Source: an uncultured Coriobacteriaceae bacterium
Lineage (GTDB): Bacteria; Actinomycetota; Coriobacteriia; Coriobacteriales; Eggerthellaceae
DNA: 64,000 nucleotides
NCBI GenBank assembly: GCA_949294735.1
Contig: CASFII010000006.1
Location: 186,001 to 250,000 of the forward strand
Direction of reading: 5' to 3'
A program made the position numbers and the translations under genes. Shown piece after piece: positions 1 to 64,000 of this stretch. The notes beneath the pieces were generated by a model, which saw only the letters and a program-made list of their open reading frames with translations, was not told the origin of the DNA and searched no databases. Within the stretch, counting starts at the first letter, position 1. Each line of letters begins with the position of its first letter.

Positions 1-269
1 ATACCCAGCGCCGTAAACCTTGACTTGAGGTTATCAGCAGGGTTCTTTACGGAAGTCTGGCCTGAAGAAGCATGAACTTCTGTACCTCCGTTTGAAGCGT
101 CCTTTGAAGCGAGAGAAGAAGAAACGCCCACAGTTTCTAAGGTCTGAACACGTTTGCCAGCAGCTGCGCCTGTTTTTGGAGCTCTTCTGCTTCGTAGAAT
201 AAACACAGCAACTACAATGCCCACAATAATGAGCGCTGCAATAATTGCCGTAATAATTGCAAGGAGCAT
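1..269 (-). CDS. mrdA: Partial membrane protein after mreD, probable penicillin-binding protein 2 N-terminus
   Basis: Only the first 89 codons are inside the window; the gene runs off the left edge. It starts at an ATG behind a GGGGGTG ribosome site, 11 bases after the mreD stop. Residues 2-24 form a strong hydrophobic segment, followed by a basic and Ser/Gly/Thr-rich linker and then the sequence NLKSRFTALG, which resembles the cytoplasmic lead into the usual PBP2 membrane anchor. In mre clusters the gene after mreD is normally mrdA, the transpeptidase that crosslinks peptidoglycan during elongation. The assignment rests on position plus that short stretch. No transpeptidase motif is visible because the catalytic domain lies outside. 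The extra membrane segment ahead of the normal anchor would be unusual; an unrelated small membrane protein is the alternative. Confidence 0.5.
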   Translation of the reverse strand, partial: MLLAIITAIIAALIIVGIVVAVFILRSRRAPKTGAAAGKRVQTLETVGVSSSLASKDASNGGTEVHASSGQTSVKNPADNLKSRFTALG

Positions 270-280
270 ATCTTCACCCC

Positions 281-820
281 CTAACGAATAATCGTCATAT
301 CGGAGTGGCCCGCACCCTTTTTCTTAAAGTTTCCACCGGACAGCAAACGTGCCATTAAGGGATAACAAATGAGTGCCAGCACGCTGTTATACAAAGTGCA
401 CGGAAGTGCGCGATACACAAAGGCATCCACAAAGCCTACACCCACACCCGTGACCATCATAAAAATGGCATAACCAATTTCGGCCACAAAGGTAGCCACC
501 ACTATCACCAAAATGGGCATGAACATAGTGTCGTTATTAAGAACCGTAAAGACCTTTTGTGCCGCAAAGCTTACCAGCACCAGCATGAATGCCATAGCGC
601 CGACCGCCGAATTACCCATGAGGTCATACAGAAGCCCTAGTACGAAAGCAAAAGCGGGCGTTAAGTTCGTTGGGCGAAGCACGCTTACCGTCAGCACGAA
701 AGCCATTATGAAATTTGGAACGATCGACATGATGGCAATATGGGGTGCCAGCAAAATCTGCAGCAAAACCGCTACAACGGCGCCCCCAATAACAATGATA
801 TTTTCACGAGGTTCATTCAC
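281..820 (-). CDS. mreD: Rod shape-determining protein MreD
   Basis: MreD is a small integral membrane protein of the elongasome that links cytoplasmic MreB filaments with MreC and the peptidoglycan synthases. The 179-residue product is almost wholly hydrophobic with about five or six predicted membrane segments and a short basic tail, which fits the family length (about 160-180). The start is GTG, 11 bases after the mreC stop, with a weak GGTGG ribosome site, suggesting translational coupling to mreC. It follows mreB-mreC and precedes the probable PBP2 gene, the standard order. MreD sequences are poorly conserved, so the call depends on topology and context as much as on residues. Confidence 0.88.
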   Translation of the reverse strand: MNEPRENIIVIGGAVVAVLLQILLAPHIAIMSIVPNFIMAFVLTVSVLRPTNLTPAFAFVLGLLYDLMGNSAVGAMAFMLVLVSFAAQKVFTVLNNDTMFMPILVIVVATFVAEIGYAIFMMVTGVGVGFVDAFVYRALPCTLYNSVLALICYPLMARLLSGGNFKKKGAGHSDMTIIR

Positions 821-831
821 TAAACCACCGC

Positions 832-1707
832 TTAACCTTCAGACGAATCTTCGTTAGCAGAAGAGGTACTGTCTGTTGCATCCGCCACAACAATTACCTC
901 TTCAGTTGCATGTACAACACTATTCGGAGAAACCACAATACGTCGTGCGGCGTCCCCGACATTGCCTTCAATTTTTACAACTTGGCCAATTAAAAGACCG
1001 CGCGTATAGCTACCACCCAAACCCGAAGTGAGCACCAAGTCTCCTACTTCAACTTCTACATCAGCATCAATGTTTTCTAAATACAACAATCCATCAAGAG
1101 AACCGCGCACCACGCCTTCGGCACGATTCGACTGAATAAGTGCCGCTGCTCCACTTTGAGGATCGGTTAACAAACGAACCCGGGACGTTCCTGGAGTAGT
1201 CTCAATAATCTGACCGACCACACCCGAAGCGTCCATAACAGTCAAACCCGTCGCAACACCATCGGAAGAACCCACGTCAATGGTGATTGTTTGATTCCAC
1301 GCATCGGTACTGCGCCCAATGATATGAGCGCCAATACCTTCTAGGTTATACGCTTGCTTGAAATTGAGAAGCTCTTGTAAACGCTCCACTTCCTGCTTAT
1401 ATTCTTCGGTCTGAGCTACTAAGTTGGTGAGCTCCGCATTGCGTTCGCGAAGCTGAGAAAGGGTTTCGGCATCTGCCGTAGCATCAGTTACGGCGTTTCC
1501 AACTGTTTCGGTAGCAGCACCCGCCTGAGAACCCACAAATTGCACGGGGGCAATAACGCCTCCAACTGCGTTTTGGACGCTGTGAAGCGGCCCGCCTTCC
1601 CCTTCACGAGCATATAAAGTCACCATTATCAGCGGTATTACCAGAAAAATGGCAAGCAGAACCCGTTTTGTGGATGTCGGGCTGTTGTTTTGCAGATTAA
1701 ACGGCAT
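832..1707 (-). CDS. mreC: Rod shape-determining protein MreC
   Basis: MreC is a bitopic protein whose periplasmic part forms filaments that organise the elongation machinery. The 291-residue product has a single membrane helix at about residues 15-32, a coiled coil at about 80-115 and then two beta-barrel modules. The segments GAHIIGRSTDAWNQTITID and LTDPQSGAAALIQ are typical family signatures. The C-terminus is a Ser/Asp/Glu-rich tail. The ATG lies 13 bases after the mreB stop and has no clear Shine-Dalgarno, so translation probably depends on coupling to mreB. Length and domain order are normal. Confidence 0.95.
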   Translation of the reverse strand: MPFNLQNNSPTSTKRVLLAIFLVIPLIMVTLYAREGEGGPLHSVQNAVGGVIAPVQFVGSQAGAATETVGNAVTDATADAETLSQLRERNAELTNLVAQTEEYKQEVERLQELLNFKQAYNLEGIGAHIIGRSTDAWNQTITIDVGSSDGVATGLTVMDASGVVGQIIETTPGTSRVRLLTDPQSGAAALIQSNRAEGVVRGSLDGLLYLENIDADVEVEVGDLVLTSGLGGSYTRGLLIGQVVKIEGNVGDAARRIVVSPNSVVHATEEVIVVADATDSTSSANEDSSEG

Positions 1708-1720
1708 AAATAACGTAAGT

Positions 1721-2776
1721 CTACTTAGACCTCATAAGCGTTTGCTTTAACGCAGTCGGGGTTTCAAGCACCTTAAGGCAACCCGTCACCACGTTGGTAA
1801 GCGCAGTGTCACTCGTCCAAACAGGAATTTCCAGCTCACGGCTTAAATAGCGATCCAAGCCAGAGAGCAGACCGCCACCACCTGTAAGTAGAATACCGTT
1901 TTGAATAATATCGCTTGCAAGGTCAGGATTGGTTTTCTTAAATGTTTCCTTGATGTGCAGTACCATTTCTTCGCAGGGTGCTTGTAAGGCTGCGCGCACG
2001 TCTTCAGACTGAATGGTTACTTCTTTAGGCTGTTCAGTCAAAACGTCCTGGCCAGAAATAATCATGTCACGTTCACGACCGTCTTCAAACGGCAGAATAG
2101 AACCGATTTTGATTTTGATAATTTCTGCGGTACGTTCGCCGATCTTAATGCCCAGAAGATCACGAAGATACATTGCAATTGCTTCGTCCATGCGATTGCC
2201 TGCTAAGCGCAGAGAAGAAGAGGTAACGATGCCGCCCAGAGAAATAACGGCAACCTCGGTGGTACCGCCGCCAATGTCTACCACCATAGAACCGGTTGGT
2301 TCGGTAACAGGCAAATCAGCACCCATGGCCGCTGCCATAGGTTCTTCAATTAGATAGGCTTGACGTGCACCAGCTTGAATAGCAGCTTCGAACACAGCGC
2401 GCTTTTCAACCGAGGTAGCACCACAAGGAATGCAGATAACAATACGAGGCTTCGCCTGCCAAGGATACTTACGAGCTATAGCTTTATTAATAAACGCTGA
2501 AAGCATAGCTTCGGTTACGTCATAGTCGGCAATAACCCCGTCTTTTAGCGGATGCTCTGCAGAGAAAGCTTCTGGCGTGTGATTAATCATGCTCTTTGCT
2601 TCATGACCAACAGCCAAAACACGATGAGTGCTCTTTTCGATAGCTACAACCGAAGGCTCGTTGATTACAATACCTTCACCCGTCACAGCAACTAATGTAT
2701 TTGCGGTTCCTAGGTCAATAGCTAAGTCAGGTGACATCTGTCCTGTCAAACCTGAAAACATATCCATAAACGACAT
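1721..2776 (-). CDS. mreB: Actin-like rod shape protein MreB
   Basis: MreB is the bacterial actin homologue that polymerises under the membrane and directs lateral wall synthesis. The 351-residue protein has the phosphate-1 loop LAIDLGTANTLV near residue 18, the phosphate-2 segment VVDIGGGTTEVAVISLGG near residue 165 and the adenosine motif ILLTGGGGLLSGLD near residue 295. A short N-terminal stretch (about 17 residues, including a hydrophobic MDMFSGL) could be the membrane-binding amphipathic helix seen in the family. A GGGG-type ribosome site precedes the ATG. It is first in a minus-strand cluster with mreC, mreD and a probable PBP2. MreB and the paralogue Mbl cannot be separated by eye. Confidence 0.96.
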   Translation of the reverse strand: MSFMDMFSGLTGQMSPDLAIDLGTANTLVAVTGEGIVINEPSVVAIEKSTHRVLAVGHEAKSMINHTPEAFSAEHPLKDGVIADYDVTEAMLSAFINKAIARKYPWQAKPRIVICIPCGATSVEKRAVFEAAIQAGARQAYLIEEPMAAAMGADLPVTEPTGSMVVDIGGGTTEVAVISLGGIVTSSSLRLAGNRMDEAIAMYLRDLLGIKIGERTAEIIKIKIGSILPFEDGRERDMIISGQDVLTEQPKEVTIQSEDVRAALQAPCEEMVLHIKETFKKTNPDLASDIIQNGILLTGGGGLLSGLDRYLSRELEIPVWTSDTALTNVVTGCLKVLETPTALKQTLMRSK

Positions 2777-2900
2777 CAGGCAAACCCCTTGTGTCCTCTT
2801 TTGTTTCTTACGCGACCATACATTTTAACACAGAGGAACTGATATCGCCTTATTGCGCTTTAAACATTCACACCTTCACGCAGGTGAGAACATATAAAAC

Positions 2901-3827
2901 CTACAACACGGGACCATATTTTCCATTTGGATAGCGAGCAATTAATCCTTTTGCTTCAGAATCTGCTACCTCCATCATGAGATTTACGCGAATCTCATCT
3001 GTTCCCTGGTTCTTTCGCTTTCTTTGGCATGCATAGATAAATAGCTCCTCAAGCGTCAAGCTTTCAGCTTGAAGTGCTTCTACTACCCACGAAGCCCGCT
3101 GCTTTGAATTCTTTGCTGCTAGAGAAGGAGACTTCAACACGGGATACAAGAGTGTGAGCGCATCTTCAAAGCTTTCTTCATCTACAACTGGCGTAGCTCC
3201 TTGTAATATGAGCCGATTTGCGCCCCTTGAATGTACTGATGTTATGGCACCAGGTACCGCCAGAACTTCTCTTCCCGCCGCAAGCGCAGCATCCGCCGTT
3301 GAAAACGTACCCGAGGGAAGCCCCGCCTCCACAATTAAGGTAGCCCGCGCCAGTGAAGCTATCAGCCTGTTTCTCAGGCGAAAACAATAAGGTAGTGGCG
3401 GAAACTCCCAAGGATGTTCTGAAACCAAAGCTCCGCCCGCCTTAAGTATTTCTTCGAAAAGCCCTACATTTTTGGCTGGATAGAGCATATTGCAGCCGCC
3501 GCCCAAAAAGACAACCGTTGGAGTACCTGCATTCAAAGCAGCCTTATGTGCTTCACTATCGCACCCTCGTGCGCCTCCAGAAATAATGACGATTCCCTTT
3601 TCTGCCGCAAGAGTTGCAAAGCGCCGAGCACAGCTTAGACCGTACGGCGTTGCTCTGCGGGCACCTACAACCGCAAGTCCTTCTTGAAGTGCTTCAGGAT
3701 TCCCAAGGACATAAATCTTTTCTGGTGGATTATCAATAACCTGAAATGCTGCAGGGTAACCGTTGCTCCCCCGTGAAAAGACCGTCCTTTCGCCTTGCAA
3801 TGCTATTTCACAATACCCTGGCTTCAT
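2901..3827 (-). CDS. dprA: DNA processing protein DprA/Smf
   Basis: DprA binds incoming single-stranded DNA during natural transformation and loads RecA on it. The 308-residue protein carries the Rossmann-like domain: VVGARRATPYG near residue 53, IISGGARGCDSEAHKAAL near residue 77, and a GTFSTADAALAAGREVLAVPG stretch (positions about 172-193). A C-terminal region of about 60 residues after a basic linker fits the winged-helix DML1-like domain of many DprA proteins. Its ATG overlaps the comM stop by four bases (ATGA), so the two are translationally coupled. Together with comM, yraN and the distant comF this suggests a competence-type DNA uptake capacity, although no com pilus genes are in the window. 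Confidence 0.94.
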   Translation of the reverse strand: MKPGYCEIALQGERTVFSRGSNGYPAAFQVIDNPPEKIYVLGNPEALQEGLAVVGARRATPYGLSCARRFATLAAEKGIVIISGGARGCDSEAHKAALNAGTPTVVFLGGGCNMLYPAKNVGLFEEILKAGGALVSEHPWEFPPLPYCFRLRNRLIASLARATLIVEAGLPSGTFSTADAALAAGREVLAVPGAITSVHSRGANRLILQGATPVVDEESFEDALTLLYPVLKSPSLAAKNSKQRASWVVEALQAESLTLEELFIYACQRKRKNQGTDEIRVNLMMEVADSEAKGLIARYPNGKYGPVL

Positions 3828-5332
3828 GCGAGCACGCTTTCTCTGACGCGGAACCCAGCTGCTTCATAGAGATGCTCTTTTTCCACTAGGAAAGACTGGT
3901 TAAGGTCAGCGATAGTTCGCGCAACTCGCAGGGTTCTTACGATTCCGCGTCCGCTCATGTGGTTTGACGTTGCAAGCGCCTCTAAAACGCGTTCTGCTTC
4001 CTGACTAACTAGCTCTTTTTGCGCAAGCGTAGCAACTTCATTGGAAGTAACCACGCTGCCTTTTTCACTGGTTTGGGCTTTCTTCTTTCGCCATGCCGCA
4101 AATTCTTTTGCCCGTAAAACCCCTTCTCGGAGGCTTTCTGAAGAAGTTCCCTTTCCTGAACGTAACACTTCGCGAGGAGAAAGCCTCTGTACGTCAATAT
4201 GAATATCGATACGATCCATCAAAGGTCCCCCTATGCGATTTTGATAGGTTTGGATTTGGGTAAAGCTGCATTTACAGTCATGATCGGGATCTCCGTAGTA
4301 GCCACAAGGGCAAGGATTAGATGCCGCTACTAACGAAAAATGTGCGGGAAACCAAACATTTCCATCTGCGCGCGTAATGCAGATACATCCTTCTTCCATA
4401 GGCTGTCGAATGCCCTGTAGAACCGAAGCGCGAAATTCAGAAATTTCATCAAGGAAGAGAACTCCATTGTGAGCAAGAGAAATCTCTCCGGGGCGCGGAG
4501 GGGTCCCTCCACCCACCAATCCGGGAAGCGTTGCACTATGGTGAGGATTCCTAAACGGCCTTTTGCCAGCTAAGATAGGAGCAATCTCTTCTTCGGCAAC
4601 CGAATGAATAAGCGCTGTATGAATGCGTTCTTCTTTGGTAAGCGGCGGCAGTATACTTGGCAAACGAGATGCCAGCATTGTTTTCCCAGAACCTGGTGGA
4701 CCCATCATCAGAACTCCGTGACCACCAGCTGCGGCAATCTGAAGTGCACGTTTTGCAATATCGTGACCAGCTATATCACTAAAATCTTGCATAGCAGCAT
4801 CTGCCGCCACCTGCCGAGCAGGCACGTCACTGAAAATGCCCGAGCGAATCTGGCTCAGCGCATCAAGTCCTTTATGGATAAGCCCATCAAGATGGACCGC
4901 GTCTGCGTGAACGGCGGACACAAGCGTGAGCCCTAAATCTTTTGCACAGAGGGCATAGGCAAGCATTCCGGGAACACTTCGAATAATCCCCTCCAAAGAA
5001 AGCTCACCAACAAAGAGCTTCTTTTCCAAGGTAGTCCGCCCTATCTGACTTGTAGCCGCCAAAATTCCAAGCGCTATGGGCAAATCAAACCCCGTTCCAG
5101 ACTTCCTAAGAGATCCCGGTGCGAGGTTTACTACTATCTTTTCAGGCGGCATAGAAAAACCACTGGCACGTAAAGCTGCACGAACGCGCTCTCTGGCTTC
5201 TTGGATAGCTACATCTGGCATACCAACAATAGAAAACCCAGGTAGTCCAGAAGAAACCACCACTTCCACTTCAACGGGTAATGCCTGAACTCCTCGCAGT
5301 GTGGCGCCAAGCACCGTACACTGACCAGCCAC
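3824..5332 (-). CDS. comM: YifB/ComM family AAA+ Mg-chelatase-like ATPase
   Basis: ComM is a hexameric AAA+ helicase that promotes branch migration of transforming DNA. The 502-residue protein has the N-terminal ChlI-like (Lon S5-fold) domain at about residues 20-140, a Walker A motif GPPGSGKTMLA near residue 217, a Walker B motif GVLFLDEISEF near residue 290, a Cys cluster CPCGYYGDPDHDCKC near residue 345 that probably binds zinc, and the C-terminal Mg-chelatase domain ending in SGRGIVRTLRVARTIADL. Length matches the family (about 500). One base separates it from the yraN stop and it overlaps dprA by four bases. Confidence 0.95.
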   Translation of the reverse strand: MAGQCTVLGATLRGVQALPVEVEVVVSSGLPGFSIVGMPDVAIQEARERVRAALRASGFSMPPEKIVVNLAPGSLRKSGTGFDLPIALGILAATSQIGRTTLEKKLFVGELSLEGIIRSVPGMLAYALCAKDLGLTLVSAVHADAVHLDGLIHKGLDALSQIRSGIFSDVPARQVAADAAMQDFSDIAGHDIAKRALQIAAAGGHGVLMMGPPGSGKTMLASRLPSILPPLTKEERIHTALIHSVAEEEIAPILAGKRPFRNPHHSATLPGLVGGGTPPRPGEISLAHNGVLFLDEISEFRASVLQGIRQPMEEGCICITRADGNVWFPAHFSLVAASNPCPCGYYGDPDHDCKCSFTQIQTYQNRIGGPLMDRIDIHIDVQRLSPREVLRSGKGTSSESLREGVLRAKEFAAWRKKKAQTSEKGSVVTSNEVATLAQKELVSQEAERVLEALATSNHMSGRGIVRTLRVARTIADLNQSFLVEKEHLYEAAGFRVRESVLA

Positions 5333-5333
5333 C

Positions 5334-5759
5334 TTAACTCACCTGAAATGCATTTATATGATGACGTACCAATGCTCGATGAGAAGAAATTACCACGATA
5401 GCAACCACGTCGAACCGAACCGCCAAGTCACCACACTCGTAGTTTTTAAGAAAGTAGGCAGCAATCTTTTCATAACGAGCTCGCTTATGAACCGTAACGG
5501 CTTCTTCAGGAAATCCGCATTCAATAGAGCTTCTAGTCTTAACCTCAACAAACACAATCGTATGCTCATCGCGAACAATAACATCTACTTCCCCAGCCGA
5601 ACACGACCAATTTCGAGCCACAATCTCATATCCATGGCGTTCCAAATACGCGACCGCAGCATCTTCACCGCGCTTTCCGAACTCCTTGTTTCGAGACTTT
5701 CTTTTTGTTGGATGAGCGGGTTTTGCAGAATAAGAACTCCGCTTTTTTACAGCTTCCAT
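5334..5759 (-). CDS. YraN/UPF0102 family nuclease-like protein
   Basis: This 141-residue protein belongs to the UPF0102 (YraN) family, which has a restriction-endonuclease-like fold. The signature runs from GKRGEDAAVAYLERHGYEI to GEVDVIVRDEHTIVFVEVK and TRSS; the Glu/Asp/Glu-x-Lys arrangement is the expected PD-(D/E)XK active site. A basic N-terminal 25 residues precede the core. The cellular role of the family is not firmly known, but it is regularly next to rnhB, comM and dprA as here. It is translated in one run with those genes. Confidence 0.92.
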   Translation of the reverse strand: MEAVKKRSSYSAKPAHPTKRKSRNKEFGKRGEDAAVAYLERHGYEIVARNWSCSAGEVDVIVRDEHTIVFVEVKTRSSIECGFPEEAVTVHKRARYEKIAAYFLKNYECGDLAVRFDVVAIVVISSHRALVRHHINAFQVS

Positions 5760-5951
5760 ATAACGCCCCTTTCAATTGCGTATGAGCAATCTTAGTAAGC
5801 GCATTCATCACTGATTGTGCAGATGAACCTCTAAAAATTTGCAAGAATAAAGCTCAAAACTCACAAAAACGAAACAAGGATTAGGACGTGTTTTAATCAA
5901 CTTCTAACACGATTTGTGCAGGATTTTGTCAGTGTTACAGCGCGTAGCGAA

Positions 5952-6740
5952 CTAAAAGAGCGATTCTTGTGTAAAGGCAGTACAAAAACTTATGCGATGC
6001 AAGGGTGATAAGCCAAACTGCTTGATAGCCTCAATATGACTTGCGCTAGCATAGCCTTTATTTGAATCAAAATGGTATTCAGGATACTGTTGCGCATATC
6101 TATCCATAAGCGCATCGCGCTCTACCTTTGCCACTATGCTTGCGGCAGCGATACTTGCGCACTGCGCGTCCCCTTTAACTACGTTGAGTTCACGCTTATC
6201 TATATGAAGGGGGTTCCCATCCAGAAGAACTACGCTAGGAACAATACCTGCTGCTTCTATTGCCGCAAGAGCTCGACGAAACGCAGTTATAAGCGATGCT
6301 GTCATGCCAGCAGCATCGATTTCATGGGGCTCGATATATTGAACTGTCCAAGCCAGTGATTCTTCTTTAATCGCATGAGCAATTCGCTCCCGCTCGGCCG
6401 GTGAAATCTGCTTAGAGTCATTCAGCCCTGGGATGCGTGACTCGCGCGAAAGGACAACGGCGCCTACCGCCAAAGGTCCTGCAACAGGACCTCTTCCTAC
6501 CTCATCTAAGCCAACAACAGCTCCTCCGCCACGCGAGGCAGCAAGGCTTTCCTCAAAGGAATACATATGCTCAAGACGTTCTTTTTCTTGAGCCTCAGCT
6601 TCAAGCCTGCGACGAGCAACCTCAATGGCCTGGCGAACCCCCTTGCGCGTATCAGCAACTAAAGAGCGTTCGAGCACGGCGAATTCCTCAGCATTGGCTG
6701 TTTGTAATCGCATCCTAATATCAGCAACTGTCAGGCTCAT
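5952..6740 (-). CDS. rnhB: Ribonuclease HII
   Basis: RNase HII removes ribonucleotides from DNA and RNA primers. The 262-residue protein has the N-terminal catalytic motif VVGLDEVGRGPVAGPLAVGA near residue 76 (Asp and Glu ligands), a second acidic motif VVLLDGN near residue 172, and SIAAASIVAKVERDALM near residue 195. About 70 residues of predicted helical, charged sequence precede the core, longer than in Escherichia coli but seen in many Gram-positive RNase HII. It lies between rplS and yraN. In many bacteria lepB sits between rplS and rnhB; no lepB is present here. About 190 bases separate it from yraN, with no evident terminator. Confidence 0.95.
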   Translation of the reverse strand: MSLTVADIRMRLQTANAEEFAVLERSLVADTRKGVRQAIEVARRRLEAEAQEKERLEHMYSFEESLAASRGGGAVVGLDEVGRGPVAGPLAVGAVVLSRESRIPGLNDSKQISPAERERIAHAIKEESLAWTVQYIEPHEIDAAGMTASLITAFRRALAAIEAAGIVPSVVLLDGNPLHIDKRELNVVKGDAQCASIAAASIVAKVERDALMDRYAQQYPEYHFDSNKGYASASHIEAIKQFGLSPLHRISFCTAFTQESLF

Positions 6741-6903
6741 ACACCTTCACCCTTCACAGGGCTTGTTTTAGAAAACTAACCCAATTTGCATCCAGCATGA
6801 AGCGGGAAGCCATGTGGAACATCACTTCACACAGAGTACGAAACAGACTAAAAACTTTCAAGCAGGAAAATAAAACACAGCTTTAAGAGTAGAACAGAAA
6901 ACA

Positions 6904-6925
6904 AAAGGAGCCCTTAGGCTCCTTT
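6904..6925 (-). terminator. Intrinsic terminator after rplS
   Basis: A perfect nine-base-pair stem (AAAGGAGCC with GGCTCCTTT) closes a four-base loop. On the minus strand it is followed by a T-rich run (TTTTGTTTTC). It lies about 45 bases after the rplS stop, so it should end the rplS transcript ahead of rnhB. Confidence 0.85.
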
Positions 6926-6971
6926 CGCAAACATCATTCAAAACAGCTGCTTGTTTGCAGCTTATAAAAGA

Positions 6972-7319
6972 TTAGCGGAACGACTTTTCCTTAATCTTAG
7001 CTGCCTTACCAATCTTGTTGCGGAGGTAGTACAGCTTAGCACGACGAACGTCACCACGACGAGCAACTTCAATCTTCTCAATCTTGGGAGAATGTACGGG
7101 GAAAGTACGTTCTACACCAACAGAGAAGCTAATCTTGCGTACCGTGAAGGTTTCACGAGCACCTTCACCATGACGACGAATAACGTCACCCTGGAAAACC
7201 TGGATACGTTCACGATTACCTTCGGTAATACGATAGTGAACCTTTACATTGTCACCAACGTGAAATTCAGGAATGTCCTGTTTCACTTGCTGCTGTTCAA
7301 TAGCGCGAATGATGTCCAT
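6972..7319 (-). CDS. rplS: 50S ribosomal protein L19
   Basis: L19 sits at the interface of the 30S and 50S subunits. The 115-residue protein has the family signature [20 protein letters not shown], then [20 protein letters not shown] and the C-terminal [20 protein letters not shown]. Length is normal. It is monocistronic by appearance: its own terminator follows at 6904-6925. The usual partners trmD and rimM are not in the window. Confidence 0.98.
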
Positions 7320-7527
7320 TGTTCGTTCCGTTCTTTCTATGTTCCAACTTCAATTAAATCATAGTATGCGTAAAGACGCGATTTGTTAGTATATCGCTAA
7401 ACATTTTCAAGTGCAAGAACTTACCAGGCAGGTTTTCAGAAATCCTGGGTCTTCATAACAATTTCATAGCCACAAGCAGTTAGTACACGGTATGTGCTGG
7501 TACTTTACCTACCTTGCGCACTAAATC

Positions 7528-8823
7528 TTAATGGACACTACACGAAAGACACGGATCGTATGCGCGGACAAGCTTCTCCACTTCACCGCGAATGCTTTCT
7601 TCGTCTTTGCCTTCACCAATTAAAAGCTCAGCCAACTGACGCATATCGGCTTCAAGATTAGCAACGTTTTGCGCCGTAGGCGTCATAATACTTGCCGAAA
7701 CGACCCGACCTTCACCATCAAGTTCAAGCTCATGGAACAATGCACCGCGAGGAGCCTCCGTGAACCCAACACCTTTACCTGCACAAATATCGAAACTAAC
7801 GGGACGGCTGGTTCCTGGAATGCCACCCTTTTCGCCCGCTAAAAGACGACAGAGCGTACTGCAATGCTCGAGTGCATCCACCAGTTCAATAGCTTGAGCA
7901 AGGTTGTTGAAATAAGGATTCTTAACTGGAGGACGAACCCCCGCCTTTGCAGAGGCAACTTTTGCCTGAGAGCTCAATTGTGTCCATGAGGCATTCAAAC
8001 GAGACAACGCGCCCGTAAAGTAAGGCTGCTGGGTTTCGCGAACGCGAGCAAAAAGTGCCGCAGAGTGCGAAACAACATATTCTTCCAGATGTTCCTCTAC
8101 GTCATCGGGATCGAATTCAATGCCCGCGTGCAGGAAACGAGCTGCACGGGCATCAGCAACCGCATAATGATCAGGAGCTACCATTGCCAGCATGTCGCCT
8201 TCGGTTGCAATAGCCGGGACTTCAAAGCTCTGGAACAAATCAACTGTCGCTTCAGCAAACGGAATCATTGCTTCCATCTTCTGTGCTAAATCTAGGTATT
8301 CATCAGCTGTTATTTCATGGGTAAAGCCACCTACTACCGCGGTAATAGGATGAACACTACGCCCCCCTACCTTGGTACAAAGCTCATTACCTAGCGCCTT
8401 CAAAGCCAAAGCCTGTTCGAACAAATCTGGGGCTTCGTCCGCTAAGGGAAATACACTTGCATGTCCTACAAAGTCTGGAGCAGCAAACACAAAAAGGTGC
8501 GTTGCGTGGTTTTGCAAATAAGATCCATAGACCAGCAAATCGCGCAAAGCTTTTGTACGTTCAGAAACTTCAATTCCGAAAATATGCTCAATTGCTAGCA
8601 AATCGGTTACCACATGACTTGCCGAACAAATCCCACAAATGCGTGAGGCAATATAAGGAATCTCACTAAAGTGACGCCCTTTAACCATGCTTTCGAACAA
8701 ACGCGCTGGCTCAACGACGTTCATTTCGCATGTCTTAACCTGGCCGTCTTCAATGACTAGATGAACATTTCCGTGTCCTTCAATGCGAGCAATATGGTCT
8801 ACGTGAATAGCAGTCTTTGTCAT
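7528..8823 (-). CDS. hydA: Cytoplasmic NiFe hydrogenase, large (alpha) subunit, group 3b type
   Basis: This 431-residue protein carries the NiFe active site. The N-terminal Cys pair is in RICGICSASHV near residue 61 and the C-terminal pair is in DPCLSCSVH. The protein stops directly after that terminal His (TAA at 7528-7530), so it has no C-terminal peptide to be cleaved by a maturation endopeptidase, unlike the HyaB protein in the same window. It is last in the order beta, gamma, delta, alpha, the order of Pyrococcus-type sulfhydrogenases and other NAD(P)-linked group 3b enzymes. Predicted to be cytoplasmic, with no signal or membrane segment. The direction of catalysis in vivo cannot be read from sequence. 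Confidence 0.93.
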   Translation of the reverse strand: MTKTAIHVDHIARIEGHGNVHLVIEDGQVKTCEMNVVEPARLFESMVKGRHFSEIPYIASRICGICSASHVVTDLLAIEHIFGIEVSERTKALRDLLVYGSYLQNHATHLFVFAAPDFVGHASVFPLADEAPDLFEQALALKALGNELCTKVGGRSVHPITAVVGGFTHEITADEYLDLAQKMEAMIPFAEATVDLFQSFEVPAIATEGDMLAMVAPDHYAVADARAARFLHAGIEFDPDDVEEHLEEYVVSHSAALFARVRETQQPYFTGALSRLNASWTQLSSQAKVASAKAGVRPPVKNPYFNNLAQAIELVDALEHCSTLCRLLAGEKGGIPGTSRPVSFDICAGKGVGFTEAPRGALFHELELDGEGRVVSASIMTPTAQNVANLEADMRQLAELLIGEGKDEESIRGEVEKLVRAYDPCLSCSVH

Positions 8824-8837
8824 AGCGTATTCTCCCT

Positions 8838-9728
8838 CTATCCGCGTGAACCCGTATCTGAAGCGTCCGCTTCAGAAGATGCCTGATTAGTAGTTGCCTC
8901 GTCTTTGTCTTGAGCCTTCTGTGCTTGCTCTTGTTCAAGCACAGCATCAAGTTCAAACTGGTTAAACATTTCCAAAGCTTTGTCGAAGCGTTCAACGCTT
9001 ACACCATAGCGTACGCAGGCATCACGAGCAGAATCAACGTTGGCGTCAGGCGAAAGACCTGCGCACCCGTTGCACGGTCGACCTAAGTTCACGCATCGCG
9101 CGCCACAACCAGAACGGGTAATAAGTCCTAAGCACAAAGTTCCCTCGGCGTAGAAGCAGGTCGTTTCGTTGCGTTTACATTCACCGCAAAGCGTAGAAGT
9201 GAGCTGAGCTCTGTTAGATCCGTAAACAAGTCGGTGAAGCGTTTTTACAAAGTCATACGAATCGATAGGACAACAACGAACTTCAGCATCAACCTTAACC
9301 ACCGAACTAATGGGACGAGGAACGCACATTTCACCGCACGCCTCGGGAAGCGAGCCTTTCTCATACACTTCGGCAGCCCGATCTGCAAGACCGAGCGAAC
9401 CACCCGCCATACCTGGAATACCACCCGTTGTTGCACAGGCACCAATAGCAATAAGAGTATCGGCCTTGCGACGAAGCGTACGCACCGTTTCAACGGATTC
9501 TTGGGTAGTGACCGCACCTTCAATGATAGCAACATCAAAGTATTGTGGCATTGGATCGCTTGAGGCCAACTGCCAATACGTCAAGTCAATCTGCCCCAAA
9601 AGTTCCATGAGGTGTGATTCGATATTTGTAATTTGAAGTTGGCAACCAAAACAGCTTGCCAGACCAACCACGACAACGCGTGGACGATATACCACCTGAT
9701 TGGTGTTGATGATTCCCGCGCCTGCCAT
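8838..9728 (-). CDS. hydD: Cytoplasmic NiFe hydrogenase, small (delta) subunit
   Basis: This subunit passes electrons from the NiFe site to the diaphorase part through iron-sulfur clusters. The protein (about 296 residues) has the proximal motif GLASCFGCQLQITNIE, the segment AIGACATTGGIPGMAGG, and further Cys in CGECKRNETTCF, CLGLITRSGCGARC and GRPCNGCAG, enough for three clusters. I chose the ATG at 9728, one base after the upstream stop and behind AGGGGTC, rather than an upstream in-frame start that would lie inside hydG. The last 40 residues are a low-complexity Gln/Glu/Ala/Asp tail of unknown role. No Tat signal is present, consistent with a cytoplasmic enzyme. Confidence 0.92.
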   Translation of the reverse strand: MAGAGIINTNQVVYRPRVVVVGLASCFGCQLQITNIESHLMELLGQIDLTYWQLASSDPMPQYFDVAIIEGAVTTQESVETVRTLRRKADTLIAIGACATTGGIPGMAGGSLGLADRAAEVYEKGSLPEACGEMCVPRPISSVVKVDAEVRCCPIDSYDFVKTLHRLVYGSNRAQLTSTLCGECKRNETTCFYAEGTLCLGLITRSGCGARCVNLGRPCNGCAGLSPDANVDSARDACVRYGVSVERFDKALEMFNQFELDAVLEQEQAQKAQDKDEATTNQASSEADASDTGSRG

Positions 9729-9729
9729 T

Positions 9730-10641
9730 TTACATCGACCCCTGAATATTCTTAGCTTCCCAATAATTAAACACTGGACCATCTAAGCAAACATATTGAT
9801 GACCAATTTGACAGTGTCCACACTTGCCCATCCCGCACTTCATATGGCGTTCAAAGCTTACATAAATGTGGTCGTAGCTAATGTTTTTCTTTCGCATTTC
9901 GTCGATGACGAACCGATACATCACCGGCGGGCCACAAACCGCTCCGTACGTATTCGAGGCGTCAATCTCTAACTCAGCAAAAGGTTTAGTAACTACACCA
10001 ACAGCGCCATCCCAGGTTTCGTCAGGATGGTCAACCGTCAGATGCAGGTCGAAGTCTTTACGATGACGCCACATTTCAAACTGGTTGCGGAACATTATTT
10101 CCTTCGGCGTACGCGACCCATAGATAATGGTTACCTTACCGAATTCAGAACGTTCGTCATGAATATTGTTAATAAGGGAGCGCAGTGGTGCAATACCCAG
10201 ACCCCCCGCTACCAGCAAGATATCGTGCCCACGCATTTCGTCAATAGGAAAACCGCGACCAAAAGGACCACGCAAACCGACGATATCGCCGCATTGCATT
10301 TCATGCAGAATTTCCGTGAAAGCACCCGCTTTACGAATAGTTAATTCTATAAAGCCCTGCTTTGTCGGAGAAGAAGAAATGGAGATGGGCGCTTCACCAA
10401 CCCCAAAAATACTTACTTCAACAAACTGCCCTGGCTCATGGTGAAACGCTTCACGTATTTTGTCGTCAATCAAGCGGAACTCAAATAGCTTTTCCGTAGC
10501 GGTAAGCTCGGTGATTGCAGTAATACGCGCCGGCCACGGACGATAGGGGTTCTGAGCCATAAGTTCCTGGCCAGTAAGAACCGAAGAATTTTCGTGGTAG
10601 GGTCTTACTTGTACAGTAGAGACAGCACAACTACTCGGCAT
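9730..10641 (-). CDS. hydG: Hydrogenase gamma subunit, FAD/NAD(P)-binding diaphorase
   Basis: This ferredoxin-NADP reductase-like subunit connects the hydrogenase to NAD(P)H. The 303-residue protein has an FAD-binding barrel (about residues 35-130), the nucleotide-binding motif LLVAGGLGIAPLRSL near residue 145, VCGPPVMYRFV near residue 240, and a C-terminal 2Fe-2S Cys set in CGMGKCGHCQIGHQYVC. The family also includes anaerobic sulfite reductase subunit B, but the hydrogenase neighbours settle the role. Two starts have good ribosome sites: 10641 (AAGGGGG, overlapping hydB by 11 bases) and 10560 (AGGAACTT). I list the longer one. Confidence 0.92.
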   Translation of the reverse strand: MPSSCAVSTVQVRPYHENSSVLTGQELMAQNPYRPWPARITAITELTATEKLFEFRLIDDKIREAFHHEPGQFVEVSIFGVGEAPISISSSPTKQGFIELTIRKAGAFTEILHEMQCGDIVGLRGPFGRGFPIDEMRGHDILLVAGGLGIAPLRSLINNIHDERSEFGKVTIIYGSRTPKEIMFRNQFEMWRHRKDFDLHLTVDHPDETWDGAVGVVTKPFAELEIDASNTYGAVCGPPVMYRFVIDEMRKKNISYDHIYVSFERHMKCGMGKCGHCQIGHQYVCLDGPVFNYWEAKNIQGSM

Positions 10642-11668
10642 CTTCTGCCCCCTTCCGTTCGAAGAACTTCAGTACTTCAATAGGATTAATGTTTGCCTTG
10701 CATGCCTTAACGCAGCGGCCACAACCCACACAAAGCATATGGTTATGATTTGCCAAGAAGCCATTCAGCTTGTGATACATGCGATGGCGGACTCGGTTAC
10801 GGCCGTCAGGTCTGAAGTTGTGACCACCCGCAACAAGGGCAAATTGCGGAGACGTGCAGGCATCCCATACACGTTCACGATGACCCTTCTTGCCGTCAGG
10901 ATCCAAGGTGTCTTGAATATCGAAACAGAAGCATGTTGGACAAACTGCCGAACAAGCAGTACAAGACAGACAGCGCTTCCCAAGTTCTTCCCAGAAAGGA
11001 TCGGAATGGAAGGCGTCCATAAGCATGGCAACTTCTTGAATATCGGGAATGTCTTTGTTGAAGCTAGCTTGACGCTTGCGGGTGACATGACGAAACTCAA
11101 TACGCTCTTCGTCGGTAGCTTCACGCGGGTTGCAAGCTGCTTCCAAGATATTTGCCGCTTCAACGCTCGAAATACTTACAAGATATTTGCCGCCAATATC
11201 TTGTAAGAACAAATCGTATCCAAACCGCGCTTCATCGCTGTCCCATAGGTGACAGAAGCAGGTTTCGGTAGGCATGCAGCTAACCCCGACAACCAACGTG
11301 GCCTTACGACGAGCAATATAGTACGGGTCAGGATAACGACCATCACGAAATACCAAATCAAGCCTGTTGAGAGCATTAATATCGCATGCATGAGCGCCAA
11401 AAATAACGCGTGGTGTGATTTCAGCAGCAAAATTAGTAACTTGATTCGTAGTTGCATCGTATTCAAGAAGTGTTTCTTTGGGAGGCAAAAAATACTTCTT
11501 GGGAGAAGCGATGGTAGTAGGATAGTTCAACTCAATCTCATCGAAGCTTGATACCGCCTCAAACGTATAAGCTGAACCACTTTTGACAGGAGCAACCACT
11601 TCATAGCTTTCCATAAACGCGGAAACTAGTGCTGGAAGTTCCTTTGCTTCAATTACGCGATAGAGCAT
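10631..11668 (-). CDS. hydB: Hydrogenase beta subunit, 4Fe-4S protein
   Basis: The beta subunit is a di-cluster ferredoxin-like protein related to anaerobic sulfite reductase subunit A. Of about 345 residues, the last part holds two 4Fe-4S motifs, CLSCTACSAVCPTCFC and CVGCGRCVKACKANINP. The middle carries FGAHACDINALNRLD, typical of the family. The ATG at 11668 follows GGGTGAAG and is preferred over a start seven codons upstream. It is first in the hydB-hydG-hydD-hydA run, with overlapping or near-touching ends, so the four should be one transcript. No maturation (hyp) genes adjoin this operon. Confidence 0.92.
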   Translation of the reverse strand: MLYRVIEAKELPALVSAFMESYEVVAPVKSGSAYTFEAVSSFDEIELNYPTTIASPKKYFLPPKETLLEYDATTNQVTNFAAEITPRVIFGAHACDINALNRLDLVFRDGRYPDPYYIARRKATLVVGVSCMPTETCFCHLWDSDEARFGYDLFLQDIGGKYLVSISSVEAANILEAACNPREATDEERIEFRHVTRKRQASFNKDIPDIQEVAMLMDAFHSDPFWEELGKRCLSCTACSAVCPTCFCFDIQDTLDPDGKKGHRERVWDACTSPQFALVAGGHNFRPDGRNRVRHRMYHKLNGFLANHNHMLCVGCGRCVKACKANINPIEVLKFFERKGAEDAE

Positions 11669-11798
11669 ATCTTCACCCGTTCTCGTCAAGCACCAAGCAC
11701 ACTTCTAAAGTAGCAGTGGCTCAAAGAGTTTTTCTACTAGGAACAAAAACCCTACAAAACCACCTTCGCAAGCATACAAGTTGCATCCAAAAACAAAA

Positions 11799-11824
11799 GC
11801 GCACGGGCTGTTACCCCCGTGCGC
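11799..11824 (-). terminator. Intrinsic terminator after ndk
   Basis: Nine-base-pair GC-rich stem (GCGCACGGG with CCCGTGCGC) with an eight-base loop. On the minus strand it is followed by TTTTGTTTTTGG. It sits about 24 bases after the ndk stop and separates ndk from the hydrogenase operon. Confidence 0.88.
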
Positions 11825-11847
11825 TGCGAACTATCGTGCAATAATTC

Positions 11848-12252
11848 TTAAGCAAAGAAAATGCTAATTTCACGCTCTGCAGATTCAGGAGAATCAGACC
11901 CGTGAATAACATTTTCATCCATAATCAGACCGAAGTCGCCACGAATAGTGCCAGGGGCTGCTTCGGCTGGATTAGTGGCGCCCATCAAAGAACGGCACTT
12001 TGCTACTGCGCCTTCGCCAGAAACAACCATCTTTACCACCGGACCGCTGGTGATGTACTTGATAAGACCTTCATAGAAGGGCTTGCCTTCATGTTCAGCA
12101 TAGTTCTGAGCAGCCTGTTCGGGCGTAACCATACCAAGCTCCATGCGCTCAATGGTTAAACCAGCACGTTCAAAGCGGTTGATAATTTCGCCAATGTGTC
12201 CGTTACGAACACCGTCAGGTTTGATCATGCTGTAAGTCTTCTGTACTGCCAT
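11848..12252 (-). CDS. ndk: Nucleoside diphosphate kinase
   Basis: Ndk transfers phosphate between nucleoside tri- and diphosphates through a phosphohistidine. The 134-residue protein has the N-terminal KTYSMIKPDGVRNGHIGEI and the active-site segment ENVIHGSDSPESAEREI, which holds the catalytic His. Length is normal. A strong terminator follows. The upstream neighbour is the TPR protein gene, about 35 bases away, with no terminator between them, so they may share a transcript. Confidence 0.98.
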   Translation of the reverse strand: MAVQKTYSMIKPDGVRNGHIGEIINRFERAGLTIERMELGMVTPEQAAQNYAEHEGKPFYEGLIKYITSGPVVKMVVSGEGAVAKCRSLMGATNPAEAAPGTIRGDFGLIMDENVIHGSDSPESAEREISIFFA

Positions 12253-12286
12253 TGTCTTTCCTTCCTTGTTTCTTATAAATCGTCAT

Positions 12287-13639
12287 TTAATTTTGACTTG
12301 CAAAGAAAAATTCTATGTTGGAAACCTTCCAACCAATGATGTCGCGAACAAGCGAAATCTTGTATTGCATTTCTCCGCCATCTGCCGTTTGAGCAGTAGC
12401 AAACACTTCAGAATTGCTCATAGTCTTGTTTACGCCATCAACCGTAATATCGCTATCAGCTGAAACCAGATTCAACATGGCATCCCTGGACGCTTCGTCA
12501 ACGCCGTTAGCAAAGACGCTGTCAGCGGCTGCCTCTGGATCAGCAAACAGTTCTTGTACAACCATTTCCTGGGTAGGGAAACCATAACCTTGCGTGTAAG
12601 CAAACATGGCGCCACCAAAGAGTGCCAAAATCAAAACAATGATGACAATAGCAATCTTAAGACCAACGCCCTTACGTTTGCGTTCTTGCTTTACCAGACC
12701 CTTAGACCACTGCTCAAGCTCTTCGTCGCTTGCGTTAAAGAAGCGGTCTTCTGCAGCTGCGGCAGAATAACCTTCGGGCATACCCTCAACGTATTCTTCC
12801 TGATCATAATAGTAGCTTGGGTCGATGATGGCTGTTGCATCTGGGTCCGAATACATTTGCGTGCCATCTGCAGCAACATCCAAACCAGACATGTCAGCTG
12901 CGGGAAGAGCCTGAGATATTTCTGCTGAGCCCTGTGCTACCGCACCTACCGCACGCTGATAGTCAACACTTGCAGAATCTGACAAGAAATACGTTTTGTC
13001 TGCAATAGCAGTTTCAAATGCATTGACAGCTTTTTGCATCTGGCCACACGCAACGTACGCCTGACCAAGGTTTGCATACAGCTTGTTCTTGGTTTCAGGC
13101 TGCATGCTGAACTGTAAAGCACTTTCGTAAGAAGCTACCGCATCAGCAGGACGGTTCAAAGCCATAAAGCAAACACCGAGGTTCAAAAGCGCCTTGGTTG
13201 GATCAGGGTTGGCTTCATCGAGCGCCGCATTGCGAAACGCAATGCCAGCTTCGGCAGATTTACCAAGCTTCATAAGAGCATTGCCCATGCCCGAATAGGC
13301 CTTATAAGGCGTTGCATATTTAGCGTCGGAGACGGCGATTTCAAAGTGACGAACTGCATCTTCATAGTCATGAAGCGCAGCATAGGCCATACCTAAGTTG
13401 CAGTTAACCGAACCAACCGCGTCATATGCCGTATCGGCGGTTGCTTGAGTATATGCCTGAATAGCTTCAGCAGGATTCTTAGCTTTAACCAGACAGTTAC
13501 CAATGCGGTGATAGATAAGGCCCATTTCACCAGGAGCCAAACCACCAGCCTGTAGGCACTGTGTAAATACCGCTAAAGCGCCTTCGTAGTTTTTTGACTC
13601 ATAGAGTGCTCGTGCCTGACTAAATAGCTCGTTGTTCAT
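12287..13639 (-). CDS. Membrane-anchored tetratricopeptide repeat protein
   Basis: I do not recognise a named family. The 450-residue protein has at least five TPR units in roughly residues 1-220 (for example FRNAALDEANPDPTKALLNL), an acidic Tyr-rich linker, one membrane helix at about residues 326-348 after a basic KQERKRKG stop-transfer signal, and a C-terminal domain of about 100 residues that should be outside. The TPR part would therefore be cytoplasmic. Nothing catalytic is visible. A scaffold role is plausible but is inference. It lies between cyclophilin and ndk genes on the same strand, about 50 bases after cyclophilin. Confidence 0.8.
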   Translation of the reverse strand: MNNELFSQARALYESKNYEGALAVFTQCLQAGGLAPGEMGLIYHRIGNCLVKAKNPAEAIQAYTQATADTAYDAVGSVNCNLGMAYAALHDYEDAVRHFEIAVSDAKYATPYKAYSGMGNALMKLGKSAEAGIAFRNAALDEANPDPTKALLNLGVCFMALNRPADAVASYESALQFSMQPETKNKLYANLGQAYVACGQMQKAVNAFETAIADKTYFLSDSASVDYQRAVGAVAQGSAEISQALPAADMSGLDVAADGTQMYSDPDATAIIDPSYYYDQEEYVEGMPEGYSAAAAEDRFFNASDEELEQWSKGLVKQERKRKGVGLKIAIVIIVLILALFGGAMFAYTQGYGFPTQEMVVQELFADPEAAADSVFANGVDEASRDAMLNLVSADSDITVDGVNKTMSNSEVFATAQTADGGEMQYKISLVRDIIGWKVSNIEFFFASQN

Positions 13640-13692
13640 GTGTTTCCTTTGTTTCTGTTGCGTTTCTGTTTTCTTTTTCCAAAAGGAAAGCG

Positions 13693-14223
13693 CTAAGCAA
13701 TTCCTTCAATCGTAATGCTTTCGATAGCATCGCCAGCACGAAGTTCGCGAATAACTTCCATGCCTTCAATAGTCTGACCAAATACGGTGTAATCACGGTC
13801 AAGCCCATGTTGCGGACCCAAGCAGAAATAAAACTGCGAACCCGCTGAATCCGGAAGCATCGAACGTGCCATAGCAAGGGCACCGTCTTCATGAGAGTTA
13901 TTTGGGTTCGTAGAAAATTCCTCTTTGATGGAATAACCTGGATTGCCTGTACCTAAACCAGAGTAAGGATTTTGCAAAGCCGCAACCACTTCTTCTGAGC
14001 TGAGATTACGAGTGTTAGGACAACCACCCTGGATAACGAAACCAGGAACGTAACGATGGAATTTGAGTCCGTTATAAAATCCCTTTTGAGCCAGTTCAAC
14101 GAAGTTGCCTACGTGAATAGGAGCATCGTTACCAGCTAGCTGAACTCGAATGGTTCCCTTTGAGGTGTTAAACACCGCTACCTCGTTGCCCGTAGGCTTG
14201 TACTGAGGAGTATAAAGTGCCAT
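13693..14223 (-). CDS. Cyclophilin-type peptidyl-prolyl cis-trans isomerase
   Basis: The enzyme speeds proline isomerisation during protein folding. The 176-residue protein is a single cyclophilin domain: FHRYVPGFVIQGGCP near residue 55, DGALAMARSMLPDSAGSQFYF near residue 110 and YTVFGQTIEGMEVI near residue 148. It has no signal peptide, so it should be cytoplasmic. An AAAGGAG site precedes the ATG. Just upstream of that site a hairpin with an eight-U loop occupies the leader (14239-14267). Confidence 0.95.
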   Translation of the reverse strand: MALYTPQYKPTGNEVAVFNTSKGTIRVQLAGNDAPIHVGNFVELAQKGFYNGLKFHRYVPGFVIQGGCPNTRNLSSEEVVAALQNPYSGLGTGNPGYSIKEEFSTNPNNSHEDGALAMARSMLPDSAGSQFYFCLGPQHGLDRDYTVFGQTIEGMEVIRELRAGDAIESITIEGIA

Positions 14224-14238
14224 GCAAATTCTCCTTTC

Positions 14239-14267
14239 GCTCGGTCCCTCAAAAAAAAGACCCGAGC
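14239..14267 (-). other. Leader hairpin with oligo-U loop before the cyclophilin gene
   Basis: On the minus strand GCTCGGGTC pairs with GACCGAGC with a one-base bulge, enclosing a loop that contains eight U residues. It ends a few bases before the ribosome site of the cyclophilin gene. The T run is inside the loop rather than after the stem, so it is not a standard terminator. A role in translation or transcript stability is possible but unproven. Confidence 0.4.
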
Positions 14268-14347
14268 ATTGGTATATAAACTATGCACACACAGACTTAA
14301 ATTTTAGCAGGAAAAGCCTGTTTAGTGTGGAATTTCTTAGATTTTAC

Positions 14348-15661
14348 TTATCGGCGCTTCAGGATGCTTACCGTCTCAACATGGAATGTTTGCGGGAAAA
14401 GATCCACCGGTGTTGTTTTTTGAAGGGTGTAGCCTTGGGTTTTGAACCGAGCAATATCACGCGCCCACGTTGCCGGGTCACAGCTTACATAGGCTACTTT
14501 GTCTGGCTTAGCCTTTGAAATGCTTTCCACTACCCCATCGGCTAAGCCCGCGCGCGGAGGATCAACGACTAACGCGTCAAGTTGTCCCAGTTCAGGAAGT
14601 TCACGTGCCGTGTCTCCGCCCACAACCTCAAGAGCTACGTCATTAAGATCTGCATTGCGCCGCAAATCGCGAACAGAAGAGCCCGCAGCTTCTACTGCCA
14701 CAACCTCTGCTCCTGCCTGAGCAATCGGAATGGAAAACGTTCCCCCACCAGCATATAAGTCAGCAACCGCCTTCCCTTCTACCCCGCCTAAACCTTCCAT
14801 CACACAAGTAATTAATTGTTCCGCTTGGGCCGTATTAACCTGGAAAAAAGAAGGGGCGCTCGTCAAAAAGCGTGCATCATAGAGCGATTCTTCCCAGCAT
14901 CCCTTTCCCTCTAAGGTTTCCACTCCCTTAATTTTGCGAGCCTTGCCAGGTTCTGCCAAAACACGAACGATGCTGGTGGGCTTAAGGGCACTCATAATGG
15001 TCTTTGCCACATGTGCACGAGGAAAAGAACCTGGACGCGTCCAAAGCGCCACCTCAATATCATGCGTACGAAGACTGCCGCGAACGCCAATCCGAAAAAT
15101 ACCCAAATCAGAGGCGCCTTGCGCATAGCGCAATGCACCTTGGAGTGCTTTAGGAGCCTTTTGGATATTTTTATGCGCTAAAGGGCATTCCCCAATAGGT
15201 TCTACCGCTTCCGATGCCGCACCATGAAAACCAAGCGTAAACCTCTGCGCTTCATCAGAGGCAACTGCAAGCTCAAGTTTGTTGCGATAGCCCCACTGCC
15301 GCTTGCTTGGGATACAGGGGGCAATCTTTTCTTCTGCCCACGTGCGGTCGAAGTGGCCTATCCTGCAAAGCGCATCTACCACACAATCGCGCTTTGCCTC
15401 AATCTGGGTGCTGTAGTCCATGTGAGACCATGAACACCCCCCACAGGCAGAACAAGCAGGATTGTTTTCCGCTCGCAAACGAGAGGGATCCAAAAGCTCA
15501 ACCACACGACCCCGAGAAAACCGCGGCTTATCTTCAACAATCTCAATTAATGCAACATCGCCTGGCGCGGTATTGTCTACAAAGACAGTCTTTCCACTCT
15601 GTCTATGACCTACGCCAGCGGTTCCGTAACTCATGCGCTCAATTACTACTTCTTCATACAT
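14348..15661 (-). CDS. rumA: 23S rRNA (uracil-5-)-methyltransferase, RumA/RlmD type
   Basis: This TRAM-domain methyltransferase makes m5U in 23S rRNA (or tRNA in some members). The 437-residue protein has an N-terminal TRAM region (residues 1-60), a cluster of Cys in NPACSACGGCSWSHMDY plus a later Cys that would hold a 4Fe-4S cluster, the AdoMet motif VADLYAGGGTFSIPIAQAG near residue 295, DALVVDPPRAGL near residue 357 and the nucleophile motif AYVSCDPATWARDI near residue 392. Its promoter must lie in the short gap shared with the divergent tRNA-Arg gene. The exact target uridine is not decidable from sequence. Confidence 0.9.
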   Translation of the reverse strand: MYEEVVIERMSYGTAGVGHRQSGKTVFVDNTAPGDVALIEIVEDKPRFSRGRVVELLDPSRLRAENNPACSACGGCSWSHMDYSTQIEAKRDCVVDALCRIGHFDRTWAEEKIAPCIPSKRQWGYRNKLELAVASDEAQRFTLGFHGAASEAVEPIGECPLAHKNIQKAPKALQGALRYAQGASDLGIFRIGVRGSLRTHDIEVALWTRPGSFPRAHVAKTIMSALKPTSIVRVLAEPGKARKIKGVETLEGKGCWEESLYDARFLTSAPSFFQVNTAQAEQLITCVMEGLGGVEGKAVADLYAGGGTFSIPIAQAGAEVVAVEAAGSSVRDLRRNADLNDVALEVVGGDTARELPELGQLDALVVDPPRAGLADGVVESISKAKPDKVAYVSCDPATWARDIARFKTQGYTLQKTTPVDLFPQTFHVETVSILKRR

Positions 15662-15750
15662 TGCGGTGAGCTCCCTTATGCGACCACCCAGTTAACCCAG
15701 CTAAAGAGCTTTCTGTTTTCTCCAATGATAGCGTATAATTCAACTCCTGC

Positions 15751-15826
15751 GCCCTCGTAGCTCAGTGGATAGAGCGTCTGCCTCCGGAGCAGAAAGTCAC
15801 AGGTTCAAATCCTGCCGAGGGCGCCA
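15751..15826 (+). tRNA. tRNA-Arg (anticodon CCG)
   Basis: The acceptor arm GCCCTCG pairs with CGAGGGC, followed by the discriminator G and an encoded CCA. D arm GCTC/GAGC and T arm ACAGG-TTCAAAT-CCTGC are intact (the closing pair A-C is mismatched). The anticodon loop CTCCGGA gives anticodon CCG. A TATAAT box at 15734-15739 lies 11 bases upstream. Confidence 0.95.
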
Positions 15827-15878
15827 GCCAACACAGACTCACGCCTTAAATCCTTCATTATTCAGCAAGACAAGAAGC

Positions 15879-17969
15879 TTAGATATTGTTTTCTAAATCC
15901 ATTTGCATCAGATGAACACTGTCACGAAGACGTTTAGCGGTAGCACGGCTGAGACGCTCTTCTTCGTACATAGACTGAATTTGTTCCAGTTCAAGCTGTA
16001 AACCCAAACGGCGGATTTCGTCAGTTCCTGCACTGTTTCGAGTAATAGCACCAATAGCAGGCCGATTAGCGCGAAGTGAAGCAACATTACGCAAGTATTC
16101 CAGCAAAAGCGAGCTGGCATCTTCAGTTGCCACTTCATTTGAGTTAAGCACTATTTTTCTCAGGCGCGCAATAACGTGTTCGCCTGAAGCAATCTGCAGT
16201 TCACGCACTTCGTTACTGTGTTCCAAAAGCCGAACTTCAGCCACATCAGAAAACGCGCGAGACAGCGTAAAGAAGATTGCAAAGGTTACTGCGTGAAAAA
16301 CTGTACGAAGACGCAAAAGAATGCCTTGCGGGGTCCAAACTGAGCTTCCATGTCGCAGGAGTTTTTCTCGGTGATTCAAACGATTCAGGTATTGGTAGCC
16401 CGCATCCGCAGAAACCTTACCAGTTCGTATGGCTTCCTGGACAAACTCTTGCTCCCACGTAAGAGCTTCGTGGCGAAGCGCTTGATACCCTTCATCGTCA
16501 CCTATATCGAGTCGGTTTTTGATGTCTTGAATACGCTCGTTATAGGAACGGACTACATAACGCGTTGCAAAACGTGTTTCAGGCTGCTGACGCGCAGTAA
16601 GTTCTTCGATGACGTTGCGCAGAATTTCAATCTGAGTTTTGGCTTCCGCCTTTACATCAATAACAGGTTTCCGCTCTTTGCGCGGCGCAATGATGGGCAC
16701 CACAAAGGTTGCCAAAAGCAAGGTGAAAACAATTACCCCGCAGGCAAGAAAGATAAGCAGATCACGCGAAGGAAATGGCACAAACGGTGGCTCTACGCTG
16801 CCATACAACGGCATGGAAAACATTACCGCAAGCGTGATAGTACCCTTCGGACCTGCAAGCGTTGTGATTAAGGCAGCCTTTATGTCCTGCACGCCGAAAG
16901 GTCTCACGTTTTCAAGGTTTCCCGCTTCTTGTGCAGCCTTGTTTTCAGAGCGATGATGCACCGCTTCCATACCTAAACACCACATGAAACGCACGCCCAG
17001 CACCAAGGCGGTAATAATAACCACTAAAAGCAGCAAGAAATCGTTTGAAAAACTCAGGTCTTCCCAGGTTGTTTCCATAGCACGTGGCAGCTGCGTCCCT
17101 AAAAGCACAAACACAATACCGTTCAGCGCAAACGAGATAACGCGCCAGACACTCGTAGAAACAATGTTCATACGGGAAGCCGAAGGAGCCATAGTGGTAG
17201 TTGAAAGCGAATTGATAAGACCAGCTACCACCACAGCAATAATGCCACTGGCATGGAGCGGCTCAGCAGCTAAGTACACAATGAAGGGCATGAACACCTC
17301 GAACAACACATGAAACGTCGTGTTTTCGAGGCCAATATCGCGCACTTTGCGCATAATCAAATTGCCCAAATACCCCAAAATTGCGCCCGCCACAATGCCG
17401 CCGAAGAAGCTTACGGCGAAGTCGCCTGCGGCTTCAAACAAAGAGAATGTTCCTGTTACGGCTGCAGCGATAGCGAACTGAAACGAAACGATACCCGAAG
17501 CGTCGTTGATAAGGGATTCGCCAGCTAGAATACTCTTTTGGCGTTCAGGAATTTCGGTTTCTTTCGAAAGCGAAGCAACCGACACCGCATCAGTGGGCCC
17601 AAGAGCAGCACCAAGAGCAAAAGCAGCTGCCAGCGGAATAGAAGGTACGAGCAGGTTAAGTACAAAGCCCACTACCAGGGTAGATATCACCACAAGGCCA
17701 ATAGCTAATGAAAGCATGGCATTGCGATTCTTCCAGAGCGCAGCTTTGTTGGCTTCCTTCGCCTCTTTGAAAAGAAGCGGAGCAATAAACAATACCAGGA
17801 ACAATTCTGGATCTAAGGTAACACTAATTTGCTCTTGAGCTACAAGGGCAATTGCTACGCCAATACCAATTTGGATAAGCGGTGATGATACCTTGGGAAC
17901 TATCTGATCAATAACGGAAGACAGCAGCACCGCAGCAAGCAAAAGTAACGATAAGACCAGCGCTTCCAC
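15879..17969 (-). CDS. CPA1-type Na+/H+ antiporter with long cytoplasmic tail
   Basis: A monovalent cation/proton antiporter of the NhaP/NHE group. The 696-residue protein has about twelve membrane segments in residues 1-430, including the conserved ALGAALGPTDAVSVASLSK and the ion-site segment AGESLINDASGIVSFQFA with its Asp. Residues about 430-696 are a hydrophilic, mostly helical cytoplasmic domain that is predicted to be regulatory. This tail is longer than in many bacterial members but is known among NhaP-like proteins. It stands alone between tRNA-Arg and glutaredoxin. Substrate preference (Na+, K+ or Li+) cannot be told from sequence. Confidence 0.9.
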   Translation of the reverse strand: MEALVLSLLLLAAVLLSSVIDQIVPKVSSPLIQIGIGVAIALVAQEQISVTLDPELFLVLFIAPLLFKEAKEANKAALWKNRNAMLSLAIGLVVISTLVVGFVLNLLVPSIPLAAAFALGAALGPTDAVSVASLSKETEIPERQKSILAGESLINDASGIVSFQFAIAAAVTGTFSLFEAAGDFAVSFFGGIVAGAILGYLGNLIMRKVRDIGLENTTFHVLFEVFMPFIVYLAAEPLHASGIIAVVVAGLINSLSTTTMAPSASRMNIVSTSVWRVISFALNGIVFVLLGTQLPRAMETTWEDLSFSNDFLLLLVVIITALVLGVRFMWCLGMEAVHHRSENKAAQEAGNLENVRPFGVQDIKAALITTLAGPKGTITLAVMFSMPLYGSVEPPFVPFPSRDLLIFLACGVIVFTLLLATFVVPIIAPRKERKPVIDVKAEAKTQIEILRNVIEELTARQQPETRFATRYVVRSYNERIQDIKNRLDIGDDEGYQALRHEALTWEQEFVQEAIRTGKVSADAGYQYLNRLNHREKLLRHGSSVWTPQGILLRLRTVFHAVTFAIFFTLSRAFSDVAEVRLLEHSNEVRELQIASGEHVIARLRKIVLNSNEVATEDASSLLLEYLRNVASLRANRPAIGAITRNSAGTDEIRRLGLQLELEQIQSMYEEERLSRATAKRLRDSVHLMQMDLENNI

Positions 17970-18062
17970 CTACGATGCCCCTTTAACTTCGGAATAATTA
18001 CAAAACATCATTTTACCTGAAAATGTGAGTATCCTGAACACATTTTCCAAGAACAATACGGT

Positions 18063-18086
18063 GGTGGGCAGTCGCGCGACTACCCA
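18063..18086. repeat. Long inverted repeat between glutaredoxin and antiporter genes
   Basis: GGTGGGCAGTCG and CGACTACCCACC form an almost perfect twelve-base-pair palindrome with one G-U pair, possibly with a minimal loop. It is about 110 bases after the glutaredoxin stop and about 95 bases before the antiporter start. No T run follows on either strand, so it is a poor terminator. It could be an operator for the antiporter or a stabilising hairpin. Confidence 0.45.
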
Positions 18087-18195
18087 CCCAGCAGAAAGAG
18101 AAAGGAGTGAAACCTCTGATTGAAAGCGCTTGTGCTTAATTCACTGCAAGCAGTTGCGGCTGTAAGCAAAGGCGCCACAAACAGAGGAGAGAACC

Positions 18196-18438
18196 TTATT
18201 CAGCAAACTGACGCAAATAGTCGCAAATGTCGTCAGATTCATACATGGCGCGCCCATCAATTACCAAACAAGGAACCTGCTTTTTGCCTCCAATACGAAT
18301 GAGGTCATCTTGGTTGCCCGGTTCGGTAGTTTCGCGTTTGTCAAGGTTGATGTTGTACTTATTCATGAAGTGCAGTACTTTTTGACAGAAAGGACACGAC
18401 TTTCTGTAATACAGCACATGATTTTCGATATACGCCAT
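18196..18438 (-). CDS. Glutaredoxin-family thiol-disulfide protein
   Basis: An 80-residue glutaredoxin or GST N-terminal-like protein that would handle thiol-disulfide exchange in the cytoplasm. The active site is YYRKSCPFCQKVLHFM with the CPFC dithiol near residue 14. A cis-Pro turn KQVPCLVIDG follows near residue 52, then MYESDDICDYL. The ATG at 18438 follows AAGGAAGAG; an in-frame ATG six codons earlier has no ribosome site. It is transcribed apart from its neighbours. The glutathione-dependent partner system is not visible here, so the physiological reductant is unknown. Confidence 0.9.
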   Translation of the reverse strand: MAYIENHVLYYRKSCPFCQKVLHFMNKYNINLDKRETTEPGNQDDLIRIGGKKQVPCLVIDGRAMYESDDICDYLRQFAE

Positions 18439-18590
18439 GACTCTTCCTTCCTTCACATGGATAAAGGATAGCCTCCAACTTCTGTGCGTTCATTAAAAAC
18501 TGACACTTGTTTCGAAATGGTTACAAAGCTTCGACGCAAATTCCCAAACTTTTCAGAAAATCCGCTAGAATTAACGCCGTTGTAAAACCA

Positions 18591-18613
18591 CTTATGAGAA
18601 AGCATCTCATAAG
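18591..18613 (+). promoter_or_regulatory. Leader hairpin before trpS
   Basis: A perfect nine-base-pair stem (CTTATGAGA with TCTCATAAG) with a five-base loop lies in the leader of trpS, followed by TTTTAAT. A possible TAGAAT box is at 18566-18571, so the hairpin would be within a short transcript leader ending at the ribosome site AAGAAAGG (18621-18628). It could be a weak attenuator or the end of an upstream transcript. No T-box signature sequence is present in the 190-base gap. Confidence 0.4.
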
Positions 18614-18634
18614 TTTTAATAAGAAAGGCATGTC

Positions 18635-19681
18635 ATGAGCAACGATAGTTTTGAGGCAAGCAAAGCTCGAAGTGACCAAGTTCGCGCCGACATAGCAGAA
18701 AACCCAGGTAAATACCGCATGCTAACAGGCGACCGTCCTACAGGTCGCTTACACTTAGGTCATTACTTTGGCAGTATCTTGAATCGCGTTGCTATGCAAA
18801 ACCTGGGCGTTGATTCCTTGGTGCTTATTGCCGATTACCAGGTTATTACCGACCGAGACACCACTGAGCATATTCAGGACAACGTTTACAACATGGTGCT
18901 TGATTACGTTGCAGCAGGTATTGACCCTGAAAAGACTACCATTTTTACCCATTCGGCGGTTCCTGCGCTAAACCAGCTTATGCTCCCCTTCCTTTCGTTG
19001 GTTTCCGAAGCAGAACTGGAACGCAATCCCACAGTAAAAGCTGAACAAGAAGCCAGTGGCCATGAGCTAACAGGTCTTTTACTTACCTATCCCGTACATC
19101 AGGCATGCGACATTCTGTTCTGCAAAAGCAATATTGTTCCAGTGGGCAAAGATCAGCTCCCTCATATCGAAATTACACGACAAATTGCGCGCCGTTTTAA
19201 CAAGCGCTATGGTCGCGTTTTCCGCGAACCTGTTGGCGTGCTCTCCGACGCTATTGAAATCCCCGGTCTTGACGGTCGTAAGATGTCAAAGAGCTACGGC
19301 AACTCAATTATGCTAGGTGTTACCGCAGAAGAAACAGCTAAGCGCATCAAAAAGAGTCCCACTGATAGCGAACGTCGCATAACTTTCGATAAAGAAAACC
19401 GTCCAGGAATCTCTGCACTGCTTACCACAGCGGCTTTGTGCACTGGGCGTACAGAAGTTGAGATAGCCGAAGAAATTGGTGAAGCTGGTGCAGGCGCACT
19501 GAAAGCCTACGTAACAGAAAGCGTTAACACCTTCTTGGCACCTCATCGTGAACGCCGCGCTCAGCTTGCTGAGAATATGGACTATGTTCGTGAAATCATC
19601 CACGAAGGCAATAAGCGTGCCAATGAAATTGCGAACGCCACTTTGGATGAAGTTCGCGAAGCAATGGGCATGGTTTACTAG
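18635..19681 (+). CDS. trpS: Tryptophan-tRNA ligase
   Basis: TrpRS charges tRNA-Trp. The 348-residue class I enzyme has the HIGH-type motif PTGRLHLGHYFGS near residue 35, QACDILFCKSNIVPVGKDQ near residue 158 and an intact KMSKS motif in GRKMSKSYGNSI near residue 214. The ribosome site AAGAAAGG lies six bases before the ATG. Length is usual. It is the first plus-strand gene in a mainly minus-strand region and is followed by a tRNA gene on the same strand. Confidence 0.97.
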   Translation: MSNDSFEASKARSDQVRADIAENPGKYRMLTGDRPTGRLHLGHYFGSILNRVAMQNLGVDSLVLIADYQVITDRDTTEHIQDNVYNMVLDYVAAGIDPEKTTIFTHSAVPALNQLMLPFLSLVSEAELERNPTVKAEQEASGHELTGLLLTYPVHQACDILFCKSNIVPVGKDQLPHIEITRQIARRFNKRYGRVFREPVGVLSDAIEIPGLDGRKMSKSYGNSIMLGVTAEETAKRIKKSPTDSERRITFDKENRPGISALLTTAALCTGRTEVEIAEEIGEAGAGALKAYVTESVNTFLAPHRERRAQLAENMDYVREIIHEGNKRANEIANATLDEVREAMGMVY

Positions 19682-19746
19682 CTTTTTCTGAAAGAAACTG
19701 CGGCGGTCTTTATGCTACAATGTCAGCCGCTTTCTAACTGAAAGTC

Positions 19747-19821
19747 GGACCCTTAGCTCAATGGCGGAGCAGGGGACTCATAATCCCTTGGTTGCAGGTT
19801 CGAGTCCTGCAGGGTCCACCA
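19747..19821 (+). tRNA. tRNA with CAT anticodon, probable tRNA-Ile2
   Basis: Acceptor GGACCCT pairs with AGGGTCC, followed by A and an encoded CCA. The anticodon stem GGGGA/TCCCT encloses CTCATAA, so the anticodon is CAT. The acceptor has C4-G69 and C5-G68, which are known recognition pairs for the lysidine synthase TilS, and the body resembles Bacillus and Escherichia tRNA-Ile2 more than elongator tRNA-Met. I therefore favour tRNA-Ile2, whose C34 is modified to read AUA. A TACAAT box with an upstream TG (19713-19721) is a plausible extended -10 promoter. Confidence 0.92.
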
Positions 19822-19836
19822 ACCACCGATTTTACG

Positions 19837-19867
19837 AACCAGCTCTATACGGACTGGTTTGTTTTTT
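19837..19867 (+). terminator. Terminator after the CAT-anticodon tRNA
   Basis: AACCAG pairs with CTGGTT around an eleven-base loop and is followed by TGTTTTTT on the plus strand. It lies 15 bases after the tRNA CCA end. Confidence 0.75.
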
Positions 19868-19877
19868 GGAAAAAATC

Positions 19878-19905
19878 AAAGAGCCACTCAGTTGAGCGGC
19901 TCTTT
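19878..19905 (-). terminator. Terminator after the purine permease gene
   Basis: AAAGAGCC pairs with GGCTCTTT, then, past an A-C mismatch, CTCA pairs with TGAG. On the minus strand it is followed by GATTTTTTCC. It sits about 40 bases after the permease stop, facing the tRNA terminator. Confidence 0.8.
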
Positions 19906-19943
19906 TAGTAACCAGTCCCCTGCCAGTCCAGCAGGAAACATTG

Positions 19944-21263
19944 TTAAGCAAAGATAAACATTGCCAAAAATGCGAATGCAGCAACCCACATCAAGGGATG
20001 AATTTCTTTTACCCTACCCTGCACCAGCATGATGATGACGTAGGAGATAAAGCCAAAACCAATACCGTTGGTAATGGAGTAAGTCATCGGAATGCCCAAG
20101 ATGGTAATGAACGCTGGGAAGGCTGATTCAATCTTGGACCATTCAATGTTTCCAATGTCGGTAAGCATCAAATAACCAACAACTACGAGCGCACCGCAGG
20201 TAGCCGCGCCAGAGACCATACCGATTACTGGAGCGAAGAAAGCAAACACCACAAACAGAATACCGATAACAATGTTTGAGAGGCCTGTACGTGCACCAGC
20301 TGCGGCGCCAGACGTGGATTCCACGAAGCTCGTAATAGAGCTCGCACCTACAAAACCACCTACTGCAGCAGCGGCGGAGTCAACCAATAAGATGTTTTGA
20401 ATGTCGTCAACGTTACCGTCTTTGTCAACAAATTCACCTTGTTCGGCAACGGCAAGCACGGTGCCCATGGTGTCAAAGAAGTCACTCATCAAAATTGAGA
20501 AGACAAACAGAAGCAGAGCCGGCTGTACAAACACTTGGACCAGAGCCATGGTGTCAGTACCTGGAACCGTCTGGAACGGTGCTGCAAAGGCGCTAAAGTC
20601 CAACCCAAAATCTAAAGAAGTGGGAATAACGGTAACACCCAAAGGAATACCAATAATGGTGGCACCTACGATAGAAATAAGCAGACCACCCTTGACGTTC
20701 AAAGCTTGAAGAATAACGGCAATCACAATAGAGCAGATAGCAACGATCGCCATAGGGCTACCCAAATCCCCTAATGCCAAGATGGTGGATTCGTCGGAAA
20801 TAATCAGTCCGCCACCCTTCATGCCAATAAAGGCAATAAACAGACCAATGCCAATACCGATAGCACGACGAAGGCCAACGGGAATAGCGTCCATAATGGC
20901 TTTTCGAAGCCCACAGATAACCAAGAGCAAAATGATGATACCTTCAAGGAAGATAACCGCCATAGCCACGCGCCAGTCAACTGCGGTTTCACCCAAGCAT
21001 AAGGTATAGGCAACAATTGCGTTGATACCCATGCCAGATGCGAGCGCAATAGGCCTGTTCGCAATAAGACCCATAGCAATAGTCATAATGGCTGCGCCTA
21101 CACAGGTAGCTGTGAGTGCCGCATTAAACGGGATGCCCGCTGCCTCCATCAACTGCGGGTTTACGGCAATGATGTAGGCCATTGCCAGGAAGGTGGTTAA
21201 ACCACCAATGATTTCGTTGCTGACCGTACTGTTGCGGGCAGCAATCTTAAAAAACTTCTCCAC
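19944..21263 (-). CDS. NCS2/AzgA-type purine permease
   Basis: A proton-coupled nucleobase transporter, most like the AzgA/PbuG/PbuO group that takes up adenine, guanine or hypoxanthine. The 439-residue protein has about 12-14 membrane segments. Features include TVSNEIIGGLTTFLAMAYI near the N-terminus, NRPIALASGMGINAIVAYT near residue 70, SDFFDTMGTVLAVAEQGEF near residue 255 and SSITSFVESTSGAAAGARTG near residue 310, all characteristic. No purine riboswitch is recognisable in the 138-base upstream gap. A likely promoter is TTGAGA (21332-21337) with TATGCT (21308-21313), 18 bases apart, on the minus strand. Exact substrate is not decided. Confidence 0.93.
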   Translation of the reverse strand: MEKFFKIAARNSTVSNEIIGGLTTFLAMAYIIAVNPQLMEAAGIPFNAALTATCVGAAIMTIAMGLIANRPIALASGMGINAIVAYTLCLGETAVDWRVAMAVIFLEGIIILLLVICGLRKAIMDAIPVGLRRAIGIGIGLFIAFIGMKGGGLIISDESTILALGDLGSPMAIVAICSIVIAVILQALNVKGGLLISIVGATIIGIPLGVTVIPTSLDFGLDFSAFAAPFQTVPGTDTMALVQVFVQPALLLFVFSILMSDFFDTMGTVLAVAEQGEFVDKDGNVDDIQNILLVDSAAAAVGGFVGASSITSFVESTSGAAAGARTGLSNIVIGILFVVFAFFAPVIGMVSGAATCGALVVVGYLMLTDIGNIEWSKIESAFPAFITILGIPMTYSITNGIGFGFISYVIIMLVQGRVKEIHPLMWVAAFAFLAMFIFA

Positions 21264-21307
21264 CCTAGTTCCCCTTTCGCTTTGCCTTTTGGCAACGCAA
21301 GCATACT

Positions 21308-21337
21308 AGCATAGCTTGAGCCAATCGACAGTCTCAA
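21308..21337 (-). promoter_or_regulatory. Probable promoter of the purine permease gene
   Basis: On the minus strand TTGAGA and TATGCT are 18 bases apart, about 45 bases before the permease start. Only the box sequences support it. Confidence 0.45.
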
Positions 21338-21346
21338 AAAAAGTTC

Positions 21347-21374
21347 TTGCCAACAGAATCGCTTACGCTATAAT
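21347..21374 (+). promoter_or_regulatory. Promoter of tRNA-Asn
   Basis: TTGCCA (21347-21352) and a perfect TATAAT (21369-21374) are 16 bases apart, and the tRNA begins 27 bases after the -10 box. This is one of the best sigma-70-type promoters in the window. Confidence 0.75.
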
Positions 21375-21401
21375 TTTCACTTGCGCATTTGAAGCGTGCA
21401 T

Positions 21402-21476
21402 TCCTCGGTAGCTCAACGGCAGAGCATCCGGCTGTTAACCGGAGGGTTGTAGGTTCGAATCCTACCCGGGGAGCCA
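21402..21476 (+). tRNA. tRNA-Asn (anticodon GTT)
   Basis: Acceptor TCCTCGG pairs with CCGGGGA through G-U pairs, followed by discriminator G and encoded CCA. The anticodon stem CCGG/CCGG encloses CTGTTAA, giving GTT. The T arm TAGG-TTCGAAT-CCTA is intact. Confidence 0.95.
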
Positions 21477-21532
21477 TTTAACTAATAAAGCTGTAAGTTC
21501 TCTTGCAGCTTTTGTTGTATCTAGGGGTTTTT

Positions 21533-22501
21533 GTGGCAGAGTCTTTTAATAGCGAACCAGCAGGTGCTCAGATGCCACACACCCCCTCAGGAACTCCCTA
21601 TCTCTCCTCTTCTGATCGTTTGAAGTATTCTGCCATCGTGTTTGCTGGCGGAGCTTGCTACGGTATTTTGGCAAGTGTGGTAAAAATCGCTTACGGAACG
21701 GGTTTTTCGTTCCCGCAAGTGGTGGCAAGTCAGGCTTTCTTTGCCTTTGCACTTTTTCTACTTTGGGCTCTTGTTGATAAAGTACGTGGGGTAACTCGTG
21801 AAAAACTCACTGGCACCCAACGGCTTAAGCTTGCCGCTATGGGTTGTGTAACTGCTGGCACAACCACCTTCTACTATTTTTCTCTATCACTTATACCTGC
21901 CAGCGTGAGTATCACTCTTTTGTTTCAGTTCACCTGGATAGGTCTTGTCTTTGAGGTTATCACGTCTCGTCGGCGTCCTACTAAAGCCGCTCTTTTGGCT
22001 GCTGCCATCATTTTTGTTGGCACTCTTTTTGCGAGCGGCCTCATTGGTGGAGGTACGTTGGTAGAACACCTCAATTTCTGGGGCGTAGTCAGCGCTTTGC
22101 TTTCCGCTGTATGTTGCGCAACCTTCATGTTTTTATCTGGACGCGTTGAAGCAGATAAGCCCGTCCAACAACGAGGTCTTTGGGCCTGTTGCGGCTATAT
22201 TGTTATTGCCTGTCTTCTGTGCCCCGACTATCTGGTTTCAGGAGTTCTCTTCGAGGGTATAGCTTCCTTTGGACTTATCCTGGGTCCTCTGGGCTTTGTG
22301 CTGCCAATGGTGCTTTTTGGCATTGGTTGCAAGCGCATTTCTCCTGGTCTTTCAACCATTATGGCTTCCTCTGAACTCCCCATTTCCATTGCATGCTCCA
22401 TCATGATTCTTCAAGAGCCAGTAACCGCACTTCAAATTGTTGGGGTAATCGTTATTCTTTTGGGCGTAGTCGTCGCTCAGATTCCTTCTCTTAGAAAATA
22501 G
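21533..22501 (+). CDS. EamA/DMT-family membrane transporter
   Basis: A ten-helix drug/metabolite transporter superfamily protein; members export amino acids, drugs or sugars, and the substrate here is unknown. Two EamA repeats are visible: residues roughly 30-160 (beginning SAIVFAGGACYGILAS) and 180-322 (beginning WGVVSALLSAVCCATFMF), each with about five helices. I chose the GTG at 21533 because AGGGG lies five bases upstream; an in-frame ATG at 21503 has no such site and lies only 26 bases after tRNA-Asn. The protein would then be 322 residues with a cytoplasmic N-terminus of about 28 residues. It follows tRNA-Asn without a terminator, so co-transcription is possible. Confidence 0.88.
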   Translation: MAESFNSEPAGAQMPHTPSGTPYLSSSDRLKYSAIVFAGGACYGILASVVKIAYGTGFSFPQVVASQAFFAFALFLLWALVDKVRGVTREKLTGTQRLKLAAMGCVTAGTTTFYYFSLSLIPASVSITLLFQFTWIGLVFEVITSRRRPTKAALLAAAIIFVGTLFASGLIGGGTLVEHLNFWGVVSALLSAVCCATFMFLSGRVEADKPVQQRGLWACCGYIVIACLLCPDYLVSGVLFEGIASFGLILGPLGFVLPMVLFGIGCKRISPGLSTIMASSELPISIACSIMILQEPVTALQIVGVIVILLGVVVAQIPSLRK

Positions 22502-22609
22502 CAGCTTTTGCCTTTCAAAGGCTTACGCATTGGAACTACGCAAGCAAACCCAACATAACCAAGCCCGACAATTTGTAAGATTTTCGCAGAATTGAAATTA
22601 ATTCTTTAG

Positions 22610-23998
<1,389 letters not shown>

Positions 23999-24050
23999 GC
24001 CTGTATCCTTTTGCGTTAAAGCGCAGTACCTGGCGCTACCCCGCAGCTAT

Positions 24051-24082
24051 AAGGCTCCCCCTCTGGGGAGCCTTTCTTGTAA
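24051..24082 (+). terminator. Intrinsic terminator after gdhA
   Basis: A perfect ten-base-pair stem (AAGGCTCCCC with GGGGAGCCTT), a four-base loop and a trailing TCTTGT. It lies about 52 bases after the gdhA stop. Confidence 0.9.
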
Positions 24083-24127
24083 CGCGCCAAATCATTTATA
24101 CTTTTCTTTGAATCTAAAGGAGGGTAT

Positions 24128-24796
24128 ATGCCTCGAGAAAGCATGGCTAACAAACGCGCTCGCGCTTTAGAGATTGCGCAGCGTATGGACGAACATTATC
24201 CGGAAGCGGAATGCGCGCTTCTGTACTGGGATAACCCTTTTCGCTTAACTATTGCTGTTCTTTTATCGGCACAAACAACCGACGCAGCAGTAAACAAGGT
24301 TACGCCCAAATTATGGGAGAAATACCCCACCATTGAATCATTGGCAGAAGCCGACGTGCGCGACGTTGAAAACATCATTCGCACCATTGGCTTCTTTCAC
24401 ACAAAGGCAGCAAACTGCATAAAATGCGCACGTATGATTCTTTCCGAATATGGTGGTGAGGTCCCCCAAACCATGGAAGACCTTCAAAGACTACCTGGCG
24501 TGGGAAGAAAAACGGCAAACATCGTTTTGAACGAAGGGTTTGGTATTGTGGAAGGCATCGCAGTAGATACGCATGTTTTTCGCATTGCCCATAAGCTAAA
24601 CCTGGTTGGTAAAAAAGTTGACTCCCCTGCCAAAACCGAAGAGGCACTCCTAAAGCTTTATCCGAAAGAATATTGGAAACCTATAAACCACCAATGGGTA
24701 CTGTTTGGACGTGAAACCTGCATTGCACACCGCCCTCAATGCGACGCGTGCTTCTTGGCAGATCTGTGCCCCAGTAGTCCCACCTATTCAGCCTAA
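24128..24796 (+). CDS. nth: Endonuclease III
   Basis: Nth is a DNA glycosylase/AP lyase that removes oxidised pyrimidines. The 222-residue protein has VLLSAQTTDAAVNKVTP near residue 43, the helix-hairpin-helix LQRLPGVGRKTANIVLNEGF near residue 120 with the catalytic Lys, the catalytic Asp in GIAVDTHVFRIAHKL and the 4Fe-4S Cys set in the C-X6-C-X2-C-X5-C pattern (CIAHRPQCDACFLADLC). AAAGGAGG precedes the ATG. The GNAT gene follows after 13 bases. Confidence 0.97.
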   Translation: MPRESMANKRARALEIAQRMDEHYPEAECALLYWDNPFRLTIAVLLSAQTTDAAVNKVTPKLWEKYPTIESLAEADVRDVENIIRTIGFFHTKAANCIKCARMILSEYGGEVPQTMEDLQRLPGVGRKTANIVLNEGFGIVEGIAVDTHVFRIAHKLNLVGKKVDSPAKTEEALLKLYPKEYWKPINHQWVLFGRETCIAHRPQCDACFLADLCPSSPTYSA

Positions 24797-24809
24797 TTAA
24801 AGGATTGGT

Positions 24810-25343
24810 ATGCATATCCGCAAAACATCACTCTCAGACACTGAAGACATTTTGCGTATCCTATCTGACGCAAGCGCCTCACTTAAGGCTCTTGGCCTGG
24901 ATCAGTGGCAAAACGGATATCCAGGGCGTAAGGAGCTAGAAGCCGATATTGCCCGCGGAGAATCATATGTTGTTATAAACGAAGAAGGAAACGTTATTGC
25001 TTCTGGCATGATTAGTATGGCGGGCGAGCCTGACTATGACACCATAACCGAGGGCTCTTGGCTCACTGAATCTTCTTCCGACCACCCAACTTATGCCGTT
25101 GTGCACCGCTTGGCAGTTAGCAGGACGGCCAAGAAACGCGGAGTTGCAAGCTTTTTCTTCGCCGAAGCGGAACACAAAGCACGCTTAGTTGGAATGAAAA
25201 GCATGCGCATAGACACCCATGAAGGAAATACTCCTATGCGGAGTCTTCTTACTAAATGTGGGTTTCACGAATGCGGAATTATTATTCTCAGAAATTGTGA
25301 GGAAGGTCGTCCTGAACGCATTGCCTACGAAAAGGTTCTGTAA
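24810..25343 (+). CDS. GNAT-family N-acetyltransferase
   Basis: A single GNAT domain of 177 residues. The acetyl-CoA-binding region is VVHRLAVSRTAKKRGVASFF near residue 92, followed by the C-terminal motif EGNTPMRSLLTKCGFHECG. The substrate cannot be inferred. It is 13 bases after nth on the same strand, behind AAAGGATTGGT, and is probably co-transcribed with it. Confidence 0.85.
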   Translation: MHIRKTSLSDTEDILRILSDASASLKALGLDQWQNGYPGRKELEADIARGESYVVINEEGNVIASGMISMAGEPDYDTITEGSWLTESSSDHPTYAVVHRLAVSRTAKKRGVASFFFAEAEHKARLVGMKSMRIDTHEGNTPMRSLLTKCGFHECGIIILRNCEEGRPERIAYEKVL

Positions 25344-25381
25344 TCCGGGATTCGAAAATACGCGAAGAATACGCAGCGGCT

Positions 25382-25891
25382 TTACTTTTTTGTGAGGAAA
25401 AACCCACGCCTGGCAAGTTCAGCAACAACAGTTTCCACTAATAGCGGGAGAGCCTGCTTGACTGATTCAGTCAAGTCTATGGTGTATTCAGCTGGGTACA
25501 TGTTTTCAATTTGCATTCCAAGGCAATAACCTTCAGCCTCATACCCCAGCAATGCGGCAGCGTCGAATAAATCTACGAGCTTTAAATCGTGAAGAGAAGC
25601 CATAGCTCCGGTATGGCGTGCCATAGCGTCAGGAGGAAAGCGAAACACCGTTCCAGGAGGCTCTTCAGTTCCATCAACAGCATCAACCGTAAGCAATAGG
25701 TCGCATTCACTCACATAGTGAAGCATGTCCATACTCATGCAGCCTACATCAAAGAGCTGTACGTTTTCTGGAATTATATATTGGTCGACAATGATGTCGT
25801 AGGCTGCACCAGCAACGCCTTCATCCATCATAAGACGGTTTCCCACAAAAAAGACTGCTACACGCTTTTCGGAAGTATCTAAGCTCACCAA
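25382..25891 (-). CDS. hyaD: Hydrogenase maturation endopeptidase, HyaD/HybD type
   Basis: This family removes the C-terminal peptide of the hydrogenase large subunit after nickel insertion. The 169-residue protein has the three metal-ligand motifs: Glu in GNRLMMDEGVAGAAYD near residue 17, Asp in LLTVDAVDGTEEPPGTVF near residue 64, and His in SLHDLKLVDLFDAA near residue 98. Its most likely substrate is HyaB of the neighbouring operon, which has a C-terminal extension. The cytoplasmic HydA ends without one and should not need it. It starts six bases after the stop of the upstream small membrane protein, so they are co-translated. Confidence 0.92.
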   Translation of the reverse strand: MVSLDTSEKRVAVFFVGNRLMMDEGVAGAAYDIIVDQYIIPENVQLFDVGCMSMDMLHYVSECDLLLTVDAVDGTEEPPGTVFRFPPDAMARHTGAMASLHDLKLVDLFDAAALLGYEAEGYCLGMQIENMYPAEYTIDLTESVKQALPLLVETVVAELARRGFFLTKK

Positions 25892-25897
25892 GCACCT

Positions 25898-26317
25898 CTA
25901 CACTTCCGTGCGCAAAACCAAATTAAAATACGTTGCTAAAGCAATCATCAGGATACCTATCAAAATGCAGACCACTGCCCATATGCGCTGGCGTTTAAGA
26001 TATTCCTGCTTACCTATCCCCCGCGCAGCTGCCCGATGTGCTGCATAAGGCTGCCCGATAAGAGAAAATCCAACCGTGCATGCTAGCAAAATTACAAAGA
26101 CAACCACCGCGATGGCAATGGAAAACGCACTTGGAGCTGAATAAGCAGCATAGAATACATTGTCAGCTATAAGCCACAAAGGATAAAAAATAATGCTTAC
26201 CCATAGACCATGAGCTGGTCCCCAGATGGGAGGCAATACAAAAGCTGCAATGTTAAGACGCGGAATTCCCTTCAAGAACTCTTCTTCTTGTTTGATATCT
26301 TTTGCGCTTAAGGCCAC
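25898..26317 (-). CDS. Small membrane protein between hyaC and hyaD, unknown function
   Basis: I do not recognise a named family. The 139-residue product has a charged N-terminus with RLNIAAFVLPPIWGPAHGLW, then about three hydrophobic segments (about 38-58, 65-88 and 112-132) joined by a basic loop with AAHRAAARGIGKQEYLKRQR. It sits between the hydrogenase cytochrome gene (after a terminator) and hyaD, six bases before the latter. The coupling to hyaD suggests a role tied to hydrogenase assembly or membrane insertion, but this is inference from position only. Confidence 0.7.
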   Translation of the reverse strand: MALSAKDIKQEEEFLKGIPRLNIAAFVLPPIWGPAHGLWVSIIFYPLWLIADNVFYAAYSAPSAFSIAIAVVVFVILLACTVGFSLIGQPYAAHRAAARGIGKQEYLKRQRIWAVVCILIGILMIALATYFNLVLRTEV

Positions 26318-26410
26318 GGTGTTCCTTTCTTTTTTGTCAACTCATTCTACTAGAACCACTTTATAAAAAAACTGAACACGTAAAACCTCTAGGTTAAAGG
26401 TGTAAGAAAA

Positions 26411-26437
26411 ATCCCGCCAGCTTTACGCTGGCGGGAT
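26411..26437 (-). terminator. Intrinsic terminator after hyaC
   Basis: A perfect eleven-base-pair stem (ATCCCGCCAGC with GCTGGCGGGAT), a five-base loop and TTTTTC on the minus strand. It lies about 40 bases after the hyaC stop and separates hyaABC from the membrane protein-hyaD pair. Confidence 0.9.
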
Positions 26438-26474
26438 CAAACTACCTGAAGGATTCAAGGTGTATTACTGTGGC

Positions 26475-27161
26475 TTAATGTTCTAACTTGTCTTCGCCAA
26501 CAATTACATGATTGTCGGGGTCATATACCAAACCACCATGTTCTTTCCAGAGGAACATAAGCTTGGTGGGTTCAAAGCCTTCAATGTTCGCCAGATAAAT
26601 ATGGATGAACATGAAGCAGATGAACACGTACATCAAGAAGTAGTGGATGATACGCATGCTCATCAGACCACCAACCAGCGTAGTACCAGCGCTGAAGAAT
26701 TCGATGTTCATCGTGGGACCCCAAAGGCAAAGACCCGTGTAGAACATAACGATAATCAGTACCGGAATAGCCAGATAGCTCAGCTTCTGAGGAACACCAA
26801 GCTTAGCTCCCAGAGGATGTTCTTTCCTCAGGAACAGATAGTACAAAACCCATTCGCCCAACTGATGACGGTTGTCCTTCTGCGGTAACCACGTTTCGAC
26901 GTCAGTAACCTGCTTGCGCGTGCCACCCGTTGGAGATGACTTTACGAAGAAGGCGGAGATGACGCGAACTACGCAGTTCAGGAACAATACGAAGCCGCAG
27001 AACACATGCACGCCACGAGCGATGCCCATAAAGTATGGGAAGAATGGGAAGTGAATGCAGAAGCCCGTGATAATTAGCAGGACCATTGCAACCAGGTTAA
27101 TCCAGTGCGTTATAACAAACGGCAGTGGATGTGCCTCACGATAGTGTGCGAGATGTGCCAT
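26475..27161 (-). CDS. hyaC: NiFe hydrogenase cytochrome b subunit
   Basis: The di-heme membrane subunit takes electrons from the HyaA iron-sulfur relay and passes them to the quinone pool. The 228-residue protein has four or five membrane segments. Candidate heme His lie in FVITHWINLVAMVLL near residue 15, ARGVHVFCGFVLF near residue 48 and RIIHYFLMYVFICFMFIHIY near residue 172. An extra-membrane loop of about 60 residues separates helices two and three. It starts one base after the hyaB stop, so the three subunits form one operon. Confidence 0.93.
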   Translation of the reverse strand: MAHLAHYREAHPLPFVITHWINLVAMVLLIITGFCIHFPFFPYFMGIARGVHVFCGFVLFLNCVVRVISAFFVKSSPTGGTRKQVTDVETWLPQKDNRHQLGEWVLYYLFLRKEHPLGAKLGVPQKLSYLAIPVLIIVMFYTGLCLWGPTMNIEFFSAGTTLVGGLMSMRIIHYFLMYVFICFMFIHIYLANIEGFEPTKLMFLWKEHGGLVYDPDNHVIVGEDKLEH

Positions 27162-27162
27162 C

Positions 27163-28809
27163 TTACTTCACCCCCCAAGGGCTCGTCACGGTTTCAAAGC
27201 TCTTACCCGTGGCCGGTTCAGTTACATGCACAGCGCATGCGGTGCAGGGGTCGAAGCTATGGACGGTACGAAGCGCATTAATTGGCTTTTCAATATCCGC
27301 AACTGGGCAACCAATCAAAGATTCTTCCATAGGACCATTTTCGCCCTTTTCATTATGAGGAGCAGCATTCCACGTAGTAGGAATGATAATCTGGTAGCCC
27401 TCAATCTTACCGTTCACAACCTTTTCGCTGTGATACAAAGCACCACGCGGCGCTTCCCAGAAGCCCGTACCAGCACCATTGCTTACTTCCGGAGCGTGGA
27501 AGTATTCATGGTCGCCACCCTTAACAGCTTCAATCAGTTCGTTGACCCATTCCTTCATAAGGCCAGCGATGTAAAGCGTTTCAATCTGGCGAACTGCAGT
27601 ACGGCCAAGCGTGGACTGAGCAACACCAATATTGCCCTTTGCACCCAAAGCTTCAAGCAAGCCATTAACCTGTTCAACGATGAACGGAACGCCGCGCTTG
27701 TAGGCAACCAGGATACGGGACAGACCGCCAGCTTCCATGCACTTACCGTCATAAGCAGGTGCCTTAATCCAGCTGTAGCGATCTTCTACGTTGTATTCCG
27801 TGAACTCAGGTTCTGTTACGAAATACGGGCTTGTGTAGGTATCAGCACCCTTGTACCAAGAGTGACCCATATACTCAGTAATCTTGCTCTCTTCAACATC
27901 AGAGAGGTTGAACTGTTCGTCCAAAACACCAGCAGGCAGATAACGGTCATTCATAGCCATGCTCTTGTTTTCAAAAACACCCCATGCAATATAACGACCG
28001 CAACCCTTACCGAAGCTCAAAGCATCCGCATAATACGGAGCAATGGCCAAGGTGTCAGGAATCATGGTTTCTTCAACCCACGTGTAGATTTCATCGACCA
28101 TAGCCTTCAGGTCGTCAAGCTTCTGTTCGGTTGGAACAAAAGCAGTACCACCAGGAACAATGGTCATAACATGCGGCATCTTGCCACCAAGTAAAGCACA
28201 TACTTCAGATGCACGAGCCTGCATCTTCAAAGCTTCCAAGTAATGAGCCGTGCAAATGAGGTCAAGCTCTGGAGGAAGCTTATAAGCAGTACCTTCATCA
28301 GCGTCAAACCAGTTGCCAGAGAAAATGGAAAGCTGACCATTTTCTGCAAACTTAGCAAGGCGCTGCTTCAAAGCACCAAAGTCCGTATTCATAGACGTCT
28401 TAGCGCTCTGAGCTAATTCGATGGTGTCAGCAACGTCGGCTTTCAAAGCATTCAGCGGGTTGACGTAGTCAAGTGCTGCCAGGTTGTAGAACCACAGAAT
28501 GTGGCTATGCAAGAACTGAGCACCTTCAATGAGGTTACGAATAATACGTGCATTATTCGGAATCTGAATACCATAAGCCTTCTCAGCCGCAATGGTGGAT
28601 GCGTGAGAATGAGAAACGGGGCAAACACCACAGATGCGTTGCACAATGTGCGCCGCGTCTTCAGGAGTGCGGTTTTCTACTACCAATTCCATACCACGGA
28701 AGCAGCCGCCAGAAACCCAAGCATCGGTAACTTTACCGTTGTTGACTTCCATTTCGACGCGGAGGTGACCTTCGATTCTTGTAATCGGGTCAATAACCGA
28801 ACGTGTCAT
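27163..28809 (-). CDS. hyaB: Membrane-bound uptake NiFe hydrogenase, large subunit
   Basis: The catalytic subunit of a group 1 uptake hydrogenase. The 548-residue protein binds NiFe through Cys in RICGVCPVSHSHAS near residue 58 and DPCTACAVH near the end. After the terminal His there is a 20-residue extension beginning VTEPATG, the expected substrate of the HyaD endopeptidase. The ATG directly follows the hyaA TAA. It should be exported with HyaA as a folded complex. A subgroup specific to Coriobacteria is described for group 1 hydrogenases and would fit, but phylogeny was not run. Confidence 0.95.
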   Translation of the reverse strand: MTRSVIDPITRIEGHLRVEMEVNNGKVTDAWVSGGCFRGMELVVENRTPEDAAHIVQRICGVCPVSHSHASTIAAEKAYGIQIPNNARIIRNLIEGAQFLHSHILWFYNLAALDYVNPLNALKADVADTIELAQSAKTSMNTDFGALKQRLAKFAENGQLSIFSGNWFDADEGTAYKLPPELDLICTAHYLEALKMQARASEVCALLGGKMPHVMTIVPGGTAFVPTEQKLDDLKAMVDEIYTWVEETMIPDTLAIAPYYADALSFGKGCGRYIAWGVFENKSMAMNDRYLPAGVLDEQFNLSDVEESKITEYMGHSWYKGADTYTSPYFVTEPEFTEYNVEDRYSWIKAPAYDGKCMEAGGLSRILVAYKRGVPFIVEQVNGLLEALGAKGNIGVAQSTLGRTAVRQIETLYIAGLMKEWVNELIEAVKGGDHEYFHAPEVSNGAGTGFWEAPRGALYHSEKVVNGKIEGYQIIIPTTWNAAPHNEKGENGPMEESLIGCPVADIEKPINALRTVHSFDPCTACAVHVTEPATGKSFETVTSPWGVK

Positions 28810-30093
28810 TTATGCCTGACCCCCTTTCGTTTCCTCGGTTTCTTCAAGCCCTGCATTTTCTGCAGTAAGCTTAGCCTTCTCTTCGTCAGTCAAATCGTAC
28901 TTGCCGATAGACTGTTCAGGATGCTTCGCGTCCCACTTGCGGATTTCTTCAAAGTCCGCACCGCCATCCATACGGCCAGTAATCTTCATGCCGAAGCCGT
29001 GTACTACCAAAGCAGCAGCTAAGGCACCAGTTACCAGCAGAGCAGCGGTTCCAGGCTGGAAGGTGAGTTCGCCAATGCGCAGGTCACGATGACGCTTACG
29101 GAACGGCGTGTTGACTTCAACCCAGTTCTGACCAGGATCGTTCGGATTTGCTTCGCAGCAACCAATGCAGGGAGCACCAGCCTGAACGCACCAGCTGCGG
29201 CGGTTGTTCCACAGGGTAACGCCGCAGTTGGACATGGTCTGAGGACCACGGCAACCTAACGGATAGAGGCAATATCCCAGTTCTTCTTCCTTGGTACCAA
29301 ATTCATAGACAAATTCGCCGTTTTCAAAATGACCACGACGTTCGCAGTTGTCATGAATGGTCTGACCAAAAATCCCTGCAGGCTTGCCTTCTGAAGTCAG
29401 GTTCAGTTCTGCAGGCGAAAGCTTTGCCAGCACAACATCAACCAGAACAGACATGAGCCATTCAGGGTTTGCAGGACAACCAGGAATGTTAACAACTGGC
29501 GTTGCAATACCATTCTTTTCCAAGAATTGTTGCACGCCTAAGGCGCCAGCGGAGTTCGGGTTTGCACCCATCCAACCGCCATTAACCGCGCACGAACCTA
29601 AAGCAACAACAGCGTTTGCGTTTTCGGCAGCTTCAATCAGATGTTCGGTACCTGGCAAATCAGCAACGCGAAGAGCCTGGCCACCCCAACCTTCAAGTAC
29701 TGCACCTTCGTAAACGAGAATGTAGTTGCCAGCTTCGATGGTCTGTCGTTTCGCTTCTTCCATTGAATGACCCGCAGCAGCTGAAAGTGTTTCGCAATAG
29801 TTCAGCGAAATCATTTCCAAAACTACTGTACCTGGGTCCGGCGTTTCAATTTGCGCAAACGATTCTGTACATCCCGTGCACGATGCACCCTCGATCCAAA
29901 TAACCGGATACAGATTGCCTTCGGTAGCTCCGATTATGGAATCTTCGAGAGCCTGCGCCACACGCGGTACTGTCAGCCCAGACACGCCTGCCGCGGCTGC
30001 AACAGCCCCGCATAGTTTCATGAAGCTACGACGTGATACACCACGCGCCGAAAGCATTTCCTGAAACTCTGAAACGGTGGCTTCCTTTCCCAT
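28810..30093 (-). CDS. hyaA: Membrane-bound uptake NiFe hydrogenase, small subunit with Tat signal
   Basis: The electron-relay subunit. The 427-residue protein starts with a twin-arginine signal SRRSFMKLCGAVAAAAGVSGL-type sequence (about residues 20-42). Cluster-binding motifs are IEGASCTGCTES, ALGSCAVNGGWMG, VNIPGCPANPEW and the Cys-rich region from HDNCERRGHF to CIGCCEANP. The proximal motif is the plain CTGC form, without the extra Cys of oxygen-tolerant enzymes. A C-terminal membrane helix (GTAALLVTGALAAALVVHG, about residue 355) anchors it, and a 45-residue cytoplasmic-type tail follows. The ATG at 30093 has a strong AAGGAGG site seven bases upstream; a GTG two codons earlier is less likely. 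Confidence 0.95.
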   Translation of the reverse strand: MGKEATVSEFQEMLSARGVSRRSFMKLCGAVAAAAGVSGLTVPRVAQALEDSIIGATEGNLYPVIWIEGASCTGCTESFAQIETPDPGTVVLEMISLNYCETLSAAAGHSMEEAKRQTIEAGNYILVYEGAVLEGWGGQALRVADLPGTEHLIEAAENANAVVALGSCAVNGGWMGANPNSAGALGVQQFLEKNGIATPVVNIPGCPANPEWLMSVLVDVVLAKLSPAELNLTSEGKPAGIFGQTIHDNCERRGHFENGEFVYEFGTKEEELGYCLYPLGCRGPQTMSNCGVTLWNNRRSWCVQAGAPCIGCCEANPNDPGQNWVEVNTPFRKRHRDLRIGELTFQPGTAALLVTGALAAALVVHGFGMKITGRMDGGADFEEIRKWDAKHPEQSIGKYDLTDEEKAKLTAENAGLEETEETKGGQA

Positions 30094-30213
30094 GTGCACA
30101 CCTCCTTCAGGTGTTCTCGCTTTTACACTACTGACACCATTTTCTACGAAAACAGTAACAATAAGGACGGGAAGCTTACAGGCGCAAAGTTTTACCCGCC
30201 AACGGTACTAAAA

Positions 30214-30239
30214 TGTTACGGAATAATATATTCGTAACA
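30214..30239. promoter_or_regulatory. Operator-like palindrome upstream of hyaA
   Basis: TGTTAC and GTAACA flank a second pair GAATA/TATTC with three central bases, giving eleven paired positions in 26 bases with one unpaired G. It lies 121 bases before the hyaA start in an AT-rich region that could hold the promoter. Half-sites of this kind fit CRP/FNR-family or other dimeric regulators, but the sequence is not a canonical FNR box. A related GTAACAATAAGGA copy lies nearby at about 30156-30168. Confidence 0.5.
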
Positions 30240-30296
30240 ATAGGAAAGGTTTATAGCGCCTGCTGAACACGGAGAAGCACTTCTTAAATATTCTAA

Positions 30297-30349
30297 AACC
30301 CAAAAGACACGTCCCCTTTGGGTTCAAAAGACACGTCCCCTATGGGTTC
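30297..30349. repeat. REP-like tandem repeat downstream of the DUF1385 gene
   Basis: Two 24-base copies (30302-30325 and 30326-30349) share AAAAGACACGTCCCC and differ at one base. The first copy plus its upstream flank forms a palindrome with perfect eight-base arms AACCCAAA (30297-30304) and TTTGGGTT (30317-30324) around a twelve-base centre. Two further degenerate CTTTGGGTT pieces follow to 30379. The GGGGACGTGTC core on the minus strand recalls dispersed repeats mobilised by Y1-type REP-associated transposases. No transposase is in the window. Confidence 0.6.
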
Positions 30350-30378
30350 TCCCTTTGGGTTCCTTGGACTCTTTGGGT

Positions 30379-31518
30379 TTAACGAGGCTGAGACGATGCT
30401 TCTGCTTCTTCACGATCAAGAACTTGTTGCATGGCAGCAATAGCACATTCAAGCATGCCGTCATCAGGTTCGTTAGTAGTGAGGTACTGCATTTGCATGC
30501 CTGGCCATAAAACTACTTTCACGAGTGGGTTTTCTGGATGACTTCCCGCCCACTTCACCGTAATCTCATAGGAAAGCCCTGCAATGACAGGCATAAACAA
30601 TATGCGAACCGCAATAACCAGCAAAAGCTTAGGAAGACCATCTGGTACACCCCAGGCATCAATCAAAGGATTAAGCGGAACAATGGTATATACCAAAATG
30701 GCAATAATCATCACCATAATCAAAAAGGCAGTTCCACAACGCACATGAAGACGAGGGAAACTTCGTGCATTTTCAGGAGTTAATGGCAAACCATGCTCAT
30801 AGCAATGAATGGTTTTATGCTCCGCGCCGTGATAGGCAAACATGCGCTTAATATCGCTCATTCTGCCAATAAGCCACAGGTAAAAGACAAACACTGCCAC
30901 GCGCAAAATACCCTCGCAGATATTCCATGCCAGAGTATTACTGTCGTATTCTCCAATAATCAAATTGCTTAAAGCAGCTGGTAGCGCGATAAATAAGAAG
31001 ACACCTAGTACCAAACCAAGCACCATAGAAATGGCCATTTCTTTTTTGCCAAATTCAAATTCGTCATCAGCCTGAGACTCTTTTTGAACTTCAACTTCAC
31101 TATCTGTCGGTGCTTTACTTTGCTCTGCTGCATGTTCCACTGACGCAGGTGCTTGCCCCTCTCCTTCATTGAAGGCGTGAAGGGCGGCAATTTCCAGTGC
31201 CTTATATCCCAACACAAGGGATTCAACAAGCGCACGACAACCGCGCACCAGTGGCCAGTTCATCCATGAATTCTTAGGCTTTCCCGAAGCAAGGTCGTGC
31301 TCTTCAGTATAAATACTTCCCGAAGGCTCCCTTACGGCAACTGCCCAGTTGTACTTGCCACGCATCATGACGCCCTCAATAAGCGCTTGTCCCCCTACGT
31401 GCGTTTTGCATGCGCCATCCTCAGAAAAGGCGCGCGAAAGGTCACTCTTCTGGCGAAGGGGCTCGTCAGAAGGAACAAGAGTATTCAAACTGTTTTCCGA
31501 ATTGCGTTTTGTCAGCAT
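30379..31518 (-). CDS. DUF1385 (YqhQ-like) membrane protein
   Basis: The 379-residue protein matches the DUF1385 family, whose function is not established. Signatures are HVGGQALIEGVMMRGKYNWA near residue 41 and the His-rich MFAYHGAEHKTIHCYEHG near residue 228, suggestive of metal binding. About four to five membrane helices fall in residues 175-320. An acidic, low-complexity segment (about 120-160) rich in Glu/Gln/Ser is an insertion not needed by the core. The gene often sits near prfA or thyX-like housekeeping genes in Gram-positives; here thyX is 61 bases upstream on the same strand. Confidence 0.88.
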   Translation of the reverse strand: MLTKRNSENSLNTLVPSDEPLRQKSDLSRAFSEDGACKTHVGGQALIEGVMMRGKYNWAVAVREPSGSIYTEEHDLASGKPKNSWMNWPLVRGCRALVESLVLGYKALEIAALHAFNEGEGQAPASVEHAAEQSKAPTDSEVEVQKESQADDEFEFGKKEMAISMVLGLVLGVFLFIALPAALSNLIIGEYDSNTLAWNICEGILRVAVFVFYLWLIGRMSDIKRMFAYHGAEHKTIHCYEHGLPLTPENARSFPRLHVRCGTAFLIMVMIIAILVYTIVPLNPLIDAWGVPDGLPKLLLVIAVRILFMPVIAGLSYEITVKWAGSHPENPLVKVVLWPGMQMQYLTTNEPDDGMLECAIAAMQQVLDREEAEASSQPR

Positions 31519-31579
31519 CTGTAAAATTAACTACGTATCACTTAGAAGAATTACCACAAAAGATAAAGCTGAAACCGCT

Positions 31580-32260
31580 CTAACCGCGTACTACCTTTGG
31601 ATAAGGATTACCGCAAGTCATCTTGCCTTCAGGACAGCTGCTATGAACACAAGGAGCCCCCGCGTCCATGAAAATGAAGGGAGCGGTAGGCTTCACCAGT
31701 TCTAACATACGATGCGCCAGTTCACGAATTTCCCACTGCGCACGATTGCAACAACGCAGTTCGAAAAAGTGCAAAAGCTCGCGTACGTTCATGGTGATAA
31801 CAATCTTTGTTTCAGCGGCATTCGGGAGTAGATAGCGCGCATCTTCTGCAGGCACGCCCGCATCCAAGAGCTTCTTGTACGCGTTCACGGTTGCTTCAAT
31901 AGCTTCATCAAAAACAGCTTCAAGCTCAGGCGTTGCCGTAACGCTTTCAGGCTTTACCACCTCTACCCCGTTTTTGAATTTCACATAACGCTGGCTCTGC
32001 TGATTGAAGCTTGCTATACGATGACGAACCAACTGATGGGTAAGCGCACGGGAAACGCCGTCTACAGCAAAGGTATAGCTCGCATGTTCCAGCGTGGAAT
32101 AATGTCCACTCGCCATAATGGTAGAAAGCACACTCTTTACTCGTTCTTCAGGCATTGTTTCCATAAGTTCAGCTGCCCCAACAGGCGCATAACACAGGCG
32201 CGCTGCCGTGGCGATAGCTCGTTCGGGATCGGGCGTGTGATACAGAAGCTCTACATGCAT
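31580..32260 (-). CDS. thyX: Flavin-dependent thymidylate synthase ThyX
   Basis: ThyX makes dTMP from dUMP using methylenetetrahydrofolate and FAD/NADPH. The 226-residue protein has the family signature RHRIASFNQQSQR (RHR-x7-S) near residue 79, STLEHASYTFAVDGVSRAL near residue 55, and the C-terminal LRCCNRAQWEIRELAHRML. It replaces ThyA, which is not seen here. It probably shares a transcript with the DUF1385 gene. Confidence 0.97.
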   Translation of the reverse strand: MHVELLYHTPDPERAIATAARLCYAPVGAAELMETMPEERVKSVLSTIMASGHYSTLEHASYTFAVDGVSRALTHQLVRHRIASFNQQSQRYVKFKNGVEVVKPESVTATPELEAVFDEAIEATVNAYKKLLDAGVPAEDARYLLPNAAETKIVITMNVRELLHFFELRCCNRAQWEIRELAHRMLELVKPTAPFIFMDAGAPCVHSSCPEGKMTCGNPYPKVVRG

Positions 32261-32391
32261 TTTGTGCTCCTAACTCAATTTGAAAGCATACCCTGCGAGT
32301 GTGCAGTCTCTAGATTACTGCAGTCTACGTTTGTATTAAAGCCAAAATTCGAGTTGCTAGTATACCATGTTCTTCTCATATAAAAATAAAA

Positions 32392-32409
32392 CCGACCATC
32401 GCTGGTCGG
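32392..32409 (-). terminator. Intrinsic terminator after rpmE
   Basis: CCGACCA pairs with TGGTCGG around a four-base loop, followed on the minus strand by TTTTATTTTTA. An upstream hairpin (GAAAGCGC with GCGCTTTC, 32425-32448) lies between it and the rpmE stop and lacks a T run. Confidence 0.82.
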
Positions 32410-32467
32410 CTCTATTTAAATTGCGAAAGCGCCCTTCGGAGCGCTTTCATGTGGGAAAGAAAATACG

Positions 32468-32884
32468 TTATTCAGCAGCCTGCTCTTCAGTAGCTTCTGC
32501 AGCCGGAGCTTCTTCAGCCGGAGCGGCAGCAACTTCTGCTTCAGCCTTCTTGGCGAATTCAGCAGCGCGCTTTGCCTTTTCAGCAGCCTTAGCTTCACGT
32601 TCAGCCTTCTTAGCGGCTTCGCGTTCTGCAACCTGAGCTGCGCGAGCGGCCTTCTTAGCGGCTTCGCGTTCTGCCACAACGTCCTTAGCAGAACCGAACT
32701 TATCAGCGAAGCGCTGTACGCGTCCGCCAGTGTCAACAAACTTCTGCTGACCAGTAAAGAAGGGATGGCATGCGTTGCAGATGTCAACCTTCAGTTCGGA
32801 CTTGGTAGAACGGGTGGTAAACGTGTTACCGCAGCTGCACCTAACCGTGCACTCTACATAATCTGGATGAATTCCTTGCTTCAT
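32468..32884 (-). CDS. rpmE: 50S ribosomal protein L31 with long Ala/Lys/Glu tail
   Basis: The L31 core is residues 1-65: [20 protein letters not shown], then [20 protein letters not shown]. The CSC and CNAC Cys mark the zinc-binding form. The remaining 70 or so residues are a repetitive Ala/Lys/Arg/Glu sequence predicted as a long helix, ending in an Ala/Glu/Pro-rich acidic stretch. Canonical L31 is about 70 residues, so this protein is doubled in size by the tail. The ATG at 32884 follows AAGGAGAAACC; earlier in-frame codons have no ribosome site. Confidence 0.93.
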
Positions 32885-33018
32885 GGTTTCTCCTTTTCCG
32901 TGCCTTGGTTTCCGACCAAGGCGAGACAAGCTTGCCTATAGTACCACAAGCATATTCTTTTGCAAGTTTGTATGAGCATTTATTGGGGGAAATTCACATC
33001 CCTTTTGGAGCAAAGCTA

Positions 33019-33870
33019 TTACTGCTCAGGCGTATTCTGCGTAGGAAAACTCTGTGTAGGCAAACCCTGCTGAGGAAGCTTTTTAGTTAGCGCGAAAACA
33101 AGCACGCAAATTCCCACAATAACAAGAGGTAGCGACAAAAGTTGTCCCATAGTCAACCAACCGCCCCACAGATATCCTAGTTGCACATCGGGTTCACGGA
33201 CAAACTCAATTAAGAAACGGAATATGCCATACATAACAAGGAAGACGCCCAAAAACGTACCGCGAGGACGTGGGGGCTGCTTGCGTGATAGGATAAGTAG
33301 CACCACAAAAATAATTAAGCCCTCTAGCACGGCTTCGTAAAGTTGCGAAGGGTGACGAGGTATATCGCCAGCAGCTCCTCCAAACACCACACCCCAAGGA
33401 GCATCGGTAGGAGCGCCCCACAACTCACCATTGATGAAGTTGGCACAACGGCCAAAGAAAAGTCCTAAAGGTGCAGCAACACACGCCATATCTGCCAAGG
33501 TCAAATATGGAATATGAGTCATCTTAGCTGCCACGATACCCGACAAAAAAGCACCTATGAGCCCTCCGTGAAAACTCATTCCCCCCTTGGTAGTCATAAG
33601 AATCTCTAAAGGATGTTCAAGATAGTAGCCATTGCCATAGAAGAGACAATATCCCAAACGGCCACCCACTACGATGCCGATAATTACACAGCACATGATG
33701 GTAATGAGCGAATCGGCGTCCACATACACACGCCAACGTTTGGCAACGCGCCACACAATGAATGCGGCACAGATAAAACCAAGTACATATGCAACACCGT
33801 ACCAGCGCACAGTAAAAGGACCCAACGAAAAAATAACGGGGTCAACCATTTGATAAAGCTCATTCAACAT
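33019..33870 (-). CDS. lgt: Prolipoprotein diacylglyceryl transferase
   Basis: Lgt attaches diacylglycerol to the lipobox Cys of prelipoproteins in the membrane. The 283-residue protein has about seven membrane segments, the conserved GGMSFHGGLIGAFLSG near residue 92, FFGRCANFINGELWGAPTD near residue 138 and HPSQLYEAVLEG near residue 177. The C-terminal 20 residues are Gln/Pro/Thr-rich. It is 23 bases after the stop of the Cys-rich small protein. Substrates in the window include the solute-binding lipoprotein at 48188-49075. Confidence 0.96.
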   Translation of the reverse strand: MLNELYQMVDPVIFSLGPFTVRWYGVAYVLGFICAAFIVWRVAKRWRVYVDADSLITIMCCVIIGIVVGGRLGYCLFYGNGYYLEHPLEILMTTKGGMSFHGGLIGAFLSGIVAAKMTHIPYLTLADMACVAAPLGLFFGRCANFINGELWGAPTDAPWGVVFGGAAGDIPRHPSQLYEAVLEGLIIFVVLLILSRKQPPRPRGTFLGVFLVMYGIFRFLIEFVREPDVQLGYLWGGWLTMGQLLSLPLVIVGICVLVFALTKKLPQQGLPTQSFPTQNTPEQ

Positions 33871-33893
33871 AGTACGTAACTCGCAACAATTGC

Positions 33894-34193
33894 TTAGAGA
33901 AGGAATCTATTCCGATTACCAAGACGAGTTTCTACCACGGTGTTCTCGTCAATGAGAGGGCCATTTTTAAGGAAATGATTGCAGAAGTGACACACTTCTT
34001 TGATAGCAGCCTGATAATTCAGTTCGGGGTTAAGAAGAACCTCTAAATCAGTTGCCACCTCGTGCGTGTCACGATGACACGCTGCATAATGACAGTCGGC
34101 GGGGCAAGGTTCACCAGGAGTGTTGTGGGGACAACGACTTTGCATTTCTTCGTCGCAGCCCCGTAACTCCCAGCACTTTGCCACCGCCGACAC
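33894..34193 (-). CDS. Small Cys-rich protein of unknown function
   Basis: I do not recognise a family name. The 99-residue product has eight Cys: CWELRGC near the start, then CPHNTPGEPCPADCHYAAC and later CHFC with an adjacent His. The CWE-x-x-GC form recalls short CW-motif proteins seen with metal- or redox-active systems in anaerobes. It is likely a metal- or iron-sulfur-binding cytoplasmic protein. It starts 16 bases after the NifU-domain gene and ends 23 bases before lgt, all on one strand. Possible partnership with the NifU protein is inferred only from position. Confidence 0.6.
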   Translation of the reverse strand: MSAVAKCWELRGCDEEMQSRCPHNTPGEPCPADCHYAACHRDTHEVATDLEVLLNPELNYQAAIKEVCHFCNHFLKNGPLIDENTVVETRLGNRNRFLL

Positions 34194-34209
34194 GTTTAAG
34201 CCTTATCTC

Positions 34210-34443
34210 TTACAGATCGGAAGGCACAACGCGCGTTACACCAGGAACGCGTTCTTTCAGGATGCGCTCAACACCATGGGCAAGCGTCATCTGGGACATC
34301 GGGCAGCCCTTGCAAGCACCCTGAAGTTCAACCGTTACTACACCATCTTCGTTAACGTCAACGAGCTTGACGTCGCCTCCGTCTGCTTGCAGGCTTGGGC
34401 GAATAAGTTCAAGCACTGCTGCTACATCAGTTTTTTCTACCAT
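34210..34443 (-). CDS. NifU C-terminal domain protein (iron-sulfur scaffold)
   Basis: The 77-residue protein is a stand-alone NifU-like C-terminal domain: RPSLQADGGDVKLVDVNEDG and the CxxC motif LQGACKGCPMSQMTL. Such proteins carry or transfer 4Fe-4S clusters. The ATG at 34443 has AGGAG seven bases upstream; an in-frame upstream ATG lacks one. In a cell with two hydrogenases the demand for iron-sulfur clusters is high, but a specific client cannot be named. Confidence 0.92.
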   Translation of the reverse strand: MVEKTDVAAVLELIRPSLQADGGDVKLVDVNEDGVVTVELQGACKGCPMSQMTLAHGVERILKERVPGVTRVVPSDL

Positions 34444-34491
34444 TGGTACTCCTAACAATAATTTCTTGTCCGCTGCATACTAGCACACTTG

Positions 34492-36003
34492 CTAAAGAAT
34501 AGGCTGCCAGTCCTCTCCAAGGATGACCAAAATTTCGGTATCGAAAGTATAAAAATCGCCACCGTTAATAACGCGACCTGCCTGTAACGCCTGAACCACA
34601 GCTTCAGCATTCTGAGCCTGAGCAGGGTCTTTATAGATAACAAGTGTTTCAGGATAGATTACACCATCGTTTGCGTTACCCACATCCCCTACTTTGAAAC
34701 CTGCCTGCGTTAATATTTCCGACATCTGAGCGCCGGCACCATCAATATAGGCACCGTTACGAATTTCAATTTCAAACTTCGTTTGATCAACCGTCACTTC
34801 TGCTTCTTGAGATTCAAAAGCTTCGCCAGCTTTCATTCTTTCAAGTAAAGAAGAGACCGAAGAAGCAATATACACCGTTCCACCCGCTGCTTCAGTTTCA
34901 GAACCAGGCACCAAAGCAACTTGTACCGAAGAAGCCTTCATACCGCGCAGAGCATCTGCAACTGCCATTAAGTCAGTGGCCGACCAATCAGTTTTAAGAC
35001 TTCCAGCTATAGCATCAAGTTGAAAAACAAACGGTAGCCCACTTTTTTCCAGCAAACGCTCAGCTAAGGTTGCCATGAACGCGCCACGATTATCAGTTTG
35101 AACTTCGCTTCCTCCGCGGAAATTACGTGCACGCAAAAGCGTAGGAACTGCTTCTGAGGTAATAACCTGCTCACCTGCACTAAGATATACATTGCCCGCT
35201 TCGGGATCATCCACCTCTTCTTCTAAGGTCAAGCCAACGTTTTCAACCACATCAACAACATGACTCAACCCATCAATATCGGTAGTCATGAAGTGTGCGA
35301 TATCCACCCCGGCGAATTCTGAAACGGCGCTTATGAGCTCTGCGTCGCCACCGTGATCACGCGCCTCGTAAAGCGGATGCATAATGCCGTCAGAAAGGGT
35401 TACCTGCAAATTGCCTGGAATAGACAGAAGGGCTGCAGTTTTGTTTGCTTCATCGATACGAGCAAGCATATAGGTATCAGTTTCCGCACCGCCACTTCCC
35501 TGTGCACTTCCCAACTCAGCAGCACAAAGGACGTAGTAAGGTTCTTCGGGATTTTGTGCTACCAACGCCTCTGATGCATTCGAATCACCAAGCGACAACT
35601 TGGAATTGATAACCTGTACATACACGAACGAACCAACAAACACGGCAACCAAACAAGCCAAAAGGGCAACCACCGCTATTGAAGCAATGCGCTTAGTTCG
35701 TTCCTTTTTTTCTATTTCTTGAGAAAAGCGTCTTTGGTTTATGCGGCGTGCATGCTCTTCACGAGATTCTCCTGACGCAGTACGCGGAACAACATGATCC
35801 ACCTCACCACGCGCTGCTCGCTGCTGCCTTCGTGCGTTTGAAAACGAAACTGAAGAGGTTCCTGTATTTTGCGCTGAAGGACGAGAAGAGCGTCGCGAAG
35901 AGACGCTCTTGCGCTGAACATGTGAACCAATCGTCGCATTATTCATGCGCCGAGACATACGTTTTGATTGTGAAGCAGTAAAGCCCTTTTTCTTTCCAAA
36001 CAT
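34492..36003 (-). CDS. LytR-CpsA-Psr (LCP)-like protein with LytR_C domain
   Basis: LCP proteins transfer glycopolymers from lipid carriers to peptidoglycan. The 503-residue protein has a basic Ser/Arg-rich cytoplasmic region (1-105), a membrane helix at about 108-132, an LCP-like domain (about 155-370) and a LytR_C domain (about 400-495, with EIRNGAYIDGAGAQMSEIL). Several LCP landmarks are degenerate: the usual SIPRD reads SIPGN, and the LGVD region reads CAAE. The ETDTYMLARID segment and an RARNFRG Arg pair are kept. It may have lost or changed its transferase chemistry. It lies between murA and the NifU gene on the same strand. Confidence 0.8.
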   Translation of the reverse strand: MFGKKKGFTASQSKRMSRRMNNATIGSHVQRKSVSSRRSSRPSAQNTGTSSVSFSNARRQQRAARGEVDHVVPRTASGESREEHARRINQRRFSQEIEKKERTKRIASIAVVALLACLVAVFVGSFVYVQVINSKLSLGDSNASEALVAQNPEEPYYVLCAAELGSAQGSGGAETDTYMLARIDEANKTAALLSIPGNLQVTLSDGIMHPLYEARDHGGDAELISAVSEFAGVDIAHFMTTDIDGLSHVVDVVENVGLTLEEEVDDPEAGNVYLSAGEQVITSEAVPTLLRARNFRGGSEVQTDNRGAFMATLAERLLEKSGLPFVFQLDAIAGSLKTDWSATDLMAVADALRGMKASSVQVALVPGSETEAAGGTVYIASSVSSLLERMKAGEAFESQEAEVTVDQTKFEIEIRNGAYIDGAGAQMSEILTQAGFKVGDVGNANDGVIYPETLVIYKDPAQAQNAEAVVQALQAGRVINGGDFYTFDTEILVILGEDWQPIL

Positions 36004-36049
36004 TACTCAGGTAATCCTTGTAGACAGGAAGTTCGCTTTATATAAAGAA

Positions 36050-37333
36050 CTAAAGGCTCGGACCATCAAGCATTTCGCGGCGCACATCAGCACCAAGCGA
36101 CTGGAGCTTACCGACGTAATCTTCGTAGCCACGATCAATATGCTCGATTCGATAAACCTTCGTTTCACCCTCTGCCACAATGCCAGCCAAAACCAAAGCG
36201 GCTCCTGCACGAAGGTCAGTTGACTTTACAGGTGCACCCTGAAGGTGATCCACGCCACGAACAAGGGCATGGTGATCATCAATGGTGATATCTGCCCCCA
36301 TACGGCTGAGCTCTGCAGCAAACATAAAGCGGTTTTCAAAAACATTTTCAGTTACGACCGAGTTTCCCTGGGCGCATGCACACAAAAGCATAAATTGCGC
36401 CTGTAAGTCTGTAGGGAAACCTGGATGCGGAAGCGTTTGGATTTCGGTTGCCTGCAAAGGACGATAGCGTCGTACGGTAATCCAGTCATCACCCGTTTCC
36501 ACTTCGCAGCCCATAGCGGTTAGTTTCATGAGCGCCATGCGCAAAAAGCCGGGGTCAATGCCACGCACCGTAAGCGGTTGACCCACCAAGGCACCGCCTG
36601 CCAAAAACGTACCAGCTTCAATACGGTCGCCCACAGTTGTGTGTTCGCAAGCATGCAGGGACTCAAGCGGAACGCCTTCGATTTCAATAATGGAGGAACC
36701 CGCGCCCGTAACACGCGCACCCATACTATTGAGCATATTCGCTAAATCAGCGATTTCGGGTTCGCGAGCAGCGTTCTCAATGACGGTATGTCCTTCAGAA
36801 ACCACTGCAGCCATCAGTAGGTTTTCTGTTGCGCCTACGCTTGGGAAATCCAAAACTACGTGAGCACCCACTAAACCGTTGGGAGTAGTGGCTTCCAAAA
36901 AACCATGTTGAACACGGAAGTGTACTCCAAGAGCTTCCAAACCTACCAGGTGCATATCGATTTTGCGAGCACCAATTTGGCACCCCCCTGGCATAGCAAC
37001 GCGAGCTACCCCGAAGCGACCAATTAAGGGACCCAAGACAGAAATACTCGCACGCATCTTTGAAACAAGTTCATAGGGAGTTTCGTGTTTGTCGACGTTC
37101 ACCGTATCAATAGAAAGCGTGTGTCCTTCACGCGTAACGCGAGCGCCTAAGCATTTCAGCACTTCTCCCATAATGGTGATGTCGGAAATAACCGGAACGT
37201 TGTGAAGCTTTGTTGTGCCATTCGCCAAAAGAGCTGCCGCCATCAGCTTAAGAGCAGAGTTCTTTGCACCGGATGCGTTTACCTCGCCCGTCAGCGTATT
37301 ATTTCCACGAACTATAATGACTTCTTCTGACAT
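36050..37333 (-). CDS. murA: UDP-N-acetylglucosamine 1-carboxyvinyltransferase
   Basis: MurA commits UDP-GlcNAc to peptidoglycan by adding enolpyruvate. The 427-residue protein has the catalytic Lys in [18 protein letters not shown] near residue 20, the active-site Cys in [16 protein letters not shown] near residue 115 (the Cys that fosfomycin alkylates) and [14 protein letters not shown] near residue 300. The ATG at 37333 has an AGAGG site; a start nine codons earlier has none. Length is normal. It precedes the LCP-like gene by 46 bases. Confidence 0.97.
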
Positions 37334-37438
37334 ACAAGCCTCTATTCTGCGTATTTGCACCCTTCCTATTATAAAGGGACTTATAAAATCACAAAGATTT
37401 GTGCAGATTTCTACGTCGAAAAACTTAAATTAAAAGAA

Positions 37439-37468
37439 AAAGGACTGCAGTCGGAGCTGCAGTCCTTT
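37439..37468 (-). terminator. Intrinsic terminator after tsf
   Basis: A perfect twelve-base-pair stem (AAAGGACTGCAG with CTGCAGTCCTTT) around a six-base loop, followed on the minus strand by TTCTTTTAATTT. Confidence 0.92.
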
Positions 37469-37494
37469 TATGTACGCAACTAAACGCGTATTAC

Positions 37495-38355
37495 TTATTC
37501 ACCCAAAGCGAAGCGCTTATAACCAGTAATCTTGATGGAGCCACCAAGCTTCTGAGCAACTTCGTCAGTGTACTGGGAAACAGTCTGGTCAGGATTCTTT
37601 ACAAAAGCCTGTTCCGTCAGGCAGTTTTCCTTATAGAACTTTTCCAGACGACCAGTAGCCATCTTTTCCTGGATAGCTTCTGGCTTTCCGCTTTCAGCAG
37701 CCTGAGCCATGTAGATGGACTTTTCATGCTCTACGATAGCTGGATCAATAGATTCACGGTTAGCAGCAACCGGAGCAGCTGCAGCAACCTGCATAGCTAC
37801 GTCGCGACCATACTGAGCAAAATCAGCAGAGGTTGCGTCGATGCCATCAACATCAAAGGTTACGAGAACGCCAATCTTGCCACCGCCGTGGATGTAGGAA
37901 GAAACAGCACCAGCCTCAACAACAGCAAAGCGGGAAAGCTGAATGTTTTCACCCAGGGTGTGGATTGCGTCAGTAACTACTTCTTCAACCGTTTCGCCTT
38001 CTGCGTCAGCAGCCTTCAAGGCGTCCAGGTCTGCCGGGTTGGCAGCAATAGCTGCCTGAGCGATTTTTTCTGCATAAGCCTTGAACTTCTCGTTCATGCC
38101 TACAAAGTCGGTTTCGCAGTTCAGTTCCAGAACGGCGCCCTTGGTGGCGTCTTCGGAAACCAGTGCCATGATGGTACCTTCGTTGGTAGCACGGCCAGCC
38201 TTCTTGGCTACAGCAGCTAAACCACGGGTGCGCAGCACGTCTACTGCAGCTTCCAGGTTGCCTTCTGCTTCAGTCAGAGCCTTTTTGCATTCCATCATGC
38301 CCGCGCCAGTCATTTCGCGGAGTTCTTTTACCATGGAAGCAGTAATTTCTGCCAT
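37495..38355 (-). CDS. tsf: Elongation factor Ts
   Basis: EF-Ts exchanges GDP for GTP on EF-Tu. The 286-residue protein starts MAEITASMVKELREMTGAGM with MECKKAL next, then VLELNCETDFVGMNE near residue 75 and HGGGKIGVLVTFD near residue 155. It follows rpsB by 45 bases, the standard pairing, and ends in a strong terminator. Confidence 0.98.
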   Translation of the reverse strand: MAEITASMVKELREMTGAGMMECKKALTEAEGNLEAAVDVLRTRGLAAVAKKAGRATNEGTIMALVSEDATKGAVLELNCETDFVGMNEKFKAYAEKIAQAAIAANPADLDALKAADAEGETVEEVVTDAIHTLGENIQLSRFAVVEAGAVSSYIHGGGKIGVLVTFDVDGIDATSADFAQYGRDVAMQVAAAAPVAANRESIDPAIVEHEKSIYMAQAAESGKPEAIQEKMATGRLEKFYKENCLTEQAFVKNPDQTVSQYTDEVAQKLGGSIKITGYKRFALGE

Positions 38356-38400
38356 GAGAGTTCCTTTCGTCGAACTGTTCGTCGAATGAGTTGGAATTAC

Positions 38401-39165
38401 TTATTCTGCAGCAGCTTCGGTTGCAGGTGCTTCTTCAGCAGGAGCTGCTTCAGCTTCGCCTGCCATTTCAGCAGCAGAAACTTCAACGCCCGTGCCAGCC
38501 TGTACTGCATCAGCGATAAAGTTAGCGAGCAGCTTAACTGCACGAATAGCGTCGTCGTTTGCAGGAATACCGAAATCTACGTCGTCGGGATCACAGTTGG
38601 TGTCAAGCGTGCCAACAACGGGGATGTTCAGACGATGAGCTTCAGCAACGGCGATTTCTTCACGGTTCGTGTCGATGATGAACACAGCGTCCGGCGTGCG
38701 CTTCATGTTACGAATACCGTTCAGGTTCGTCTGCAGCTTAGCAAGTTCTTTGCGCTTCAGAATCTGTTCCTTCTTCGGCAGCAGAGCCATGCGACCGTCA
38801 GCTTCCATAGCTTCCAGTTCTTCCATGTAGGTTACACGAGAACGGATGGTGGTGAAGTTGGTAAGCATACCACCAAGCCAACGGGCATTTACGTACGGCA
38901 TACCGCAACGGTTAGCAGCATCTGCAACAGCTTCCTGAGCCTGCTTCTTCGTGCCTACGAACAGCACCGTGCCACCCTTCTTAGCAAGGGCAGAAACAAA
39001 GCTGTAAGCTTCGTCCATAGCTACCAGGGTCTGCTTGAGATCGATGATGTAGATGTCACCGCGGTTACCGAAGATGTACGGAGCCATCTTGGGGTTCCAA
39101 CGACGCGTTTGATGGCCGAAATGCGCACCGGCATCGACCAGCGTCTGAATGCTGATTTTAGTCAT
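38401..39165 (-). CDS. rpsB: 30S ribosomal protein S2
   Basis: The S2 protein (about 254 residues from the chosen ATG) has ISIQTLVDAGAHFGHQTRRW, IYIIDLKQTLVAMDEAY and VDFGIPANDDAIRAVKLLAN, all family signatures. The last 30 residues are an Ala/Glu/Pro-rich acidic tail ([15 protein letters not shown]), very like the tail of L31 here. The ATG at 39165 follows GGAG; a longer frame upstream runs through the leader and is not preferred. It heads the rpsB-tsf operon. Confidence 0.97.
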   Translation of the reverse strand: MTKISIQTLVDAGAHFGHQTRRWNPKMAPYIFGNRGDIYIIDLKQTLVAMDEAYSFVSALAKKGGTVLFVGTKKQAQEAVADAANRCGMPYVNARWLGGMLTNFTTIRSRVTYMEELEAMEADGRMALLPKKEQILKRKELAKLQTNLNGIRNMKRTPDAVFIIDTNREEIAVAEAHRLNIPVVGTLDTNCDPDDVDFGIPANDDAIRAVKLLANFIADAVQAGTGVEVSAAEMAGEAEAAPAEEAPATEAAAE

Positions 39166-39174
39166 TTTTTCTCC

Positions 39175-39262
39175 ATTCGTTAGTCCTCTGCCGCAGGTCA
39201 GCCCCTCCCTCGCACCCTTTCGGGCACTGGCGAAGTTAGGTCGCTGCAGCATGTGAAATAAA
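39175..39262 (-). promoter_or_regulatory. Structured leader of rpsB
   Basis: The leader of about 100 bases before rpsB is GC-rich compared with its surroundings. It holds a CCCGAAAGGG tetraloop hairpin (39215-39224) and outer pairing between CTGC near its 5' end and GCAG near its 3' end. S2 is known to regulate its own operon in other bacteria, so a leader target for S2 is plausible. I could not match it to a known leader class. Confidence 0.4.
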
Positions 39263-39263
39263 A

Positions 39264-39302
39264 CAGCCTGCCTAGTATACAGAAAGCGGGCTGCTCATAC
39301 AA
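39264..39302 (-). promoter_or_regulatory. rpsB promoter nested within the capA terminator
   Basis: On the minus strand CAGCCCGC pairs with GCAGGCTG (39264-39293) and TTTTATTT follows, an apparent terminator for the capA-type gene. The loop contains TATACT (39274-39279), and TTGTAT (39297-39302) lies 17 bases upstream of it, a good promoter for rpsB-tsf. The two signals therefore overlap. Confidence 0.6.
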
Positions 39303-39333
39303 GGAAAATATAGAGTTTATTGAAATACACAAT

Positions 39334-41115
39334 TTACATTGCAACGGTTATTTCTACACCTAAATTATTCACAAAATCGCGCAAATAGATGTATTCGTCT
39401 TTGACGCCTTCGGTGCGCTTATTGGCGTTCGTAGTCTTTCTGTCCATGTCTTTCAGAAGGCGCACATAGGCATCTCCGCCATTTTGCCATTCGATAGCAG
39501 GAGTAAACACTAAGTTTTCAAGCACCACGTCACTGGATTTCAGGGCTTCCTTATAGGCAATTTCTTCATCAGAGGTAGGATCTACACCTATCAGCTTTTC
39601 GAAGAAGTTAAGGTCCTTTTCGGGAAAATCATCGTCGGTCTTATACGGAAGCGGGTTGCCCTCGCTGTCAACGCGCACAAAATCACACGAGAAGAAGGCA
39701 CTCAAAATATATTCGGGTTGCGACCACCCAGAGATAAGATCAGACAAACCGAATACCACCGGGACTTTTTTGCCACTTTCACTGGTGTAGTACTTAACGG
39801 GTTGCAAGATATGAGCATGAGAACCCAGAACTAAATCAACATCCAAGTCAGCCAAATATTGCGCCAAGTCATCTTGTTGCTCAGTTATTCCCGTGTTGTA
39901 TTCTTCACCCCAGTGCATATACGTTATCACTACATCCGCAACCTGTTGGGCATTGCTTACTTCCTGCTTAATCTTCTTCTTGTCAAACAGGCAAAGTTGG
40001 TAGTCGTTAGGCAAATCCTGGTCATAATAATTGTCGCCATAGCAATAGGCTAAGAATGCAAACGTAATTCCATTTCGTTCTATGAGACGCACCGTGGAAC
40101 GGTCATCTTCGCTGGTATAGCTTCCAACCGTAGCAACCTCTGGGTACTTCGCCCATTCTTCAAGCGAATGAGCGGCGCCTTTTATGTCGTAATCAAGTGT
40201 GTGGTTGGTGCCGATGTTTACTATATTGAATCCCGCGTTAACGGTTGATTCAATGGCTGCTTCGGGGGTATTAAAGCTGGGATACCCTGCGTAGTCGAAG
40301 TCTTCCGTACCTGCAACCACCGTTTCTTGCGTCACAAATCGTAAATCATGCTCATTAACAAAGGGTTTTATTTCCTGATAGAACGGAGAAAAATCGTAGC
40401 CTTTCTTCCCTGCAGCCTTGGCGTAGCCTTTTGCCAGAGAAAGCGCTTGGTCAGTACCAATCTGGTCACCACCAGCCACCAGACTTACACAATCTGCGGA
40501 AGCTGCAGTCGTACCGCGCCCGTACACCATATAGTGCACACCGTTCGGGTTAATGCCCTGTACGATGCCGTTTTCATCAACCGTTTCATAGCTACCGTCG
40601 AGCTTGCCACCAACTACCAAATCGCCTTCAGGCGTAGGCTGGCTTTCCTGCGTAGTCTGTTCGTTTTGATTGTTTGATGTTCCCTGTTCACTTGAAACAA
40701 CCCCAGAGGAAGATTCTGAAGAAGCTGCATTGTTTGACAAAGCCGAAACCAGGCTGAATCCAAAAACGCCCACAACCACCAGCAGTATCAACGCAAGTGC
40801 AACTGCTGGAAGGTGAAATGACCTTTTCTTGGGTTGCAAAAATTGTTGGCGCGTTTGCGGTTGCTGGCGACGCTGAGGCTGTGTTCGCTGGTGAGGCTGA
40901 GTAGGGCGCCTATGCGGAGCGTGGGCGTTTCTACCCCTTGCGCCCTTACCACCAAACGAATCTTCGTGAACCCTCAGACGCGACACATCATAGCGCTGCG
41001 TAGGTTTTACATCTCTTTCAAACTGGACATTAACCCTACCCTCATTGGTTCCCAAAGAATCCTGAGAGGGCTGCTTGGTGCGATTATGCGGGTTCTTTGC
41101 ATCCATACTGCACAT
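39334..41115 (-). CDS. CapA-family (poly-gamma-glutamate capsule type) metallophosphatase-like membrane protein
   Basis: The 593-residue protein has an Arg/Gln/His-rich cytoplasmic part (1-100), one membrane helix at about 102-125, a Ser/Glu/Gln-rich linker and a CapA/PGA_cap domain from about residue 205. Domain landmarks are INIGTNHTLDYDIKG-like sequence near residue 300, YMHWGEEYNTGITEQQ near residue 405 and LGSHAHILQPVKYY near residue 440. The family is linked with capsule or anionic polymer export, but substrates vary. No capBC or pgs partners are seen. It is last in the tal-rho-sppA-metG-capA run. The start may be 41115 or the ATG at 41106. Confidence 0.85.
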   Translation of the reverse strand: MCSMDAKNPHNRTKQPSQDSLGTNEGRVNVQFERDVKPTQRYDVSRLRVHEDSFGGKGARGRNAHAPHRRPTQPHQRTQPQRRQQPQTRQQFLQPKKRSFHLPAVALALILLVVVGVFGFSLVSALSNNAASSESSSGVVSSEQGTSNNQNEQTTQESQPTPEGDLVVGGKLDGSYETVDENGIVQGINPNGVHYMVYGRGTTAASADCVSLVAGGDQIGTDQALSLAKGYAKAAGKKGYDFSPFYQEIKPFVNEHDLRFVTQETVVAGTEDFDYAGYPSFNTPEAAIESTVNAGFNIVNIGTNHTLDYDIKGAAHSLEEWAKYPEVATVGSYTSEDDRSTVRLIERNGITFAFLAYCYGDNYYDQDLPNDYQLCLFDKKKIKQEVSNAQQVADVVITYMHWGEEYNTGITEQQDDLAQYLADLDVDLVLGSHAHILQPVKYYTSESGKKVPVVFGLSDLISGWSQPEYILSAFFSCDFVRVDSEGNPLPYKTDDDFPEKDLNFFEKLIGVDPTSDEEIAYKEALKSSDVVLENLVFTPAIEWQNGGDAYVRLLKDMDRKTTNANKRTEGVKDEYIYLRDFVNNLGVEITVAM

Positions 41116-41149
41116 TGCCTACCAGCGGTGTTTCAAACTTCTTCAATGC

Positions 41150-43189
41150 CTACTTAAATTGGCTTGGATGTTTTTCGAAAAAATCAAAGCGTGGAGGCAA
41201 ATCACGTACTCGGTGTTTTCCGTCATCCTGTTCGCTCGTGCTACAAAGTTCATCCATGCTTTCGAAGTCGAAATTCCAGCTAAAGAAGTCTTCTTCCGAA
41301 AAATCTAAGTAACTGCAGATTTTTTCGCAGCCTCTAGGAACAACAGGATGCATAAGAAGCGTCACCACGCGCAGCAGATAAAAACTATCTAAGAGCACCT
41401 GTCTGCGACCCTCAGCGTCTTCCGATTGTTCAGCCACACGAATATTGTCTGCCCAATACTTATTTGACCAACGAATGAACTCATCCATGAGCGACATAAT
41501 AGAATGAAGCTCAACCTTATGCATAATGCGCTCATACTCGCGCATTGATTTTTGAGCATGAGCTACTACTTCAGAACTTACAGCACCCAACGGCATATAA
41601 CCTTCGAAGTTCTTCTGTGCTTCGTAGAAGCAGCTTCGGGCAAGGCGATTAAAAACGTTTGTCAGTAAGTTGCCCTCTTTTAGAACAGGGTCGGCAACAC
41701 GCGGGTCAGTTCGTTTTGCTTCATCAGCTTCAAATGGCTTGGGCTTAAACCCAACTGACTTTTGATCTAACCCAAGAGCCAAGAAATGAGCACGCAACTG
41801 TTCCGCAGTGTAATAATTTAAAAGTTCATCAGCCGAAGGTGGCTTTACATTACCCGAAGAAGAAGCCTTTTTATTGCCAAACAAAACATGATGGTTGGCA
41901 ACCAGGCGCGTTTGGTGAAGTGGCTCTTTCAATGGGTCGGTAGGATCAAGCGCCTTAAAAAGCGCTGGCTGAGCAACGCCATAGAAATACAGATTGTCTT
42001 GCCCAATAAACTGATAAACCGATGCTTCATCAGAACACCAAAAATCACGCCACGATCCGCGCGGCAAACCGAGCGCATCGTTTGCGGCAATCGTAAAGGA
42101 AACAGGAGCCCAGAGGCTTTCAGGCCAGCACCAAACGGTCAGACCTTCTACCCCTTCTAAGGTGGGAGCCTTAACACCCCATTCGATATTGCCAGTTATG
42201 CGGAACGGCACAAGAGCCTTACCCGTACGAAAACGAATGCCTGCTGCGGTCAAAACAGCGCGAGCTTCATCGCGATCTTCGATAGTTTCGAATTCTATTT
42301 CGAAACTCTGCTTCCCTGCTTCCGCTTCGCGGTAGATATGTTTCGGCAGATTATCTGCCACTTCAACATAGGCCTCATAAGCTTCGTTTTTCACAAAGAT
42401 AACGGGTGGAACCAAAAATTCTTTAATAGTCTGAGAAACGATAGGACGAATTTCTGAATCCGCCTCGAGGATTTTAACGTGTTCTTTCAGATAGCCTGAA
42501 AACGCAGGTAAGTCAAAGTACCAGTTTTCTACGGGGCGCATTTCGGGAACCGTACCCGAAACAGACGAAACGGGATTAATCAAGTCCTCGGGGGCATACT
42601 GGTGCCCAAGATCGCATTCATCAGCGTAGGCATGTTCGGACTTACACCCCTGCACCGGACAGCGACCAACTACCTGACGCCCATTAAGAAACGTACCTGC
42701 CACCGTATCAAAAAATTGCAGGGTTGAAGTACGCTTCAGATAACCGCTTTTATGTAGACGTTCCAGTACATCGTTGGTAACCAGCTGATGCACTTCACCA
42801 CAATGACCTATGCCCGAACCCTCGAAAATAGAAAGATCTATTTCGTATGCATCAAGGGTTGCTTTTTGAGCGTCGTGATTGCTCTGCACGTAGTCCGCGA
42901 TAGAACCTTCGAATTCACCTGCTTCCACCAGCTTGCGATACCCTTCATCAATAGGCGAACCAAAGCAGTCGGTGCCACTGATAAAGCGTACATTGTCTTT
43001 TCCTATGCGGTCGCGTAAAAAGCGCGCAAAGGTATCCGCAGGAATAAACACCCCACCAATATGACCAAAATGAAGTGCCTTATTCCCGTAGGGCATACCC
43101 GCCGTAACAACAGCACGCTTTGGCCATACCACTGGCTGATTTTTGGTGTCTTCTAGCGTAGAGGCCATGTTATTGGGAGAGGATTCCAT
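41150..43189 (-). CDS. metG: Methionine-tRNA ligase with variant KMSKS motif
   Basis: MetRS charges tRNA-Met. The protein of about 679 residues has the HIGH motif in AGMPYGNKALHFGHIGG near residue 33, a zinc knuckle-like segment CPVQGCKSEHAYADECDLGH near residue 175 and a helical anticodon-binding domain after residue 480 with MEYERIMHK-like helices. The usual KMSKS is replaced by NKKASSSGN near residue 443. No C-terminal EMAP/tRNA-binding domain is present. The ATG at 43189 has AAGGAG ten bases upstream and overlaps the sppA end by 20 bases; starts at 43198 (TTG) or 43168 (ATG) are less likely or lack a ribosome site. Confidence 0.9.
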   Translation of the reverse strand: MESSPNNMASTLEDTKNQPVVWPKRAVVTAGMPYGNKALHFGHIGGVFIPADTFARFLRDRIGKDNVRFISGTDCFGSPIDEGYRKLVEAGEFEGSIADYVQSNHDAQKATLDAYEIDLSIFEGSGIGHCGEVHQLVTNDVLERLHKSGYLKRTSTLQFFDTVAGTFLNGRQVVGRCPVQGCKSEHAYADECDLGHQYAPEDLINPVSSVSGTVPEMRPVENWYFDLPAFSGYLKEHVKILEADSEIRPIVSQTIKEFLVPPVIFVKNEAYEAYVEVADNLPKHIYREAEAGKQSFEIEFETIEDRDEARAVLTAAGIRFRTGKALVPFRITGNIEWGVKAPTLEGVEGLTVWCWPESLWAPVSFTIAANDALGLPRGSWRDFWCSDEASVYQFIGQDNLYFYGVAQPALFKALDPTDPLKEPLHQTRLVANHHVLFGNKKASSSGNVKPPSADELLNYYTAEQLRAHFLALGLDQKSVGFKPKPFEADEAKRTDPRVADPVLKEGNLLTNVFNRLARSCFYEAQKNFEGYMPLGAVSSEVVAHAQKSMREYERIMHKVELHSIMSLMDEFIRWSNKYWADNIRVAEQSEDAEGRRQVLLDSFYLLRVVTLLMHPVVPRGCEKICSYLDFSEEDFFSWNFDFESMDELCSTSEQDDGKHRVRDLPPRFDFFEKHPSQFK

Positions 43190-44357
43190 CCGCTTCAAGC
43201 TCCTTCAAAAATGCTTCAATGTCTGCATCTGTCGCGTTTCCTGAACTCTGAGCAGCCATCAAAAGCTCTAGTAAGCTGGACATATCATAGTAATCTGTTT
43301 CGAGATTAACGGTTGTATATCCCGAAATGCTCGCAAGTTCTGCAGCTTTTTCTACGGCATCTTCTAACGTACCAATTTCATCTGCCAAACCGTTTTGAAT
43401 GCAATCAAGCCCTGTGTAGGTCATACCATTAGCTAAGACACGAACCTCTTCTTCAGTCATTTCACGACCTTCAGCTACGGTGGCAATAAACATATCGTTT
43501 ATCTGGGTTACCATCTTTTGATAAGCTTGGCGTTCCTCTTCGGTAAGAGCGCGCGTTCCATAGCTGGAATCCTTGCTGTCAGAACTCGTGATGTTTTCGA
43601 TGTTAATGCCAAGCTTATCCAGCAACTCGGAAATGTCCGTTACTTGCAACGCCGTACCAATGGATCCCACCGCGCTGCTTTGAGCCACATAGATATAGTC
43701 TGCCTGAGAAGAAATCTCATAAGCTGCACTTGCGTTCATGGATGCCGAGGAAACTACTACGGGTTTTCCAGTTTCTTCCATGAACTCACGCAGGTAGGTA
43801 GTCATTTCCTCCCCTGCAGTAGCGGTACCGCCGCCTGAATCAACACGAAGCACCAGTGCCACGATGTGCGGATTATTGGCAGCAACATCCAGCTGTTGTT
43901 TAAACCCTTCAGGACTGCAAACAGTACCGTCATACTGAATGGTGCCGTCAAGCGTAATAATTCCCACCGCATCACTGGTAAGCATGTCTACTTCTATCGA
44001 ACTGGAAGTATAAGAAGAGCTTCCACCCAAAGAAGTCATAGCAGTTGTGCAGGAATGCATTCCCATAGCGCAAAGGCAAAACAGCAAGACGACAGTCACC
44101 AGGGCTACTATCCAACCACGACTTTTCTTTGCGGGCTGCGGAGCAAAAGCAACAGGAGCACCAGGGGTGTAATAGCCATAGGTTGGCGGAACCTGGGTCT
44201 GTGGAGGTGCATAAGAGCTCTGCGCCTGATAGCCTTGCGCATAGGGCGGTTGCCCTTGAGCAGGTGAGGCCTGTGAAGCCTGTTCAGGGCTCTGCTCCCA
44301 AGAACCCTGTTCAAACTGGTTTTGATTCTGAGGATTTTCGTTGGTGTTCTGGCTCAT
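43170..44357 (-). CDS. sppA: Signal peptide peptidase SppA (S49 family)
   Basis: SppA degrades leftover signal peptides in the membrane. The 395-residue protein has a Gln/Pro/Tyr-rich cytoplasmic N-terminus (1-75), a membrane helix at about 82-105, and an S49 domain: ALVLRVDSGGGTATAGEEM near residue 165, the nucleophile Ser in VVSSASMNASAAYEISSQAD near residue 200 and a general-base Lys in TSSDSKDSSYGTRAL near residue 258. Length is close to the short (Bacillus-type) SppA plus the extra N-terminus. It lies between rho and metG. Confidence 0.93.
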   Translation of the reverse strand: MSQNTNENPQNQNQFEQGSWEQSPEQASQASPAQGQPPYAQGYQAQSSYAPPQTQVPPTYGYYTPGAPVAFAPQPAKKSRGWIVALVTVVLLFCLCAMGMHSCTTAMTSLGGSSSYTSSSIEVDMLTSDAVGIITLDGTIQYDGTVCSPEGFKQQLDVAANNPHIVALVLRVDSGGGTATAGEEMTTYLREFMEETGKPVVVSSASMNASAAYEISSQADYIYVAQSSAVGSIGTALQVTDISELLDKLGINIENITSSDSKDSSYGTRALTEEERQAYQKMVTQINDMFIATVAEGREMTEEEVRVLANGMTYTGLDCIQNGLADEIGTLEDAVEKAAELASISGYTTVNLETDYYDMSSLLELLMAAQSSGNATDADIEAFLKELEADGILSQ

Positions 44358-44365
44358 AGGGCTTC

Positions 44366-46153
44366 CTAAAGTTCGAAGTTTTCATCCAACTTTCCACGAT
44401 GCTGTGCTTTTTTGGCAGTTTTCATCAGGAATTCCTGATTATTGTCCGTCTGCTTCAAAGACTTAATCAGCATATCCATTGCGCGTTCAGTGTTGTTCAA
44501 GTTTGCCAAAATGCGACGAACTGCCCAGATAAGCGGCGCTTCCTGAGGATTGAGCAACAAGTCCTCTTTACGCGTACCACTTGCTACGGGATCAATCGCA
44601 GGGAAAATACGGCGATCTGCCAAGTTGCGGTCGAGCTTCAGTTCCATATTGCCCGTACCCTTGAACTCTTCGAAGATAACTTCATCCATCTTCGAACCCG
44701 TATCAATAAGAGCAGAAGCAAGGATAGTCAGGCTGCCGCCACCCTCAATGTTACGTGCAGCACCCAAAAAGCGTTTGGGTGGATACAAGGCCGTAGAGTC
44801 AACACCACCAGACAAAATGCGTCCCGAAGCAGGTTGTGCCAGGTTATAAGCGCGCGCCAAACGTGTAATAGAGTCAAGCAGAATAACAACATCCTGCCCT
44901 ACTTCAACTAAGCGTTTTGCGCGTTCAATAACCAGTTCAGCTACGGCAATGTGGTTTTCGCACGGCATGTCAAAGGTTGAAGAAACGACTTCACCCTTCA
45001 CACTGCGCTCCATATCCGTAACTTCCTCAGGACGTTCATCCACCAAAAGACACATCAGATGCACTTCAGGATTGTTCGCGGTAATAGATGCTGCAATATC
45101 CTTCAGAATGGTAGTTTTACCTGCTTTTGGAGGAGAAACGATCAACCCACGCTGACCTTTGCCAATAGGAGCAGTCAGGTCAATTACACGCGCCGTAATG
45201 GTGTTCTTGCCATGCTCCATCAAAAGACGTTCATCAGGATAAACTGGTGTTAAATCGGCAAACTTAGGACGGAGATGACTTTCCTCTAAAGACTTGCCGT
45301 TAATAGACGTGATTTTTTGCAGCGCTGCATATTTTTCGTTATCGCGCGCTGGACGCGTCTGGCCAATAATATAGTCGCCCTTGCGAAGTCCATTGCGACG
45401 AATGGTTGAAAGACCTACATACACGTCAGTTTCACTGGGGAGATAACCTTGCGTGCGTAAGAAGCCGTAACCATCTGCAAGAATATCCAAGATACCATGC
45501 GCTTCAACAAAACCTTCAGCCTTAGCACTCGCTTCAAAGATAGCCTCCACTAAGTCGGCTTTCTTGAGCCCTGAGACATCAAGCTCGAGCTCGGCTGCTT
45601 TTGCACGTAGCTCAGTCAATTTCAGTTCGGCTAGCTCTTCCTTGCTTACACTTGGAGCGATTTCGCGTGTTTGCTGATGAGCCCTGCGCTGACGACGAGC
45701 ACCCGCCCCTGAGCTTGCATGCTGTTTAGTTTTATTCACCTTGATAGAGGTTCGTGACGAACCATGTTCTTTTGCTTCAGGTGCTTCTGAAGCTTCCTCT
45801 TCTGCGGAGTGTGTTTCTTCAGGAGAGACGTTAGGCTTATCTTCGCTAGTCGCTTTTTTTGCGACTGACTTTTTAGTAGTACGAGCAGTCTTTTTTTCTG
45901 CGGGCTTTTCAGCGGATTCAGTAGATTCAGCGGATTCGCCCATAACTTCTACAGCTGAACTTTCCTCAACAAGCTCTTTGGGTTTTTGCACGCGCGTACG
46001 TCGCTGGGGTTTTTCATCTTTCACGGACGCTTCAGAAGATGAGCTTGCCGCCTCAGATGCTTTTGTCTTTGCTACCGTACGACGACGGGTTGGTTTTGGA
46101 GCTTCCGCTCCAACTGTTTCTGCGTTAGTTGCCTCTTCAGCTTTTTTAATCAT
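44366..46153 (-). CDS. rho: Transcription termination factor Rho with charged N-terminal extension
   Basis: Rho is a hexameric RNA helicase that ends transcription. The 595-residue protein has a 170-residue Lys/Arg/Glu/Ala/Ser-rich extension, then the Rho_N region ([20 protein letters not shown]), the RNA-binding domain with [19 protein letters not shown], Walker A in [17 protein letters not shown] near residue 330, Walker [17 protein letters not shown] near residue 415 and the R-loop [20 protein letters not shown] near 440. Such extensions are known in actinobacterial Rho. Its ATG overlaps the tal stop (ATGA). Confidence 0.96.
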
Positions 46154-46830
46154 GCGTTTTGTACTTTCTCCCAGTCTTTCATGAAGGCATCAAGGCCACG
46201 ATCGGTCAAAGGATGCTGCACACACTTTTTCAGCGTCCCAAAGGGAACGGTTGCAATATCGGCACCCATGAGTGCAGCTTGCGTAACATGATGCGCACTG
46301 CGCACAGAAGCGGCAATTATTTCTACCTGTTCACCACGAACCGTGTTTTCAGAGAAATTGTAGTTGTTGATAGCAGCTACCACCTGCGAAAGCTGCTCTA
46401 AGCCGTCTTCGGAAATGTCGTCAAAACGACCTACGAAGGGGCTAATGTAACGAGCACCAGCACGAGCAGCCATAATTGCCTGTGGAACTGTGAAGCAAAG
46501 CGTCATATTGACGGGAATGCCTTCCTTAGCCAGTGTACGAGTTGCTGCCAAACCCTCAATCATGGTAGGGATTTTTACGACAACATTCGGAGCTAATGCA
46601 GCCAATTCACGGGCATCACGCACAATTTCGTCACGCGTCATTGCAACGCTTTCCGCGGAAACTGGACCATCCACAATTTCACAAATGCGCTTAATGTGAT
46701 TGTGAAAGTCTGCCAGTTTACCACCCGTGCGCGCATACAGCGTGGGATTGGTAGTAACCCCTGCTAATACGCCCCAGCTCGCAGCTTTTTCGATTTCGCC
46801 TAAGTCGGCAGTGTCCAAGAAAAACTTCAA
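46150..46830 (-). CDS. tal: Transaldolase, small (FSA/TalC-type) form
   Basis: The enzyme transfers dihydroxyacetone units in the pentose phosphate pathway or acts as fructose-6-phosphate aldolase. The 226-residue protein starts LKFFLDTADLGEIEKA and has GVTTNPTLYARTG, VVVKIPTMIEGLAAT with the Schiff-base Lys near residue 86, and ARYISPFVGRFDDI. I chose the TTG at 46830 because AGAGGAGG lies four bases upstream; longer in-frame starts add non-family residues. It overlaps rho by four bases. The partner transketolase subunits lie at 59433-61233. Confidence 0.93.
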   Translation of the reverse strand: MKFFLDTADLGEIEKAASWGVLAGVTTNPTLYARTGGKLADFHNHIKRICEIVDGPVSAESVAMTRDEIVRDARELAALAPNVVVKIPTMIEGLAATRTLAKEGIPVNMTLCFTVPQAIMAARAGARYISPFVGRFDDISEDGLEQLSQVVAAINNYNFSENTVRGEQVEIIAASVRSAHHVTQAALMGADIATVPFGTLKKCVQHPLTDRGLDAFMKDWEKVQNA

Positions 46831-47103
46831 GGTTCCTCCTCTAAACAAGGTGTGTATAACCAGTACGTCTGCACGTACCAATAACTAAAGAAATGTGAAA
46901 GAACGGATTAATTGATTTACTTCCTTGGGGATTAATAAGAACGGATTCATCTTAGCACATAGCAAGCCGTGTTCAAGCGCTCTAATTATGCAGATACTTA
47001 AAGAATAGTGCTTCTTTTACACAAAACTATCTCTGATGCATAAAATATACCTAAGCTTTTCCAAAGGATTTGCTATACGTTTCCTACTTTTGGAGTTTTC
47101 GTC

Positions 47104-48153
47104 ATGAAGCAAGAAGAAACACGATCAAACTTAGAATCTGACGTTTGTCTTTCAGGGGGCACCCTTGCAGGACTTACTGATTTGGGGGCATTCGGAATAG
47201 GTCACGCGCAAAGCAAAGAAGCTGGCACTGGGTGTACGGTTGTTGTCGCCCCCAAAGGAGCAACCTGTGGCGTAGACGTACGCGGCGGAGGTCCCGCAAC
47301 GCGGGAAACCGATCTTCTTAAGCCAGAAAACATGATTGAACAAGTGCACGCCGTTGTCCTTTCAGGTGGCAGCGCTTTTGGTTTAGAAGCAAGCTGCGGC
47401 GTTATGGATACGCTTGCCGAACGTAGAATTGGATTTGAACTAGGCAGCGCTTATGTTCCCATTGTGGTGGGAGCCTGTCTGTTTGACCTCCTGGTAGGAA
47501 AGCCAGAACACCCCGACAAAACAATGGGGGCCCAAGCCGCTGAAGCAGCACTTGCACAGTGGGAAGCAAAACAGCTTGGAAAAAATGTTTCCGACCTTGA
47601 GCAAGGCAACGTGGGTGCCGGTACTGGTGCTACCGTCGGTAAATTGTTAGCACCTGAAGCTGCTATGAAATCTGGTTTTGGTTACGCCTGCACAAAAGTG
47701 GATGACCTCGTAGTGGCAGCTTTGGTAGCCGTGAACGCTTTGGGTCACGTTCGCGACATGCAAGGAAATTGGATCGCGGGCTGTTTGCACGAAGGCGCCA
47801 CGGTATTATCGCCCGAAGAAGCTATTCGTCTTTCAACCTTTGCTTCCCCATCTGAATCAACTCCCTGCACTAACACAACTATCGGCGTAGTACTCACCAA
47901 TGCAAAGCTAACAAAGGCGCAAGCAACCAAAATTGCATCCACCACTCATGACGCATATGCCCGCGCTATCAAGCCTGTACACACCTCAAATGATGGTGAC
48001 ACTATTTTCACCTTTGCGTCTGGTGAAGTGGAATCTATGCCCGATACGGTTGCCTTCTTGGCAACCGAAGCAATGCAGCAGGCCATCATAAATGCGGTAA
48101 CAAACGCGCAGGGTGCCTACGGATTAAAGGCACCCTGCAATCTCTTATCTTAA
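47104..48153 (+). CDS. P1/S58-family peptidase (DmpA-like aminopeptidase)
   Basis: This N-terminal nucleophile hydrolase family cuts itself into two chains and acts as an aminopeptidase or beta-peptidase. The 349-residue protein has CTVVVAPKGATCGVDVRGGG near residue 45, VVLSGGSAFGLEASCGV near residue 84, the GNVGAGTGATVGK loop near residue 168 and the putative self-cleavage site CTNTTIGVVLTNAKL near residue 260. A GGAG site precedes the ATG. It is transcribed alone on the plus strand between tal and the convergent solute-binding lipoprotein gene. Substrate is unknown. Confidence 0.92.
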   Translation: MKQEETRSNLESDVCLSGGTLAGLTDLGAFGIGHAQSKEAGTGCTVVVAPKGATCGVDVRGGGPATRETDLLKPENMIEQVHAVVLSGGSAFGLEASCGVMDTLAERRIGFELGSAYVPIVVGACLFDLLVGKPEHPDKTMGAQAAEAALAQWEAKQLGKNVSDLEQGNVGAGTGATVGKLLAPEAAMKSGFGYACTKVDDLVVAALVAVNALGHVRDMQGNWIAGCLHEGATVLSPEEAIRLSTFASPSESTPCTNTTIGVVLTNAKLTKAQATKIASTTHDAYARAIKPVHTSNDGDTIFTFASGEVESMPDTVAFLATEAMQQAIINAVTNAQGAYGLKAPCNLLS

Positions 48154-48187
48154 GAGGATAAACGGTTCGCAAAAGATTATCTAGAAA

Positions 48188-49075
48188 TTAAGCAGCGGCT
48201 TCTTCTTCGGTATCAGCCTCGTTGTCTGCCGTATCGGCCGTATCAGTGCCGGTAGTTGCACCAGCCGTCAAAGCAACACCCTCAAGGTCGACATGTCCAT
48301 CGAGCCATTTTTGCTCAATGAGAGAAATGACCCCATTCGAAGTGAGCGTTTGGATAGTTGCAGTAACTGTATTTTGCAACTCAGCGTTATCGGTTAACAC
48401 GCCCACACAATAACCACCAGCAGGTTGCAGTAAAGCAACAATGTTTGCTTGAGCACCAGCCTGATCAACTGCATACAAGGCCTTGATTGCGTCAGAGGCC
48501 ATATAGTCAACTGAACCATTCAGAAGCGTGTCTACCGCTTCGGTTAAATCAGTGGTGGACGTAAGCGATTGTTCGCCAAACTCATTCATGACTGCCCACG
48601 CACTCTTAGAAGAAACCTGCGCTACAAAGGTGGAACCTGATTTTGCTTCAGGAACGCCTTTGCTTTCGTCAGTAGCTAGCAGAACCACACCAGTTTGCAG
48701 ATAGATATCTGACTTCCAGAAATTGTCGTTTGACGACTGGTCAATACCCATAACGATATCAACGCTGCCATCATTAAGGGCTGTCTCAGGATCCGCGCCA
48801 ACGTCAACTAACGTAAGCTTTAAACCCAATTCGTCGGCTATTGCAGCAGCAATGTCAACATCAATACCGACAATTTTATTATCAAGCATGCCTGCTAAAG
48901 GAGCGTTGGTGGTGTCAACACCAACACGAAGAACTCCATCTTCCCCAATAGTAGGTGTAGAAACCTGCGGATCCTTAGACTCAGGTTCATAGGTTTGATT
49001 ACCAGAGCAGCCCGCCAAAAGACCTACCGAAGCCAACAACATGCCGCTCAGTATCAAAGCTACTATACGCTTCAT
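48188..49075 (-). CDS. Solute-binding lipoprotein of an amino-acid-type ABC transporter (orphan)
   Basis: The 295-residue protein has a lipoprotein signal ending LLASVGLLAGCSGNQ (lipobox LAGC near residue 23) and a periplasmic-binding-protein type II fold: VLRVGVDTTNAPLAGM near residue 47, GIDVDIAAAIADELGLKL near 70 and VDIVMGIDQSSND near 105. The C-terminus is an acidic Thr/Asp/Glu/Ala tail. The ATG at 49075 follows GGAGGGG. No permease or ATPase gene is nearby, so the partner transporter must be elsewhere. The ligand is not decidable, though amino acids are typical. A leader of about 250 bases precedes it. Confidence 0.9.
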   Translation of the reverse strand: MKRIVALILSGMLLASVGLLAGCSGNQTYEPESKDPQVSTPTIGEDGVLRVGVDTTNAPLAGMLDNKIVGIDVDIAAAIADELGLKLTLVDVGADPETALNDGSVDIVMGIDQSSNDNFWKSDIYLQTGVVLLATDESKGVPEAKSGSTFVAQVSSKSAWAVMNEFGEQSLTSTTDLTEAVDTLLNGSVDYMASDAIKALYAVDQAGAQANIVALLQPAGGYCVGVLTDNAELQNTVTATIQTLTSNGVISLIEQKWLDGHVDLEGVALTAGATTGTDTADTADNEADTEEEAAA

Positions 49076-49337
49076 AGCACCCCTCCATTTGTTCTTCGCT
49101 CCTTTTGGCTGACCTAATCTTTGCCCCCACACTCGCGCACTGGGGTTCAGCTTGCACCTACACCCTCTCGTTCGCGCGACCGTATGCCGCAAACAACGAA
49201 CGGTACGTCTTACTCCTAGGACGCGCCATGCTCGCAGAAACCTGCTTACGTGGATCCTTTTGACCGCGTCTGCCTTGGACTAGGGATGCCTGAGCATTCC
49301 CGCAATTACAGACCCAAAAGAAGCGTTCCTAAGTTTA
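49076..49337 (-). promoter_or_regulatory. Long GC-rich structured leader of the solute-binding lipoprotein gene
   Basis: A stretch of about 250 bases with no supported gene precedes the lipoprotein start. Visible minus-strand hairpins are at 49283-49301 (GGGAATGC with GCATCCC, one bulge), 49234-49245 (GCAG/CTGC) and 49125-49145 (CCCCA/TGGGG). Two mutually exclusive pairings overlap at 49169-49204 (CGTTCG/CGAACG or ACCGT/ACGGT). A TAAACT box at 49332-49337 is a possible -10 promoter element with no good -35. It matches no riboswitch or small RNA that I recognise. Confidence 0.45.
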
Positions 49338-49567
49338 CCAGATTGCGAAAACATCTGCGCATTTTGCTTCAAATCTACGGGCGCAGGTGATGTTTCATTG
49401 TTGGAGACGTGCGAAAGCTTGCTTGTTTTTTGCTAGATTTCTGCACAAGCTTTGAGAGAAACCTGAGATTTTGTAAGAGCTTTCCGTAAACTTAGTGCTT
49501 GAGATACGACAGACACCTGCTCTTCACCTGCTAGCTTCCCGGTTGAGTTTCTTTCTACACTGAAACC
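49338..49567. other. Intergenic region between the lipoprotein leader and comF
   Basis: These 230 bases hold no supported gene. A perfect eight-base inverted repeat, AAAGCTTG (49414-49421) and CAAGCTTT (49446-49453), has a 24-base spacer. A TACACT box (49556-49561) lies just before comF. Nothing else is recognisable. Confidence 0.4.
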
Positions 49568-50263
49568 ATGATAGAAGTGATGCAATTTCTCAAGGAAGCC
49601 ATTGAAGAAACCCTCTGGGCGACTCGTTGCGTCATCTGTGACGAACAAGGAACACTTCTTTGTGAAACATGTACACAGAACCTGTCCTACATTGACCAAA
49701 ACCTTGCCTGTCCGCGCTGCGGCGAGCCCTACGGCATCCAACAATGCTGCAACTGCACACCCTATTCCCCTTCCTTCACAAGCGGTCATAGCGTGGTTTT
49801 ATTAGACGAGCGTGCTCGAGCAATTGTCCGCGCTTACAAAGACCAAGGGGAACAACGCTTGGCCGCCTTTATGGGGCAAAGTATTGCTCAGCTGGTTTCG
49901 CCAGAAGAACGAAAGGCAATTCAGCTTATAACTCACATACCCGCCACAAAAAGTGCCTATCGTCGGAGGGGTTTTGATCATGCGGAGAAAATAGCTCAGG
50001 AGGTAAGTCTTTCCCTTACTATCCCTGCCTATAGCGTCTTTATGCGTCCCAAAAACATAGACCAAAGGAAACTAGGGAGAAAAGGACGCCTCAGTAACAT
50101 GAAAGGACGATTTAAGGTGCTTCCAGGCATCAGCCTACCTCACACCATACTCTTAGTTGATGATGTGTTCACCACAGGCGCAACGCTTTGCGCTGCAACT
50201 GAAACACTAAAGGAAGCAGGGGTAGCTCAGGTTTTTTGCGCTACCTTCGCCAGAACATACTAA
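49568..50263 (+). CDS. comF: ComF-family phosphoribosyltransferase-like protein
   Basis: ComF takes part in DNA uptake during competence in several bacteria, and its partner DprA is also in this window. The 231-residue protein has an N-terminal zinc-binding region with CVICDEQGTLLCETC and CPRCGEPYGIQQCCNC, then a PRTase domain: VRAYKDQGEQRLAAFMG-type segment near residue 89, RRRGFDHAEKIAQ near residue 137 and the PRPP loop ILLVDDVFTTGATL near residue 194. No Shine-Dalgarno is seen and a TACACT box ends seven bases before the ATG, so it may be translated from a leaderless mRNA. Its stop overlaps the convergent NifX-like gene stop. Confidence 0.92.
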   Translation: MIEVMQFLKEAIEETLWATRCVICDEQGTLLCETCTQNLSYIDQNLACPRCGEPYGIQQCCNCTPYSPSFTSGHSVVLLDERARAIVRAYKDQGEQRLAAFMGQSIAQLVSPEERKAIQLITHIPATKSAYRRRGFDHAEKIAQEVSLSLTIPAYSVFMRPKNIDQRKLGRKGRLSNMKGRFKVLPGISLPHTILLVDDVFTTGATLCAATETLKEAGVAQVFCATFARTY

Positions 50264-50625
50264 GCAAATTGCTCTTCCAGCGCATCCGAAGAACCTTGAG
50301 GATGGCACATTTCATCCACCCCGATAAGCGTGCTGGACAAATAAGAATCGACAACTGCCTTTGGACTGCCCTCTACCCCAGAAACAACCTCAATATCTGC
50401 ATAACAAAGCTGTTTTGCGATGTCGGCTTCTACACCATGAGAAATAAATACTTGCACGCCTAAATCATGAAGCAAATCTGCCAATTCAATAGCGTCAACC
50501 TGAGGATTGGGTAAATTCTGGCACCCGATTACAATGCCCTTTGAAACGGTATACACCATGAAACTTTCGCAATAAAGCGCATGGAGGGCAGTTTCTAAGC
50601 CATCACACGCAACTGCAATCTTCAT
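50260..50625 (-). CDS. NifX/NifB-C-type dinitrogenase iron-molybdenum cofactor domain protein
   Basis: The 121-residue protein is a stand-alone domain of the NifX/VnfX/NAFY type. It starts MKIAVACDGLETALHALYCE, then LADLLHDLGVQVFISHGVEA and ends with an acidic tail. In other bacteria such proteins bind iron-molybdenum or iron-sulfur precursors, but no nif genes are here, and many non-fixing anaerobes carry them with unknown role. The ATG at 50625 follows GGAGGATAC. The stop codon overlaps the comF stop tail to tail by two bases. Confidence 0.8.
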   Translation of the reverse strand: MKIAVACDGLETALHALYCESFMVYTVSKGIVIGCQNLPNPQVDAIELADLLHDLGVQVFISHGVEADIAKQLCYADIEVVSGVEGSPKAVVDSYLSSTLIGVDEMCHPQGSSDALEEQFA

Positions 50626-50738
50626 GTATCCTCCGCTCATTGGGTCTTTCTTGACAATCTTTTCGGATTGAAGCTTCCCTCACTTTAAACCCCCTCTGCC
50701 TCTTTTTTTGTGAGAGAGTGGATTTAAGGAACGTCTAA

Positions 50739-50882
50739 ATGGATAAATGGCAAAATCTCCCACAATTACCACGGCGAGCGGAAGTTTTGAGCGGCGAACT
50801 GCGCAAAGTGGACAGGAAGGCGCAGAGCACCTACCTCAAAAGAAGTCGCTGCTTGCATACCACAAAGCAACAGCCAAGTTAG
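50739..50882 (+). CDS. Possible small basic protein, 47 residues
   Basis: A short frame starts at ATG 50739 with AAGGA eight bases upstream. It ends in TAG at 50880-50882, overlapping the stop of the convergent glycosyltransferase gene by two bases, the same tail-to-tail arrangement as comF and the NifX-like gene. The product is rich in Lys, Arg and Gln (MDKWQNLPQLPRRAEVLSGE at its start). I know no homologue. A second overlapping frame (50747-50938) has a poorer start. It may not be real. Confidence 0.3.
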   Translation: MDKWQNLPQLPRRAEVLSGELRKVDRKAQSTYLKRSRCLHTTKQQPS

Positions 50883-52408
50883 CGCGTATGCGCTGGACGA
50901 CCACCCCAATAGAAGTGAACAAAATGCTTACGGCGTAAATCGTCGTTAAGAACTGGTTCTTTTTTCGCCAACTCAAATGCAGCGCGTGCTATATCTAAAG
51001 CCGCATCAGGCTTACGCAAGTAGGAACCATTAACCAGCATCGAACGAGCACTTTGCGGGTTTTCATTGATGGTTTTCAGCGCTCCAACCAATTCTCGAGG
51101 AGTAGTCACATGCATAGCAGCACCAAGGGACGTAAGCGTTATAACGTTCACTTTTTCCTGCCCATATGCTCGACCTAACAAAATCATCGGAACTTGCGAG
51201 CAGAGACATTCGGTCACCGTTAAGCCACCTGATTTACACACCACCAAATCGCTCGCAGCCATCAGTGCAGCAATATCCTCCACATAATCCAACACAGTCA
51301 TGTTGTTTAAATCATATTCTTCGCATTCACGTCGGAGATGATTTGAATACGTACTGTCACGGCCTGCAATAAAAACCAAATGCATATTATTAAGCGAATG
51401 CACGTAAGGCAGTGCTTTATCCAACGCTTCGCGAAACCGAACATACGGCTGCGGCAAATAAGCCCCCGCTAAAACCAGGACGATTTGTTTATCAAGCGGT
51501 AAGCCTTTTTCTTTACGAACCTGTTCTCTATCATAAGTTTCACGAAAAGCGGGACGCGTAGGAATACCTGTAATACGGATGCGATCTTCAGGAACCTTAC
51601 GAGGGCGCAGGGTCTCCGCCATAGATTCATTAGCTACACAGAACATGTCCGTATGAAGATGCGGCCACAGACCTTCTGTTTCATAGTCGGTCGGTACACA
51701 CAAAATGGGAAAATGATCACCTGTAAGCATGCGTGCCCCTACCGTGGCATTAGCGGCGGTAATGTGTGTACAAATTACCGCTAAGGGTCGCGTTTCCTTT
51801 ATCAGCTGAGTAAATCTGGGGAACATAATACGATTCCAAATGGTTCCGCCACCCCAGAGCAACCGGCCCGTAAAGGTATAGCGCCAGGTAAGGTCATAGA
51901 ACGGACGAGTGGCGCCCGTAAACATCGAAGCAGTTTTGTTACCGTCAATAGGAATACGACCATAGTCCAAGATATCAAGCACCTCAATCTTGAGGTTCTT
52001 GGGCACCTCGCACCCTTGAGTGATTTCAAGATCCTCACTATCGCGAAGCATTTCTAATGCCTGCCCCACCGCCTTTGCTGCGCTTCTATGTCCAGAGCCA
52101 ACAGAAGCATGGACAACCAACACCGTAGTACGTGGTGGCTCAGGTAAAAAGGTTGGGAGCGGAGGGGTTGTAGAAGGCGACTCCAAGAGTGCATCTTCGT
52201 TCGAAGCGACTAATTCGTTCGAAGGTGTTTCTTCGTTTGAAGTAATTGATTCGTTTGAAGGTACTCCTTTATTTGGAGTATTTAAATCATCCAGAAGAGT
52301 TTCTTCACCTGAAGCGTTAGTTCCAGAAAAACTGGCAACTTCTGAAGTTTCCAAAGCTTCAGTTTCTAAGGATTCTTCGGGTATGTCGCTACGTACGTCT
52401 TTTTGCAT
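50879..52408 (-). CDS. MGDG synthase/UgtP-like glycosyltransferase with acidic N-terminal repeats
   Basis: The enzyme is a GT28-type transferase related to processive diacylglycerol glucosyltransferases and MGDG synthases, so it probably makes glycolipids. Of 509 residues, 1-95 are a Ser/Asn/Glu/Thr-rich low-complexity region with repeated SNE units. The core begins VLVVHASVGSGHRSAAKAVG near residue 97, then ICVPTDYETEGLWPHLHTD-like sequence near residue 235 and the donor-binding segment SDLVVCKSGGLTVTECLCSQ near residue 390. The ATG at 52408 has no Shine-Dalgarno. The lipid acceptor and sugar are inferred from the family only. Confidence 0.85.
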   Translation of the reverse strand: MQKDVRSDIPEESLETEALETSEVASFSGTNASGEETLLDDLNTPNKGVPSNESITSNEETPSNELVASNEDALLESPSTTPPLPTFLPEPPRTTVLVVHASVGSGHRSAAKAVGQALEMLRDSEDLEITQGCEVPKNLKIEVLDILDYGRIPIDGNKTASMFTGATRPFYDLTWRYTFTGRLLWGGGTIWNRIMFPRFTQLIKETRPLAVICTHITAANATVGARMLTGDHFPILCVPTDYETEGLWPHLHTDMFCVANESMAETLRPRKVPEDRIRITGIPTRPAFRETYDREQVRKEKGLPLDKQIVLVLAGAYLPQPYVRFREALDKALPYVHSLNNMHLVFIAGRDSTYSNHLRRECEEYDLNNMTVLDYVEDIAALMAASDLVVCKSGGLTVTECLCSQVPMILLGRAYGQEKVNVITLTSLGAAMHVTTPRELVGALKTINENPQSARSMLVNGSYLRKPDAALDIARAAFELAKKEPVLNDDLRRKHFVHFYWGGRPAHTR

Positions 52409-52474
52409 ATCCAAATAATAACACGCACCTGCTCAAGCGAAACTTTACAGCTTGGAAACTCCTAAACAAACAAA

Positions 52475-52498
52475 AAGCGCCGACTTTCGTCGGCGCTT
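52475..52498 (-). terminator. Intrinsic terminator after tRNA-Glu
   Basis: A perfect ten-base-pair stem (AAGCGCCGAC with GTCGGCGCTT) around a four-base loop, followed on the minus strand by TTTGTTTGTTT. Confidence 0.9.
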
Positions 52499-52505
52499 GG
52501 ATTTC

Positions 52506-52580
52506 TGGTGCCCCCACCGAGAATCGAACTCGGGTCTCAGCCTTGAAAGGGCCGCGTCCTGACCTCTAGACTATGGGGAC
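52506..52580 (-). tRNA. tRNA-Glu (anticodon TTC)
   Basis: On the minus strand acceptor GTCCCCA pairs with TGGGGGC with one U-G pair, followed by A and an encoded CCA-type end (CACCA). The anticodon loop CTTTCAA gives TTC. The T arm CCGAG-TTCGATT-CTCGG is intact. A promoter and a terminator flank it. Confidence 0.95.
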
Positions 52581-52610
52581 GAAATGTCGCTGTTCAAAAC
52601 AGCTTGCCCA

Positions 52611-52638
52611 TTATTACAAAGCATTTCGCCTTTTGCAA
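52611..52638 (-). promoter_or_regulatory. Promoter of tRNA-Glu
   Basis: On the minus strand TTGCAA (52633-52638) and TAATAA (52611-52616) are 16 bases apart, about 30 bases before the tRNA. A small GCTGTT/AACAGC hairpin lies between the promoter and the tRNA. Confidence 0.65.
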
Positions 52639-52668
52639 GAAAAATTTTCGCAATTTTGAAAATTTTTC
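52639..52668 (-). terminator. AT-rich hairpin after rplT
   Basis: A perfect eleven-base-pair stem (GAAAAATTTTC with GAAAATTTTTC) around an eight-base loop, ten bases after the rplT stop. Its weak AT pairs make it a less certain terminator. It abuts the tRNA-Glu -35 box. Confidence 0.55.
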
Positions 52669-52678
52669 TGAAAGATGC

Positions 52679-53032
52679 TTACAGAGCCTTCTTAGCTACT
52701 TCGGTCAGAGCAGCAAAAGCAGCTGCGTCGTTGACTGCCATGTCAGCCAGAACCTTACGGTCAAGCAGAACACCAGCTTTCTTCAAACCGTTCATAAACG
52801 TGGAATAGGACATGCCATTGATGCGAGCAGCAGCGTTAATGCGGGTAATCCAAAGACGACGGATTTCGCGCTTCTTGTTGCGGCGGTCACGATAGGCATA
52901 CTGCAGGGAGTGCTGCACCTGTTCCTTCGCGGCACGATAGGAACGAGACTTTGCACCGTAATAACCCTTTGCACGATTCAAAACCGTGCGGCGCTTTTTA
53001 TGAGCAGAAACTGCGCGCTTAATACGAGCCAT
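52679..53032 (-). CDS. rplT: 50S ribosomal protein L20
   Basis: L20 is an assembly protein of the 50S subunit and in several bacteria represses its own operon. The 117-residue protein has [38 protein letters not shown] and [19 protein letters not shown]. The ATG at 53032 follows GGAGT. It is the last gene of infC-rpmI-rplT. Confidence 0.98.
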
Positions 53033-53052
53033 ATTCAATCACTCCTTTTCGA

Positions 53053-53250
53053 TTAGCGAAGACCGAGGTTACGAGCAACAACCTTCTGGTCTGCTGCAGA
53101 AATTTCGGTTTCGTGACGGAAATTACGCTTACGCTTCGGGCTTTTCTTCGTCAGAATGTGGCTCTTATAAGCCTTAGAACGCATGATTTTGCCAGAGCCG
53201 GTAACGCGGAAACGCTTTGCCGTACCGCGGTGGGTTTTCATCTTGGGCAT
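53053..53250 (-). CDS. rpmI: 50S ribosomal protein L35
   Basis: A 65-residue basic ribosomal protein. The signature is [20 protein letters not shown] then [21 protein letters not shown]. Its ATG overlaps the infC stop (TAATG), and rplT starts 20 bases later. Confidence 0.98.
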
Positions 53251-53837
53251 TATTCGTCCTTTCCTTCTTTTTCGTTCTTTTCGTTTTCCTTCTTCTTGCG
53301 TGCTGAAGCAGGCAAGGGGGCAATCAACATATGCATGTTGCGGCCTTCCATCTTTGGCTGATTTTCAACGACCGCAACATCTTTGAGGTCTTCAGCCAAA
53401 CGTTCCAAAATAGAAAGACCTTGTTCGGGGTGAGCCATTTCGCGCCCTCGGAACATAATGGTGATTTTGACCTTGTTCCCCGCATCCAAGAAACGCAGCA
53501 CGTGCTTTTTCTTGGTGGTGTAGTCCCCCACATCAATTTTGGGGCGGAACTTCATTTCCTTGGTCTCAATCTTGGTTTGGTTCTTGCGAGCCTGTTTTGC
53601 CTTAATGGCCTGATCGTACTTGAACTTGCCATAATCCATAACGCGGCATACCGGAGGGTCTGCCTGCGGAGCAATTTCTACCAGGTCTAAGCCTTCGTTG
53701 TCCGCAATACGCTGGGCTTGTTCAATTGGGTAAATTCCCATCTGTGCGCCATCGTAGCCAATCAAACGGCACTCACGCACCGTGATTTCTTCGTTGAGCC
53801 GTGGCTCCTGAGCAGCTATCGCGCTCACCTCCTTCAT
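53250..53837 (-). CDS. infC: Translation initiation factor IF-3, probable AUA start at 53819
   Basis: IF-3 checks start codons and keeps subunits apart. The protein has the N-domain [20 protein letters not shown], the linker region [16 protein letters not shown] and the C-domain [20 protein letters not shown] and [14 protein letters not shown]. An in-frame ATG at 53835-53837 exists, but a ten-base perfect Shine-Dalgarno (AAGGAGGTGA, 53825-53834) follows it and lies five bases before an ATA codon at 53817-53819. I infer that translation starts at that ATA (189 residues), analogous to the AUU start of Escherichia coli infC. The listed span keeps the ATG frame. Confidence 0.93.
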
Positions 53838-53999
53838 CTGTGTAACCTACATTAGTAGGTGTACACAACAAAAAAACCCGCTGCTGCGGGCCTCATGAAT
53901 GTGCAGCGAAAATCCGCTGCTAAATCATAAAACCCATCAGCTTTTCGCCGAACCAGGTGGAGGTAAAACCTCACTTGATTAAATAGCCTGTTTATTATA
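53838..53999 (-). promoter_or_regulatory. infC operon promoter and leader
   Basis: On the minus strand TTGCAC (54016-54021) and a perfect TATAAT (53994-53999) are 16 bases apart, and the transcript would run about 150 bases before infC. The leader contains hairpins GTGAGGT/ACCTCCAC (one bulge, near 53957-53974), GCAGCG/CGCTGC (near 53905-53922), the terminator at 53876-53891 and ACCTAC/GTAGGT (near 53845-53860). The leader positions are approximate. An L20-responsive leader is known in Bacillus at this locus. Confidence 0.7.
53869..53891 (-). terminator. Attenuator-type terminator in the infC leader
   Basis: On the minus strand GCCCGC pairs with GCGGGT around AGCA, immediately followed by TTTTTT. 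It lies about 30 bases before the infC ribosome site, inside the leader and downstream of the promoter, so it would stop transcripts before infC unless relieved. Confidence 0.82.
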
Positions 54000-54016
54000 A
54001 CTAAAGAAAGAATTGG

Positions 54017-54146
54017 TGCAAGTCCTTCAAATAAATTCACAACTTGTGCATGCAATGAACCATCACGTTCTTGGATAGGAATTCAAAAAACCCTTAAGAG
54101 ACATGTATGCCCTGGTTGAGCGTCTGCGATTCCCGTACGCCTATGA
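54017..54146. other. Gap between the infC promoter and rnr
   Basis: About 130 bases without a supported gene. It contains the -35 region of the infC promoter and a T-rich run (GGGTTTTTTG on the minus strand near 54085) after rnr, but no convincing stem before that run. No ssrA or smpB is present. Confidence 0.4.
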
Positions 54147-56309
54147 CTACTGCCCTCTTGAGCCCTTCTTGTAGGTTCGAGGCTTCTGAGGCGCTCCAGC
54201 TATGGCGAAGTCTAACGTGCCCGTTAAAGGTTCAGCTACCGTAATAACAACAGGAATGCGCTGTCCGAGTCTAAAAACCTTATTACTGTCTTGTCCCGTT
54301 AAACAGTGACGCAAAGGATCGAGAGCAAAATACTCATCCCCTAAGGCTCGCAATGGCAAGAAACCCTCAGCAGTGTTGTCAAGACGTGCAAACAGCCCAT
54401 ACGTCGTTACACCCGAAATAACCGCCGAAAACGATCTACCGAGAAACTGTTGCAAGTATTCAATCATTTTTAGTTTCTGACTTTCCGCTGCTGCCTTTTC
54501 AGCTATTCGTTCCATAGTTGAAGAGTTTTCGGCAATCCACGGCATACTGGATACTTCTTGGTCGAACTTTTCAGGGCGCTTGGTGAGTTGCGCACGTAAC
54601 ATTCTGTGTACCACCAAGTCAGGATAACGTCTAATAGGACTGGTAAAATGCGCGTACGATTTGCTTGCAAGCCCGTAGTGACCTATGTTTTCTGTTCTAT
54701 ATACCGCACGTTGCATGGCGCGCAAGCAGAGCGAACTAACCAATTCTTCTTCAGTTCTCCCTTTAGCAAGTGCCAAAATCTGCTGAATAGCATATGGATT
54801 ACCAGCCACCAAAGAAGCTGTATCCACCTGAGCAAACCAAGAAAACTCTTGGAAAGCGGGAATAAGCGCCGCTAATGCTTCACCAGAAGGCTTGTCATGC
54901 ACGCGAAAGATGCAAGGAAAAGAATGCTGTTCTAAATGTTGAGCAACCGTTTCGTTTGCCAAAATCATCGCTTCTTCAACAAGCGTAGTGGCATCAGTTT
55001 TTTGCCGTAGCTCAATTCCTATCGCCTTGCCTTCCCCATCTAGCTGAACTTTAGCTTCGGTACTCACGAAGTCTATGCCACCAGCTTTTACCCGAGCAGC
55101 AGCACGTTTTTTTGCAAGAACAGCTAGCTCACGAAGGCGCCACGCAAGTTCATCGGCAAGGGTTGGTTTTTGGGCAAGCGCATCGGCTGCAGGTACTCCA
55201 TCAAACAGTTCCTGCACCTGGTTATAGTTAAGACGTGCTTTCGATTGGATAAGTGCAGGATACAAACGATACCCTACCAAGTTTGCCTGATTGTCTAAGA
55301 ATAAATCCACGGTCATCGATCGACGCACTTCGTTCGGTTTTAAAGAGCAAAGCTCGTTCGATAGTTCGTGTGGCAACATAGGGATAACCCGATCAACCAA
55401 ATACACGCTGGTACCACGTCTCCGAGCATCTAAATCCAAGGAACTTCCCCACCGAACGTAGTGGGAAACATCAGCAATATGGACGCCAAGGCGCCAAACT
55501 GCCTTCCCATTAGAAACCATCACCGTCTCTTTGGTATGTTTGAGAGTATCTACTCGCTCTAACGAAAGCGCATCATCGAAGTCCTTGGCGTCCACTGGGT
55601 CGATGGTAAACACAATACGACCCCGTAATTCAACATAACCAGAATTCAAGGCACCTTGCTCATCTAATACCGCTTCACGCGCTTCAGAGAGCGCCCCTTC
55701 AGAGAAGGTGGTTTCCAGCTTGTGCCGCGCAATAATCAATTCGACTCCGAAAGATTCATCCTCTGCCATACCTAACACTTCTTCAATAACGCCCGTGGCA
55801 GCACTATGTCGCGTGGGGTACTCCAAAATGCGCACTCGAACCAGTGCGCCATCTGGAATATGGGGATTAGCTTTTCGCTGAGTGAAAATGTCGTAAGGGA
55901 TATGAGGATCACTAGGAACTACCACGCCAAATGGCTCAGCCACTTCATAGCGCCCAACGATGGTGGCATGTGCTCTATCTAGCACCCGAGAAACAAAGGC
56001 AACAGGACGCCCAGCTCCCGCACCTGAAGAGCCTGAGGTGTGCCCTTTACTGAGCGCACCCGAAGAACTACCTCCGCCATAGCGTGAAGATGCTCCCTTT
56101 TTGCTCCGTTTGCCTTGCTGGGCATGTCGATTACTTGCCGGCTTAAGTTCTACTAAATCACCGTCAAAGGCACCTGCCATTTTTGAACGAGGAATAAAAT
56201 ATTCTCCCTCTGCGGTCTGTACAAAACCATAGCCGCTTTTATGAACAACCAAAATTCCGCGCGGGTTTGCACGAGCGGTGCGCCGCGTATGGGCGCGAGA
56301 ACGGCTCAT
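54147..56309 (-). CDS. rnr: Ribonuclease R
   Basis: RNase R degrades structured RNA 3' to 5'. The 720-residue protein has cold-shock domains in the first 230 residues with a low-complexity Gly/Ser/Lys insertion at about 65-95, the RNB catalytic domain with the Asp cluster in FTIDPVDAKDFDDALSLER near residue 232, GVHIADVSHYVRWGSSLD near residue 272, and an S1 domain (ISGVTTYGLFARLDNTAEGF) near the C-terminus. The end is KKGSRGQ. It follows the S41 peptidase by three bases. Confidence 0.95.
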   Translation of the reverse strand: MSRSRAHTRRTARANPRGILVVHKSGYGFVQTAEGEYFIPRSKMAGAFDGDLVELKPASNRHAQQGKRSKKGASSRYGGGSSSGALSKGHTSGSSGAGAGRPVAFVSRVLDRAHATIVGRYEVAEPFGVVVPSDPHIPYDIFTQRKANPHIPDGALVRVRILEYPTRHSAATGVIEEVLGMAEDESFGVELIIARHKLETTFSEGALSEAREAVLDEQGALNSGYVELRGRIVFTIDPVDAKDFDDALSLERVDTLKHTKETVMVSNGKAVWRLGVHIADVSHYVRWGSSLDLDARRRGTSVYLVDRVIPMLPHELSNELCSLKPNEVRRSMTVDLFLDNQANLVGYRLYPALIQSKARLNYNQVQELFDGVPAADALAQKPTLADELAWRLRELAVLAKKRAAARVKAGGIDFVSTEAKVQLDGEGKAIGIELRQKTDATTLVEEAMILANETVAQHLEQHSFPCIFRVHDKPSGEALAALIPAFQEFSWFAQVDTASLVAGNPYAIQQILALAKGRTEEELVSSLCLRAMQRAVYRTENIGHYGLASKSYAHFTSPIRRYPDLVVHRMLRAQLTKRPEKFDQEVSSMPWIAENSSTMERIAEKAAAESQKLKMIEYLQQFLGRSFSAVISGVTTYGLFARLDNTAEGFLPLRALGDEYFALDPLRHCLTGQDSNKVFRLGQRIPVVITVAEPLTGTLDFAIAGAPQKPRTYKKGSRGQ

Positions 56310-56312
56310 GGT

Positions 56313-57605
56313 CTACTCCAGGACCAGTTCTTCTGCTGTATCAAGCGCTTGGCTTAACTGCGCGTCGCTTCGCGTATCATCGGCCATGCCGACTGAAATA
56401 TCTGGGTGAATTCCCACACCCTCAATGTCGTGACCAAGCGGAGTCATATAGTAAGCAGCTGTATAACGAAGAGCACCGCCAAAGGTTAGCTCGCGCATTA
56501 CCTGAACCGAACCTTTGCCCAAAGTGGTTTCACCAACTATGGTTGCACGGTCGTTGTCCTGAAGGGCACCTGCTAAAACCTCAGCACCAGAAGCCGTGTA
56601 ATCGTTCACAAGCACAACAAGAGGTGCCGTAGTAATTTGGTCGCCCGATGCCTGTTTTGTGGTCACTCCATCAGTGGTTTCCACCTGAACCACCACACCA
56701 CTTTTAACGAACAAGCTCGCAATATCGACGGCCTGAGTTAAGTAACCACCTGGGTTATCGCGGATATCAAGTACAAACGAGGTGGCACCCTGTTGTGTAA
56801 GGTCTTCCACTGATTGACGCACCAGATCAGCTGAACTTTGCGTAATCTGCTTCAGCTTTATATAGCCTACTGTGCCATATAGCTGAGAGGTAACGTTTCG
56901 CACCTTGCTTTCCGTTGGGCTTAAGGTTGTAGAGAATTCTTCACCCGTTTCTGCGTCTGGAGAAGAGAGATGACGCCAACGAATAACAACGTCTTCGCCT
57001 GGTTGTACAGCCGAAAGAGCATTAACAACCTCAGCCATAGTCCATTCGTGCTCATCTCCATTGATGGAAACAATCATGTCCCCTTGCTGCACGCCCTTTG
57101 AAGCAGCTGGAGAACCTTCAAATACGTCGTTTACCAACACACGACCGTTGTATTCGAAGAAAAGAACACCAATGCCGTCATAGGAATTCTCGGCATTCTC
57201 AGAAAGATAATCACTATAGCGCGCAGGATCAAAATACGCCAAATAAGGGTCACCTGTTGATTCGGCTAACGAATCAAGCATGCTTTTGGTAACGGAGTCC
57301 AAATCGAAACCATCCATGCTGTTTTCATTCAGGAGGTCTTCCACTTCGTTAAGACGAGCGCCAATGGAATTAGAAGTGGTTTTATTCGCATCAGATGAAG
57401 CTACCTGAGCAGCTTCTCTGTCGGTCAACACGGGAATACCGAGCGCCGTTAGAAGTGTCGTATTGCTGCGAACAAAAAAGCCCAGCGAAAACACAACCGC
57501 AAGAACAATCACAAGCGACAAGGTGCGCACTAAGCGCACCTTACGTTCGTGAGTTTTAGCAGCACTTAAAGCGCTTCTTTTTGTTTCTGCTTTGTGCCGA
57601 ACCAC
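56313..57605 (-). CDS. ctpA: S41-family C-terminal processing peptidase
   Basis: Ctp peptidases trim or degrade exported proteins. The 430-residue protein has a membrane anchor at about residues 27-46, a PDZ domain (about 145-235) with ASKGVQQGDMIVSINGDE, and the catalytic domain: DIRDNPGGYLTQAVDIASL near residue 280, the nucleophile Ser in NDYTASGAEVLAGALQD near residue 338 and the Lys in VGETTLGKGSVQVM near residue 362. It lies after ftsE-ftsX, a common arrangement. Confidence 0.95.
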   Translation of the reverse strand: MVRHKAETKRSALSAAKTHERKVRLVRTLSLVIVLAVVFSLGFFVRSNTTLLTALGIPVLTDREAAQVASSDANKTTSNSIGARLNEVEDLLNENSMDGFDLDSVTKSMLDSLAESTGDPYLAYFDPARYSDYLSENAENSYDGIGVLFFEYNGRVLVNDVFEGSPAASKGVQQGDMIVSINGDEHEWTMAEVVNALSAVQPGEDVVIRWRHLSSPDAETGEEFSTTLSPTESKVRNVTSQLYGTVGYIKLKQITQSSADLVRQSVEDLTQQGATSFVLDIRDNPGGYLTQAVDIASLFVKSGVVVQVETTDGVTTKQASGDQITTAPLVVLVNDYTASGAEVLAGALQDNDRATIVGETTLGKGSVQVMRELTFGGALRYTAAYYMTPLGHDIEGVGIHPDISVGMADDTRSDAQLSQALDTAEELVLE

Positions 57606-57632
57606 CTTGTTCTCCTTGTAGCAGAAAAGTAG

Positions 57633-58538
57633 TTAGACCTTCAGGTAACGGCGCATAGCCAAAGCTGAACCCAAAAGACCAATGAGAAGACCGGACACCA
57701 GAAGAGCCAGATAGATAATCAAGAACGTCTGGAACTGGATATCGATAGCCAAAAACTTCAAGGCTCCCGCAATGCGCGGCAATAGCATATTACGTGCCAG
57801 CTCAAGGCAAAGTACAGCCAATGCCGCACCCAGCACTGCGTGCAAGGCACCTTCCATCAAGAAAGGCCCACGGATAAAACCATTTGAAGCACCTACGAGG
57901 CGCATGATGGCAATTTCCTTACGACGAGCCAAAATAGCCAAGCGAATAGTGTTGTTGATGAACACAAACGCAATAAAGATAAGTAGCGCAATGAGAGCTA
58001 CGCCAATATAGCGGACATAGTTTGTCAAAGAGAACAGCTGCTTAACGGATTCTTGGCCGTACACGATAGATTCGTTCGGCGTGTCATACCCGCAGTTTTG
58101 AGCAAATGCGGGGTAGGACTCAATCTTGCCAGCAACTTCTCCAACCAACTGCGGATCAGCAAGCTCAACATCAATAGAAGCGGGAAGCGGATTTTGTCCA
58201 TCAAGCGCTTCAATAATGCCTGTGCTGTTCGATTCACTGAAGTTTTCCAGTGCCTGTTCTTTCGTGGTGAAGCTTACCGAAGCGACACCTTCAAGACCAC
58301 TTACGTAGTCTTCAATTTCTGTCACTGTTTCTTCGGTAATATCATCTGAAACATAAGCAGCAATAGAAACTTCATCTTCCACGCTACTCATGACGTTTTC
58401 AACAATGAAGCCGAATACCAAAAAGACGCCAATAAGCAGCAAAGAAAGGAAGATAGTAACGATAGAGCCAAGCGTGGTGGAAAGATTACGCGTGAAACCA
58501 CGCAGTGATTCACGTAAAAAGTAAGCAAAACTACGCAT
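57633..58538 (-). CDS. ftsX: Cell division ABC transporter membrane protein FtsX
   Basis: FtsX partners FtsE to control peptidoglycan hydrolases. The 301-residue protein has four membrane helices: one at about 20-44, then a large extracytoplasmic domain (about 50-160), and three in the C-terminal FtsX domain. It starts [19 protein letters not shown] and contains [20 protein letters not shown] near residue 195. The ATG at 58538 overlaps the ftsE end (ATGCGTAG). A GGGGGG ribosome site lies 12 bases upstream; longer starts are not supported. Confidence 0.94.
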
Positions 58539-59376
58539 CGAAACCGTACACCCCCCTGTCTTGGTCGCGGGTAAGGTAACCACGGTCAAGCGCGATAACA
58601 CGACGACGCATGTTGTCTACCATTTCACGGTCATGCGTAGCAACCAAAACGGTTGTACCCGTACGGTTAATGCGCTCCAGCAAGTCCATGATGCCACGCG
58701 AGGTCTGTGGGTCAAGGTTACCAGTTGGTTCGTCGCAAACCAGCATAGGTGGACGATTAACAATAGCGCGGGCAATAGAAACACGCTGCTGTTCACCACC
58801 AGAAAGCTGATCAGGAAGCTTGTTAAGTTTGTCCTGCAAGCCTACCAAGCGCAACACTTCAGGAACCTGCGTTTTGATAACGTGCTTGCTCTTACCAATT
58901 ACTTCCAACGCAAAAGCAACATTTTCAAATACCGTTTTGTTTGGAAGCAGCTTGAAGTCTTGGAATACGCAACCAATGTTGCGGCGCAGGTAAGGCACGC
59001 GCCAATTTCGCATGGTAGTTAAATCTTCATCCGCAATATAGATGTGACCCTCGGTGGGCTTCACTTCGCGAATAAGCATGCGAATGAATGTAGATTTACC
59101 AGATCCAGAGTGACCTACCAAGAAAACAAATTCACCTGCATAAATCTGAACCGAAATATCGTTAAGCGCTGGACGATTCGGCTGAGCAGGATAAATCTTA
59201 GTTACGTGGTCAAACGTGATAACTGGTGAACCCATGTTTTGAGGGATATCGTCAACTTCCAAAACGGGAAGAGACGCCGAAAGCTGCGAAGTTACGCTCG
59301 CAGGCTTAGCGTGTGCCACATGCGAACCACCACGTCGGGCAGCGCGCAGAGCACGTCCTTGATTTTGTTCTGCCAC
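58531..59376 (-). CDS. ftsE: Cell division ABC transporter ATP-binding protein FtsE with N-terminal extension
   Basis: FtsE is the ATPase of FtsEX. The 281-residue protein has a 50-residue Ala/Arg/Ser-rich N-terminal extension, then the ABC core: [20 protein letters not shown], Walker [16 protein letters not shown] near residue 88, signature [18 protein letters not shown] near residue 188 and Walker [15 protein letters not shown] near 212. Canonical FtsE is about 220-230 residues, so the extra N-terminus is notable. It overlaps ftsX and follows the transketolase genes. Confidence 0.95.
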
Positions 59377-59432
59377 AGAATACTCCGTTCAAATAGCGTT
59401 TACTGAGACTGATTTATTTTATCACTTCGCGG

Positions 59433-60401
59433 TTAAGCAGTCAGCTTTTCCACAGCTTTCACAATGGCTGGTGCATCGAGTTCGAAGTGGCTCATTAATT
59501 CTTCAAACTCTGCCGACTTACCAAACTTGTCATGGACACCCACAAAAGCACATGGCGTAGGTGCTTCACGAGCAAGCAGTTCTGCTACTGCAGATCCTAA
59601 CCCACCAACCGTGCTGTGTTCTTCCGCAACCACTACATGACCCGTCTTGCGAGCCGAAGCCAAAATAGTTTCCTCGTCCAATGGTTTAACAGAGAAAGCA
59701 TCGATTACTTCAGCCGAGATACCCTTTTCAGCAAGCAGGTCTGCCGCCAACATTGCTTCACGAATTTCTACACCACAAGCAACAATGGTTACATCAGTTC
59801 CTTCGCGCAACACATATGCTTTGCCGATTTCTAGCTCAACATCTGAGGCATACACACAAGGAACCGAAGCTCTGCCCATACGAACATAAACAGGGCCAGG
59901 TGTTTTAGCAGCAAGTTTTAATGCTGCGCGAGCAGCAGCGTAGTCGGCAGGAACCAATACACGCATATTTGGAAGTGCGCGCATCAGCGCAATGTCTTCC
60001 AGCATTTGATGGCTGCCACCATCGGGGCCAACCGAAACACCCGCATGAGTAGGCGTAATCTTTACGTTAAGGTTGCTATAGCACACGGTATTGCGAATTT
60101 GATCATAGGCTCGTCCCGTGCCAAACACCGCAAACGAACCAGTGAACGCAATGTTTCCTGTCAGCGATAAACCTGCCGCTACATCAACCATATTCTGTTC
60201 TGCAATGCCAACATTAAAAAGTCGTTCGGTATAGTCTGGGTTTGCGGCGGCGAATTTTGCCATGGTTGTTGAGCCTGTTAAGTCAGCGTCAACCGCAACA
60301 ATAGGCAAACCTTCATCAGCAAGTTCTGCCAAGGTAACACCCAGGGCAGCTCGCGTTGCTTTTTTAACTTGGCGTTCTTCTTCGCTCGCAAATTTAAGCA
60401 T
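59433..60401 (-). CDS. Transketolase, C-terminal subunit
   Basis: The pyrimidine-binding and C-terminal half of a split transketolase (TktB-like). The 322-residue protein has LPIVAVDADLTGSTTMAKFA near residue 30, LFNVGIAEQNMVDVAAGLSL near residue 60, GPDGGSHQMLEDIALMRAL near residue 128 and VVVAEEHSTVGGLGSAVAEL near 250. The ATG at 60401 follows GGGGAGG and overlaps the N-subunit stop (ATGCTTAA); a longer frame runs back into that gene and is rejected. The two subunits act as one enzyme in the pentose phosphate pathway with the transaldolase at 46150. Confidence 0.95.
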   Translation of the reverse strand: MLKFASEEERQVKKATRAALGVTLAELADEGLPIVAVDADLTGSTTMAKFAAANPDYTERLFNVGIAEQNMVDVAAGLSLTGNIAFTGSFAVFGTGRAYDQIRNTVCYSNLNVKITPTHAGVSVGPDGGSHQMLEDIALMRALPNMRVLVPADYAAARAALKLAAKTPGPVYVRMGRASVPCVYASDVELEIGKAYVLREGTDVTIVACGVEIREAMLAADLLAEKGISAEVIDAFSVKPLDEETILASARKTGHVVVAEEHSTVGGLGSAVAELLAREAPTPCAFVGVHDKFGKSAEFEELMSHFELDAPAIVKAVEKLTA

Positions 60402-61233
60402 GGTGAGCCTCCCCGCCTTCGACGCCGGACAATTCAGTGAGTGCGCAAGCTGCCTGTTCGGCATTCGGTGCCTTTCCGTGCCATCCTGCTTGGTTTTCCA
60501 TAAATGAAACGCCCTTGCCTTTAACGGTTTGAGCAATAAAAACCTTCGGTTTGCCGCCGCGGTCTGCCTTGGCAGCACTGAGAGCCTTCACCAGGCCATC
60601 AATGTTGTGGCCATCAATTTCTTGAGCGTCCCAACCAAAGCTTGAAAACTTAGCCGCTAAATCACCGGGGTCACACACATCTGCCGTATCGCCATCAATC
60701 TGAAGATGATTGCGATCAACAATGGCCACTAAATTATCAAGGCCACGATGGGCAGCAAACATGGCAGCTTCCCACACTTGCCCTTCTTGGCATTCGCCAT
60801 CGCCCAAAATGGTAAAGACCGTTGCGGGGTTATGAGCAAGCTTAAGCCCTGCAGCCATACCGCAAGAAATGGAAAGCCCCTGACCAAGAGAACCTGTAGA
60901 AACTTCTACGCCAGGAACCAGATTACAATCAGGATGCCCTTGGAGTTTTGAGCCCCACTTACGAAGCGTCTTAAGCTCTTCAACGGGGAAGTAGCCCATA
61001 TGAGCCAGTGTTGCATACAAAGCAGGTGCCGCATGTCCTTTCGCTAAAACAAACCGGTCGCGTTCGTCCATGCTGGGGTTTTGAGGGTCGTGTTTCATAA
61101 CACCACCCGCATAAAGAGCTACCAACATATCGGTACACGAAAGTGAGCCACCTGGGTGTCCACTTCCTGCCGCTTCGAGCATCCGAATGATGTCGCATCG
61201 GATGTTGTTTGCAAGCCTTCCTAGTTCGGCCAT
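60394..61233 (-). CDS. Transketolase, N-terminal (TPP-binding) subunit
   Basis: The thiamin-diphosphate-binding half. The 279-residue protein has MLEAAGSGHPGGSLSCTDML near residue 18, GHAAPALYATLAHMGYFPVE near residue 65, the TPP motif TILGDGECQEGQVWEAAMFA near residue 143 and VDRNHLQIDGDT. The ATG at 61233 follows GAGGGAG; an earlier in-frame start lacks a site. Split transketolases are common in Actinobacteria and Firmicutes. Confidence 0.95.
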   Translation of the reverse strand: MAELGRLANNIRCDIIRMLEAAGSGHPGGSLSCTDMLVALYAGGVMKHDPQNPSMDERDRFVLAKGHAAPALYATLAHMGYFPVEELKTLRKWGSKLQGHPDCNLVPGVEVSTGSLGQGLSISCGMAAGLKLAHNPATVFTILGDGECQEGQVWEAAMFAAHRGLDNLVAIVDRNHLQIDGDTADVCDPGDLAAKFSSFGWDAQEIDGHNIDGLVKALSAAKADRGGKPKVFIAQTVKGKGVSFMENQAGWHGKAPNAEQAACALTELSGVEGGEAHHA

Positions 61234-61290
61234 GCCGCACTCCCTCTCACTAGAACAATCCCTGTTCATTATACAAAATACGCAGCCTCA

Positions 61291-62379
61291 TTACTGAGAA
61301 ACGCGCCATTTGTGATACCCAATAACGAATTCGTCTAAATCGCCATCTAAGACCGCATCAACATTGCCAGTTTCTACTCCGCTTCGTACATCTTTCACTA
61401 ATTGATAGGGATATAAGACATAATTGCGAATCTGACTTCCAAACGAATTATCCATGCGCTGCCCGCGCAGTTCGTCAATCTCTTTCTGCCGCTTTTCTTC
61501 CTCGAGTTCATAGAGCTTTGCTTTTAGCACCCGAAATGCAGCTTCTTTATTTTGTAACTGTGATTTTTCGTTCTGGCACGTCACCACAATACCTGTTGGC
61601 ACATGGGTTAAGCGAACAGCCGAATCGGTGGTGTTAACGCATTGCCCACCCGGACCGCTGGCACGAAACACATCGACACGAACATCAGCGGGATTTAAAT
61701 CTACTTCAATGTCGTCAGGCAACACGGGTAGTACTTCTACGCCCGCAAAAGTGGTATGGCGACGCTTTTTATCGTCGGTAGGAGAAATACGCACCAGACG
61801 ATGTACTCCCTGTTCGCTTCGAAGCATACCATACGCATTGCGCCCTTCAATTTGAATAGTGGCCTTGTCTAAGCCAATCCCTTCACCTGGGACAACATCA
61901 AGTACTTTTATCTTCCAGCCCTTATGTTCAGCATAGCGGGTATACATGCGATAGAGCATATCGGTCCAGTCCTGCGCTTCCAAACCACCAGAACCAGGGT
62001 TGACAGTAAGTATGGCGTCACCCAAATCAAAACGACCAGAAAACCACGAAGTTACTTCCAGGTCATCCAACACCTGAGAGAGCTTTTCAAGTGCTCGTTC
62101 TGTCTCTTCAACAAAGCTGGCATCTTCTTCTGCCAATTCATGAGCTGCGTACACATCTTCTAAAAGAGTTTTGGCAGCTTCATATTCTTTGATAGTTTCA
62201 CGCAAATTGCTTGCCTGCTTTGAAACACTTTGAGCGTGATTCGCTTCATCCCAAAATCCAGGAGCGGCAATTTCTTCGTTTAACGTCTCTAGCTCAGCTT
62301 GCTTTTCTTGAATATGCAAAAACCCGTACGCGTCTTTAACGCGCGCGGCAGCTTGCTCTAATTCTTTTGTGTCAGACAT
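61291..62379 (-). CDS. prfB: Peptide chain release factor 2, unframeshifted
   Basis: RF2 reads UGA and UAA stops. The 362-residue protein has the GGQ motif in FRASGPGGQCVNTTDSAVR near residue 238 and the stop-codon-reading loop RISPTDDKKRRHTTF near residue 196. The tripeptide is SPT, not the usual SPF. The frame is continuous from ATG to stop with no internal UGA, so the programmed +1 frameshift of Escherichia coli prfB is absent. AAAGGATAAGT precedes the ATG. It lies 61 bases after secA, past a terminator. Confidence 0.95.
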   Translation of the reverse strand: MSDTKELEQAAARVKDAYGFLHIQEKQAELETLNEEIAAPGFWDEANHAQSVSKQASNLRETIKEYEAAKTLLEDVYAAHELAEEDASFVEETERALEKLSQVLDDLEVTSWFSGRFDLGDAILTVNPGSGGLEAQDWTDMLYRMYTRYAEHKGWKIKVLDVVPGEGIGLDKATIQIEGRNAYGMLRSEQGVHRLVRISPTDDKKRRHTTFAGVEVLPVLPDDIEVDLNPADVRVDVFRASGPGGQCVNTTDSAVRLTHVPTGIVVTCQNEKSQLQNKEAAFRVLKAKLYELEEEKRQKEIDELRGQRMDNSFGSQIRNYVLYPYQLVKDVRSGVETGNVDAVLDGDLDEFVIGYHKWRVSQ

Positions 62380-62414
62380 ACTTATCCTTTAGGAAACGGT
62401 TGAAATCGGCAAAA

Positions 62415-62440
62415 GGTTAGGCGGACTAAGCCGCCTAACC
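62415..62440 (-). terminator. Intrinsic terminator after secA
   Basis: A perfect ten-base-pair stem (GGTTAGGCGG with CCGCCTAACC) around a six-base loop, followed on the minus strand by TTTTGCC. It begins directly at the secA stop codon. Confidence 0.8.
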
Positions 62441-64000
62441 TCACTTACCGTGACACTTCTTGTACTTCAAACCACTTCCGCAAGGACAAGGGTCATTGCG
62501 TCCCACATTGGCAAAGGGATCATTTTTGTCTTTGACATACGTCTGCGGTTTGCCCGTAGAAGACTTCGGAGCTGCTGCGGGCGTACCTGCGGCAGCTGGC
62601 TGTTGAGGACGTGCAGCGGACGTTCCTTGGTTCAAGGTAGCTTCTGGAGAAGAATAGCTCACCTTGCCTCCTAAAGGATTTCGGGATACGCCCAAACCAG
62701 CCTGTTCATCGTTTGGTTTTACAGCAATTTGGAGGCGCAACAAGGTACGCAAGTAGTCTTCATACATTGAAGACGTAAGCTCTTGAAAAGCGCTGAAGGC
62801 TTCGTTTTTGTATTCAACCAGTGGATCGCGCTGACCATACCCTCGAAGCCCAATACCTTCTCGTAGGTAGTCCATTTGTGAAAGGTGAGCCATCCAGCGC
62901 GTGTCGATAATATTGAGCATAATCTGAGATTCCAGAACCTTCATCACCGGCTCACCCACCAATTCTGTTTTCTCAGCATAAGCTTGTTCTAAGAAGTCAA
63001 TAATGGCTTCTGCCAGCAGAGCCTGATCGTCATCGTGGTCCACCTCAGCCGAACGGAAAGTATCCTTGCCCGTCATAGTAGCAATCCACAAATCGAGTGC
63101 ACGGAAATCCCAGTCGTCACTTGCAGTCTTTTCTGGGCAGTTCAACGCCACCGCATCCTCTACGGCATCGCTAATGATTTCTGGAATGCACTCCGACATA
63201 TCCTTGCCATCCAAAATAGCATTGCGCTCATCATAGATAGCCGTACGCTGCAGGTTCATCACGTCGTCATATTCCAGCACGTTTTTACGCATTCCAAAGT
63301 GAACTAATTCAACCTGGCGCTGGGCGCTTTCAATGGCTTTTGACACCATGCCTGCCTGAATTGGCATATCGTCAGGCATGGAGGTTTTTTCCATCATGCG
63401 CGCAATGCCATCCATGCGACTACCACCAAACAGACGCATCAGGTCGTCTTCAAGCGAAAGATAGAACTGCGTCACACCAGGATCACCCTGACGACCAGAA
63501 CGACCACGCAGCTGATTGTCAATACGACGGCTTTCATGACGTTCGGTGCCAATTACTGCCAAACCGCCGGCAGCAACTACCTGATCATGCTCAGCAGCGC
63601 AAAGTTGCTTTGTCTCAGCCAAAGCTGCCGCACGGTCTTCGGCGCTTGGCGCGGGAAGAGCATCCTCAGAAAGTTGATTATCTGGCTGTACATCTGGATC
63701 GAATCCACGTGCACGAAGCGCGTCTTCGGCAAGAATTTCGGGATTACCGCCCAATAAAATGTCAGTACCACGGCCAGCCATGTTGGTTGCAATGGTAACC
63801 GCACCAACGCGACCAGCCTGCGCAATGATATGAGCTTCACGTTCGTGGTTTTTAGCATTTAAGGTTTCGTGAGAAATTCCTCGCTTGTCCAAAAGGCGGG
63901 AAAGCTTTTCCGAGCTTTCAATAGAAACCGTACCGATAAGACAGGGTTGCCCCGCGGCGCTGCGCCTGGCAACCTCGTCAGCAACCGCATTAAACTTTGC
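62441..64000 (-). CDS. secA: Preprotein translocase ATPase SecA, C-terminal 519 residues
   Basis: SecA drives preproteins through SecYEG. Only the C-terminal part is in the window and the gene runs off the right edge. Visible are VSIESSEKLSRLLDKRGI, HETLNAKNHEREAHIIAQAG, TNMAGRGTDILLGGNP and RGRSGRQGDPG from the second helicase domain, then the helical scaffold (MDYLREGIGLRGYGQRDPLV). The end is a zinc-binding SEC-C motif NDPCPCGSGLKYKKCHGK after an Ala/Pro/Gln-rich linker. A modest Asp/Pro/Ala insertion follows ARGFDPDVQ. Confidence 0.97.
   Translation of the reverse strand, partial: AKFNAVADEVARRSAAGQPCLIGTVSIESSEKLSRLLDKRGISHETLNAKNHEREAHIIAQAGRVGAVTIATNMAGRGTDILLGGNPEILAEDALRARGFDPDVQPDNQLSEDALPAPSAEDRAAALAETKQLCAAEHDQVVAAGGLAVIGTERHESRRIDNQLRGRSGRQGDPGVTQFYLSLEDDLMRLFGGSRMDGIARMMEKTSMPDDMPIQAGMVSKAIESAQRQVELVHFGMRKNVLEYDDVMNLQRTAIYDERNAILDGKDMSECIPEIISDAVEDAVALNCPEKTASDDWDFRALDLWIATMTGKDTFRSAEVDHDDDQALLAEAIIDFLEQAYAEKTELVGEPVMKVLESQIMLNIIDTRWMAHLSQMDYLREGIGLRGYGQRDPLVEYKNEAFSAFQELTSSMYEDYLRTLLRLQIAVKPNDEQAGLGVSRNPLGGKVSYSSPEATLNQGTSAARPQQPAAAGTPAAAPKSSTGKPQTYVKDKNDPFANVGRNDPCPCGSGLKYKKCHGK

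Follow-up and report, generated by a model that had tools for sequence, protein, structure and literature searches.

A contig from an uncultured Coriobacteriaceae bacterium carries about 250 nucleotides (nt) of GC-rich, hairpin-forming sequence ahead of a gene for a solute-binding lipoprotein, and the question that this locus raises is whether the structured stretch is a riboswitch for its gene or an RNA with a function of its own. An original prediction, made from the letters of the window (the whole 64,000-nt stretch of this contig that was analyzed), read two mutually exclusive pairings at 49169-49204 as the arrangement of an RNA switch, recognized no known riboswitch, and mentioned a separate small RNA as another possibility. 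The structured RNA ahead of the gene is real, its strand and position had been called correctly, and it is a copy of a known and very widespread bacterial noncoding RNA, raiA/ModT. The explanation that we consider best overall, and probably correct, is that of a housekeeping RNA that stands on its own, with transcription that may continue into the lipoprotein gene.

Identity and fold of the RNA

A search with Rfam cmscan matched the minus strand at 49322-49100 to RF03072 (raiA motif, ModT) with a score of 139 bits, compared to a gathering score of 101.3, and an E-value of 3.1e-34. The match spans the whole model (positions 1-209 of 209), and it is the sole Rfam match up to an E-value of 1 within 48800-49700. 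The structured element has a GC content of 56%, its end lies 25 nt upstream of the ATG at 49075, and the source genome contains one raiA RNA match. The family that had gone unrecognized is therefore a known one, and the separate small RNA mentioned in passing proved close to the truth. The features of the locus are collected in Table 1.

Table 1. Features at the raiA RNA locus, in window coordinates
Feature	Coordinates	Strand	Basis
SBP_bac_3-fold lipoprotein (SBP'), without the usual ligand Arg	48188..49075	minus	Pfam PF00497, 65.4 bits; lipobox in translation
Shine-Dalgarno (SD) sequence GGAGGGG of the lipoprotein gene	49080..49086	minus	sequence
raiA-motif (ModT) noncoding RNA, 223 nt, full length	49100..49322	minus	RF03072 match and covariation in 144 class relatives
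Helix P7 (49169-49173 paired with 49198-49202)	49169..49202	minus	99.9% of cells paired; both-sided changes in all 5 pairs
Pseudoknot pk-1 (49265-49271 with 49219-49225)	49219..49271	minus	alignment; name and architecture as given in PMC11751092
Extended -10 promoter element TGGTAAACT, nine bases before the RNA 5' end	49332..49340	minus	sequence and conservation in relatives
comFC-like gene, divergent from the RNA and 245 nt away	49568..50263	plus	TIGR00201 ComF, 75.5 bits (below curated cut-off); Pribosyltran above cut-off

The raiA motif is described as the ModT RNA of C. difficile, an abundant and trans-acting RNA that affects growth transition and sporulation and for which trans-complementation is reported in both C. 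difficile and C. acetobutylicum (PMC11706538). According to the same source, a comFC gene upstream and/or a raiA/hpf gene nearby is usual, though not obligatory. The three-dimensional structure of raiA RNA has been reported as solved (PMC11751092, PMC12286853). The window RNA resembles the published family in being full length and single copy, in forming the tested helices and pk-1, in having comFC as a neighbor, and in carrying its own promoter. It differs in that comFC is divergent and the hpf (raiA) gene does not adjoin the RNA.

As proposed with the original prediction, the structure was examined by covariation among homologous leaders. The 178 class loci yielded 148 RNAs after near-copies and L160 were dropped, and 144 of these (103 from the window's family and 41 others, with L153, L156, L158 and L159 left out) were aligned by MAFFT without structure. 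A structure of 49 pairs, based on the Rfam match and on the fold as published, was next compared with 500 shuffles. Across the 144 rows, 95.3% of its cells are paired versus 85.5% in shuffles, both-sided changes occur in 35 of the 49 pairs (25.2 in shuffles) and in 806 cells (219 in shuffles), and the covariation score is 0.415 versus 0.218, with no shuffle among the 500 reaching the observed value on any measure. When the partners are slid by 1-3 columns, pairing falls to 28-43%. Helices P1, P3, P6 and P7, named according to our reading of PMC11751092 such that the published numbering may differ, are 95-100% paired in the 144 relatives. Both-sided changes are evident in P1, P3a, P6 and P7, and P3b exhibits one-sided changes only. 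Of the seven pk-1 pairs, six are formed in the window as well as in each of the 144 rows, and the outermost pair is A-C in the window and is formed in 15 of the 144 rows. Thus, covariation shows that the RNA folds into the raiA structure, including the first pseudoknot.

These data also bear on the idea that the stretch is merely chance structure in a GC-rich intergenic region, an explanation that might be entertained when only the folding energy is considered. On the minus strand the minimum free energy is -86.2, versus a shuffled mean of -81.0 (z just -1.08, with 29 of 200 shuffles as good), and on the plus strand z is -1.66 (9 of 200 shuffles as good). The folding-energy signal is weak and was therefore not relied on as evidence for structure. 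Chance structure is nevertheless refuted by the covariation, with its 806 cells of both-sided change, together with the 139-bit covariance-model match, and we assign it essentially no probability.

Both of the mutually exclusive pairings can indeed be drawn, but only the first, which corresponds to P7, is conserved. The second, 49179-49183 with 49200-49204, forms in 53.7% of cells, and its covariation score is equaled or exceeded in 384 of 500 shuffles; this pairing is due to chance or private to the window sequence. Because the second pairing lacks covariation, no switch is supported, and a two-state switch at 49169-49204 was rejected as a candidate. The published trans-complementation in Clostridia likewise argues against a cis switch (PMC11706538). 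A new and unclassified amino-acid riboswitch, which would suit a structured 5' region ahead of an amino-acid-type binding protein, is refuted as 'unclassified' by the full-length match to RF03072, and it is made highly improbable by the unsupported alternative pairing and by a gene product that is devoid of an Arg common to transporter binding proteins (see below).

Promoter and junction with the lipoprotein gene

The window promoter is of the extended -10 type with no clear -35 element, and a sigma-70 scan called neither a promoter nor a terminator on the minus strand at this site. Of 127 family loci, 113 have the pattern TG.TA...T within about 60 nt upstream of the RNA, as do 42 of 50 other loci of the class, in most cases at the same place. 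Moreover, 200 of 237 loci have an extended -10 element no more than 40 nt from the RNA, compared with 17 of 1190 random 40-mers drawn from these loci.

On the other side of the RNA, the distance from its last base to the start codon has a median of 37 nt in the 128 family loci and likewise in 45 others, where start codons were picked by rule, with two negative family values that are certainly wrong; the window distance is 25 nt. No terminator-like site was found on either strand within 48600-50600. Between the RNA and 30 nt past the start codon, such sites occur in 5 of 173 loci, which suggests that the lipoprotein gene is served by the promoter of the RNA. Of the family loci, 53 of 124 have one past the stop codon of the gene, compared with 5 of 45 loci outside the family, where this rarity makes their absence from the junction less telling. 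In the 120 nt past the RNA, which are mostly coding, terminator-like sites were seen in 18 of 128 loci of the family and in 4 of 50 outside it, and in loci without SBP' they appear behind the RNA in 8 of 89 cases, a count that offers no strong control. The ModT RNA of C. difficile is reported to have two 3' ends (PMC11706538), whereas the window RNA has no terminator-like site and is followed 25 nt on by the start codon that its SD serves.

A leader that acts in cis, in which a fold or ligand would set the transcription or translation of the lipoprotein gene and, in deeper families, of the transporter genes behind it, is the leading competitor, and we judge it unlikely though not negligible as a function of raiA RNA in Coriobacteriia, whether alone or added to another. 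The same gene at a short and constant distance, the scarcity of terminator-like sites in between, and the single promoter seen for RNA and gene are all as expected for such a leader, but in relatives clear conservation of the spacer is confined to the SD and the vicinity of the RNA end. In the window alone, predicted SD openness is 0.12 with the RNA and 0.53 without it (the fold ignores pseudoknots), and this predicted occlusion favors a cis effect of some kind in this single sequence; yet the mean of 55 loci, predicted in the same manner, is 0.44 with the RNA and 0.47 without it, and thus average openness is unchanged. Rfam types RF03072 as 'Cis-reg; riboswitch', and raiA is one of five families at whose loci a machine search of RNA-seq data reported riboswitch-mediated transcription termination (PMC12121620), but the alternative helix drawn by the original prediction lacks covariation and the RNA complements in trans in two clostridial species (PMC11706538). 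No conserved ligand-driven expression platform is visible at the junction of RNA and gene, and neither a conserved terminator/antiterminator nor an SD-sequestering fold, the generic marks of a cis riboswitch, was found in relatives.

For the free-standing RNA that we favor, transcription would begin from the extended -10 promoter, whose sequence is conserved, at a start site that is presumably located at the 5' strand of helix P1. The product most likely acts as a free RNA in trans, as described for Clostridia (PMC11706538), and we infer that it accumulates freely in Coriobacteriia as well. Polymerase that passes the RNA end would then run on into the lipoprotein gene, with no terminator-like site between.

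Gene order and losses in Coriobacteriia

Of 396 class genomes, 377 carry raiA RNA, almost always in one copy; in the window's family, 128 of 138 genomes do. Two matches each were seen in G187, G367 and G119, and those of G367 lie on one contig about 55 kb apart. SBP' follows the RNA in 128 of 128 loci of the window's family by tblastn. Outside the family, it follows in 47 of 50 loci, where tblastn with a single sequence gave 45 and a profile added L170 and L173. Since these 50 loci are mostly top scorers, an even sample of 99 class genomes was drawn, of which 97 have the RNA and 93 loci were used (G031, G057, G073 and G077 were left out), and a gene was counted as an SBP' ortholog when it scored at least 150 bits with its own profile. 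The gene follows the RNA in 82 of these 93 loci, comprising 14/14 in the window's family, 27/29 in families f2 and f3, and 41/50 in deeper families. This fixed short spacing to the same gene is also expected of a cis leader. The 11 exceptions are G044 and G056, in which hpf is directly behind the RNA, and nine f13/f14 genomes. The different small gene that stands about 31-35 nt after the RNA in the f14 loci L374 and L387 (the spacing that SBP' has elsewhere) and the hpf that follows the RNA in clostridial and acidimicrobial loci argue against a cis leader.

The genes farther downstream were counted in loci with at least 2.5 kb of sequence in that direction; gene calls by longest open reading frame, which are confused by shadow frames on the opposite strand, were not used for counts. 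The order RNA-SBP'-hpf is found in 37 of 37 f2 and f3 loci. In nine deeper families (f11, f12, f15, f16, f17, f19, f20, f22 and f23), a second SBP is located behind SBP' in 30 of 31 loci, and a second SBP plus a permease in 29 of 31. In 8 of 10 f13/f14 loci SBP' is missing, but a transporter SBP is encoded together with a permease. In one f13 locus, L405, these transporter proteins have matches to the polar amino-acid ABC family: the permease exceeds the cut-off of TIGR01726, and a GlnQ-like ATPase and a LAO/GlnH-like SBP score below curated cut-offs. hpf lies 3.6-4.4 kb downstream of the RNA on the same strand in 14 of 14 deep-family genomes that have both on one contig; in G001 the two reside on different contigs. 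Two f13 genomes that are 93-94% complete, G006 and G008, have no hpf (PF02482) match and have kept raiA RNA.

In the window's family, SBP' stands alone in 85 of 93 loci; no permease match was found in any of the 93, and a weak ATPase match (63-71 bits) appears further down in 7. The four scanned neighbor genes at the window locus include no permease and no transporter ATPase, and hpf is 89 kb from the RNA in this genome. The description of the gene as an orphan thus holds for the genome at hand, but not for its history, given the transporter operon of deeper families. By tblastn, comFC is matched at 103 of the 128 family loci and at 49 of the 50 others, some loci being cut short upstream, and it is divergent in 88 of the 128.

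Across a wider set, SBP' scores above 100 bits in at least 26 of the 119 named loci listed, all of them titled as Coriobacteriia-type or 'uncultured actinobacterium'; the 119 come from one pattern scan, with a pattern that does not match the window itself. Clostridial and acidimicrobial loci have comFC and/or hpf, or neither, according to class profiles that may miss distant copies. L181, titled as a Slackia heliotrinireducens MAG, has the order comFC-RNA-hpf without SBP' and low comFC and hpf scores, and it may be a misbinned contig of another group. L331 (from G390) gave no protein match in the scan. Coriobacteriia therefore share with the comFC-raiA RNA-hpf locus of Clostridia and other Actinomycetota the comFC-RNA core, hpf behind SBP' in f2 and f3, and hpf behind the transporter in deep families; they differ in having a binding protein, and in deep families a transporter, between RNA and hpf.

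Gene order in these outgroups suggests that comFC-RNA-hpf is ancestral. In Coriobacteriia, a module of SBP', SBP, permease and ATPase would have come to sit between RNA and hpf; f2 and f3 would have lost the transporter and kept SBP' and hpf; and the window's family would have lost both transporter and hpf from the locus, often with comFC turned round. From this comparison of loci, the window lipoprotein gene appears to be all that is left here of a former amino-acid transporter operon.

RNA and gene can also be lost from one another. G056 and G044, each 99% complete, keep a raiA RNA of 164-166 bits and have no SBP' ortholog anywhere in the genome. The RNA is therefore worth keeping without the gene, which again is not expected of a leader that acts only in cis. 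Homologous genes without a conserved leader had been named as grounds for refutation, and this was tested in part: the gene was sought in the 25 class genomes that have no RNA match, and four have an SBP' ortholog. Two of these are at a contig edge (one with the 3' end of the RNA visible), one has N upstream, and the fourth is in G398, where the RNA is absent. G366 (L341) was not counted as a gene without RNA, as its sequence contains N there. G398 is a 76%-complete MAG of the window's family whose locus (L343, G398:C97) has comFC, the extended -10 element and SBP', with the gene 130 nt behind the promoter element and about 130 nt without a raiA match in place of the RNA. No raiA match was found elsewhere in this genome with strict filters. 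G398 is a possible natural loss of raiA RNA; as a single draft genome, it hints that the promoter can serve SBP' in the absence of the RNA.

The companion lipoprotein

SBP' has the fold of amino-acid binding proteins, with an AlphaFold2 model of mean pLDDT 86 whose best Foldseek matches are of this type. It resembles GlnH-, ArtJ- and AncQR-like SBP_bac_3 proteins in fold and overall sequence, its best solved relatives are amino-acid binding proteins, and 157 of 170 SBP' sequences retain the Asp found at residue 195 of the window protein. In a tree made by a quick method with a midpoint root, in which a few paralogs are the same gene entered twice, SBP' sequences occupy one side of a single branch (SH-aLRT 99), and the 46 transporter SBPs and 35 genome paralogs fall outside this group.

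The conserved Arg of polar amino-acid SBPs holds the carboxylate of the amino acid. SBP' differs from these proteins in mostly lacking this hinge-loop residue, in forming its own clade, and in having no transporter in the window's lineage. The window protein has no Arg at the aligned site, and among SBP' sequences the residue is present in 1 of 224 by multiple alignment or 7 of 224 by pairwise alignment. The corresponding counts are 35 or 41 of 46 for transporter SBPs and 34 or 31 of 35 for genome paralogs. The remaining transporter SBPs are gaps; the 11 gapped in the multiple alignment are misaligned, not truncated, and 5 of 46 are unaligned pairwise. Because SBP' is nearly always without this Arg, transport of ordinary amino acids by the protein appears unlikely. 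An Arg elsewhere in the hinge loop, often adjoining a conserved Ser before Tyr, is found in 33 of 170 SBP' sequences and might substitute for the missing one. A role as a sensor or scaffold is a guess.

It is conceivable, though we would not expect it, that the Coriobacteriia raiA RNA and Arg-less SBP' function as a pair and derive from a single transcript. In that case the RNA would serve as a housekeeping RNA and at the same time as the leader of a module related to starvation that comprises comFC, amino-acid uptake and ribosome hibernation, with SBP' serving as a sensor or partner and not as part of a transporter. Such pairing would explain why SBP' is behind the RNA in every family locus while transporter and hpf have left.

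The window RNA is a well-supported further copy of raiA/ModT. A review states that the motif often precedes raiA genes or genes for periplasmic-binding proteins of unknown specificity (PMC11477304), and thus the neighborhood seen here is already in print and not new in kind. Among the hits listed from the open-licence literature, we found no description of the class-wide pairing of RNA and SBP', and the class-wide operon series and Arg-less companion clade were likewise not found described in the literature searched. RaiA/ModT is a highly conserved bacterial noncoding RNA, and a near-universal single-copy RNA that is tied by position to one gene clade across a class, with losses both ways, offers a clean comparative system in which to ask whether the RNA works without its companion and whether the lipoprotein needs the RNA. 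The companion, which looks like an orphan in the window, stems from an amino-acid transporter operon that ends in hpf, and this origin fits the published role of raiA RNA in the transition to stationary phase.

Upstream of its ATG, the lipoprotein reading frame stays open across the 3' part of the RNA (48188-49192, minus strand), and automatic gene callers could set the start of the protein inside the raiA RNA, at the TTG at 49192. Elsewhere in the window, the minus strand at 32890-32922 matches the L31-Coriobacteria ribosomal protein leader (RF03128) with 46.9 bits, above the gathering score.
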